The notes beneath the pieces were generated by a model. That model was given only the letters and a program-made list of their open reading frames with translations, was not told the DNA's origin and ran no database searches. From positions 1 through 43,337 of the forward strand of contig JAHFNO010000011.1 in the NCBI GenBank assembly GCA_023267275.1: a DNA stretch of 43,337 nt, in the 5' to 3' direction. Positions 1 through 43,337 of the stretch are shown one piece after another. The translations under genes were made by a program, and so were the position numbers. This DNA is from Candidatus Nomurabacteria bacterium. Lineage in GTDB: Bacteria > Patescibacteriota > Minisyncoccia > Phycocordibacterales > UBA9973. The stretch's first letter is position 1; each line of letters begins with the position of its first letter.

Positions 1-865
1 AGATACCCCAGTAGTCCACGCCCTAAACGATGTTCTCTCGCTTTTCGGAGTATCGACCCTCTGAGAGGCTTAGCTAACGCGATAAGAGAACCGCCTGGGA
101 AGTACGATCGCAAGATTAAAACTCAAAGGAATAGACGGGGACTCGCACAAGCAGTGGATTATGTGGTTTAATTCGATGGTAACCGAAAAACCTCACCAAG
201 GTTAGAAATCCAAGTGAAGAATGCAGAAATGCAAACGTCCGCAAGGACTCTTGGACAGGTGATGCATGGCCGTCGTCAGCTCGTGGCTTGAGCTGTTCCC
301 TTAAGTGGGGAAACGAGCGCAACCCTCGTCGTGTGTTACAAGTGTCACGCGAGACCGCCCAGTACTTTGCACATAAATGCAAAGACTAGACGGGAGAGTT
401 ATGTTTATGACGACACCAAGTTGAACAAATAACAAAAAGTAGAAAGAAATATCAAAAGAGAATAACTCTTCAAATCAGTATTTGATTCATTTGTGAATAA
501 AGTACTGGGAGGAAGGAGAGGATGACGCCAGGTCAGCATGTCCCTTTGATACCTTGGGCTACACACATAATACAATCGTCACTACAGTAGGCTGCAATAC
601 CGTAAGGTGGAGCCAATCCTAAAAAGTGGCGTCAGTTCGGATAGAGGTCTGCAACTCGACCTCTTGAAGCTGGAATTGCTAGTAATCGCAGGTCAGCAAA
701 CTGCGGTGAATACGTTCTCGAGTCTTGTACTCACCGCCCGTCAACTCAAGGGAGCCGGTAGTACCCGAAATCTCCACATTTGTGGGGCCTACGGTAAGAT
801 CGGTGACAGGGAGTAAGTCGTAACAAGGCACGGGTAGCGGAAGCTGCTCGTGGATTACTTCAAAT
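1..865 (+). rRNA. rrs: 16S ribosomal RNA, 3' part (5' end outside window)
   Basis: AGATACCCCAGTAGTCCACGCC at start; GTCGTCAGCTCGTG-like, GGAGGAAGGAGAGGATGACG, GCTAGTAATCGCAGGTCAGCA and GTAACAAGG motifs. The 3' end is estimated from the GGAT of the 3' tail. Confidence 0.96.
369..498 (+). other. ~130-nt insertion/expansion inside the 16S helix-40 hairpin
   Basis: CCCAGTACTTT (358-368) and AAAGTACTGGG (499-509) are complementary and correspond to the short h40 hairpin in ordinary 16S. The intervening 130 nt has no 16S counterpart and includes the inverted pair AGAGTTAT/ATAACTCT. Confidence 0.8.
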
Positions 866-1118
866 TGAATTCTGTTTATCTTTTTCGCCTCGGCATGAAG
901 ATAAATTATGTCCTAAACCAAATACTTCGTATTTGGTCGGACGAGGAGTCGGTTTTTTGTGCCTCAATTGAGCACAAAAAGGTTTTCTCAATACCTACAA
1001 TGAGAGGACACTGGCTAAAACATTTGTTTACAAATGTTCGCCCGTCCGTCGTAAGACGGATGAGGGAAAGACCTAGAAAAATGGGCATGAACGGAACAAA
1101 ATAAAGTGTTGTACTCAA

Positions 1119-1157
1119 ACAAAAAACCATATCAAACGATATGGTTTTTTGTTTTGG
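1119..1157 (+). terminator. Rho-independent terminator downstream of 16S
   Basis: AAAAAACCATATCaaacGATATGGTTTTTTG. Confidence 0.8.
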
Positions 1158-1283
1158 TCTAAGTGCGCTATACCCGCACACTTACTTTTTGGATGCACCT
1201 GTGGTGCGGAGCTTTTGCTCTTTCCAAAAAGTAAGTGTGCGGGTATACTACGAGAGCATTATCAGTAATACATATATACATTT

Positions 1284-1934
1284 ATGAAAAACTATATTAA
1301 ACAATCCGTTATTATTCTTGCGACATTTGGTCTTTTTGTTACGCCAGTATTTGCGGAAACACAATCATTGTCGGTAAGTGTTCCTTTTCATTTTTCAAAA
1401 AATCTTGCACTCGGTTCAACTGGTGAAGATGTATTACAACTCCAGAAGATATTGAATGCGAACGCTGTTACACAAGTGGCAGCTACACCTCGTGCTGGTT
1501 CAAAAGATCATGAGACTTCTGCCTTTGGTCCAGCAACACAGGCCGCTGTAAAAGCATTTCAGAAAGCAAAAGGTCTTCCCGCAACAGGTTTTGTTGGTGC
1601 AATGACAATCAAAGCACTCAATGAAGCACTTGCAGCTGCACATCCAATGCTTCCAACAATTATTGGTGTGTCAGCTGATACAAGTGTTCCAAACTCAGTA
1701 ACGCTCACTGCAAAGTATGATGGTGGTGGAGAAAAGCCAACCGTTTGGTTTGCGTACGGAGTCAGTCCTTCATCCATGACACTTCTCTCAAAAGAAATAG
1801 TTTCAGACACTGTTGCTGGCTCAACACAAGTTACTATTTCAAATCTCACTGCAGGCGCTGGCTGTTATGCTGTAGCATATGCAAAAAATAGTGTCGGTAC
1901 TACTAAGAGTGACTGGGTACACTGCGATCGATAG
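1284..1934 (+). CDS. Secreted peptidoglycan-binding (PG_binding_1-like) protein
   Basis: Signal peptide; LALGSTGEDVLQLQKILN...FGPATQAAVKAFQKAKGLPATGFVGAMTIKALN is typical of PG_binding_1. Confidence 0.85.
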   Translation: MKNYIKQSVIILATFGLFVTPVFAETQSLSVSVPFHFSKNLALGSTGEDVLQLQKILNANAVTQVAATPRAGSKDHETSAFGPATQAAVKAFQKAKGLPATGFVGAMTIKALNEALAAAHPMLPTIIGVSADTSVPNSVTLTAKYDGGGEKPTVWFAYGVSPSSMTLLSKEIVSDTVAGSTQVTISNLTAGAGCYAVAYAKNSVGTTKSDWVHCDR

Positions 1935-1979
1935 AGTCAAAAGTTCATAAAGTTCATAAAGTTTATAAAGTTTATAAAG

Positions 1980-2021
1980 TCAAAAATCCTCGCATACGTT
2001 TTGTATGCGAGGATTTTTAAT
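1980..2021 (+). terminator. Rho-independent terminator
   Basis: AAAAATCCTCGCATACgttttGTATGCGAGGATTTTT. Confidence 0.85.
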
Positions 2022-2047
2022 ACAAAATACTGTATACTAATTCTCGT

Positions 2048-2545
2048 ATGAAAAAAATACCAAAATGGGTTGAAACAACTCTCTCTTTTGTTTTAATCGG
2101 AATGTTTCTCGTTGCATATCTCGTAGTGCATGTTCCACAAAAAAAACTTCCGCCACGTATTGTTTCACAAACAACAATAGCGACACCTGTATTTGTTCAT
2201 TCACTTACAATAGGGAAGACAAAATTGCAGGTGGCCTATGCGACGACTCCAACTGAACAAGAGCAAGGCCTCTCGGATACACCGAGCCTCGCGGAAAATC
2301 AAGGTATGCTCTTTATTTTTTCAACCCCAACCACGCCGTCGTTTTGGATGAAAGACATGCAGTATCCGCTCGACATTGTGTGGATTGATGCAAACAAAAA
2401 AGTAGTTGATATCACACGCGATTTGAGTCCGGCAACATTTCCCAAAACAGTAACGCCAAAATCGCCCACACAATATGTGCTTGAGGTGAATGCCGGATTT
2501 GCTGAAAAAAATAGTATTGCCGTCGGTGCCACCGTTTCGTTTTAA
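2048..2545 (+). CDS. DUF192 family protein
   Basis: TEQEQGLSDTPSLAENQGMLFIFSTPTTPSFWMKDMQYPLDIVWID matches the DUF192 pattern. Confidence 0.85.
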   Translation: MKKIPKWVETTLSFVLIGMFLVAYLVVHVPQKKLPPRIVSQTTIATPVFVHSLTIGKTKLQVAYATTPTEQEQGLSDTPSLAENQGMLFIFSTPTTPSFWMKDMQYPLDIVWIDANKKVVDITRDLSPATFPKTVTPKSPTQYVLEVNAGFAEKNSIAVGATVSF

Positions 2546-2597
2546 GAAAATAAGAAAACCAGCAAGGTCGGACCTTGCTGGTTTTTTGATTGAAAAA

Positions 2598-2915
2598 TTA
2601 AAGTACAATTTCTTTAAAATAGCTTGTTTTTTTAATTTCTTTACAAAAAGAAACACTAACATTTTTGTCCTTGGCATCTTGCTTTAGTTTTTCTGAAAAA
2701 CCGAAAAATAAGATGTCACCAAACAGGTTTTCAGGTACGGTTACACGATACATTCCGCGTATTCCGTTGTATGCAGTATCTTCGTAGAGTATGATTCCTG
2801 TAAATTCTATGCCGGAAAAAAGACTACTCAGAATCTGTTTTTCTTTCTCGCGTATTTTTTCCTTCGTGTGTATATCTTTTTCCATAGGAGTAGATTTAAA
2901 TGCGTTTTTAAGCAT
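2598..2915 (-). CDS. Hypothetical protein
   Basis: ORF 2598-3038; the internal Met at 2915 is preferred because the upstream part runs through a terminator at 2940-2979. Confidence 0.5.
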   Translation of the reverse strand: MLKNAFKSTPMEKDIHTKEKIREKEKQILSSLFSGIEFTGIILYEDTAYNGIRGMYRVTVPENLFGDILFFGFSEKLKQDAKDKNVSVSFCKEIKKTSYFKEIVL

Positions 2916-2939
2916 ACTAACACTCGAGTCTGGTCTAGG

Positions 2940-2979
2940 CAAACAATACCCGCCTCGGCTTAAGCCGAGGTGGGTATTG
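2940..2979 (-). terminator. Long inverted-repeat terminator of the 3013-4311 gene
   Basis: AACAATACCCGCCTCGGCTTAAGCCGAGGTGGGTATTGTT. Confidence 0.7.
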
Positions 2980-3012
2980 TTAATTGATTTTATGCTTTCT
3001 TGTTCTCGTGTT

Positions 3013-4311
3013 TTAATGATGCGCCGCTCCATGACCATGAGCGTCTTTGTTTTTTGATCGAGCGATACGGCGAGCGAGGAGAATGATGATGAGGATAATG
3101 ATGATAGTCATAAACCAGCCGAAGATTGTGGTAGGAAAGAATCCTGAACCAAGCGTAAATCCAGCAAGAATATTTTTTCGTGTTGCGTGATTGATTACGT
3201 AGGAGACAGCACTGTCGTGTGCTCCACTCGGCAATACATATTCGAGTGTGCCGTTGGTGACAAGTGTGTCACTGAGTGATGTATTTGGTCCAATGACTGT
3301 TTGAATAAACACAGAACCAGTTTGACCTGGAGCGAGTGTATTGAGGTCGATAGTTACGGTCGTAGGATTGAGAATTGTTCCTTGTGTTGTTTGTTTTATT
3401 TCAAATCCTTGTGGAAATACAACTGAAAGTTTAACTCCAGAAAGTTTTTTGTCGAGGCCGTTTGTATATGTCACTGTATATTCTGCAGTGTCACCAATAG
3501 AAACCATATCTGCTGGATTAGTAATAGAAAGACTTACTACTGACGCACTTGATGCTCCTCCGTTTGAAGAACTCGATGATGTATTTTTTGTTGTCGTAGA
3601 AGAATTGCTGGTAGAAGTGTTTCCGGTAGTTGTTGTTCCAGTATTGTTTGCATACGTTACTCCATTGTCAGCACTTGGTGTGTTGAAGATAGAAATATTT
3701 CCTTTGTAGATTGATTGTCCTACACGTACGATTGCTTGATAGTAGTAGGTAGTGTTTGGATCTACTTGGATTGTGTCATTGAACGGAAAATTTCCGGTAG
3801 GGGAAAGATATTTGTAGTCAGTCAATTTTTCAAGTTGTGAAGTTTTGCCATATGCGAAATACGCAACAAATGAATCAGTAGTATTGAGTACAAGTCCATT
3901 GAGGCGTGCAGTTGAAGAACCAATATTTGTTGCAGGATTGGTTATAACATTCGAACCATTGATGATGGTGATGTAGATTGTTGCTGGAGTACTTGATGAA
4001 CCACTACCATATCCAATGAGTGTGAATGGCATTGAGGCAGTGATTGGTCCCGCAGTGGTAAAATCGTTTGGTACGCGAAAAAGGTTTGGATTTGATGTTC
4101 CACCAGAAAGTGTTACATAGCTACAACCGATGGTAGACCAAGTAAAAACCGGATTGTCGCCACTTGCTATTGTGTTGTTTGGAGCAGACGAAGAAAAATT
4201 TGTAATGATACAGTTGCTTGTTTGCGCATGTGCAACTGAAAATACACCAAAACCAATAGGCGAGAGTGCGAATAAAAGACCCAAAACAGATAAAAGAGCT
4301 TTATTTTTCAT
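3013..4311 (-). CDS. Surface-exposed protein, Fn3/DUF11-like domain with C-terminal TM anchor
   Basis: Signal peptide; SLSITNPADMVSIGDTAEYTVTYTNGLDKKLSGVKLSVVFPQGFEI is DUF11-like; C-terminal TM followed by a basic tail. Confidence 0.75.
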   Translation of the reverse strand: MKNKALLSVLGLLFALSPIGFGVFSVAHAQTSNCIITNFSSSAPNNTIASGDNPVFTWSTIGCSYVTLSGGTSNPNLFRVPNDFTTAGPITASMPFTLIGYGSGSSSTPATIYITIINGSNVITNPATNIGSSTARLNGLVLNTTDSFVAYFAYGKTSQLEKLTDYKYLSPTGNFPFNDTIQVDPNTTYYYQAIVRVGQSIYKGNISIFNTPSADNGVTYANNTGTTTTGNTSTSNSSTTTKNTSSSSSNGGASSASVVSLSITNPADMVSIGDTAEYTVTYTNGLDKKLSGVKLSVVFPQGFEIKQTTQGTILNPTTVTIDLNTLAPGQTGSVFIQTVIGPNTSLSDTLVTNGTLEYVLPSGAHDSAVSYVINHATRKNILAGFTLGSGFFPTTIFGWFMTIIIILIIILLARRIARSKNKDAHGHGAAHH

Positions 4312-4408
4312 ATTTATATTATATCATACTTTAATAATAATGTAAAGGGTAATCCCGTCGAGAGGTAAAACCAATATATATCTGTATATATTGTATCAAA
4401 TCAAAAAG

Positions 4409-4437
4409 AAAAAGGCGCTCTTTTGAGCGCCTTTTTC
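4409..4437. terminator. Bidirectional terminator
   Basis: AAAAAGGCGCTCttttGAGCGCCTTTTTC. Confidence 0.75.
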
Positions 4438-4537
4438 ATAATGTCGAATCTTGTATCGATAAGCCGAATTCTGTACTCTTGCGAGTGACAATCATTTATC
4501 TGGGATTGCTGTTACCAACAACCTCTAGCGATTCTCC

Positions 4538-4594
4538 CTAAAACATCTTGTAAACAAGATGTTCGGGCGACCAATTGTAAACAATTGGTTTAGC
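4538..4594. repeat. Two-hairpin repeat copy 1, inside rnpB
   Basis: CTAAAACATCTTGtaaaCAAGATGTTCGGGCGACCAATTGtaaaCAATTGGTTTAG. Confidence 0.85.
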
Positions 4595-4681
4595 CCAAGC
4601 TTTCGCCTAAGGCACGATCTTGCATTCACGTAAGGATTTAGCCGTTTCATTCTTTGCTTCAATATATACAAAGATTTATCC

Positions 4682-4738
4682 CTAAAACATTTTGTGAACA
4701 AAATGTTCGGGCGACCAATTGTAAACAATTGGTTTAGC
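4682..4738. repeat. Two-hairpin repeat copy 2, inside rnpB
   Basis: CTAAAACATTTTGtgaaCAAAATGTTCGGGCGACCAATTGtaaaCAATTGGTTTAG. Confidence 0.85.
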
Positions 4739-4931
4739 CAGGGATACCATATCCTTTCGGAGTTTGGCGTCACTGCTCGCACCTCTATTGTTACCAACGA
4801 CGGGCGTTACCCGCTACGCGCTCCTTTCTTACGAAAGGGAATGTTCGGACTTTCCTCTGTGGTATATGCAAGCAAATATCACAGCGATTGTCTGATACAA
4901 GGACTTTCATAGTACCATTCATTTAAACACT

Positions 4932-4959
4932 TGACAAGCATATTCTATTTGCTATGATG
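4932..4959 (+). promoter_or_regulatory. Sigma70-type promoter candidate
   Basis: cTTGACAagcatattctatttgcTATGATgg. Confidence 0.5.
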
Positions 4960-5011
4960 GGTGTGTGAGTAATAAGCTCTAATAAATTATTACAACAAAT
5001 GCTTCGCAAAA

Positions 5012-5042
5012 CCCACCGCAAGGTGGGTTTTGTGTTTTTTTG
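5012..5042 (+). terminator. Terminator of a possible short transcript
   Basis: AAAACCCACCgcaaGGTGGGTTTTGTGTTTTTT. Confidence 0.6.
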
Positions 5043-5147
5043 GAGTAATTTTTTCTCCTCCTGTACCCAGGAGGAGAGGGTCGTACTCGAGACGAGGTGG
5101 TTCCTATTGTTTTTATGTTCATTGTTTTCATGTTATATTGTATATGT

Positions 5148-5284
5148 CGTTCACACACTTTGTGGTGGACGGCTCCACTCACATAAAGCATTTGTGTTGG
5201 AGTTTTGGACCCGCTCACCACAAATTGTGGGAGCACGACAAAAACAAAATCACCTCACTCAAAAAGTGAGGTGATTTTGTTTTT
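5148..5284 (+). ncRNA. Candidate structured RNA ending in a terminator
   Basis: TTTGTGGTG...CACCACAAA closing pair with internal GGCTCCA/TTGGAG-type pairing, then AAACAAAATCACCTCACTCaaaaaGTGAGGTGATTTTGTTTTT. Confidence 0.35.
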
Positions 5285-5728
5285 GTTATTTGTTTATGTA
5301 CTCGCAAATATTTTATTTATAGAAATATGTATTGCGACGCACAATTATTTTTATCATTCAGTAAATAAAAAAATAATTTTATACTTAAAAACTTTTTCAA
5401 AAAATATTTTTTATACATGGATCCTGAAATAAATTCAGGATAATTTTTATTTTTTCATTTAGTAAAATAAAAAAATAAAAATAAATTCCAAATTCATGGA
5501 CCCCGAATCGAGTTCGGGGCTCGTCACAAAAATTTTTTCAAAAATTTTCTTGTCGAGGTTTTCCACAGTTTTGATAAAAATGTATTGCTTGTGTGTTCAC
5601 TATGAGTGATAATTATTGCAGTAGCGTTTTAATTTATTTGCGAATTATTTTTTTGAAATTTTTTTCACAAAAATAATTCGCGCGGTCGGAATTGAAACGC
5701 CTCTTATAAATAATCAAAATAAAATTTT

Positions 5729-5800
5729 ATGGCAGCAAAGAAAAAGGCTAAGAAAGCAGCACCAAAAAAGAAGACAGCAGCAAAAAAGAAGCGTGCTTAA
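5729..5800 (+). CDS. 23-aa lysine/alanine-rich micro-protein
   Basis: MAAKKKAKKAAPKKKTAAKKKRA*, followed by terminator AAGCCCCACactGTGGGGCTTTTTT; below the ORF-track cutoff. Confidence 0.6.
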   Translation: MAAKKKAKKAAPKKKTAAKKKRA

Positions 5801-5825
5801 TATTTGATCGTTTCCACTTACGAGA

Positions 5826-5852
5826 GAAGCCCCACACTGTGGGGCTTTTTTC
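5826..5852 (+). terminator. Rho-independent terminator
   Basis: AAGCCCCACACTGTGGGGCTTTTTT. Confidence 0.8.
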
Positions 5853-5872
5853 GTGATTGTGTTTATGTTGTG

Positions 5873-5897
5873 TCATCCTGAATTTATTTCAGGATCT
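5873..5897. repeat. Intergenic palindromic repeat (TCATCCTGAA..TTCAGGATCT family)
   Basis: atcctgaatttatttcaggatct; related palindromes at 5416-5437 (ATCCTGAAATAAATTCAGGAT) and ~5499-5520 (GACCCCGAATCGAGTTCGGGG). Confidence 0.7.
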
Positions 5898-5993
5898 GGT
5901 TTTTGCATTTAAAAATAAGCCTAAACTTCAATTTTTATGGAGGTTGTTCAAAATAAAAACTCCCACGCGAGTGAGAGTTTTTCTGTGTTTTTA

Positions 5994-6551
5994 TTATTTT
6001 AACGACATCATTTCAGGGATTCGTGCTTCTTCGCTTTCAATAAACTGCAAAATGTTATGTTCGGTTAGCTTGATTACACAACCTTTCCACATTAAATTGC
6101 TGACATTGCTAAAAAGAGGAAAGTCATAGAATCCTATAACCCAACTATCTCCAGTGAAGTCCTCCTCAGTCGCAAACTTTTTTTCCATGAGAATGTTTTT
6201 GTTGCGATACTTTGTTCTGCCAAATTTTTCCGAGTAAATCCAGCGCTCGACAAAAATATTGAATATAAGTCCGGGGAAAGGATTTTCTCCTACATTCATA
6301 TTTGGGTATATATCGAAATATGGCCAGTCTGCTGGAACAAATGGAACGGAAAAAGAATAATCATTCAAGGTCGCATTTTTCCAGTCGAATGTACTTAAGG
6401 TTATCGCTTTTATCATGTCCTCAAATTTTTCTCTAGTCATTCCGTCGGCTTTTTCAACGAATGTATAGTTTTTACTTTCGAGTATAAATACCAAATCCAT
6501 TAAAATGGTAATTGCCTCCTTTGGATTTTCTGTACGCTTTATAAATTGCAT
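5994..6551 (-). CDS. Hypothetical protein
   Basis: Intact 185-aa ORF with plausible composition. Confidence 0.65.
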   Translation of the reverse strand: MQFIKRTENPKEAITILMDLVFILESKNYTFVEKADGMTREKFEDMIKAITLSTFDWKNATLNDYSFSVPFVPADWPYFDIYPNMNVGENPFPGLIFNIFVERWIYSEKFGRTKYRNKNILMEKKFATEEDFTGDSWVIGFYDFPLFSNVSNLMWKGCVIKLTEHNILQFIESEEARIPEMMSLK

Positions 6552-6665
6552 AGACCATGTTTTTTATAATTTTAGCAATAATTATTCATTTTGTCAATTT
6601 AGGGTTTTACTAACGCCTAAAGCCTAGTGCCTAAAGCCTGTCGGCGTGTTATAATCAACGCCGTT

Positions 6666-9158
6666 ATGGCTATATTTAAAGGACTTTTTGGAACGAGCAC
6701 GACTGCCTTTCTGAAGGAGGCTCGTCCTATAGTGGCTAAAATCAATTCTCTCGAAGAGGAGCTTAAAACCCTTGCCGATGAAGCATTTCCACAGCGAACG
6801 CTCCAGTTGAAAGAGCGTCTCGCCCAAGGCGAGACGCTCGACCAGATTTTGCCTGAGGCATTTGCGCTTGTGCGTGAAGCTTCACGTCGAACACTTGGTC
6901 AGCGTCATTATGATGTACAGCTTTTGGGAGGTATTGCGCTCCATCGTGGAAATATTGCTGAAATGCGCACAGGAGAAGGAAAAACATTGGTGGCAACATT
7001 GCCGACCTATTTGAATGCACTCACCGGAGCTGGTGTACACGTGGTAACAGTCAACGACTACCTCGCAAGACGTGATGGAGTGTGGATGGGGCAGGTGTAC
7101 CAATTTCTCGGACTCACACTCGGCGTTATCAATTCACAAAACACCTCATTCTTGTACGACCCAAGTCATACAGAAAAAGAAGCAGAACGCGATGCTGTTG
7201 CTGTATATAAAGTAGTGTATGATTTTTTGCGACCAGCTACTCGTCGTGAAGCATATGCTGCCGATATTACGTACGGAACAAACAACGAATACGGATTTGA
7301 TTATCTTCGCGACAATCTCGTAAATCGTGCAGAAGATATTGTGCAACGTCCGCACAATTATGCAGTGGTGGACGAAATCGACTCGATTCTTATTGACGAG
7401 GCACGTACTCCGCTCATTATTTCATCTGAAGCAGAAGAATCAGAAGATTTTTATCGCACCTTTGCTACGATTGCGACACAAATGAATCCGGAAGAAGATT
7501 TTACGGTAGATGAAAAGCGAAAAACGATTTCGCTCACTGATGCTGGAATTTCAAAAGCAGAAAAAACTCTCAATATAGACAATATATATACCGAGAAGGG
7601 AATCAAATATGTACATCATCTTGAAACCGCGGTTCGCGCGAAGGCTCTTTTCTTGCGCGATCGCGACTACGTGATCAAGGATGGGGAAATCATCATTGTT
7701 GATGCATTTACTGGACGTATGCAACCAGGACGTCGTTGGAACGAAGGGTTGCACCAGGCAATCGAAGCAAAAGAAGGAGTAAAAATTCAAAAAGAAACAC
7801 GCACTGCTGCATCTATTACATTCCAAAACTATTTCCGTTTCTACAAAAAACTTTCTGGAATGACGGGAACAGCGCGCACATCGGAAGAGGAATTTCGCAA
7901 AGTGTACGGACTTGATGTAATAGAAATTCCAACTCATCGCGAAATCAAACGTATCGATCACAACGATCTTATTTTTCAAACTGAAAAAGGAAAGTGGCAG
8001 GCAGTGGCGCGTACTGTGCGCGAGCGACATGAAAAAGGTCAGCCTGTACTTATCGGTACTATTTCAATCGAACGCAACGAATTGCTTTCGGCATATTTGC
8101 GCGAAGCGGGAGTGCCTCACACAGTACTCAATGCAAAAAATCACGAAAAGGAAGGTGAGCTTATTGCTCAAGCCGGAAAACGCGGTGCGGTGACTGTGGC
8201 CACAAACATGGCAGGTCGCGGTATCGACATTATTTTGGGCGGAGTGCCATCTTCTGATGATACAAGAGATGAGATTCGAGAATTGGGTGGTCTGTATGTG
8301 CTTGGAACAGAACGTCATGAAGCTCGCCGTATCGACAATCAGCTTCGTGGACGCGCAGGCCGTCAGGGCGACCCAGGAGAGACACAATTTTTCGTATCGC
8401 TTGAAGATGATCTCATGCGTGTCTTCGGTAGTGATCGCATCAAAGCTATGATGGGACGCTTTGGTATTCCAGAAGATGAGCCGATCGAAAATAGTCTTAT
8501 CAATAAATCGCTTGAAGGTGCACAGCGAAAAATTGAAGGATTCCATTTTGATGCACGTAAATACACGCTTGAATACGACAACGTGCTTTCCCACCAGCGT
8601 AATATTATTTATTCGCGCCGACGCACCATGCTCCTTGCGAAAAAAGAGGATGTAGAAAGTTATCTCTACAGTTTCCTTGGCGATGATGCATCACTACAGG
8701 CGCTTGTAAAAGAAAAGACTGCGATGATTGGCGATGAAGCATTTCTTGAAACGTTCCGTCGTATCGTATTGCATGTCACCGACTTGCTTTGGGTAGAACA
8801 TTTGGAAACGATGGAATATTTGCGTTCATCAGTAAATTTGCGCGCATACGGTGGCCGCGAACCACTCGTGGAATATCAGGGTGAAGGTTTGCGTCGATTC
8901 CGCGACATGGAATTTGCATTCCGTGCACAAGTGATTGAATTGCTCGGTACGATAAACCAACAAATCACGAGAGCACCAGAACAAGAAAACAATCAACCAG
9001 TCGCGTACAAGGCAACTCATGAAGAAGTACTTGGTACTGCGATAGCAAAAGAAACAAAGGTGATCGCACGTGAAGAAAATACCGTTCCAAAAGTCGGTAG
9101 AAATGATCCATGTCCATGCGGTAGTGGCAAAAAATACAAGCAGTGTCACGGGCAATAA
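6666..9158 (+). CDS. secA: Preprotein translocase subunit SecA
   Basis: [63 protein letters not shown]-terminal [17 protein letters not shown] zinc motif. Start set to MAIFKGLFG. Confidence 0.98.
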
Positions 9159-9176
9159 GGCTTAAATTCAAAAAAT

Positions 9177-10052
9177 ATGGAAACAGATCCAACAAAAAGA
9201 ATATTGAGAGAATCAGGTACTGAATCCGAAAGCGATGGCAGTGGCTCTGTTTCTGAAAATTCGGCAGAATCAAACAAATTAACATTCGAGCAATTTAAGC
9301 TTGAATCAAAAAAACTTCGTGATTTTGCGGAATCTATCGTTGATAAGATGCCTGGAAAAAAGTTTGATTTTAAAAATGCTGAATCATGGAAAGTGTTGGC
9401 GGAAATACTCGCCGAGTTTGAAAAGCAGTATAATCTTGAAGGAAAAAATGCTCAGAAGGAATTTAAGGATTTGCCTGGTGAAGAATCTTTTACAAAACCA
9501 TTCGAAGTAATGAGAGTTTGGATGCGAGAACATATGCTTGGGGGGTCGCTTGTTCATGAAAAAGAAGCAGACATGCAGGTGGCAGTGCTCAATCATGGAC
9601 TATTCAACTCACTCGTAAAGGAAGGTGTACTCAAAGAGGAAGACAAAGAATCTTTTTTGGCTATGATGCCTGAATATTGGCATCGTGAACACGTTTGGAC
9701 TATCAATACTGAAAACGTCTCAGATGAAGTGGTTCAGAAAACGTATGCAGAGAAAATTGCTTTATATGACAATATTGCGGAAAAGGCGGGTGGTTCAGAA
9801 TTAATTGATGTTGTCATGAAAAAACAAGCGCGCTGGCTGAATAATCTTTATTATCAAACTGTCGAAGATAAGGATAATGATTATTCAGATTGGTCTGAAG
9901 GTGAGGAAAGAGAAATGCCGAGCGAAGAACTTATCGAAGTATTTAAAGGTAAGGGTGTAAGAGGAGGTGGATTACAGTATGCTCATTATGCTTTGTATTA
10001 TTTTAATGATCTGAAAAAAGAATCGGTTAAGCCTGTCCTCGTTTCCCTTTAG
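9177..10052 (+). CDS. Hypothetical protein
   Basis: 291-aa ORF, charged and mostly helical in composition. Confidence 0.7.
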   Translation: METDPTKRILRESGTESESDGSGSVSENSAESNKLTFEQFKLESKKLRDFAESIVDKMPGKKFDFKNAESWKVLAEILAEFEKQYNLEGKNAQKEFKDLPGEESFTKPFEVMRVWMREHMLGGSLVHEKEADMQVAVLNHGLFNSLVKEGVLKEEDKESFLAMMPEYWHREHVWTINTENVSDEVVQKTYAEKIALYDNIAEKAGGSELIDVVMKKQARWLNNLYYQTVEDKDNDYSDWSEGEEREMPSEELIEVFKGKGVRGGGLQYAHYALYYFNDLKKESVKPVLVSL

Positions 10053-10090
10053 TATCACAGTTCAAGCAGTGTCACAGGCAGTAGATTCCA

Positions 10091-10618
10091 ATGAAAAAAC
10101 TTCTCTTATCTGAAATAAATAAAGTTCAATGGCTTCCAAAAAATACGTTAGTTGAGATATATCTTTCAGAAGAAATGCCACCCGTTGAATTGTGTACTTC
10201 TGCGTACGCACTTGTTTTTAAGAATGGCGAACTTTTACAAACAGATTTGCGAGAAGGTGAACGTCCAATACGCATGCTTGATATTCCGGGTGGTCATATT
10301 GATGAAGGCGAAAATCCCGAAAAATCAGTAATACGCGAGGTGTTCGAAGAAACAGGCGTGCATATACAGCAACCGAAACTTGTCGCGTATAGAAAAATTA
10401 CAATACACAGTCCAAAGCCAGAAGAGTATCGATATCCGCACCCTGTCAGTTATATGCTGTATTATCTCGCAAAAGTTTCAGAAGAAACTCCTTTTGATGG
10501 TAATGATGATACACATGGTCGCGTATGGCTTAAACCAGGGGAATATGAAAAATCTCATTGGTATTTGAGTAATAAAATTTTGGTTGATGAAATCGTAAGG
10601 CAGATTGGAAAAAAATAA
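10091..10618 (+). CDS. NUDIX hydrolase
   Basis: Nudix box: GGHIDEGENPEKSVIREVFEETGV. Confidence 0.9.
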   Translation: MKKLLLSEINKVQWLPKNTLVEIYLSEEMPPVELCTSAYALVFKNGELLQTDLREGERPIRMLDIPGGHIDEGENPEKSVIREVFEETGVHIQQPKLVAYRKITIHSPKPEEYRYPHPVSYMLYYLAKVSEETPFDGNDDTHGRVWLKPGEYEKSHWYLSNKILVDEIVRQIGKK

Positions 10619-10678
10619 TCTATATAGAGAACTTATACATGTGTTTTTTATTATAATAAATCGATAAGCTTAAATTTC

Positions 10679-11224
10679 ATGAAAAAATATCTCAATAACC
10701 CAAATATATTTATTGTTCTCTGTGTTGTTGGCGGAATTATTTTTTGGATATATATTGGGTTTTGGATCTCGTCATTAAAAGATGAACCAAGTTCATTGGA
10801 GGAATGTTTTATGTCCGGATTAAAACAGTCTTCGGTCAAAGGTGATTTAAAAAAATTTCAAAGTGCGCTTAAAGAAATAACTGGTAGTCAAATACTTTTT
10901 CAACCAACAGCTTCTCGTCTTTGTCAGCCATGGGCTGGGGCAGGTAAATTCCCTGATTATTATGCCTTTAAAATACCTACTGATCAGATTAGTAATTTAG
11001 TTAATGAACTTGATCAAGTTTTTTCTGTTAATAACAATTTTTATTATCAAAGTTGTAAGCTCATTGTTTCAAAAGATACTAAAGGCTATAATCTCTCACT
11101 ACCAAGTGGAGCCAGAGAAAGTGGTTGTTATAACAGCAAGGATGGTTTGGCTGATTTTAAATATCTCAATATTGTGATTAATAAGGATAACGGATTTGTT
11201 GGTTTTGAATTTAATTATGATTAA
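10679..11224 (+). CDS. Hypothetical membrane-anchored protein
   Basis: N-terminal TM segment, 181 aa. Confidence 0.65.
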   Translation: MKKYLNNPNIFIVLCVVGGIIFWIYIGFWISSLKDEPSSLEECFMSGLKQSSVKGDLKKFQSALKEITGSQILFQPTASRLCQPWAGAGKFPDYYAFKIPTDQISNLVNELDQVFSVNNNFYYQSCKLIVSKDTKGYNLSLPSGARESGCYNSKDGLADFKYLNIVINKDNGFVGFEFNYD

Positions 11225-11232
11225 GATAGAAG

Positions 11233-11266
11233 AAACCCGCCCGCAGTGAAAACTGCGGGCGGGTTT
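11233..11266 (+). terminator. Rho-independent terminator
   Basis: AAACCCGCCCGCAGTgaaaACTGCGGGCGGGTTT. Confidence 0.85.
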
Positions 11267-11307
11267 GTGCATGCGAAGGGTATTTCTGTTATACTGCGCG
11301 AACAGCT

Positions 11308-11787
11308 ATGCCGTATCTCATGCAAATTCTCATTGTGCTCATTATTTTTGCCATCGCCATCTTGGTGGTTATAGAAAATACGGAGGAACTACGCAAAATC
11401 GTCGATCTCTTGCCGGATTTTAGTACATTTCGACGAGTGAGCCACAGTGGAGGAGTAGTGCAATCCACCTATGTAAAAGTTATTGTTTTTGTGCCCGATG
11501 CACACGCCGAACAAGTACGTGTTGCTATAGCCGGAGCGGGGGGAGGACATCTCGGTCACTACAAATTTTGTAGTTTCTCAACGCAGGGCATTGCTCGATA
11601 TCGGCCAGAAGAAGGCGCACACCCGTCGATTGGAACAGTTGGAAAGCTCGAATTAGTCGAGGAAGAACGTATTGAAGTCACTATTTTACGTGCGGATTTG
11701 CAAAAAGTAGTGAATGCAATTCAGTCGGTCCACCCAAACGAGGAGGCTGAAATCAATATTTACGCCCTGGAAACAACTAATGGATAA
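11308..11787 (+). CDS. Membrane-anchored protein with NIF3/YqfO C-domain-like (CutA-fold) region
   Basis: VKVIVFVPDAHAEQVRVAIAGAGGGHLGHYKFCSFSTQGIARYRPEEGAHPSIG is YqfO/NIF3 insert-like. Confidence 0.7.
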   Translation: MPYLMQILIVLIIFAIAILVVIENTEELRKIVDLLPDFSTFRRVSHSGGVVQSTYVKVIVFVPDAHAEQVRVAIAGAGGGHLGHYKFCSFSTQGIARYRPEEGAHPSIGTVGKLELVEEERIEVTILRADLQKVVNAIQSVHPNEEAEINIYALETTNG

Positions 11788-12253
11788 TTAAAAATTAGGA
11801 ATTAGGAATGAAATTTCCTAAAGCCTAGTGCTTAGTGCCTAAAACCTAGCTTCGCTATCCACAGCCATTAAATTAGGCAATATTCCTTGCCAAGTCGTCA
11901 AATAGTATTGTCACTTTTACCCTTATTTTATAAGGGTTTTTTCGTTTTGACACCCCCAAAATCTGTTGTATAACTATTGACTTTTCTGATGGTCTGTGAT
12001 ACTATATTGGGGAACCTAAGTATGGTAAAGAGCAAAGCTCGATGCTATACGATAAAGTTCTTTTTTCGTTTCTGGCAAGAAATTGAAAATATCTTCTGTT
12101 TAAAACTTTCATAGACGGATATAGTTCGAGGCGCGAGCGAGGCTTGTGACTAAAGTGTAGTAAACCTACTCTGCAGGAACAAACGAGCGAAGCAACAAAG
12201 AAATATGCCGTATGGGAAAGTTTTATATGTTGGCGGAGCTTAACCGCCGTACT

Positions 12254-12871
12254 ATGCAAAAAAAATTCAGTACAATCCTACAGTCATTTGCCGTCTTTCC
12301 TATTCTGACAGCAAACCTTGTACTTGCTCCATTCGCTGGAGTAGGCACCGGGCTCCCCACTGTAGCAGCTATAACTCCAGACCAAAATGGGAACCTTACT
12401 AGTGAGGTCGCTGATAACAAACAGCACGATCTCGAAGTAAAGGCAGCAAAAGTGGACGCGTACTTTGCAAAATACAATCTTCCATACGCAGGTTACGGCT
12501 TGAAGCTCGTAACTGCGGCAGATGAAAATAATCTTCCACTGTACACGGTCGCCGCTCTTGCATTCGTTGAATCAACAGCTGGTAAGCATGCTTGTCCAAA
12601 CGACAAAGAAAATGGGTTTGGCTGGATGTCTTGTCGTGGAAGCAACTTTAAATCGGTAGACGAAGCAATCAATACGGTTGCAGAAGCTATTGGAGGTAAT
12701 AATGACAATACTCGTCACTATTACGATGGAAAGACAGACGAAGAAAAATGGAAAACCTACAATGGTCGCGCAAATCCAAAATATGTTGCAAACATGAAAT
12801 GGGTTATGGATCAGTTTGATAAACAGGAAATTCCTACTTCTCTCGCTGGTGCAGACAAAGCGAACGCTTAA
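12254..12871 (+). CDS. Secreted lysozyme-like / glucosaminidase-type peptidoglycan hydrolase (putative)
   Basis: Signal peptide; AADENNLPLYTVAALAFVESTAGKHACPNDKENGFGWMSC...AEAIGG resembles a lysozyme-like catalytic-Glu segment; start set to MQKKFS. Confidence 0.6.
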   Translation: MQKKFSTILQSFAVFPILTANLVLAPFAGVGTGLPTVAAITPDQNGNLTSEVADNKQHDLEVKAAKVDAYFAKYNLPYAGYGLKLVTAADENNLPLYTVAALAFVESTAGKHACPNDKENGFGWMSCRGSNFKSVDEAINTVAEAIGGNNDNTRHYYDGKTDEEKWKTYNGRANPKYVANMKWVMDQFDKQEIPTSLAGADKANA

Positions 12872-12917
12872 GAATCACCAGAACATAAAAACAAGAGAAC
12901 ATTAGAACAAAAACACA

Positions 12918-12953
12918 AAAGCCCCGCCCGACGAAAGTCGGGCGGGGCTTTGA
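12918..12953 (+). terminator. Rho-independent terminator
   Basis: AAAGCCCCGCCCGACgaaaGTCGGGCGGGGCTTT. Confidence 0.85.
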
Positions 12954-12996
12954 CTTTGTTTGCTATCTATTCTAGTATGAGGAAAAACTGCAGATC

Positions 12997-13725
12997 ATGA
13001 AAAACTCATTGAAAATAGTGCTCGTAGCCATATTTACCCTGGCAAGTATGTGGGTAAACGCAAAAGTTGATTCCTCAACCCAAAAAACATTCCGATTGCA
13101 TGATGGAATGATTGAGAGAATAAAAGTTCACAATGTACAGATTTCGACATCTGATACTATTGTGCTGGAAAGTGCAATGTACTATCCGAAAGAAATTGAT
13201 TCCGCGACTGCACTTGCAATAATGCAGGAAGGAACAGGTTCTGTAGAAAAGAACTACAGTCCGATTTGGGACAAAAATCCTTTTTGGTTTTTATTTCACA
13301 ATCCTCAAATCAAATATGATTCATATTCATATAAAAATGAATATTGGCAACCAGTAGTTCCGGAAACTAAATATATGTCTCCACATTTATGGGAAATGTT
13401 CGGTTTTTGGTTTATGTTCGTTATCCTTATGATTATTAATCCGGTTATTGTTCGTTGTATTGTTTATTTGTTGAGGGATAAATATCTTTCACTTTCCATT
13501 TTTGTTTTTTCTGTAGTTTCGAGTATTGTTTGGTCTTACGCACTTGTTCCTAATCGTTCTGATTGGAATGATGTGTATTCACTTCATCTTAAGGATTTTG
13601 ATGTATATAAACATTATTATATATTACCTGTTATTCTTATTGTTCTTACATACATTGGAATATTTGCTTGGAAATTCATGATTAAATATTTCTGGACTAA
13701 CCAGGATGTTGAGCCTGATACCTAA
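12997..13725 (+). CDS. Hypothetical membrane protein
   Basis: Signal peptide and several hydrophobic segments. Confidence 0.7.
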   Translation: MKNSLKIVLVAIFTLASMWVNAKVDSSTQKTFRLHDGMIERIKVHNVQISTSDTIVLESAMYYPKEIDSATALAIMQEGTGSVEKNYSPIWDKNPFWFLFHNPQIKYDSYSYKNEYWQPVVPETKYMSPHLWEMFGFWFMFVILMIINPVIVRCIVYLLRDKYLSLSIFVFSVVSSIVWSYALVPNRSDWNDVYSLHLKDFDVYKHYYILPVILIVLTYIGIFAWKFMIKYFWTNQDVEPDT

Positions 13726-13793
13726 CAGATTTATCCTTTGGTTGAATAAAATATAAAATAATATTGAACGGTTAGCTTTCGCTAGCCGTTTTT

Positions 13794-14480
13794 TTATTGC
13801 ACCGCGAGATACGAAGCTACGATGGCTGCGGTTTCGCCACGGAAGGTGAGTGAGCCGAGTGAGGCTATAGTACAACCTTTGTCTTTGGCGAGAGCTACTT
13901 CCTTTTCAGAAAATCCGCCTTCGGGACCGATGAAGAAGTTACAAGTCGAAAGTTGAAAGTCGAAAGTCTTAGAGCCCGAAAGATCAAACAATGCCGATTC
14001 ATTTCCATTTACAGATGCAATTGCTTCGGTGAATGTCATTGGGTCGGAAAGTGTTGGAAGCACTGTTCGTCCTGATTGTTCAGATGCTTCACGAACAATC
14101 TTTTCCAAGCGTTCGCGGTTGAACCCAGTTTTTACCGTGCGTTCAGTGAGGAGGGGAACAATTGCATAGATGCCAATCTCGGTCGCTTTTTGGACGACGA
14201 GCTCAAAATTTTCTCGTTTAAGCACGGCGCAGTAAAGTGTCGATTTTTTTTGTGGATCGGTGTCTGGAGTATTGATGTCTTTTACCGAAAGAATGATTTC
14301 GTTCTTTGTCATATCTTCGATGATAGCTTCAGCTTCTTTACCTTTACCGTCGCAGAGAATAAGCGTGTCACCAGTTTTTAAACGAAGCACGTTGCGCCAC
14401 TGATTGATAAACTCACTGTCAGAGACAATAAGTTCCGTGCTATTTAAATTGAAATCACCAATAAATCTATGAAGTCGCAT
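13794..14480 (-). CDS. rsmE: 16S rRNA (uracil1498-N3)-methyltransferase
   Basis: MRLHRFIG...FELVVQKATEIGI...ASEQSGRTVLP...FFIGPEGGFSEKEVALAK...LGSLTFRGETAAIVA. Confidence 0.93.
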   Translation of the reverse strand: MRLHRFIGDFNLNSTELIVSDSEFINQWRNVLRLKTGDTLILCDGKGKEAEAIIEDMTKNEIILSVKDINTPDTDPQKKSTLYCAVLKRENFELVVQKATEIGIYAIVPLLTERTVKTGFNRERLEKIVREASEQSGRTVLPTLSDPMTFTEAIASVNGNESALFDLSGSKTFDFQLSTCNFFIGPEGGFSEKEVALAKDKGCTIASLGSLTFRGETAAIVASYLAVQ

Positions 14481-14587
14481 AGGGACAATATAACATAAAA
14501 ACACTAGAGCATGAGAACAGTAAACACAAGAACAAAATATGATATTTTTCTTTCCTAAAACCTAAAACCAAACACCTAACACCTTAA

Positions 14588-15206
14588 TCATTCCACAAGT
14601 CTCCCTGCTTCAATTTCGATTGGATCGGCAGGTCGGAGACCACGCTCCATCTTTTTTGTAAGTATTTCAAGATGTGGTGATTCATCAAGCGCCACAGCTA
14701 TTTCAAATATGTCATGTTCTGTGGTAATCCAACGTGTACCAAAGCGTTTTTGAACATCGAACGGTTTGGAAAAACTGCGTAAGGTTTTTCGTCCATCGCT
14801 ATTGGTAAAGTATTCATGGAAGTAGGAAAGAGCGAGCTCGCGAAGTGTTTTGTACACTGGTTCACGATAGCGAAGCACGGCGTGGCTCGTTTTTGAGATG
14901 GCGCCGAAATACCCATCACTCTCAAAGAGTGCTACAACATGATCTACATCATTGTTGTTTCGTTTGCCAACTTTTAAATCAAGCAATAATGGCTTTCCTC
15001 CGTGATAGTTAAAGAGTGCGGCTGCGAGGAGTGCTCCTTCCATGCAGTTTGCCGTCATTGTTTGGAGGACAATTCTGGGTGAACGTACAATATGCTCATT
15101 GTGTGTTTCCGGTTTTTTCCCGAGCGTATTGATAAAATCTTGGATTTTTTTCGGGGTATTGAGTGAACGGAATAGTTTTTGTTCGGCAGGGGTGAGTGCT
15201 TCCATA
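14588..15206 (-). CDS. Transglutaminase-like / papain-fold hypothetical protein
   Basis: NCMEGALLAAALF (Cys) and DVDHVVALFESDGYFGAISKTSHAVLRYREPVY (His) pattern; start set to an internal Met (approximate). Confidence 0.55.
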
Positions 15207-15241
15207 TCGTCAATTATACTTGTCGTGGTATTATTTACCAC

Positions 15242-15634
15242 ATGAAGGAAAAATTAAAAAAAGTGTATACAAAAATTTCTCCTAGGACTTTGTTGATAGC
15301 CATATTGCTTGTTGTTTGTGTGCTTGAAATTCAATCTATTGGAAATACACTCAATGATTTACGAGGAGAAAAGGAAAAATATGCTCCAGCTGAATCTTGG
15401 CGTCTTGCATTTGGTCTTGATAGATTACGACCTGAAGAAATCGAGCCTTGGATGACATTTGCCTATATCAATACAGTATTTAAACTTCCCAAAAATTATA
15501 TACAAGATGCATTGCATATTGCCGATATGCAGTATCCAAATATTTCCATCAGCCGATATGTTCGCCGAAACCATTTGAATGGAACGACTTTTATAATAGA
15601 GCTACGGCAGACAGTGGAATCATATATGAAGTAG
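15242..15634 (+). CDS. Hypothetical protein with N-terminal TM
   Basis: MKEKLKKVYTKISPRTLLIAILLVVCVLEIQSIG; internal start preferred. Confidence 0.6.
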   Translation: MKEKLKKVYTKISPRTLLIAILLVVCVLEIQSIGNTLNDLRGEKEKYAPAESWRLAFGLDRLRPEEIEPWMTFAYINTVFKLPKNYIQDALHIADMQYPNISISRYVRRNHLNGTTFIIELRQTVESYMK

Positions 15635-15637
15635 AAA

Positions 15638-16252
15638 ATGAGCGCACTTATTCAAGCACTACTTCCGTATTTGTTGCTCTACACATACTGGGCAATATTT
15701 TTTATCACACTCATCGCAGCACTTATTTTGCCGATTCCGCCCGGCACATTGCTTATGGCGTCATCTGCATTTGCGAGTCAGGGATACATGTCGTTTCCAC
15801 TCGTTGTACTTGCTGGTATTTTAGGAAATATTGCAGGAGATAACATTGGCTATTTTTTAGCACGACAGTATGGGAAGAAAGTATTACGTCATGTTGGTTT
15901 CTCTCGCATTATTGATTCGGAGAAATACAAAAATATTGAAAAGCGTGTCCGAAAAAATCCCGGCGCACTTATTTTTTTCAGCCGGTTTGAAGTACTTTCC
16001 AATCTTGCGGTAAATATCATTTCCGGTCTTGGAAAAGTGCCCTATCGAAAATATCTTCTGTATGAAGGACTCGGAGAAATATTCCAAGTAACACTCTACT
16101 GTTCAATCGGCTACGTTGTGGGGGATAATTGGGAAGAAATCAGCACTATTATTAGTCGATTTCTCTTACTTATCATTATCATTGGGGCAATAATCGTGAT
16201 GATTTATTGGAAACGTATTTGGCATTGGCTTACTCGAGAATCTACTGAATAA
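15638..16252 (+). CDS. DedA / SNARE-associated family membrane protein
   Basis: LPIPPGTLLMASSAFASQGYM...GNIAGDNIGYFLARQYGKKVL...FFSRF. Confidence 0.9.
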   Translation: MSALIQALLPYLLLYTYWAIFFITLIAALILPIPPGTLLMASSAFASQGYMSFPLVVLAGILGNIAGDNIGYFLARQYGKKVLRHVGFSRIIDSEKYKNIEKRVRKNPGALIFFSRFEVLSNLAVNIISGLGKVPYRKYLLYEGLGEIFQVTLYCSIGYVVGDNWEEISTIISRFLLLIIIIGAIIVMIYWKRIWHWLTRESTE

Positions 16253-16317
16253 ATATGACGACTTAAAAGTTGACACAGGAGTATTGTTTTAACCCATACG
16301 CACTATGCACCGAATTG

Positions 16318-16355
16318 AATCACCTCTCTTTTTATATAAAAAGAGAGGTGATTTG
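16318..16355 (+). terminator. Rho-independent terminator
   Basis: AATCACCTCTCTTTTTATATAAAAAGAGAGGTGATT. Confidence 0.7.
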
Positions 16356-16458
16356 CTTTACCGGTGTGATGATGGACATAGGTCGACGAAACAAATATAC
16401 AGTCCGAAAACAAGTATAGATAACAAACGGTGCGTTTTATTATTAAAGAAAAATTATT

Positions 16459-17118
16459 ATGAAAAATACAATTACAAAAATGAATGTTGGAAGCCGTGTT
16501 TTTATTGGTGCGAGTATTACACTCGTATCGATTCTCGCTATGAGCGCAACAGCGCTTGCTGCGGATGTGCTTACTCGTCAGCTTGATCAGGGGATGACAG
16601 GATCTGATGTTTCGTCATTGCAGACTTTCCTTGCGAAAGATGCAACTATTTATCCTCAAGGTCTTGTAACCGGATACTTCGGTACGCTTACAACATCTGC
16701 AGTTTCAAATTTCCAGTCTCGCAACGGTATTGCTACTGTTGGTCGCGTTGGTCCAATCACACTCTCATTGCTCAATCAGCAAATGGCAGGTGGTGTGAGC
16801 AACAATGGGATTGCTCCAAGCATCGTGAGTGTTACTGTAAATACAAATCGTAGCGGAGCAACAATTGGTTGGAATACAAATGAAGCTACAAAAGGAGTTG
16901 TGTACTATAGTGCAAGTCCAATCACAACATACGAACATGAAAATTCAGTTGATGTGAGTGGATATACTGCAATGATGGATACAAATCTTCGTACTTCACA
17001 AAGTGTTACATTGAATGGTCTTAATTCAGGAACAGTATACTATTACTTGATCTATACAACTGATCAAGATGGTAATGTAACTGTTTCTGTTCCTGCAACA
17101 TTTCAAACAGCGAACTAA
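16459..17118 (+). CDS. Secreted PG_binding_1 domain protein with Fn3-like C-terminal region
   Basis: LDQGMTGSDVSSLQTFLAKDATIYPQGLVTGYFGTLTTSAVSNFQSRNGI. Confidence 0.85.
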   Translation: MKNTITKMNVGSRVFIGASITLVSILAMSATALAADVLTRQLDQGMTGSDVSSLQTFLAKDATIYPQGLVTGYFGTLTTSAVSNFQSRNGIATVGRVGPITLSLLNQQMAGGVSNNGIAPSIVSVTVNTNRSGATIGWNTNEATKGVVYYSASPITTYEHENSVDVSGYTAMMDTNLRTSQSVTLNGLNSGTVYYYLIYTTDQDGNVTVSVPATFQTAN

Positions 17119-17189
17119 CTTAGAGTCTATTCGTAATCTAACCGCAATATATAGCATTAGATTGTGAAAAGATTCTTAAAAAAGAGTTG

Positions 17190-17233
17190 GCGAGCAAAAT
17201 CGTCCCGCCAACACGGGGCGATTTTGTTTTCAT
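17190..17233 (+). terminator. Rho-independent terminator
   Basis: AAAATCGTCCCGccaacaCGGGGCGATTTTGTTTT. Confidence 0.75.
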
Positions 17234-17298
17234 GACATGTCTAGACAAACAATTTAAAATTGTTGTTTAATGAATAACTGTGCTATTCTAGACCATAG

Positions 17299-18867
17299 AT
17301 GTTAAAAAAAGTCAAAATGAAGAAAAACATAGAACAAGTCAGAAAAGAACTAGAAAAAAAACTTGCTTCTATTGCAAAAGAGAAGGAGGCTGTTCGACGA
17401 AAATTGGTCATCACTGCGCGAGAACTTGCTGGTACTGCTAAGGAAAAAGAGGCTGTTCGACGTAAGCTTGTCGTAACCGCCAAAAAATTGGCATCAACGG
17501 CGAAGGGCAAGGAGGACGTTCGTCGCAAGCTCGTCATCACTGCCAAAAAACTTGCCACAACTGCTAAAGAGCTTGCCATCACTGCCAAAGAAAAAGAAGC
17601 TGTTCGACGAAAGCTTGTCGTAACCGCCAAAAAATTGGCAGTCTATACTACCGGTCTTGAAATTAAAGATATCAAACGAACAGCCGAATTGGTTGAACGG
17701 GTGAAGGAACTTGAATTATTGAATACCACACTCGACACTTCTCGGGCAAAAGAGCGAGCCATTTTGCTCTCAATTGGAGATGGATTGTTTGCCACTGATG
17801 AAAAGGGAAACATTATTTTTATAAACAACAAAGCGGAAAAATTACTCGGGAGAAAAAGTGATGAAGTGGTAGGGAAAGTATTTTCCGATTCCATTTTGAT
17901 GGAAGATGAAAAAGAAATACCTGTTTCATTTGAAGATCGTCCGGTGACGATGGCATTGCGTACGGGGAGTATTCGAGTAAATACTATTTCGTATTACTAT
18001 GTGCGAAAAAATAAAACAAAATTTCCTGTGGCGCTCACGGTAACTCCTGTAATTTTGGATGGAAAGATTATCGGCGCGATTGAGGTGTTTCGAGATGTAA
18101 CACAAGAGAAGGCTATCGATAAGGCAAAAAGTGAATTTATTTCCGTTGCGTCACATCAACTAAAAACACCAGCTACGGCAATCAAACTACTCTCAGAAAG
18201 ACTCTTGAGTGGAAAGATGGGAAAGTCTACGGAGAAGCAAAAAGAATATTTTACCGACATTCATTCTTCCAATGAACGAATGATCGATCTGGTGAATGCG
18301 TTGCTCAAAGTGTCACGTATTGAACTTGGAGCCTACACGATCAAAGTCCAATACAAGGATGCGTGTGCGATTGTGGAAAGTGTAATGAGTGAATTGAAAT
18401 ACATCATCAATAAAAAACGATTGAAGCACATCGTCACATTCTCTAAAAAGCCAGTCATGCTCATGCTCGACGAACATATGTTTCGCATTGCCATTGGCAA
18501 TCTGGTGACAAATGCAGTGCAATATACGAAAGAGCTCGGTGATATACGAGTCGACTGCAGGGTGGTAAACAAAGGACAAACGATAGGAAAAAAACTTATG
18601 GAAGATGCGTATTTTGTGGTTTCGGTTTCGGACAACGGATACGGTATTCCGCTTGTTGCGCAAAATAAAGTATTTACAAAATTTTTCCGTGCTGACAATG
18701 CGCGAGAAAAACATACAGATGGAACAGGATTGGGACTTTATATTGTGAAGTCGACACTCAATCAATCGGGAGGACTCATTTGGTTTACTTCACGAGAAAA
18801 TAAAGGATCCGTGTTTTATATGGCGATTCCCATGTCGGGAATGCGCGCCACACCGCTAAAAAAATAA
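17299..18867 (+). CDS. PAS-domain sensor histidine kinase with N-terminal Lys/Ala repeats
   Basis: FISVASHQLKTPATAIKLLSERLLSG (H-box), VSDNGYGIPL, DGTGLGLYIVKS (ATP-binding motifs); PAS-like segment ILLSIGDGLFATDEKGNIIFINNKAEKLLG. Confidence 0.93.
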   Translation: MLKKVKMKKNIEQVRKELEKKLASIAKEKEAVRRKLVITARELAGTAKEKEAVRRKLVVTAKKLASTAKGKEDVRRKLVITAKKLATTAKELAITAKEKEAVRRKLVVTAKKLAVYTTGLEIKDIKRTAELVERVKELELLNTTLDTSRAKERAILLSIGDGLFATDEKGNIIFINNKAEKLLGRKSDEVVGKVFSDSILMEDEKEIPVSFEDRPVTMALRTGSIRVNTISYYYVRKNKTKFPVALTVTPVILDGKIIGAIEVFRDVTQEKAIDKAKSEFISVASHQLKTPATAIKLLSERLLSGKMGKSTEKQKEYFTDIHSSNERMIDLVNALLKVSRIELGAYTIKVQYKDACAIVESVMSELKYIINKKRLKHIVTFSKKPVMLMLDEHMFRIAIGNLVTNAVQYTKELGDIRVDCRVVNKGQTIGKKLMEDAYFVVSVSDNGYGIPLVAQNKVFTKFFRADNAREKHTDGTGLGLYIVKSTLNQSGGLIWFTSRENKGSVFYMAIPMSGMRATPLKK

Positions 18868-18899
18868 GTATTATTTTTAATTACGATAAAGTATGTTGA

Positions 18900-19307
18900 A
18901 TGAAAAAAAATAAAAAGACGACGGTACTGATTGTAGAGGATGAACTCATCATCAACAAAACGTATGCGGAAGAACTGCGCTATGACGGATTTGTTGTGCT
19001 CACGGCGACAAACGGGAAAGATGGATTGAAGATTGCACTTGCGAAAAAACCCGATCTTATTTTGCTTGATATTTTGATGCCGGTGATGGATGGTATGACT
19101 ATGATGGATAAGTTGCGAAATAAAAATACCTACGGAAAACATGTGCCGATTGTGTTGCTGTCGAATCTTTCTTCGAGTGAAGAAAAGATTATGCAAACCA
19201 TTACAAATACGAACAATGAACCTACTTCATTTTTTGTAAAATCCGATTGGGATTTGGATGATGTTGTTAAAAAAATTAAATCAATTCTTTCAAAAGTTGA
19301 ATTGTAA
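18900..19307 (+). CDS. Response regulator receiver protein
   Basis: VLIVEDELIINKTYAEEL...PDLILLDILMPVMDGMTMM...VLLSNL. Confidence 0.93.
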   Translation: MKKNKKTTVLIVEDELIINKTYAEELRYDGFVVLTATNGKDGLKIALAKKPDLILLDILMPVMDGMTMMDKLRNKNTYGKHVPIVLLSNLSSSEEKIMQTITNTNNEPTSFFVKSDWDLDDVVKKIKSILSKVEL

Positions 19308-19315
19308 TACCGTAT

Positions 19316-20047
19316 ATGAAAATCCAAAAAGTAATCGAACAGCTCGGATATAAACGCAAGGAGGCAGAATTCTACCTTGCGTCTCTTCAGCTTGGTGAGG
19401 CAAAGATTTCTGACCTTGCGGTGAAATTGAAAATTCCACGCACGAGTGCTTTGATGATTGCGGAAAAATTACAAAAGGATGGACTTCTCAGCTATTATGT
19501 AAAACGACTGAATAAGTATTGGGTAGCGGAGAATCCTGACACGCTCATGTTGAAACTCAATGAGCTGGAAAAGACATTGAAGTCTGCGTTGCCAGAGTTG
19601 AAAGCGCTTGAGAAAAAAACGGCGGTGGGAAAGCCGACGGTAAAAGTCTATGTTGGAGCTCAGGAAATCCGCCTTATTTTTGCTGATATTATTTTGTCGA
19701 AACACAATGTGAGTGCTATTGTGGCTTGGGACGAATTGGTAAAAATTTTGGGTGCGAAATTTGTAAATGATTTTACTACAAACCGAGTGGATCATTTTTT
19801 GAAAATTCGCTTGCTGACACCACTCAACGACACTACACAAAAAATAAAACTGGCAGATGGAAAGGAACTTCGTGATACTCGATTTTTATCAAAAACAGCA
19901 GATGCGCTCAATACAGCAACATATATATATGGCAATAAAGTGGCTATTATCTCACTCAATGAGACGCTTTCTACTGGTTTCCTAATAGAAGATATCGACG
20001 TACACAATACGATGGCTGTTTTGTTTGAAGAATTGTGGAAGATGTAA
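19316..20047 (+). CDS. TrmB-family transcriptional regulator
   Basis: N-terminal HTH (GYKRKEAEFYLASLQLGEAKISDLAVKLKIPRTSALMIAEKL) plus a TrmB-like effector region. Confidence 0.75.
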   Translation: MKIQKVIEQLGYKRKEAEFYLASLQLGEAKISDLAVKLKIPRTSALMIAEKLQKDGLLSYYVKRLNKYWVAENPDTLMLKLNELEKTLKSALPELKALEKKTAVGKPTVKVYVGAQEIRLIFADIILSKHNVSAIVAWDELVKILGAKFVNDFTTNRVDHFLKIRLLTPLNDTTQKIKLADGKELRDTRFLSKTADALNTATYIYGNKVAIISLNETLSTGFLIEDIDVHNTMAVLFEELWKM

Positions 20048-20261
20048 TTCTCATACTTGATCGTTCGTTGTAAATAACAACAAATATGTTGTTATTTTTT
20101 TATGCCAATTTTGTGACATGTTTGTTTGCTTTGAATATGAGCCATACAGAGGAGCATATCCCACCACTATAGTAATGGCAGAGAACACTCTATTTTTTTG
20201 AATCAAATTATCGGTAAAAGACCGGAGCTTTTCAGGGAGGTGCTCTACACTTATATGTAAA

Positions 20262-20306
20262 GGACATCGAATATAACTATGTACACGATGTCCAACCCTT
20301 CGGGGT
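20262..20306 (+). promoter_or_regulatory. Structured leader upstream of the small membrane protein / ice-binding locus
   Basis: GGACATCG...CGATGTCC hairpin followed by ACCC-TTCG-GGGT; the upstream AAAAG...CTTTT is also paired. Confidence 0.45.
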
Positions 20307-20338
20307 GAGACTATTACCAGTTTATCTTTTTAGACATT

Positions 20339-20476
20339 ATGCTCGAATTAATCGCCGTAATACTTATCGTGCTTTGGATTGTTGGTTTTATTGGATTTCA
20401 TGTGCTCGGTGGTTTTATTCATATTTTGCTTATCGTAGCAGTCATGATGATCCTCATCCGTTATATTAAAAGTTAA
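20339..20476 (+). CDS. Small hydrophobic lmo0937-like membrane protein (45 aa)
   Basis: MLELIAVILIVLWIVGFIGFHVLGGFIHILLIVAVMMILIRYIKS*; below the ORF-track cutoff. Confidence 0.8.
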   Translation: MLELIAVILIVLWIVGFIGFHVLGGFIHILLIVAVMMILIRYIKS

Positions 20477-20495
20477 CCAGCCGAAAATAAACCGT

Positions 20496-22106
20496 ATGAA
20501 AATAAATAAAAAAAATGTCGTCGTCGTTTCGTTTCTTGTTTTGCTTTTTGGAATAACAGGAACTGTGTGGGCGATCGGTAGTCCGACCACGGTCAATCTT
20601 GCTACTGCAGGCAACTATGTCATTCTTGCCAAGTCAGGAATTACCACAACTGGTGCAACAGCTATTACCGGCGACATTGCCGTGAGTCCAGCAGCCGCGA
20701 CAACAATGACTGGATTTGGTTTGGTTATGGATTCGTCTAATACGTTTTCTACATCGTCAAAAGTAAACGGCAAAGTATATGCTTCAAACTACACAACACC
20801 TACACCAAGTGATTTGACCACGGCGGTTACGGCGATGGAATCTGCGTATACCGATGCGATCGGCAGAGCTGGTCCTACGGCAACAGAAGTTGATTCTGGA
20901 ATTTTGAATTCGGGAACGACACCGTTTGTCGCTGGAATATATAAGTGGAGTACTGATGTTACAGTAACAAATAGTATTACACTCTCTGGAAGCTCTACTG
21001 ATGTTTGGATTTTTCAAATCTCAGGCGATCTCACACTTGCTTCAGCCGGTGATATCGCTTCGGGAACAAAAATACTTCTTTCTGGCGGAGCGAAAGCTTC
21101 AAATGTTTTTTGGGCAGTCCACGGTGCAGTCAATGGTGTGACACTCGGAACATTTTCTACATTTAATGGAAATATTTTAAGTCTTACACAAATCGCCATG
21201 CAAAATGGTGCCGTGCTCAACGGTCGCGCGCTTTCACAAACACAGGTTACGCTTATCGGCAACACGATCTCAGCTACAGCACCTGCTTCTTTCCATGTAA
21301 TCAAGCATGTGGTAAATGACAATGGCGGTACAGCTCTCGCATCTGCTTTCAATGTACATGTAAAATTTACTGGGTTCGGAGATGTTTCTGGTAGTCCAGC
21401 GCTCGGTGTTGAATCACCAGGAACTGCGTACACGCTTTCTGCAGGAAATTACACCGTGAGTGAAGATGTGAATCCACTCTACACAAGTACTTTCAGTGGA
21501 GACTGTGATGCGAGTGGAAATATCACTCTCGCCATTGGCGGAAGTGGTGTGTGTACAATCACAAATGACGACAGTGCTCCGTCGCTTCATTTGCGAAATG
21601 TTGTAGTAAATAACAACAACGGAACAGCTTCAGATACGAGTTGGACACTTACTGCCACAGGCGCAAGTGGTTCACCAACAAATCTCTCAGGAACAACTCC
21701 TGTAGATAGTGGCGCCACATTCAAAGCTGATACATATACTTTGAATGCAAGCGGACCATCTGGATATGATACAAGTGCATGGGTGTGTGTGGGTGGAGTA
21801 CAAAGTGGCGCTACTATTACACTCAGCGGTGTCACGAGTGTGACCTGTACTATCACCAACGATGATATTGCACCTACTCGAAATGGAGGAAGCGGTGGTG
21901 GCTCATATACATATACTCCACCAGTTGTTACTGTTACAAATACTGCAACTGGAACCGCGACAGCATTCACGATAACAACACCTGTCGCAACTCAATTTAC
22001 TCAAACAATACCCGTGCCATATTTTCCAAACACAGGATTTCCTCCAGAAGAAAATACATTCTCTCATTTCTTTTTGAATATTTTCTATTTTTTGAAAAAC
22101 ATATAA
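20496..22106 (+). CDS. DUF3494 ice-binding-like secreted protein with prealbumin-type repeats and FPNTG sorting-like signal
   Basis: VNLATAGNYVILAKSGITTTGATAITGDIAVSPAAATTMTGFGL...VWIFQISGDLTLASAGDI...NGRALSQTQVTLIGNTI; C-term PYFPNTGFPPEENTFSHFFLNIFYFLKNI. Confidence 0.85.
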   Translation: MKINKKNVVVVSFLVLLFGITGTVWAIGSPTTVNLATAGNYVILAKSGITTTGATAITGDIAVSPAAATTMTGFGLVMDSSNTFSTSSKVNGKVYASNYTTPTPSDLTTAVTAMESAYTDAIGRAGPTATEVDSGILNSGTTPFVAGIYKWSTDVTVTNSITLSGSSTDVWIFQISGDLTLASAGDIASGTKILLSGGAKASNVFWAVHGAVNGVTLGTFSTFNGNILSLTQIAMQNGAVLNGRALSQTQVTLIGNTISATAPASFHVIKHVVNDNGGTALASAFNVHVKFTGFGDVSGSPALGVESPGTAYTLSAGNYTVSEDVNPLYTSTFSGDCDASGNITLAIGGSGVCTITNDDSAPSLHLRNVVVNNNNGTASDTSWTLTATGASGSPTNLSGTTPVDSGATFKADTYTLNASGPSGYDTSAWVCVGGVQSGATITLSGVTSVTCTITNDDIAPTRNGGSGGGSYTYTPPVVTVTNTATGTATAFTITTPVATQFTQTIPVPYFPNTGFPPEENTFSHFFLNIFYFLKNI

Positions 22107-22113
22107 GTATCAA

Positions 22114-22683
22114 TTGAAAAAATATTCTCAGAATAGATGGATTGTTCTCTCTGCTTTCTCATTTGTTTTTCTGCTCACTTTTTCTCTCTTTATAAGAAAG
22201 AGTGAAGCAGTACAAATGCCTTCAGCGCAAGCTGTGCAAAAAAATTACCCCATCACACTTGTCGTTCCTGCGTTGCACATTACCACTGCCATTGAGAGTC
22301 TTGGTGTTACTACAACGGGGGAGATGGATGTACCAAAAGGTCCAAAGACAGTATCTTGGTATGATCTTGGTCCTCGACCAGGGGATAGTGGGAGCGCGGT
22401 AATCGCCGGTCACTATGGATGGAAGAATGGTATTCCTGCAGTTTTTGACAAACTGCGCCTCTTGAAAAAGGGCGATGTTGTGTACGTAAAAAATGCGCGT
22501 GGAATGACGACAAAATTTGTTGTGCGCAAAGTTGCAGTATTTTCAGAAAAAGATAGTGCTACGTCAGTATTTCTCTCAACTGATAAAAAAGCACATCTCA
22601 ATCTGATAACGTGTGGGGGAATATGGAACAAGAATACAAAATCATATTCGAGCCGCACCGTTGTCTTTACTGATGCAGTGTAA
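22114..22683 (+). CDS. Sortase (class E/F-like)
   Basis: VIAGHYGWKNGIPAVFDKLRLLKKGD...LNLITCGG...SSRTVV supplies the His/Cys/Arg motifs; TTG start. Confidence 0.9.
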   Translation: MKKYSQNRWIVLSAFSFVFLLTFSLFIRKSEAVQMPSAQAVQKNYPITLVVPALHITTAIESLGVTTTGEMDVPKGPKTVSWYDLGPRPGDSGSAVIAGHYGWKNGIPAVFDKLRLLKKGDVVYVKNARGMTTKFVVRKVAVFSEKDSATSVFLSTDKKAHLNLITCGGIWNKNTKSYSSRTVVFTDAV

Positions 22684-22691
22684 TTCATAAA

Positions 22692-22740
22692 ATACTCAAA
22701 AGAAAAACGCCACATGTGGCGTTTTTCTTTTGAGTATTTT
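22692..22740. terminator. Bidirectional terminator
   Basis: AAAAGAAAAACGCCACATGTGGCGTTTTTCTTTT. Confidence 0.8.
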
Positions 22741-22865
22741 TATGCGCGCTTCTTTTTTGCTCCCTTTGCTTTCAACATCACTTTTTTTGCTGCAAGACGT
22801 TTTGCTGTCTTGTGTGGGTGACGAGTAAACTTTTTTGGACTCACACTTGTCTTTCTTTTTGCCAT
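22740..22865 (-). CDS. 41-aa highly basic protein
   Basis: MAKRKTSVSPKKFTRHPHKTAKRLAAKKVMLKAKGAKKKRA*; not in the ORF track. Confidence 0.7.
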   Translation of the reverse strand: MAKRKTSVSPKKFTRHPHKTAKRLAAKKVMLKAKGAKKKRA

Positions 22866-22966
22866 GGTAATTTCAATAGATTAATTGATATGTATTTATT
22901 ATACACAGATTTTTATTAAAAAGCTTGTACTTTTTAGAACTTTGACAGGAAAAGGACAATGGCGTA

Positions 22967-23317
22967 GTGTTGAGAAAAACAAAGCATATGAGAAATTCAT
23001 TGTTAGGCCTCTTAGTAGGCATGCTCGCTACAGGGCTTTTTGTATATTTTTACGAGATTCCTAAGAGCAATAAATTGGCTGATGAAAAATACACAGCTGG
23101 TTGTAGGGTAAGTGACTCTACTGGAATGAAAAAGGGATACAGTCTGGGGTATGCCCAAGCAAAGCTTGAGCAAAAACAGGCAGAAGACAAACTTGCCGCT
23201 GAAAAAAAGGCAAAAGAAGATGCAAGGCACCATGCCTGGTTGCGCGCACAAAAAACACCAAAGCCAATCCAGAATTGGCATGTCTATGAAGGCAAAATCG
23301 CCGACCCGATTGAATGA
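22967..23317 (+). CDS. Hypothetical membrane-anchored protein
   Basis: N-terminal TM then a charged helical region. Confidence 0.55.
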   Translation: MLRKTKHMRNSLLGLLVGMLATGLFVYFYEIPKSNKLADEKYTAGCRVSDSTGMKKGYSLGYAQAKLEQKQAEDKLAAEKKAKEDARHHAWLRAQKTPKPIQNWHVYEGKIADPIE

Positions 23318-23470
23318 CTATAATAAAGCCATAAGTAAAAAAGCTTCGATTTTCGAAGCTTTTCTTTATATATGTTGTTCTGTTTCAAATAGTTGTTTAT
23401 TGTTGAACGCTTTGCATTTTGGGTCAAATTTTGATAGTATTTTGTGGTTCGAGAGTTAACAAAAAAATAT

Positions 23471-23616
23471 TCCCCTGTAGTTAGCGGTGGAGTGAGGAAT
23501 GGGCTGGGACCCGTTCCGCAAGCCCTTGAGTATTCCGTAATCGGAAAGCGAAAGGTGTACAGCTCCTGTAAGGAGATCGACTGGACAGTCGATTGATCCG
23601 CTTCAACTTCAGAGGG
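23471..23616 (+). ncRNA. Candidate multi-hairpin RNA immediately upstream of tRNA-Asn
   Basis: Closing stem TCCCCTG/CAG(A)GGGA; hairpins GGAATGGG-ctggga-CCCGTTCC, TTCCG-taat-CGGAA, CTCC-tgta-AGGAG, ATCGACT-ggac-AGTCGAT; its 5' end repeats the tRNA 5' flank. Confidence 0.45.
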
Positions 23617-23659
23617 AAAAAATATTCCCCTGTAGCTCAGCGGTAGAGCAATCGACTGT

Positions 23660-23983
23660 CAGTAAGGCAGCTTCCTAGAGAAATCTAGGTCGAAAACGAG
23701 GTGAACTCGGTGAAGCCCCCCCTAAAACTTTTGTTTACAAAAGTTCGGGCGACCAATTGTTATAATTGGTTTAGTCTATGATTTTATGGGTAATACCGAG
23801 CCAAGCTCTGATGCAAATCAGAGAAGGTGTAGAGACTATCCCCGCCCGAACGTACCTTTCTGGTACGGGCAGGCCTTTATGGGAGTACTCCGACATTCTG
23901 TCGGCGGAAGCGCCTCGCTCCTCAATCATGTAAATGATAGGAGATGATATAGTCCACCCCTTTAAGTAATTTTAGGACAAGTG
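23660..23983 (+). other. Group I intron (IC3/Azoarcus-like), no ORF, in the tRNA-Asn anticodon
   Basis: 5' splice site after U: P1 CUGU paired with GCAG including a U.G; terminal G. Core motifs ACTCGGTGAAGCC, CCGAGCCAAGCT, GAAGGTGTAGAGACTA and GATATAGTCC. Confidence 0.9.
23722..23774. repeat. Two-hairpin repeat copy 3, inside the group I intron
   Basis: CTAAAACTTTTGtttaCAAAAGTTCGGGCGACCAATTGTTATAATTGGTTTAG. Confidence 0.85.
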
Positions 23984-24024
23984 TAATCGATTGGTCGCAG
24001 GTTCGATCCCTGCCGGGGGAGCCA

Positions 24025-25522
24025 GATAGGACTCAGCGAGTTCTAAAACCAAATTAAAGGGAGAAGAGACCGTAAAATATAGCTTTTCTCCATCAACGGT
24101 CGGGTTCTGAAGTAAATAATTCAGAAACGCTCTTTTTCCTGCTACGTCAGAACTGTTCTCGAAAATGGTTTTTGCACGACGTGCTACAGAAAGCACTGTG
24201 GCAACGGTCGTTTGGTAATCGTAGTCAGCTTTGCGGTGTTCAGAAAGTTCAACTTCCAAGAGCTGAAGCTTGTCGGAGAACTCTTGATGTTTTCTGTCAT
24301 AAACGTCCTTAGTAATACTCTGGCTGAGATATGCTTCGAGTAATCGGTCATCTTTTATTTTGATTTGCTCATATTCATCGCGCACGCGGACAATCTGCGC
24401 CTTGTGATAAACAACCTCGGCCTCGGTATTTTTGCGAAGCTCATCAACAAGCCCAATCTGTGCTTCCTCTGTGATGCTCTCAAAACGCTCCAAAAGCTCG
24501 TACACGGGCTTCAGGAAGTGCTTCTCATTCACATACTCTCTACGACAAATCTTTTTGCCATTAGTGCAAGAACCGATATTATATTCTTTTCCACTCGGCT
24601 TGATTGTATGCTCGAATGTAATCGCGCAATCACATCTATGGCATTTCAATAGCCCACCAAAAATAAACTCTCGTGAAAGAGCTTTGTGTAGGTGCTGATT
24701 GCGCTTCTGCCGCACGTCTTGGCATCGCTCAAAAATATCGCGTGATATAAGGCGAGGATATTTGTGTTCCCAAGAGCCATACTTTTTCGATGTCGCAATA
24801 CCGCAGTAAAAACTATCCTTCAGCATGTTCTCAATACAGCTTTTTGATAGTGTAAAACCATTCAAGCTACGCAAGCCCTCGTTGGTCATCTGTATTCGTA
24901 TCGTCTCTAGGGAATAATTACCGGTAACATACAACTCAAACATCTTGCGGACAAGGTGCTCGCGGTCGGGGTCGAGAATAATATCCTTTCGCAGTCGCTT
25001 TTCGGCATCGAGTGAGACATTGAGATAGCCCAAGCGCACCTGTCCTGTCCACTCGCCATTTCTGCGCTTCTGTTCAAACGCACGGCGCACGTTATCGCCG
25101 ATAGCATCGGAGTAGTATTTTGCCAAACCCAAACTCATACTGAATTGGAACTTTTCAACAGCAGACATTTGGCTGTTGACTACTTGGCCTTCGGATACGA
25201 AATGAAGCTCTATTTTTCCATCAAGAGCCATTTCGTAAAGTAAAGCAACACGCTTGTCGAATACGCTTCGTGAGAGGCGGTCTACTTTGTCGAAGCACAC
25301 AGCAATTTTCTCTTTGCTTGCTTCCTCTTGGATGCGCTCGACAATCACATCAAACTCGTCGCGCTTGGTCTTGTATGCACTTTCCTCAAAGCTATACGCT
25401 TCGATAAGTACAAACCCTTTCTTTTCGCGGTATTTTTTTTGTCGCTCTGCTTGCGCAGGCAAAGAATTGCCTGCATCTTTTTGTTCTAGTGTTGATACTC
25501 GTCCGATTTCAATGCTTCTCAT
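24025..25522 (-). CDS. Large serine recombinase
   Basis: EIGRVSTLEQKDAGNSLPAQAERQ, CFDKVDRLSRS, recombinase domain FYCGIATSKKYGSWEHKYP and a zinc-ribbon-like CHRCDCAITFEH...; the ORF runs on through the tRNA (to 23972, tail LAPPAGIEPATNRLHLS). Confidence 0.93.
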
Positions 25523-26190
25523 TTTGTTGGTTTGATTTTTCCGAGAACGATGTAGTAGAAAGCTCTGCGCATCACTTCAAAAATAATCAAAATTACTAAG
25601 TTGCCCCATACGAAAAGTTTGATGGCCTCAAAGTATGAGAATACCGGCTTAATATCGAACTGATGGCTGTGGTATGTTTCTAACCTATCAATAGCGTCGC
25701 TGACCGCTTCATTCACGGTTGCGTGGTTAGCTTCAGCAATATGGACTTCACTATTATATTTTTGCACCGCGCTGTTCGTATCGCTGATGGTCGGGTCGTC
25801 TTTTTGGACATCAGAAATTATTTGATACAAGGCAAGGTTTACTTGGCTTTGGTCGTTTACGCCTGAGCATTTAGACAAAATCGTTTTTACATCATATTCA
25901 TTTGTCGGGTCGCTGTAAAAATCCTTATAATTTGTAAAATCAGTATTCGCTAACAAGAACAAATCGAGGTCTTTCAAACTGAAGCTTTTGTATCCTTCGG
26001 GAATAGTATTGTGGTAGTGCTGAATGTTGCATTGAACAATACTCTTCTCTTGATTTAGCTGTCTTGCGCCGCTTGAAAAACTGACTAAGTTGAAAACCAG
26101 TAGCACTGCCACAAAAACTAAAAGGAACAGCACTTTTAGGAGTCGATACCAAACTTTTGTATTCAAGTGGGTTATGGTTTTTGTTTCCAT
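25519..26190 (-). CDS. Hypothetical membrane protein with two TM segments
   Basis: TM near N-term (LLKVLFLLVFVAVLLVFNLV) and C-term (LFVWGNLVILIIFEVM); ATGA overlap with the recombinase start. Confidence 0.7.
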   Translation of the reverse strand: METKTITHLNTKVWYRLLKVLFLLVFVAVLLVFNLVSFSSGARQLNQEKSIVQCNIQHYHNTIPEGYKSFSLKDLDLFLLANTDFTNYKDFYSDPTNEYDVKTILSKCSGVNDQSQVNLALYQIISDVQKDDPTISDTNSAVQKYNSEVHIAEANHATVNEAVSDAIDRLETYHSHQFDIKPVFSYFEAIKLFVWGNLVILIIFEVMRRAFYYIVLGKIKPTK

Positions 26191-26192
26191 AT

Positions 26193-26381
26193 TTATTTTG
26201 TTTTAACGCTATTGAGAAATCGGTCAAACTCCTTTTTGTCTATGCGGTAGTCACGACCGATTTTGAGCGCATGCAAGCGACCGGCTTTGATGTAACGGTA
26301 AATTGTCATGATGTTTATCTCTAGCATGTCGGCCAGTTCTTCAGCTTTATAGAATGGTTTATTTTTCATTTTCCTCATCAT
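26193..26381 (-). CDS. Excisionase-like MerR/HTH_17 DNA-binding protein
   Basis: FYKAEELADMLEINIMTIYRYIKAGRLHALKIGRDYRIDKKEFDRFL. Confidence 0.88.
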   Translation of the reverse strand: MMRKMKNKPFYKAEELADMLEINIMTIYRYIKAGRLHALKIGRDYRIDKKEFDRFLNSVKTK

Positions 26382-26916
26382 CGGTTAGCTCCATTAGTAT
26401 ACTTGACACTGATTTACAAGGCAACAACGCAGAGGACGATAGCAATACCTCTTGGCATGTATCGAGAAGCTCCTTGCTTATGATGCGGTCGTAGCAATGC
26501 TCATAGGAACCGTGGGCTTCCGAAGCAATAATACCGCAGTAAAACGGATTTGTGAGTACGCGCATAATTTGGCTTCTCGACAGCAACGCGCCATTCGGGT
26601 TGTCGGCTCTCATTTCTGGCATTTCTTTTTTGATAGCCGCAATCGGGTCAATACTAAAAAGGCACAGTTCAAACATTCTTTTAACCAAGTGGCTTTGCTC
26701 GGTATCAAGAATGATTTTTTTGCCCTTATAATCTGCCTCGTTCATGCGAGTATTGATATACCCGAAAGGCGCACGGCCTATAAGCTCGCCCCTCTTACGC
26801 TTCAACTCGAACGCGCGGCGCACGTTTTCGCTTATGGCATTTGAATAATACTTTGTTACCAATTTTTTCAAGTCATCTTGGAACGTTTCCGATGCACGAT
26901 TTTTATTTGTTTCCAT
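26359..26916 (-). CDS. Serine-recombinase-like protein lacking the catalytic resolvase domain
   Basis: KYYSNAISENVRRAFELKRKRGELIGRAPFGYINTR...MRVLTNPFYCGIIASEAHGSYEHCYDRIIS aligns by eye to the recombinase domain of 24025-25522; no N-terminal catalytic region and no Zn ribbon. Confidence 0.8.
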   Translation of the reverse strand: METNKNRASETFQDDLKKLVTKYYSNAISENVRRAFELKRKRGELIGRAPFGYINTRMNEADYKGKKIILDTEQSHLVKRMFELCLFSIDPIAAIKKEMPEMRADNPNGALLSRSQIMRVLTNPFYCGIIASEAHGSYEHCYDRIISKELLDTCQEVLLSSSALLPCKSVSSILMELTDDEENEK

Positions 26917-28033
26917 AATTTTGTATTTTGTAAGGTTTATAATTTACTAAAGCACTGTCGATTTGCGTGACCCAATCCCGAAGTTTGTTTTTCGTGATAA
27001 GCTCGCCTGCTGTCTGCATGTCTTTTGCAATCCTGTACCATGTCCGGTCGTGCGCCTTTTTCGTAACGATTGAGCGTAGCTCCCTCATTCCGTTTTCGTC
27101 CTTGCCGACAATGAAAAGTCCGAGGTAGTAAATCGCTCGTGTCGGTTTCAATTTCGGATTGGCAAGGTATAGCGTTCGCAAAATGTCCTTCTGAGTTAAG
27201 GAGATTGAAAAAAGTCCAAGATTGCGTTCCTTTATGAGTTTTTTCCAATAATCCAAAACCACTTTTTGAGCTATTTCTACTCTGAAAATATCTCGGAAGG
27301 TGGGATTTTTTGCATAGCCCAATTTTTCAAGCACACTGTTCATTTTTTGCTTTTGGCTCAGTCGAACCTCAAAGCGTATAATTTCGAGCATTTCTGATTT
27401 TTTCAATTCTCCAAACAAACTGCGCTGATACGGCGGTTGGTCTTTGTCTATCGCTCGTTTCTTGTCCTTGCCCAAGTCGGACACTTTGTCATAAATGACG
27501 AGTTGATGTGCAGTCGTATGAGCATACAAGCTCTGTCCGTCATTGATGTACCGCGAACGCGCAAAGTCGAACGTCTTGCGAAGATTGACCTTGTTCATTT
27601 CACTTATGAGGTGGCTCGCTGTATAGCCGTCTTCCAGTTTGATGTTCTTACCGAAATGCACTGCGCTCACTGATGCGTTTTGAAGTATGGGTTTGTTTAC
27701 AACTATGCCCATCGTTTTCAATCTGTCCTGTAGGGTATCAATGACCTCCGAAAAATCTTTCTCTTCAAGCTCGTCGAGGTTGTTTAGAAAAAGCAATTTC
27801 GGCACGGAGAACTCGATGCGAACGTTGGCGTCCTTATAAAAGCCCTTGCGCTTATATCCGGTCAATCGAGGGAAATACAGTCCGCTGTCCAAATCCCTTT
27901 TTGAAGGATTTTTTACAAACTTGTCGTACTGTTCCGTCTTTGAATACAGGTTCCAAGACGGCACGCCCTGATTTGCCAAATCGAGTATCAGCATTTTATC
28001 TTTCGGTATAAGCAGGCAAATCGTATCAATCAT
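26903..28033 (-). CDS. Phage/plasmid replication protein, gene II/X-like (putative)
   Basis: MIDTICLLIP...N-terminus and overall pattern resemble the filamentous-phage gpII/X replication family. Confidence 0.6.
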   Translation of the reverse strand: MIDTICLLIPKDKMLILDLANQGVPSWNLYSKTEQYDKFVKNPSKRDLDSGLYFPRLTGYKRKGFYKDANVRIEFSVPKLLFLNNLDELEEKDFSEVIDTLQDRLKTMGIVVNKPILQNASVSAVHFGKNIKLEDGYTASHLISEMNKVNLRKTFDFARSRYINDGQSLYAHTTAHQLVIYDKVSDLGKDKKRAIDKDQPPYQRSLFGELKKSEMLEIIRFEVRLSQKQKMNSVLEKLGYAKNPTFRDIFRVEIAQKVVLDYWKKLIKERNLGLFSISLTQKDILRTLYLANPKLKPTRAIYYLGLFIVGKDENGMRELRSIVTKKAHDRTWYRIAKDMQTAGELITKNKLRDWVTQIDSALVNYKPYKIQNYGNK

Positions 28034-28188
28034 CCGTCTTCTTTTTTAATGCGTTGATAACGTGCAGGGTCTTGTACCTTGTCCTCTTTCATAAGCCATG
28101 CGAATACGCCGACGAACCGCTCCCTTTCAACAAGGGAGCGGTCTTTTATTTCAAACGGCTTTTTCTGTTGTTCAGAATGTTCCTGCAC
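28030..28188 (-). CDS. 52-aa small protein coupled to the replication gene (GTG start)
   Basis: MQEHSEQQKKPFEIKDRSLVERERFVGVFAWLMKEDKVQDPARYQRIKKEDG*; its TGA overlaps the ATG at 28033; not in the ORF track. Confidence 0.6.
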   Translation of the reverse strand: MQEHSEQQKKPFEIKDRSLVERERFVGVFAWLMKEDKVQDPARYQRIKKEDG

Positions 28189-28325
28189 ATTTTGAGGTTA
28201 CAGAACACTCTGCGCCACACAGGTCAATAAAAACGAGAGGGGCATTTTGGTCAAATGACAAAAAATAACCTTATTTTATAAGGTGAAAAATGTCCCTCTG
28301 TAACCTTGGTTGTTGAATTAAAACT

Positions 28326-29852
28326 TTACCCCTCTTTTGCGTGTATGCGCATCCGTAATTTCGATTTGTCCGGCGACCAATCAAAAGTGATGTATCCCTG
28401 CAAAGCCCTTATTTTCTGTAGCTCTTTTATCGCATGCGTGATTATTTTCCTCTTTTCATTTTGTGGGTCACTTTTTAGTCCGCTGTTCACGTTGTCTCTT
28501 CGGAGGGAGATGGCTGTGTATAACTTATCTATTCCTTGAAATGTCGGATTAAACGAAACATCAGTTGCTTTATTTTCAGGACTAAAAAGACATCGAGCAA
28601 GGCGATACTGCCGCGTATCAATCTGGCCAATTCGTATCCTCTCGCCTCGCGCGAAAAGCTGAAGGAAGCCGTGTTTCTTTTTTCGGTATTCAAAAGTTCC
28701 AAGCGTGATTTTCATGTTTGAAGGAACCGCATCGGCATGTGCGGTATTTTGCTCGGTTACGACTGAAGCCACATCGACCGTGTCGATTTTCTTTTCATTC
28801 AATTTGACCCTAAAAACAAAACCACGGTCGTACATATCAAACATCTCTGTCGCTCCATAGAAAAAACGTTCAATTTCCAAATAGCCCTCTTTTTCAAGCG
28901 CGAGTATGGCATGCACAAAAAGAAAAAGGTCGGCGGTCTTGCTGTCTTCGTTGTCGATGGCGAGCTTTACCACTTCACCTTTCAGGTCGCCGATATACTT
29001 CGGCTCAAAGTACGGATTGCTGATTTCCAGTTCCTCTCGTTGATATTCATCACGCTTTTGCGTAATGCACTCAACCAACAAATCCCTCTGTTTTTTGTGC
29101 CCGAAAAATTGTCGAGGAAGCGGTGTCGGCATGGTCTGGCCTTCAGATAAAAAATTACCTGTCAGTCCGACCTTGCTCATACCGTCGAGCTTGTCGCTCG
29201 CAAACAAGCCGAGATAGTCGGCGAGGTATGTGTCGAGCTTGCCTGTATTTTTCAGCACCAAGCTAAAATCCGCGTGCTCAAAAATCAGCTTGGCCAGTTC
29301 GGTTTGGCAGTCATCGGTAAACGGTATTTTTCTTGCCTTGTTGTGCTTATAGTAAATATCTAAAAACTTTTGTGAGTCAGCAGTATTCCATTTCCCATCG
29401 TCGCCCTCGACAACAAGCTTGTTTACGAGCGCGATAAAATCCGGCTCTGCTTCCTTGTTTAAAATCGCATCTTGATACGCTTTTACTGGATGGTGTTTGT
29501 GTCCGTTCCATTCGCACAAAAATCCGGCTTCTTCCAAGCTGTAGTACGTTCTGGCTTCAACGGAAAATCCTTTCGGGTCGAACAGTTTGCCGAGGTCGAG
29601 CAAGTACAAGAGAACGACCGGCGATTGTGCCTTTCGGCGTATGGCGTTAAGAGTTCGGTTTCGGAACTTTTCCAGTTCCGCTTTTACGGTGTCCGCATTT
29701 TCAGGAATGTGAAAAGTGTATTTGTTTTTCGGCTCGAACGCATCGCACGATTGGGTCGAAACGCGTCCATATTTTCGGAGTTGATACAAAATATATAGCT
29801 CTTTTTCGTCGAGATATTTTTTGCTTTCGTTTTTTATATCCAATCCTTCCAT
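28326..29852 (-). CDS. Hypothetical mobile-element protein
   Basis: 508-aa intact ORF with no recognised family. Confidence 0.75.
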   Translation of the reverse strand: MEGLDIKNESKKYLDEKELYILYQLRKYGRVSTQSCDAFEPKNKYTFHIPENADTVKAELEKFRNRTLNAIRRKAQSPVVLLYLLDLGKLFDPKGFSVEARTYYSLEEAGFLCEWNGHKHHPVKAYQDAILNKEAEPDFIALVNKLVVEGDDGKWNTADSQKFLDIYYKHNKARKIPFTDDCQTELAKLIFEHADFSLVLKNTGKLDTYLADYLGLFASDKLDGMSKVGLTGNFLSEGQTMPTPLPRQFFGHKKQRDLLVECITQKRDEYQREELEISNPYFEPKYIGDLKGEVVKLAIDNEDSKTADLFLFVHAILALEKEGYLEIERFFYGATEMFDMYDRGFVFRVKLNEKKIDTVDVASVVTEQNTAHADAVPSNMKITLGTFEYRKKKHGFLQLFARGERIRIGQIDTRQYRLARCLFSPENKATDVSFNPTFQGIDKLYTAISLRRDNVNSGLKSDPQNEKRKIITHAIKELQKIRALQGYITFDWSPDKSKLRMRIHAKEG

Positions 29853-29929
29853 GAACCGAGTTTACTCTAGTTTACATATTACTTCAATCTTTGCTATGCT
29901 GTAAGCACAACCGAATATGTGCGCAGTAA

Positions 29930-30074
29930 CCTAACCCGTCGAGCAATCGGCGGTATGGCGAAAGTGAGTCGTATAAGGCACAAAGAACCCAACATGTTGG
30001 GGTTGCCTTATACGCCGCATCTGGAAACGGGTGCGCAGGGTTTAATAGCCCTGACCTACGTGTTGGGTTTTTTG
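29930..30074 (+). ncRNA. Candidate structured RNA 'copy 1' (GNRA hairpin, pseudoknot, GAAA hairpin, UUAA-loop hairpin)
   Basis: P1 CCGTCGA-GCAA-TCGGCGG (29936-29953); P2 CGTATAAGGCA/TGCCTTATACG (29970-29980/30004-30014); PK AACCCAACA/TGTTGGGTT (29986-29994/30061-30069); P3 GCATCTG-GAAA-CGGGTGC (30017-30034); P4 CAGGG-tttaatag-CCCTG (30036-30053). Confidence 0.8.
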
Positions 30075-30123
30075 CGTCCCAAAACAGGATTTACAAATAG
30101 CATCGCAAAACAAAAAGTAGAGT

Positions 30124-30516
30124 ATGGGAAAAGTAATCTTGGGAATTGTAGGAGTAATAGCCGTAATTGCCTTCATTGGAAATCTTGGTGGGTCATCGAG
30201 TCCGTCGAGTACAAGCACACCGGCTCCATCGACCAGTGTTGCCATTGGAGAAAATGGATACCTCCGAAACTCGGCAAATCCAATCATGGTTCCAATCAGC
30301 AAGTCGATTTTTGACGAGACGATGAAGCTCTCTGTCGCTGGCGATACCGCAGGCCTCGCTCGCATGGTAGTGGCAGGAGAAATCTTGATGGTCGATAACG
30401 GCACGCAAGTGAAAGTCATCGACAAAAACTTCGCTTCAACCGAGGTTCGGATTATGAGTGGCAAAAACTATGGAGAGTCCGGATGGGTTCCTATGGAGTT
30501 TGTTTCCAAAAATTAG
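30124..30516 (+). CDS. Membrane-anchored hypothetical protein, possibly SH3-like
   Basis: N-terminal TM, Ser/Thr/Pro linker, C-terminal ...NGTQVKVIDKNFASTEVRIMSGKNYGESGWVPMEFV. Confidence 0.7.
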   Translation: MGKVILGIVGVIAVIAFIGNLGGSSSPSSTSTPAPSTSVAIGENGYLRNSANPIMVPISKSIFDETMKLSVAGDTAGLARMVVAGEILMVDNGTQVKVIDKNFASTEVRIMSGKNYGESGWVPMEFVSKN

Positions 30517-30569
30517 CATTCGTATTCAAAAAATATGCGATACGGATTTATCCCTAATTTTTTAATACC

Positions 30570-31244
30570 ATGAGCAAGAACATTGCAGTCGGAATACTCG
30601 CAGTAGCCGTCGTTGGCATATTTTCGCTCTCTGCATTCGCGCGACGTTCGCCGACGCTAGCCATATCCGCGCCAATCGACGGAATGTCCGTACAAGCCCC
30701 GAACATCGCCGTGTCGGGCGACGTGTCGCCACACAGCGCGTCCGTGACGGTAAATGGATTGGCGGTTTCCGTAAAAGGCGGTCATTTTAGCCAAAACCTG
30801 CCACTTTCGGCCGAGAAAAACCCTATCAGCGTCATCGCTACGAACGGCAAGAAAAGCGTGCGAGAGACGCTCACGGTGACGCGGATTTTTACGGAACAGG
30901 AAAAGGCAGATATGGCGGCGGCGAAAGCCAAGGCCGTAGCCGATGAGGTAGCGTATCAAAAAAGCCCTGCCGGAAAGCTCTGCAAAATGCTCGAAGCAGA
31001 GGGCAAGTTGAACGCTCGCGCCGATACACATGCCACGCGCGATGACTGCGAACGCGCCGCACGGGGCGATGTATGGATTGGCATGAATATATTTATGCTC
31101 TTCGCCGAGCGCGGTAGTAATCCAGACGCAGACAACAAATCGAACTACGGAGGCGGAAACCAGTACCAGTATTGTTGGTATGACATGTCGCCGGAATGTG
31201 TTTACTTGCAACCGAATAGTGATTTGATTAGCAGTTACAATTAA
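30570..31244 (+). CDS. Secreted Ig-like/Big-domain hypothetical protein with Cys-rich C-terminus
   Basis: Signal peptide; ISAPIDGMSVQAPNIAVSGDVSPHSASVTVNGLAV... Confidence 0.7.
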   Translation: MSKNIAVGILAVAVVGIFSLSAFARRSPTLAISAPIDGMSVQAPNIAVSGDVSPHSASVTVNGLAVSVKGGHFSQNLPLSAEKNPISVIATNGKKSVRETLTVTRIFTEQEKADMAAAKAKAVADEVAYQKSPAGKLCKMLEAEGKLNARADTHATRDDCERAARGDVWIGMNIFMLFAERGSNPDADNKSNYGGGNQYQYCWYDMSPECVYLQPNSDLISSYN

Positions 31245-31256
31245 CAAATAAAATAT

Positions 31257-31625
31257 ATGTTTGAAACAAAAACCATCGTGTGCACGAGATGTGAGCAGAC
31301 CGGAACGGCCAAGACAAGAACAAAAGGCAATTTTCTGATTGAGCTTATCCTCTGGCTCTGCTTCTTTGTTCCGGGCATCATTTATTCCATCTGGCGCATA
31401 TCGAGCCGCGAGAAAGTATGCCGAAACTGTGGCAGTACGGAAATCGTACCGGCCGACAGTCCGGCAGGCAAGAAAATCCTCGCGCGAGCGCACATTGGCG
31501 CAACCGCTCCGATTGAACCGGCAAAGAACGCGGCAACGCAGGTTGCGGAGCTATTCAAGCTCAAAGAACAGGGTGCTATTACGGAGGATGAGTTCAAGGC
31601 GCATAAGGCGAAATTGTTGAGCTAA
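31257..31625 (+). CDS. Zinc-ribbon / TM / SHOCT-tail protein
   Basis: CTRCEQTG...CRNCGST zinc-ribbon-like, one TM, C-terminal AELFKLKEQGAITEDEFKAHKAKLLS (SHOCT). Confidence 0.8.
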   Translation: MFETKTIVCTRCEQTGTAKTRTKGNFLIELILWLCFFVPGIIYSIWRISSREKVCRNCGSTEIVPADSPAGKKILARAHIGATAPIEPAKNAATQVAELFKLKEQGAITEDEFKAHKAKLLS

Positions 31626-31649
31626 AAAGTTTTCGATTTTTCGCCCTCC

Positions 31650-31985
31650 ACACTGTTTTTCACACTGTTTTTCGAGTTTTTATCGAGTATTTTTGAGTAA
31701 TGATATTTCCGGCCGCTTCGGTGATATTTTCGGTGTTTTCATTGTTTTTGTCATTGTTTTTTGAGAAAGTGCAGGCAGTGGCCGGAACGTTCGACCCTTC
31801 GTTTCTTTTAAGTATTTTGCCTAGTCCACATTTTACTTTTTTGGGTGTTTTTGACATCGGTTCCCTGTTTTTACCCTGTTCTTTTGATTTTTGACGCCAT
31901 CGACCGGCTCGGTGCTTTTGCTAATTTTTTAATACCCCCCCACTGTTTTTTCCACTGTTTCCCTGCTTTTTACCTGCATTTTTAT
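31650..31985. repeat. T-rich array of degenerate CACTGTTTTT-type units
   Basis: Repeated cactgtttttc, cattgtttttg, ccctgttttta, cactgttttttc, cactgtttccctg across ~330 bp. Confidence 0.5.
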
Positions 31986-32082
31986 CAAGACCGCGAGTTT
32001 GGTCAATGTTCGACACGATAAGTTTTTCAACTGTTTACTTTACTATGCAGTACAAAAATTAGGTGATATAATCCGCACATAT

Positions 32083-32253
32083 ATGACTCCTGAAGAACAA
32101 GCTAAAAAAATCGAGGAAATCTACAACGAGGCCATCAAAAAAATGGAAGAGCTTGGTAAGGAAAGACGGGAAATAGTACGCGGATATATCAAGGAGCTTG
32201 AAGCTCAAAAAGCAGACGCAATTCGAGCGTCTCTTTTAGCAGACAACAAATAA
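32083..32253 (+). CDS. Small coiled-coil protein
   Basis: MTPEEQAKKIEEIYNEAIKKMEELGKERREIVRGYIKELEAQKADAIRASLLADNK; internal start preferred. Confidence 0.6.
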   Translation: MTPEEQAKKIEEIYNEAIKKMEELGKERREIVRGYIKELEAQKADAIRASLLADNK

Positions 32254-32258
32254 TATAT

Positions 32259-33638
32259 ATGGCAATGGAAAATGATGTACTCAAAAAAATTAGTGCGCTA
32301 GAAGAAAACAAGGATATTGCAGGGCTTGAGGACATCAAAATGACCGCTGAGGCGGGTTTCGAGGGTGACATCGCTGGCGCGGCCGAGCAAGCCATTGCCC
32401 GACTTACTGGCAAAGCGACCGAGGTAGCAAGCACTTCACCTGTTCAAGAAAGGCAGGTTGAAGACCTCGGTGGCTCAAAAGACGAAATCGAGAAGCGAAC
32501 CGAGAATGTTGATACTCAAATCGAGCATGTCGAAACTGATACAATCAAAAAAATTGAGAAAGTAAAAAATCAATCCATAGAGGGCGAAAAAAAGACCGGC
32601 TTTGAGGCGTATTTTGATATATGGTCAGCTCACAGCGAAGGTAAAAATGTACCGGAATACACACAACAGGAAAAAAATACTATTGCTACGGATACTGTAA
32701 AAGAATTGCTCGCATACAAGGATAACGATTTGGCTAATACATCCACATACCTTCGGAGATTTAAGGAGCTTGGCATGGAACCAGACCCTAGTTTGGTCAA
32801 AGAGATTATTTACAAAAATGCCAATAAAGAACTTGAAAGAACGGACACGTATGGCTCTGGTTCGCCCGCTGAACGCGACACACGAATGTCTCAGCAAATG
32901 GCTGAATACTTGGGTACTGACCCTAGCATAAACTGGCGCGAAGAATTAAAAAAAGAGAAAGTAGAAAAAGAAGCGGGAAAAAATGAGAGCGCTAATTTGA
33001 CACCTGAACAGATTGAATATAACAATTTGAAATCGGCCTATGAAGAAAAGAGAAATGCCTATCTTGTAGAAATCCAAAAACCGATTGACGAGACAAGAGC
33101 CGCGATTGAAAAAATCAAAGAAGAAAAAGGATATACAAAAGACCTTAAAAAGTTTGGTATGGATTTAAATACAAACGAGGCAAAAATCAACGTAGCTCTG
33201 TTTCGAGACAAGCCATCAGGACTTCGTAATCTGCAAAAACTCAAGGATGCTATACCGTCCGACTATAATGAGGTTTTTCGTCAATCCCTTGATGAGGGTA
33301 TCAGCCGTTTTGGTAATTTGCCCGATAAAGACATCCAATATATGAATGATATATACCAACCGTTTCGGCTTGGCAAAAACCTACCGTTTGCGAGCGGAAA
33401 ATGGGGAGAAGTTACTGGCGACAGCCAAGTTCAAACTGCTGAAAATAATTACAAGAACACCGCAAATGGCTTGGATGCGCTAAGACAAAAAATTGAGACC
33501 GACCCAGAGCTTGTAGGAAAGAACGCAACCCTCGAAACCCTATTGAAGGGAGCCGAGGTGCCTTACCGTGAACTCTCTGAAATGGAGAAAAAAATGAAAG
33601 AGGCCGAGCGTGCTTTAGCAAGCAAGACACAATCCTAA
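32259..33638 (+). CDS. Hypothetical coiled-coil-rich protein
   Basis: 459-aa intact ORF immediately downstream of 32083-32253. Confidence 0.7.
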   Translation: MAMENDVLKKISALEENKDIAGLEDIKMTAEAGFEGDIAGAAEQAIARLTGKATEVASTSPVQERQVEDLGGSKDEIEKRTENVDTQIEHVETDTIKKIEKVKNQSIEGEKKTGFEAYFDIWSAHSEGKNVPEYTQQEKNTIATDTVKELLAYKDNDLANTSTYLRRFKELGMEPDPSLVKEIIYKNANKELERTDTYGSGSPAERDTRMSQQMAEYLGTDPSINWREELKKEKVEKEAGKNESANLTPEQIEYNNLKSAYEEKRNAYLVEIQKPIDETRAAIEKIKEEKGYTKDLKKFGMDLNTNEAKINVALFRDKPSGLRNLQKLKDAIPSDYNEVFRQSLDEGISRFGNLPDKDIQYMNDIYQPFRLGKNLPFASGKWGEVTGDSQVQTAENNYKNTANGLDALRQKIETDPELVGKNATLETLLKGAEVPYRELSEMEKKMKEAERALASKTQS

Positions 33639-33707
33639 CTCTAATTAAACCCTTTCACCTACTTGGGCGAGCGAGGAACACTATAAAAAGTTCAAGGAAA
33701 GTTCTGA

Positions 33708-33747
33708 ATAAAAAAACAGCTCACGTTTATACGCGAGCTGTTTTGCC
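33708..33747 (+). terminator. Rho-independent terminator
   Basis: AACAGCTCaCGtttataCGcGAGCTGTTTT. Confidence 0.7.
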
Positions 33748-33764
33748 TTTCAATGAGGCAATCT

Positions 33765-34064
33765 TTAAATCCAAAAGCATAGCAGTGGGCGCTGATTGTG
33801 TGTATGCCAGCGCTTACTTACTTGTTGGGGTTTTCCTTTTTCTCCACCACTTCCACCAAAATCATTGACGTACCTGCTCCATGTAAAAACTGGAACGGTT
33901 GTCAGATTTGCAATTGCATATCCGGGTGTATCCTTTTGATGAGGAAATAGGGGTATGCACGGATAGAAGTTCGTTTTCATGGTGAATAAAACGAAGAGCA
34001 TTGTGTGGATTAACCGGTATGTAATTACCGGAACCATTAGGACGAAAAGCAGTAATTTTTTCAT
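33765..34064 (-). CDS. Hypothetical secreted/membrane small protein (uncertain frame)
   Basis: Hydrophobic N-terminus; overlapping alternative frame at 33862-34113. Confidence 0.3.
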   Translation of the reverse strand: MKKLLLFVLMVPVITYRLIHTMLFVLFTMKTNFYPCIPLFPHQKDTPGYAIANLTTVPVFTWSRYVNDFGGSGGEKGKPQQVSKRWHTHNQRPLLCFWI

Positions 34065-34268
34065 TGTTTTTTATATTTATGTGAAAGAAGAAACTACTGA
34101 TAGTATACACCATAATAACCTAATCTGTCAATGGTAGATTAAACCTTGATTTTTAAGGTTATTTTGCTCTATCGGCAGGAATTGCCAAGGATGGAAACAA
34201 ACCTAGAATACCGCTAAATTGCAGGTCACTCTTGATACTTGCCCAATTTTGCGTACGGAACTTCTCGA

Positions 34269-35978
34269 TTATAACGTTCTGAACTCGTCCGTCCGAGGGA
34301 GCAGAGTAGAAAAAACAGGCGAAATTTCGCTTGTTTTTTTGTTTAAGCTTTTGTTTACAAAGCAATTTTTAGGTTCGAACTTATCATCTTTCGACTTTGC
34401 CTTTTTTATACCTTCGATCAGCTTGTTTATAGCTTTCGTGTTGCAAATACTGAGTTCTTTCTCATCCCACACTAGGTTCGAACCAAGCTTGGCCAAGATA
34501 GTCCTTTTGGCCTGAACCGTACCTTTTTTCAAAGTTTCCGTAAGACAGAGAGTAAGATCGACGATCTCGTTCATTCTTGCATACCAATCGACATCGTCCT
34601 TCTCGCCCTCATTCACATGGTATTTTTTTTCTAACGCCTTCAGATCGAGTGCGTATTCTTCAGGGCTGACTTGCTCGTCGCGCAACATTTCGCGCAAGCG
34701 AGTTTTCTTATGATCAAACTCCGCGTTGTTTGACTCAATCATTTTCTTTTTAAAAATCTTGTCGTTGATCTCCTTCTCCTTTAGCTCCTCGATGTATTGC
34801 TTCGACCAGTTGGCTAGATCGACAGAAAAATTCAAATTTTCTTGAACAAAGTGAATGACCTTTTCCAATACCTTGTTTTCGGGAATTGACACATAGTCCA
34901 ATTTCGACTTTTTCTTTTTTACGTTGTAATAGTGAACATACCCTAAATATTTAGGGTGCTGTAGTTGCGTAATCTCTCTACCGCACTGAGGACAGTGCGT
35001 TTTACTTCTATACGCAAACTTATGCTTGCAGTCACAGATAAGCTGATATTTCACGTCCTGCCCGATGAAATTACCCTCAGGAGAAGCTATAAAGCCGGAA
35101 AATATTGTTTTATGTTCCTGAGTTTTCGGTATATTGTTTCTGGCAATAATCATTTTAATTTTATTGTGTTGATCCTCTGTAATCAGCCGAGGCAGTTTTG
35201 GATCAAGTTCAAATCTCTCGCCCTTACTATCAAAGAAAAATCCTGCGTAAACTGGGTCTGGGAGCAATTCATAAATACGGGAGTGAGCAATGAAATGCCC
35301 ACCAATTTTCTTTCGTTTTATCGTGTTTAATTTCAATTCATTAATAGCGTATTCATATATTTTCCCGGCCGAGTATGTACCTGTTAAAAACATATCAAGT
35401 AGAATTTTTATTTTAGGCAATCTCTCTTCGTCTACCATCCACCTGCGGTTTCCCTTTTCCTCAGTTCTATCATTCAAAAAACCCAGAGAAGAAATTCCGT
35501 GCGGCACACCAAGTCGAGCTTTCTTATCGTGGCCGCGCTTAACGTTTACTGAAAGTTCTTTAACAAATTGTTTTCCCTGGCTAAATTCGACAGACATGAC
35601 GATCACGTTGTCCCAAGGATAGAACACTTTATCGTGCGTTATTATTGCCTTCAGGACACCTGAGGAAAGGAGATCAATGATTTGCCCACCCTCCGTCATA
35701 TTTCGAGCGAGACGGTCGAGTTTCCAACAGACAATGCTATCAATCTCACCCTTGAGGATCATCGACATCATGCGCGAGAACTCGGGACGCTCGTTTTCGG
35801 TTTTTGCAGATTTTGCTTCTTTGAATACTTCCGTAAAAACAGGAAGCTTGTGGTACTCGGCCATTTTTGCCGCCGCGTCGATTTGTGAGTCGATCGAGAG
35901 CATCTGCTTGTCCTCCGCTTCGCTTGATTTACGATAGTAGCCGCCGGGGCGTAATTTTGTGAAATCTAATGGGTTCAT
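34269..35978 (-). CDS. Large serine recombinase (second)
   Basis: GGYYRKSSEAEDKQMLSIDSQIDAAAKMAEYHKL, VCWKLDRLARNMTEGGQIIDLL, CDCKHKFAYRSKTHCPQCG zinc ribbon. Confidence 0.92.
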   Translation of the reverse strand: MNPLDFTKLRPGGYYRKSSEAEDKQMLSIDSQIDAAAKMAEYHKLPVFTEVFKEAKSAKTENERPEFSRMMSMILKGEIDSIVCWKLDRLARNMTEGGQIIDLLSSGVLKAIITHDKVFYPWDNVIVMSVEFSQGKQFVKELSVNVKRGHDKKARLGVPHGISSLGFLNDRTEEKGNRRWMVDEERLPKIKILLDMFLTGTYSAGKIYEYAINELKLNTIKRKKIGGHFIAHSRIYELLPDPVYAGFFFDSKGERFELDPKLPRLITEDQHNKIKMIIARNNIPKTQEHKTIFSGFIASPEGNFIGQDVKYQLICDCKHKFAYRSKTHCPQCGREITQLQHPKYLGYVHYYNVKKKKSKLDYVSIPENKVLEKVIHFVQENLNFSVDLANWSKQYIEELKEKEINDKIFKKKMIESNNAEFDHKKTRLREMLRDEQVSPEEYALDLKALEKKYHVNEGEKDDVDWYARMNEIVDLTLCLTETLKKGTVQAKRTILAKLGSNLVWDEKELSICNTKAINKLIEGIKKAKSKDDKFEPKNCFVNKSLNKKTSEISPVFSTLLPRTDEFRTL

Positions 35979-36394
35979 ATTATTGAAAAATTATTTTTTG
36001 ATAAAAACACTGACACAGTAGCAAAAATGCTGCGACTAACGAACTTTTGTTGTTATACCAATCAAAAATACGGGTTCATCAGTTTTGGGAGAGCAGGAAA
36101 CCCACAGCCCCCCAAACCCCCCAAAATACAGGGATATTTTCGGCTTCGATGCAGAAATCTTTTTCCGTTTTTTCTCGGGATTTCTTAGGTCTCACTCTAG
36201 AAACTCATAGCAATTTTATTAGCCGTAGTTTCCGTAATTTGTTATCCGCCAAGACCACTCTGCATAGCAACGGACAACACAATGGGTTCAGCTCCGTCTT
36301 CGCGAGGTTTCCCCACCCAATGATTTAATAGCTATACGAGAGCGGCTCATTGGTTCGCCAACCGTTATCTCTCGCGGGTAGGATCATTACTGAT

Positions 36395-36434
36395 CCTGAA
36401 TTGCCAACATCTATGCGGGCAATTCAGGATTTGC
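36395..36434. terminator. Inverted repeat, likely terminator for the 36411-36584 mini-ORF
   Basis: ATCCTGAATTGCC..11 nt..GGCAATTCAGGAT. Confidence 0.5.
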
Positions 36435-36584
36435 AATTTCCATTTTTAAATATTCGGCATGAATTGTGAGTAGAAGATTGCCGATCTCTTCAACTTCGCT
36501 GTCGAGTAAGTTGCGTTCAAAATCTTCTCCGTACTTGCGGAGAACATTTCTCAAATCTTCAATTGCGTTCTTGCTCAACTGCAT
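36411..36584 (-). CDS. 57-aa small acidic helical protein
   Basis: MQLSKNAIEDLRNVLRKYGEDFERNLLDSEVEEIGNLLLTIHAEYLKMEIANPELPA*; below the ORF-track cutoff. Confidence 0.6.
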   Translation of the reverse strand: MQLSKNAIEDLRNVLRKYGEDFERNLLDSEVEEIGNLLLTIHAEYLKMEIANPELPA

Positions 36585-36727
36585 ATTTTTTTATGCAGTA
36601 CCTTGCACAACTTGCAAAAAAACCCGCTATTTTGTTAGCAGGTATCTCACGCCTTTCGGCGACCCGCCAACAAAGCAGAGGGCTTTGAATGGTCAAGTTC
36701 GCGCGTTGAGACTACGCTGAACAAAAA

Positions 36728-36765
36728 AATAGACCGTAACCAAATTATGGTTGCGGTCTATTTTT
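36728..36765. terminator. Bidirectional terminator
   Basis: AAAAATAGACCGTAACCaaattatGGTTGCGGTCTATTTTT. Confidence 0.8.
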
Positions 36766-37133
36766 CACTTAATATTGGAAAGTAGCACCGCCACGATAAC
36801 GTGATGGGTCTGCTTTCAAACATTGAGTTGTTAGAAGGCCAAGAGTTCTGAAAAGGTACCTCAGTAAACATTGAATTGTTATATGCGAGGACTCAGCAAA
36901 AAATGCTGACATGAGTTCTGGTTGGGTATTCGTGCACGCTTACAAAGTACTACTACAACGTAGTATATTCCTTTCAACAAAAATTGCCACAGTCCAGAAT
37001 AAGTCCGGGTGTGGATAAACTTTTATAAAAATGTTGGAATAGGCACTATATTCATCCTGCACTTTACTGTGGTTTTTCGACATTTCGCACAAGGAATATT
37101 CAATTTGAGCCTTATTTTTCAATGCAAATATCC

Positions 37134-37162
37134 TTGACATTTTAACAAAAATGGTATATAAT
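37134..37162 (+). promoter_or_regulatory. Consensus sigma70 promoter, cassette A
   Basis: TTGACA-17 nt-TATAAT. Confidence 0.85.
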
Positions 37163-37168
37163 GTAAGA

Positions 37169-37227
37169 AAGATTAGGAAATAACGGAGTGATCGAAAATT
37201 TCGATCTTTGCGCTATTTCTTAATCTT
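37169..37227 (+). promoter_or_regulatory. 5' UTR hairpin, cassette A
   Basis: AAGATTAGGAAATAACG / CGCTATTTCTTAATCTT with inner GATCGAA-aat-TTCGATC. Confidence 0.75.
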
Positions 37228-37249
37228 AAACACTTTTAAATAGATAATT

Positions 37250-38050
37250 ATGAGCAAGTTAAATCCCGGGAACATCAGTTCCTCTACCGACGAAGGTCGT
37301 CGTTATTTTGTGAACGCAGATGGTACATCCACTGTTATCTGGCACCCAAATTCCCCATATCCTAGAAATATCTACGCTATGTTGGAAAGTGGTGGGTATA
37401 TGGGAATGTCATTTGGCTTCACTGGCGGAACAAGTGGACACACCCTTAAAGGAGACGTGTTCACGCTGTACGTACCGTGTGAGATGGTTTTCAGGGAGGC
37501 ATTGGTTCCACCGCGTGCGTTGTATGAGTCATCAACTTTTCTTTTCAACGAGGATTGTATTGATGATTTGAATGGAGTCCGCTATGACGACTATGTTAAG
37601 TTCCGTAAGGACACCTACAAACTTTTCCCCGGCAAAGGGCTGATGAAAAGAGGTGAGAAACTAACGTATGCTGAAATAGAGACACCTCAACGCTACAACG
37701 AGGGTGACATAGTATTAATTGTAGCTGCTCCTGATGAGGAAGGAGTCAAAATGGCGCAATCTATTATGTTACGGAAAGGAGAGACAGAAGTTGTTTTGCC
37801 AAGCACGAATATGCTCGACAACGACTGGGTGCCTACCGCTCCACTGGAAGAGATGCTTACATGGTTTCCCGAGAAAGAAGAATTTACGTTACAAATGCAG
37901 GGCGATGACTACGGGCTTGAGCAGAAAGAGTTAAACCCTCTTCCTGCCTATCTCGAAGGAAAGTGCATTAAAGCATTTGAGTACGTGAAAAAACCGTTTT
38001 CGGACTATGAGATTGTAGGTAAGAAGGCTCTGCCTTCACCCGTTTCTTAG
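37250..38050 (+). CDS. Hypothetical protein, cassette A
   Basis: 266-aa intact ORF behind a consensus promoter. Confidence 0.75.
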   Translation: MSKLNPGNISSSTDEGRRYFVNADGTSTVIWHPNSPYPRNIYAMLESGGYMGMSFGFTGGTSGHTLKGDVFTLYVPCEMVFREALVPPRALYESSTFLFNEDCIDDLNGVRYDDYVKFRKDTYKLFPGKGLMKRGEKLTYAEIETPQRYNEGDIVLIVAAPDEEGVKMAQSIMLRKGETEVVLPSTNMLDNDWVPTAPLEEMLTWFPEKEEFTLQMQGDDYGLEQKELNPLPAYLEGKCIKAFEYVKKPFSDYEIVGKKALPSPVS

Positions 38051-38115
38051 GGAGAATAAGAAAAAAAGGTAGTAGCACAAATCCCTTTCGTAAACTTGTG
38101 CAAAAAATATTTAAA

Positions 38116-38150
38116 GGCCAGTTTCATTCATTTGGAACTGGTTCTTTTTT
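38116..38150 (+). terminator. Terminator, cassette A
   Basis: CCAGTTtCattcatttgGaACTGGTTCTTTTTT. Confidence 0.8.
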
Positions 38151-38157
38151 ATGATTA

Positions 38158-38186
38158 TTGACATAATCATTTTTATACTATATAAT
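38158..38186 (+). promoter_or_regulatory. Consensus sigma70 promoter, cassette B
   Basis: TTGACA-17 nt-TATAAT. Confidence 0.85.
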
Positions 38187-38197
38187 GTGGACGAGCA

Positions 38198-38259
38198 AGT
38201 TAAGAAATAGCAGAGCATTTGAAAAGACAAAAATTCAAATTTTTTGCTATTTCTTAACT
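38198..38259 (+). promoter_or_regulatory. 5' UTR hairpin, cassette B
   Basis: AGTTAAGAAATAGCA / TGCTATTTCTTAACT perfect 15 bp, inner ATTTGAA/TTCAAAT. Confidence 0.8.
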
Positions 38260-38284
38260 AAAACAACTTTAAAATTTCACCTTT

Positions 38285-38554
38285 ATGGACACGAACGATA
38301 AGAATGTATCGGCATTAATTAATGGGGCACTTACTTCTAACGGGAATAACAGCTACTGCTTCAAAAGCTCTGCAGTTAACCCCGGCCTCGGCATGGTACT
38401 TTGTTCACTTTCTGAATTTACTGCTGACAGAAAAATTGAAGTTACCAGCGAAAGATCGAAAGGAGAACTGAGAGGAGCACCTGTTATTCTGGCAACGTTC
38501 ACTGTTGCGGAAGACAAGCTCGCTGCTTTCGAAGAAAAATACAAGGAGAAATAA
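38285..38554 (+). CDS. Hypothetical protein, cassette B
   Basis: 89-aa ORF behind a consensus promoter. Confidence 0.7.
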   Translation: MDTNDKNVSALINGALTSNGNNSYCFKSSAVNPGLGMVLCSLSEFTADRKIEVTSERSKGELRGAPVILATFTVAEDKLAAFEEKYKEK

Positions 38555-38575
38555 TCCCCTTGCAGCGAATATTAA

Positions 38576-38610
38576 GACCGGTTTCATTTATTTGAAACCG
38601 GTTCTTTTTT
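38576..38610 (+). terminator. Terminator, cassette B
   Basis: ACCGGTTTCatttattTGAAACCGGTTCTTTTTT. Confidence 0.85.
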
Positions 38611-38612
38611 AT

Positions 38613-38912
38613 TTACCCCAAAATCTTCGCCTTGTGCGCCTTGAACTCGTCCTCGGTAATAGCTCCATCCTGCTTCAGCTTGAATAACTCTGCAAGCTCA
38701 CTCGCAGTGTTCTTGCTTGGTTCGGTCGTTTTGATTACTACCGCCGGTGCTGCATCTTTCGAGAGTGCCCACGACAAAGCGACGATCCAGCCGATGCACG
38801 TCCATCCTAGGAAAAAATTAACTACGAGAATTGAACTCGCGTTTTTCTTTTTGCGCGAGTACGCCGAGATCGAGGGAATAAAATATAAAATTATGAGTAA
38901 AAATATCAACAT
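38613..38912 (-). CDS. Superinfection-immunity-like membrane protein with SHOCT tail
   Basis: SSILVVNFFLGWTCIGWIVALSWAL is Imm_superinfect-like; tail AELFKLKQDGAITEDEFKAHKAKILG. Start set near MLIFLLIILYF (approximate). Confidence 0.8.
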   Translation of the reverse strand: MLIFLLIILYFIPSISAYSRKKKNASSILVVNFFLGWTCIGWIVALSWALSKDAAPAVVIKTTEPSKNTASELAELFKLKQDGAITEDEFKAHKAKILG

Positions 38913-39074
38913 GGGGGTATTTTTTGTAAAAATTGGTAATAGTGGGCGGTCACGCGGGGCGACGCTTGCCCACGTTCGCCACACGTTGCGCCACGTGCCG
39001 ACATTCTCGGCAGATCGGTATCATTTACCGATCAGGGCAATTTATACCCCACGTGCGCGAACATGGTGCGAGGG

Positions 39075-39560
39075 CTAGAGGCAGGAAGTCGCCGAACCGA
39101 GAGGATAGCTCTCAACTTTCGCTACGCCGGTCGAGTCGCTACAAGCGTACTCGCTGTTATCGCTGAGTGGCGCAGATGCCGCCCATGCCGATCCGTCTTT
39201 TGCCTCGTTGCAGACGTGCCTGTCCCTTCCGGCGATTTCTGCGCCACTGAGCAAGTGCAAGAAATCCGCATCGGAACACACGCCCTTGTAGGTCGCATCG
39301 TTACCGGTCGAAGAGTAATACAATTCGGCTTGTGCGCGAGCTGAAGACATTACGCCTTGGATTTTTGCATCCATCGCAGTGCTACGCGCGCTGTCCAAGC
39401 TGTCGGAAACGGCACTGCCGAGCGTGTCGGTAATGACGTGCTGTATCTGGTACGACTTGTATTCCATACCGATCAAAAATCCGATGAGTAAAAGCACAAT
39501 CGAAAAAACAATTTTCCCTGTCTGCGTTGCAAAGAACTTGTCGCTGTCGCTTTGGTTCAT
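39075..39560 (-). CDS. Membrane-anchored protein with type IV pilin-like C-terminal head
   Basis: TM near N-term (GKIVFSIVLLLIGFLIGMEY); IQGVMSSARAQAELYYSSTGNDATYKGVCSD resembles CPR pilin-like head sequences, but no GFTLIE prepilin motif. Confidence 0.65.
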   Translation of the reverse strand: MNQSDSDKFFATQTGKIVFSIVLLLIGFLIGMEYKSYQIQHVITDTLGSAVSDSLDSARSTAMDAKIQGVMSSARAQAELYYSSTGNDATYKGVCSDADFLHLLSGAEIAGRDRHVCNEAKDGSAWAASAPLSDNSEYACSDSTGVAKVESYPLGSATSCL

Positions 39561-39603
39561 ACGTTTTACTTTTTTGTTGCTATTAGTAAATCCGAGGAAC
39601 GGG

Positions 39604-39751
39604 CAACAAAGAACCCGTCACAGAGAGCGAGGGGTTTTAATCCCTCCATACACCTTTCGATGTACGGCCAACAACGACAGCCCCCGTATGACGGGTTCTT
39701 TATCGTTGTTGGTCTTTTTTCACCATACCGTCGATTGCTCGACGGGTTAGG
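39604..39751 (-). ncRNA. Candidate structured RNA 'copy 2', same architecture as 29930-30074
   Basis: Minus strand: CCTAACCCGTCGAGCAATCGACGGTATGG; P2 CCAACAACGA/TCGTTGTTGG; PK AAAGAACCCGTCA/TGACGGGTTCTTT; P3 CCGTACATC-GAAA-GGTGTATGG; P4 GAGGG-attaaaa-CCCCTC. Confidence 0.8.
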
Positions 39752-39837
39752 CTACTCGTATTCAGTTGTGATTAAAGTATAGCATTTTGGATTCATCATT
39801 AAAACACATCTTTACTTAAGTGCTTATTTAAGAGAGA

Positions 39838-40359
39838 ATGGCTTTATATAAGGCATCTATGGATTTTATAATTTCATTTTTTTGTAATAGCGATATACCT
39901 GTACTAGCCCACAATTCGGGACTAGCTTGCCTGACGATTTTGATTCCAGTTGCGATCGCCATTTTTACGAGTGAAAAAGATTTTCGTGAACTCGACAATC
40001 ATGTAATCCTCGATCATGTGATTCGAGCGAAAGACCTTTTGCTTTATTCAGCCATGATATTCTTGCCATTCTTTTTTTGGCAAGACTCTTCTCTGCTGTG
40101 GCGAATCGCCGAACTACTCCTTTGGGCAAGAGGCATGTATCTCTTGTGCAAGAGCTTGTCTCTTTCGTATTGGTGGTTGAAAGGTAACAAGTTCGCATTG
40201 CGTTTCGACTACTTAAAAAGTCTCACCAACAAAAAAGACATGGAGGAATCATGGCGCTCGGTATGGGAAAGCGACAAGGTTAATTCGGCAAACGAAAAAG
40301 ACTTCTTCGATATTTTTTCAAAGACTATAAATCAACTAATCACTCCTGACCATGAATGA
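39838..40359 (+). CDS. Hypothetical membrane protein, operon gene 1
   Basis: Multiple TM segments; 8-nt overlap with the next gene. Confidence 0.75.
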   Translation: MALYKASMDFIISFFCNSDIPVLAHNSGLACLTILIPVAIAIFTSEKDFRELDNHVILDHVIRAKDLLLYSAMIFLPFFFWQDSSLLWRIAELLLWARGMYLLCKSLSLSYWWLKGNKFALRFDYLKSLTNKKDMEESWRSVWESDKVNSANEKDFFDIFSKTINQLITPDHE

Positions 40360-41368
40360 GGAACTAAAAATAGCTTCAAAACTGCTCAGTGATTTCAGGA
40401 ACTACGCCAGCAAGCGCTCCAGTTTTTTTATGTCTCACAATGCTCTTCCTCCAGTATTGGAATGGCATATACAGATATGGCGCAAAGAGGTCGGACTTCT
40501 TGGTCAAGGAGGCAACACTCTCGATCTTTGGTCTCTCTACAGTCAACTCGACAGAGAACTTGATTCTATTCTCGCTGACATTACTAACAGAGTTCTAACT
40601 GAGGCTACCATGGACTCGTTCATCTTTTTTGATGAGTTCAAGAAGCACATTGCGAAGTACAAGGACGAGAAGATCAAAGTCAAAGAGAACGACCATACCT
40701 ATGCTCAGCATTTTCTAGGAAACTTTTTTAGAATCTTCTTTGAAAAAATTGAAGCTTCACCAGACAGACGAAACATCTGGGAACATTATTTCCCAGACAG
40801 CTTGAAAGTCCATTCAGCTACCGTGGTAACAGATACGCTACAACATGCGGTTCTTAACCAGTATTTGCCATGGGCAGGCGGTAGAATCGGTCGCACAAAC
40901 GCAAAGAAAGAATATGACAGCTCTCTCGATGAGGTAACTGAAAATCTCTTCCCTGAGGTTGATCCTATTTTATGGGCAGAAATACTTACTTTTGTTTTTT
41001 CTCCCTACAACCCGAAAGATCGTTTGAAATATGTAATAGAACAGAGACCTCTTATTTTCGGGTCTTCAAGAATGACCATGTATAGTGGATACGTTGACGA
41101 CAAAGAGGATTCTCAAAAGAAAGCAACGGAGTTTTTTCAGTCTGTAAGAGAATCAGAAAAAGACGAGACCCTAAAAATGTTAGATTCTTTCATTAAGATA
41201 ATCCCACTTTTCCACCAGACATTTTCAAAGGAAAATCTGCTTGATCTGATTCGACAAAGCGAAGCGTTGACATATCCCGAAGATTCAGAAAATGAAGAAA
41301 GGAAGAAAACGCTTACTGAGGTCTTCAAAGAATTACTCGCCAAGCTCGAAAAGAGCGTTAAGCAATAA
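40352..41368 (+). CDS. Hypothetical protein, operon gene 2
   Basis: 338-aa soluble-looking ORF. Confidence 0.75.
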   Translation: MNEELKIASKLLSDFRNYASKRSSFFMSHNALPPVLEWHIQIWRKEVGLLGQGGNTLDLWSLYSQLDRELDSILADITNRVLTEATMDSFIFFDEFKKHIAKYKDEKIKVKENDHTYAQHFLGNFFRIFFEKIEASPDRRNIWEHYFPDSLKVHSATVVTDTLQHAVLNQYLPWAGGRIGRTNAKKEYDSSLDEVTENLFPEVDPILWAEILTFVFSPYNPKDRLKYVIEQRPLIFGSSRMTMYSGYVDDKEDSQKKATEFFQSVRESEKDETLKMLDSFIKIIPLFHQTFSKENLLDLIRQSEALTYPEDSENEERKKTLTEVFKELLAKLEKSVKQ

Positions 41369-41373
41369 ATCAT

Positions 41374-41943
41374 ATGCACCATCATCACATCTACGATTTT
41401 TTTAATAACGCTTCGGTCGCTGGAATCATCACTGTAGCCCTCGGAGGTCTAGCTGGTCTTTTCATCTACCGAAACCAGAAAGACATCGACCGACAGTATT
41501 CTGCTCAGGAGAAAGTCGGCGAAGCTCTCATGCTTCTGGTAGAGCATTGCAAGGTGGTAAATCAGTCCTTGCACCGCCTGACGAAAACCTTTGCTATGGT
41601 TGTAAAATCGAACGATAAGGAGCGCATGGATCGCTTCATGGACGAATCTTTACCTTACGAAACAAAGATATTTGTAGAGGCTCTCATGTATAAAATACCC
41701 GACGATATGAGCAAAATCGAAAGCATGATCGCTCTGTATTTCAATGATAATGAGTGCCTCAAAAATGCCCACAAAGAAATCTTCATCAAGCTCAAAGCTT
41801 GGCACGATTTCATCGGCGAAAACGGATTTGCTTCTGGTGCTTTTCCAATCACAAAACAAGTCCCCGATGTTCCTGAACTGTCTCTCGACGGTCTTACCGA
41901 CTCAGTCAAAGAGTTTATTAGCATAATGAAGAGTCACTCCTAA
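41374..41943 (+). CDS. Hypothetical single-TM protein, operon gene 3
   Basis: ASVAGIITVALGGLAGLFIYR TM then a charged region. Confidence 0.75.
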   Translation: MHHHHIYDFFNNASVAGIITVALGGLAGLFIYRNQKDIDRQYSAQEKVGEALMLLVEHCKVVNQSLHRLTKTFAMVVKSNDKERMDRFMDESLPYETKIFVEALMYKIPDDMSKIESMIALYFNDNECLKNAHKEIFIKLKAWHDFIGENGFASGAFPITKQVPDVPELSLDGLTDSVKEFISIMKSHS

Positions 41944-42602
41944 TGAATGACCGAATGTTTAATGAGAAAATGGTGAGCTGTAGAGCACTTCTACTTCTCC
42001 AGAATACAGCGATTACAAACATCCTTGAAAAGCGTCTTGTCTTTGAACGACTAGACGCGATCATAAAAGCAAATGAGCAATTAAAAGTCTACAATATATT
42101 CTGGGACTGGTATTTTTATAACTACATCGACTCACAAGTGATGGAACTTATGAGGATTTTGGATCAGGACGAATCTTCGAAAAACTTTACTCGCTTGCTC
42201 GACTCATTACTCAGCGGAGCGACTGTTGACGCGGGATTTTTCACAAGAATCCACGAAGCACTAAAAAGCGCTTCGGGCATGGCGAGTCCGATGTTTGATT
42301 CACTTGTACCATTACTTACCACTGCTGAAATAGAAGCAGACAAAACGCTTCTTGAAAGCGAGACGAATGTTGTTCTAGTCAGAAATTATAGAGACTGGAA
42401 AGTTGCCCACAACGATCCACAGAAATGGGAGAGGCTTGGACTCAACCTTGCAAAACTAAATGAGTGCATTGATCTTGTTCACGAGAAAGTCCGTCGCTAC
42501 GAGCTTTTCCTAAATGGTAGTGGTTATCCTGATACTGGTCTGACCCCAACCATCACCTATGACTGGGAAGCTATTTTCAGAGTACCTTGGATAAATAGTT
42601 GA
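41943..42602 (+). CDS. Hypothetical protein, operon gene 4
   Basis: 219-aa ORF; TAATGA overlap with gene 3. Confidence 0.75.
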   Translation: MNDRMFNEKMVSCRALLLLQNTAITNILEKRLVFERLDAIIKANEQLKVYNIFWDWYFYNYIDSQVMELMRILDQDESSKNFTRLLDSLLSGATVDAGFFTRIHEALKSASGMASPMFDSLVPLLTTAEIEADKTLLESETNVVLVRNYRDWKVAHNDPQKWERLGLNLAKLNECIDLVHEKVRRYELFLNGSGYPDTGLTPTITYDWEAIFRVPWINS

Positions 42603-42608
42603 TTTACA

Positions 42609-42642
42609 TAAAAAATTAGACACAGTTTTTAGCTGTGTCTAA
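42609..42642 (+). terminator. Operon terminator
   Basis: TTAGACACAGtttttaGCTGTGTCTAAT. Confidence 0.65.
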
Positions 42643-42670
42643 TGATTCGCACGATATTCTCTTATGTTCT

Positions 42671-43303
42671 TTACTGTGCAGGTGCTCCTTTAATTTGTCT
42701 TACAAAATCAACAATGTCTTTCATTGCGCCAAACTCAGGATTTACGAATCCCGTAATCATGGTTTGCAAGTGACAAATAACAACAATAACACCAATTACG
42801 CCCATAGCCCAGAAAATGAAACAAAGGAATCCCCAAGCATTTACTGGCACAGTCGCTTTTGAATCTTCAACGTCCGTTACTTCTGAAACATCAATTTTTT
42901 TCCACTTCGCCGCCATGGTTGTTTTCCATGCAAGCCTTAATGAAATAATGCTAAAAATCAGAACGACAAGCCACATTATAGATTTTACTATCTGTTGCTG
43001 TACCAGAACTTTGTACACATGCTCGGCACCAACTTTCAGGGCTTGTGCCATGCCCTCTATCCCAGAACGAATGTCTTTATAGACAGAGCCAAAGCTGATC
43101 TGGGAAGAATCAGCGAGATTCTTGAATGCACTGTCAACACCGTGAAGTGCATTTTTTGCGTCACCCGCGACACCTTTTGTGATGTCAGTGACATTCTTTT
43201 TCATGTTGGTGTAAACATTACTGGTATCTTTCTGTGCCAGTGACAGTTGCGTGGACGCGAAAAATGCAAGCGTCAGTAAAAGGAGAATCTTTTTCATTTT
43301 CAA
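42671..43303 (-). CDS. Hypothetical secreted/membrane protein
   Basis: Signal peptide KKILLLLTLAFFASTQLSLAQ and two further TM segments. Confidence 0.7.
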   Translation of the reverse strand: MKMKKILLLLTLAFFASTQLSLAQKDTSNVYTNMKKNVTDITKGVAGDAKNALHGVDSAFKNLADSSQISFGSVYKDIRSGIEGMAQALKVGAEHVYKVLVQQQIVKSIMWLVVLIFSIISLRLAWKTTMAAKWKKIDVSEVTDVEDSKATVPVNAWGFLCFIFWAMGVIGVIVVICHLQTMITGFVNPEFGAMKDIVDFVRQIKGAPAQ

Positions 43304-43337
43304 ATACGTTTTTGTTTCTCACAGATATGCTGTGGCC

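Follow-up and report, generated by a model that had tools for sequence, protein, structure and literature searches.

The structured RNA encoded at positions 29,930 to 30,074 (copy 1), and a second copy on the opposite strand of the window (the whole stretch of 43,337 nucleotides analysed here), are LOOT RNAs, members of Rfam family RF03000. We consider it on balance probable that LOOT is a cis-regulatory 5′ leader of cargo genes carried by serine-recombinase elements, and that a substantial minority of copies can adopt a competing second fold. What is new is a pseudoknot strand lying beyond the Rfam model, a locus-specific mimic of the start-codon region and the link to serine recombinases.

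Both window copies match RF03000 over its full length (model positions 1-121 of 121), with cmscan scores of 69.2 bits (E 4.3e-11) for copy 1 and 84.2 bits (E 1.3e-14) for copy 2. Since both exceed the gathering score of 46.4 bits, the original prediction of a new RNA family falls. The copies share P1/P1a, P2, P3 and P4 with the family; the conserved P1 motif CCUAAMCC ... GGYAUGG is present as CCTAACCC ... GGTATGG in both, and both have GAAA loops in P3, which are of the GNRA type. LOOT RNA reportedly came from Breaker/Weinberg metagenomic screens. No function for it emerged from literature searches that covered what LOOT does, riboswitches of Patescibacteria and serine-recombinase elements. 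LOOT is thus a known Rfam family whose function is, so far as the literature searched shows, unassigned.

There are further homologues. The genome of the window (G000) has a third copy (G000:C1:16443-16580), and RF03000 matches were found in 85 of 389 genomes sampled from its phylum, with at most 7 copies per genome. Among the matches listed from a DNA-pattern scan of GTDB, record titles are almost all of Patescibacteria/CPR (Nomurabacteria, Woesebacteria, Saccharibacteria, Gracilibacteria, Uhrbacteria, WWE3 and others) or of bacteria with no lineage in the title; a few of those listed are titled Bathyarchaeota, Bacteroidales, Bacteroidetes or Omnitrophota, an assignment that rests on titles and may reflect misbinning. 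LOOT-like RNAs also occur on viral-collection contigs (L160, L166, L179, L222, L242, L244 and L248).

A separate observation concerns another RNA of the window. The RNase P RNA gene (4444-4903, minus strand) carries a two-hairpin repeat of about 62 nt twice, at 4532-4595 and 4676-4739, with partial copies at 1015-1047 (near the 16S end) and 23722-23754. The full two-hairpin pattern occurs only twice in the genome, both times in rnpB.

All the elements first noted in copy 1 are present (Table 1). P1a holds a GCAA-capped hairpin, and the 11-bp P2 is followed by a GAAA-capped hairpin (30017-30034) and by the hairpin CAGGGTT-TAAT-AGCCCTG (30036-30053). In the P2 loop, AACCCAACA (29986-29994) is complementary to TGTTGGGTT (30061-30069); a T-run occupies 30068-30073 and the next ATG is at 30124. 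The predicted folds are stable, with z-scores of -4.6 for copy 1 (29928-30072) and -6.5 for copy 2 (39753-39611), and in neither case was any of 200 shuffles as stable. Together with the covariation of the pseudoknot described below, this supports the proposal that the element functions as RNA.

Table 1 Features of the two LOOT loci in the window
Feature	Positions	Strand	Basis
LOOT RNA copy 1 (P1/P1a, P2, P3, P4)	29928..30053	+	cmscan
P2 5′ strand (X), copy 1, CGTATAAGGCA	29970..29980	+	11 bp with 30004-30014
P2 3′ strand (X′), copy 1, TGCCTTATACG	30004..30014	+	11 bp with 29970-29980
Pseudoknot 5′ strand (A), P2 loop, copy 1	29981..30000	+	A:B score 16.7; family covariation
Pseudoknot 3′ strand (B) and T-run, copy 1, outside Rfam model	30055..30074	+	sequence, family covariation
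Possible alternative partner (C, CCCAA) of B, copy 1	30078..30082	+	score 5.5, weak alone
Promoter-like -10 (TGC-TATGCT), upstream of copy 1	29895..29900	+	consensus match only
Downstream gene of copy 1: 130-aa protein, hydrophobic N terminus	30124..30516	+	ORF
Serine recombinase gene, divergent from copy 1 and 4.7 kb upstream of it	23972..25522	-	PF00239 match G000:C3:25049-25504
Large serine recombinase gene between the LOOT copies	34269..35978	-	PF00239 1.4e-17, PF07508 2.6e-4
LOOT RNA copy 2	39629..39753	-	cmscan; fold z-score
P2 5′ strand (X), copy 2	39701..39712	-	sequence
P2 3′ strand (X′), copy 2	39668..39679	-	can pair with codons 4-8 of downstream gene
Pseudoknot 5′ strand (A), copy 2	39682..39700	-	sequence pairing
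Pseudoknot 3′ strand (B), copy 2, outside Rfam model	39609..39627	-	family covariation
Start-region stretch CGACAGCGACA (+11 to +21 of gene) pairing with copy 2 X′	39539..39549	-	score 10.0
Promoter-like -10 (TGC-TATACT), upstream of copy 2	39776..39781	-	sequence, family pattern
Downstream gene of copy 2: 161-aa predicted membrane protein	39075..39560	-	ORF

The H-type pseudoknot proposed for copy 1 is borne out across the family. We extracted 128 LOOT copies with their flanks, and nearly all have a strand complementary to the P2 loop just 3′ of the Rfam model; the model's end (30053 in copy 1) falls 7 nt short of this pairing strand. In a MAFFT alignment of 83 copies, made with no knowledge of structure, strands A and B fall on one antidiagonal. 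The helix has 16 bp, 95.7% of its cells are paired and 13 of the 16 pairs show changes on both sides. When the P3 helix is included as a reference, 96.6% of cells pair, compared with 39-46% after sliding the partner by 1-3 columns, and the covariation measures of the two helices were reached by none of 500 shuffles. The two window copies themselves differ in a compensatory manner (AACCCAACA/TGTTGGGTT in copy 1, AACCCGTCA/TGACGGGTT in copy 2). Read on the LOOT strand, both helices contain many G-U pairs, which points to RNA of that strand. Judged by covariation, the pseudoknot is a real structural element beyond the end of the Rfam model. Many cross-covariations in LOOT were reported by Rivas et al. 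2020 (PMC7657543), and two covarying pairs were added to LOOT from R-scape in Rfam 15 (PMC11701678); despite these, the RF03000 model used here still ends before strand B. It also ends before the start region.

The run of T residues at B raises the question of termination. LOOT could be a pseudoknot-based transcription attenuator, in which the A:B helix and T-run would form an intrinsic terminator and local pairing of A (of the GCUC/GAGC type) the antiterminator; LOOT folding would then switch the gene off and any pairing at the start region would be a second layer. U-rich sequence follows A:B in nearly all copies, A:B and local loop pairing both exist and the geometry of a helix followed by a U-run fits, although terminator hairpins are not usually pseudoknots. 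In copy 1 of the window a G+C-rich helix runs straight into an uninterrupted U-run, but in many relatives the run is reduced to TTTGTGT. Moreover, the T-run positions are base-paired with an A-rich strand (columns 19-24 with 117-122), and several of these pairs change on both sides, so the stretch looks structural, at least in part. The start codon, too, usually follows 25-50 nt after the pseudoknot. We regard attenuation of this kind as unlikely, and favour a leader that would act at the start codon.

The position of LOOT indicates a 5′ leader of the downstream gene, as was proposed for copy 1 at the head of an accessory gene. Across the family, with start codons called mechanically, the start codon lies a median of 38 nt after strand B (quartiles 30-49); the gap is 49 nt for copy 1 and 48 nt for copy 2. 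An extended -10 element (TGnTATAAT-like) is found in many copies, and -10-like hexamers are most frequent about 20-30 nt before LOOT begins. Both window leaders have the string GGATTTAC[AT]AATAGCA between B and the gene (about 30087-30104, plus strand; 39593-39576, minus strand), and similar strings occur in some related leaders (G376, L244, L248).

The downstream proteins are diverse. The 130-aa protein behind copy 1 has no Pfam or NCBIfam match, and homologues near other LOOTs are 63% (G376) and 37% (G298) identical; the 161-aa protein behind copy 2 is 61% identical to the product of a gene behind a LOOT in G367. Among 97 downstream proteins scanned, N6_N4 methylase (5), SNase (5), zinc-ribbon (5), Glucodextran_B (4) and SHOCT (3) matches were found, with single proteins matching C-5 and D12 methylases; PADLOC was also run. 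By eye, many of the others resemble small membrane or secreted proteins. Both window cargo sets also include related SHOCT-domain proteins of about 122 aa (31257-31625, plus strand; 38613-38984, minus strand), the latter matching the superinfection immunity family PF14373 (5.7e-17).

Two other roles were considered and rejected. Peptide-leader attenuation would use the conserved AUG in P1, which opens no ORF of conserved length or end; the lengths of the resulting uORFs vary widely, like those of other frames. A type III toxin-antitoxin RNA, in which tandem repeats precede a single toxin family, does not fit LOOT units that are single and sit ahead of diverse proteins. The one near-tandem pair, in L078 (G114:C3), has its LOOTs at 17612 and 17988 with a short ORF of 57 aa between them.

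LOOT appears to be a leader of cargo genes in serine-recombinase elements, because recombinase genes lie near most copies. In 26 well-assembled genomes, 34 of 43 LOOTs have a gene with a resolvase domain within 10 kb (3.8 expected), and for 24 of these 34 the recombinase gene is upstream and divergent. The window has two such genes (Table 1), the one between the LOOT copies giving XisF/Ccr-like matches below cut-offs. On contig 6 of G367, a stretch of about 55 kb contains four LOOTs and as many recombinase genes, an arrangement like stacked elements. Several LOOTs are at or near contig ends (G098:C25, G098:C40, G098:C88, G142:C19, G175:C61, G199:C3 and G242:C8), as expected of a repeated or mobile sequence that breaks assemblies.

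In a subset of LOOTs the P2 5′ strand (X) is repeated immediately ahead of the following gene's start codon; in G121, for example, AAGCCGTTCAGAGTAT in P2 recurs as AAGCCGTTCAGAGTATg over a start codon. Of 122 copies, 29 have an exact X repeat of at least 9 nt, where swapping the downstream regions gives an expectation of 0.4. The repeats are confined to the 150 nt after B on the same strand, and these 122 copies show no enrichment upstream, at 150-450 nt downstream or on the opposite strand. We then scored the pairing of X′ with the start region (-45 to +33), taking a score of at least 9 as the threshold. This was reached by 25 of 99 leaders in a first set (1.05 expected), in which pairing with coding-region and upstream controls was at background, and by 19 of 85 (0.85 expected) in a second set, fetched by DNA pattern and freed of copies whose P2 core was identical to one in the first. 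Combined, 44 of 184 leaders pair at this level, against a mean of 2.9 and a maximum of 12 in 20,000 permutations; the swap null ignores phylogeny. The 44 leaders carry 43 distinct X′ sequences; that X sequences are almost never repeated among the positives argues for many separate origins. The pairing mostly falls at -15 to -4. In three groups of homologous downstream genes with different X, each gene carries its own matching copy (MNNENTE in G255 and G367; MKKCPYCAEE-like in G114, G153 and G315; a related pair in G112 and G236). On the viral-collection contigs, L160 and L248 carry an X copy before the start codon as well. For about three quarters of the 184 leaders start-region pairing is not detectable, so the mechanism may be confined to a subclass, or the other leaders may have a different one.

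Copy 2 is one of the positives: its sequence encodes a predicted pairing of X′ with the start region that spans 11 nt and would arise by chance at about 0.5% per locus (0.99/184, permutations). The homologue of its gene in G367 has an X copy of 11-12 nt at -13. In the third copy of the window's genome the start-region pairing is 9 bp, at -13 to -5.

An X′ strand antisense to a start region, a promoter-like box of its own, a T-run and a stable fold are also what a trans-acting small RNA (Rfam type: Gene; sRNA) with X′ as its seed would have. The target seen here is nonetheless the adjacent downstream gene, and a leader is the better match for the tight spacing to it. Across 1.39 Mb of flanks X shows no enrichment elsewhere (15 occurrences, 12 in a reversed control), the only exact match in G000 to the third copy's full X is within that LOOT's own P2, and pairing with other LOOT leaders of the same genome is not clearly above background (4.0% against 2.1% at a score of at least 9, 125 pairs). 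We consider a small RNA improbable; the sequence data support X′ targeting in cis rather than in trans.

The strong recombinase linkage, and direct repeats (X and its copy) that flank a segment, might suggest that the element acts as DNA, as a site of attachment or recombination, or that it is a ribozyme of an uncharacterised kind, self-cleaving or splicing, for which X and its copy would be guide and target. This is highly improbable in our judgement. The frequent G-U pairs on the LOOT strand speak for RNA, X′ co-varies with X in a way that target-site duplication leaves unexplained, and LOOTs lie at a narrow distance from start codons and not at element ends, which were mapped only roughly.

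Strand B, like X′, has a second potential partner. A complementary strand (C) lies just downstream of the T-run in 64 of 202 copies at a score of at least 8 (13.2 expected), whereas a complement sought 120 nt away is found at background level. The presence of C shows no significant association with that of an X copy (p = 0.16). In 28 leaders with start-region pairing, mean energies were -79.8 kcal/mol with P2 enforced and -76.7 kcal/mol with X′:X-copy pairing enforced, so the two folds are close before any contribution of the pseudoknot, whose duplex alone averages about -20 kcal/mol. Sequence thus supports two competing folds in a minority of copies. The original prediction had two exclusive folds for copy 1, by local pairing of strand A (CCCAACA with TGTTGGG). 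That pairing is present and the idea of exclusive folds is supported, but the alternatives are wider than was proposed: X′ can pair with the start region of the gene, and B with the strand just downstream. B:C pairing is strong in the third copy (9.5). For copy 1, X′ finds in the start region only GUAUGGG (30122-30128; score 6.0, background level, not significant), and its B:C score (Table 1) is also background, the enrichment of C holding at the level of the family only. Because both alternative pairings are at background, only the LOOT fold and pseudoknot are supported for copy 1.

Fold I, the LOOT fold, comprises P2 (X:X′) and the pseudoknot of the P2 loop with B. In fold II, which a substantial minority of leaders encode, X′ would pair instead with the repeat of X in the start region, and B with C just downstream. 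The two cannot occur together. We propose that fold I would leave the start codon free and the gene on, and that fold II would cover the start codon and turn the gene off. A signal acting on the pseudoknotted core, by stabilising or disrupting it, may set the balance. Fold I could also end transcription at the T-run behind B, and control would then have the opposite sign. More tentatively, LOOT may possibly be a widespread switch, perhaps a riboswitch class, on the cargo of Patescibacteria serine-recombinase elements, with P2 re-tuned at each locus to the start of its own gene, so that a single conserved scaffold might suit any captured gene.

LOOT thereby gains a concrete, testable candidate mechanism, strand exchange at the start codon, a structural element that it lacked, the pseudoknot, and a setting. 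The setting is the cargo of serine-recombinase elements in Patescibacteria, among which are restriction-modification methylases and surface proteins. If the proposal is true, one RNA scaffold would be fitted by base-pairing to many unrelated genes, an uncommon way to control horizontally acquired genes in bacteria with very small genomes.

Translational riboswitches resemble LOOT in their leader position, in a pseudoknotted core and, as predicted for a minority of LOOTs, in a strand shared between a core helix and start-codon sequestration. Unlike theirs, the genes downstream of LOOT are functionally diverse accessory genes rather than one pathway, no ligand is known and the expression platform is detectable in only about a quarter of leaders, the fold that would hide the start region being significant for the family (44/184) and for copy 2, not for copy 1. 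Terminator-embedded or pseudoknot attenuators, such as the HMP-PP riboswitch (PMC6478431), share with LOOT a structured leader whose switch helix can be followed by a U-run. In LOOT the U-run is often interrupted and is itself paired, and termination is putative.
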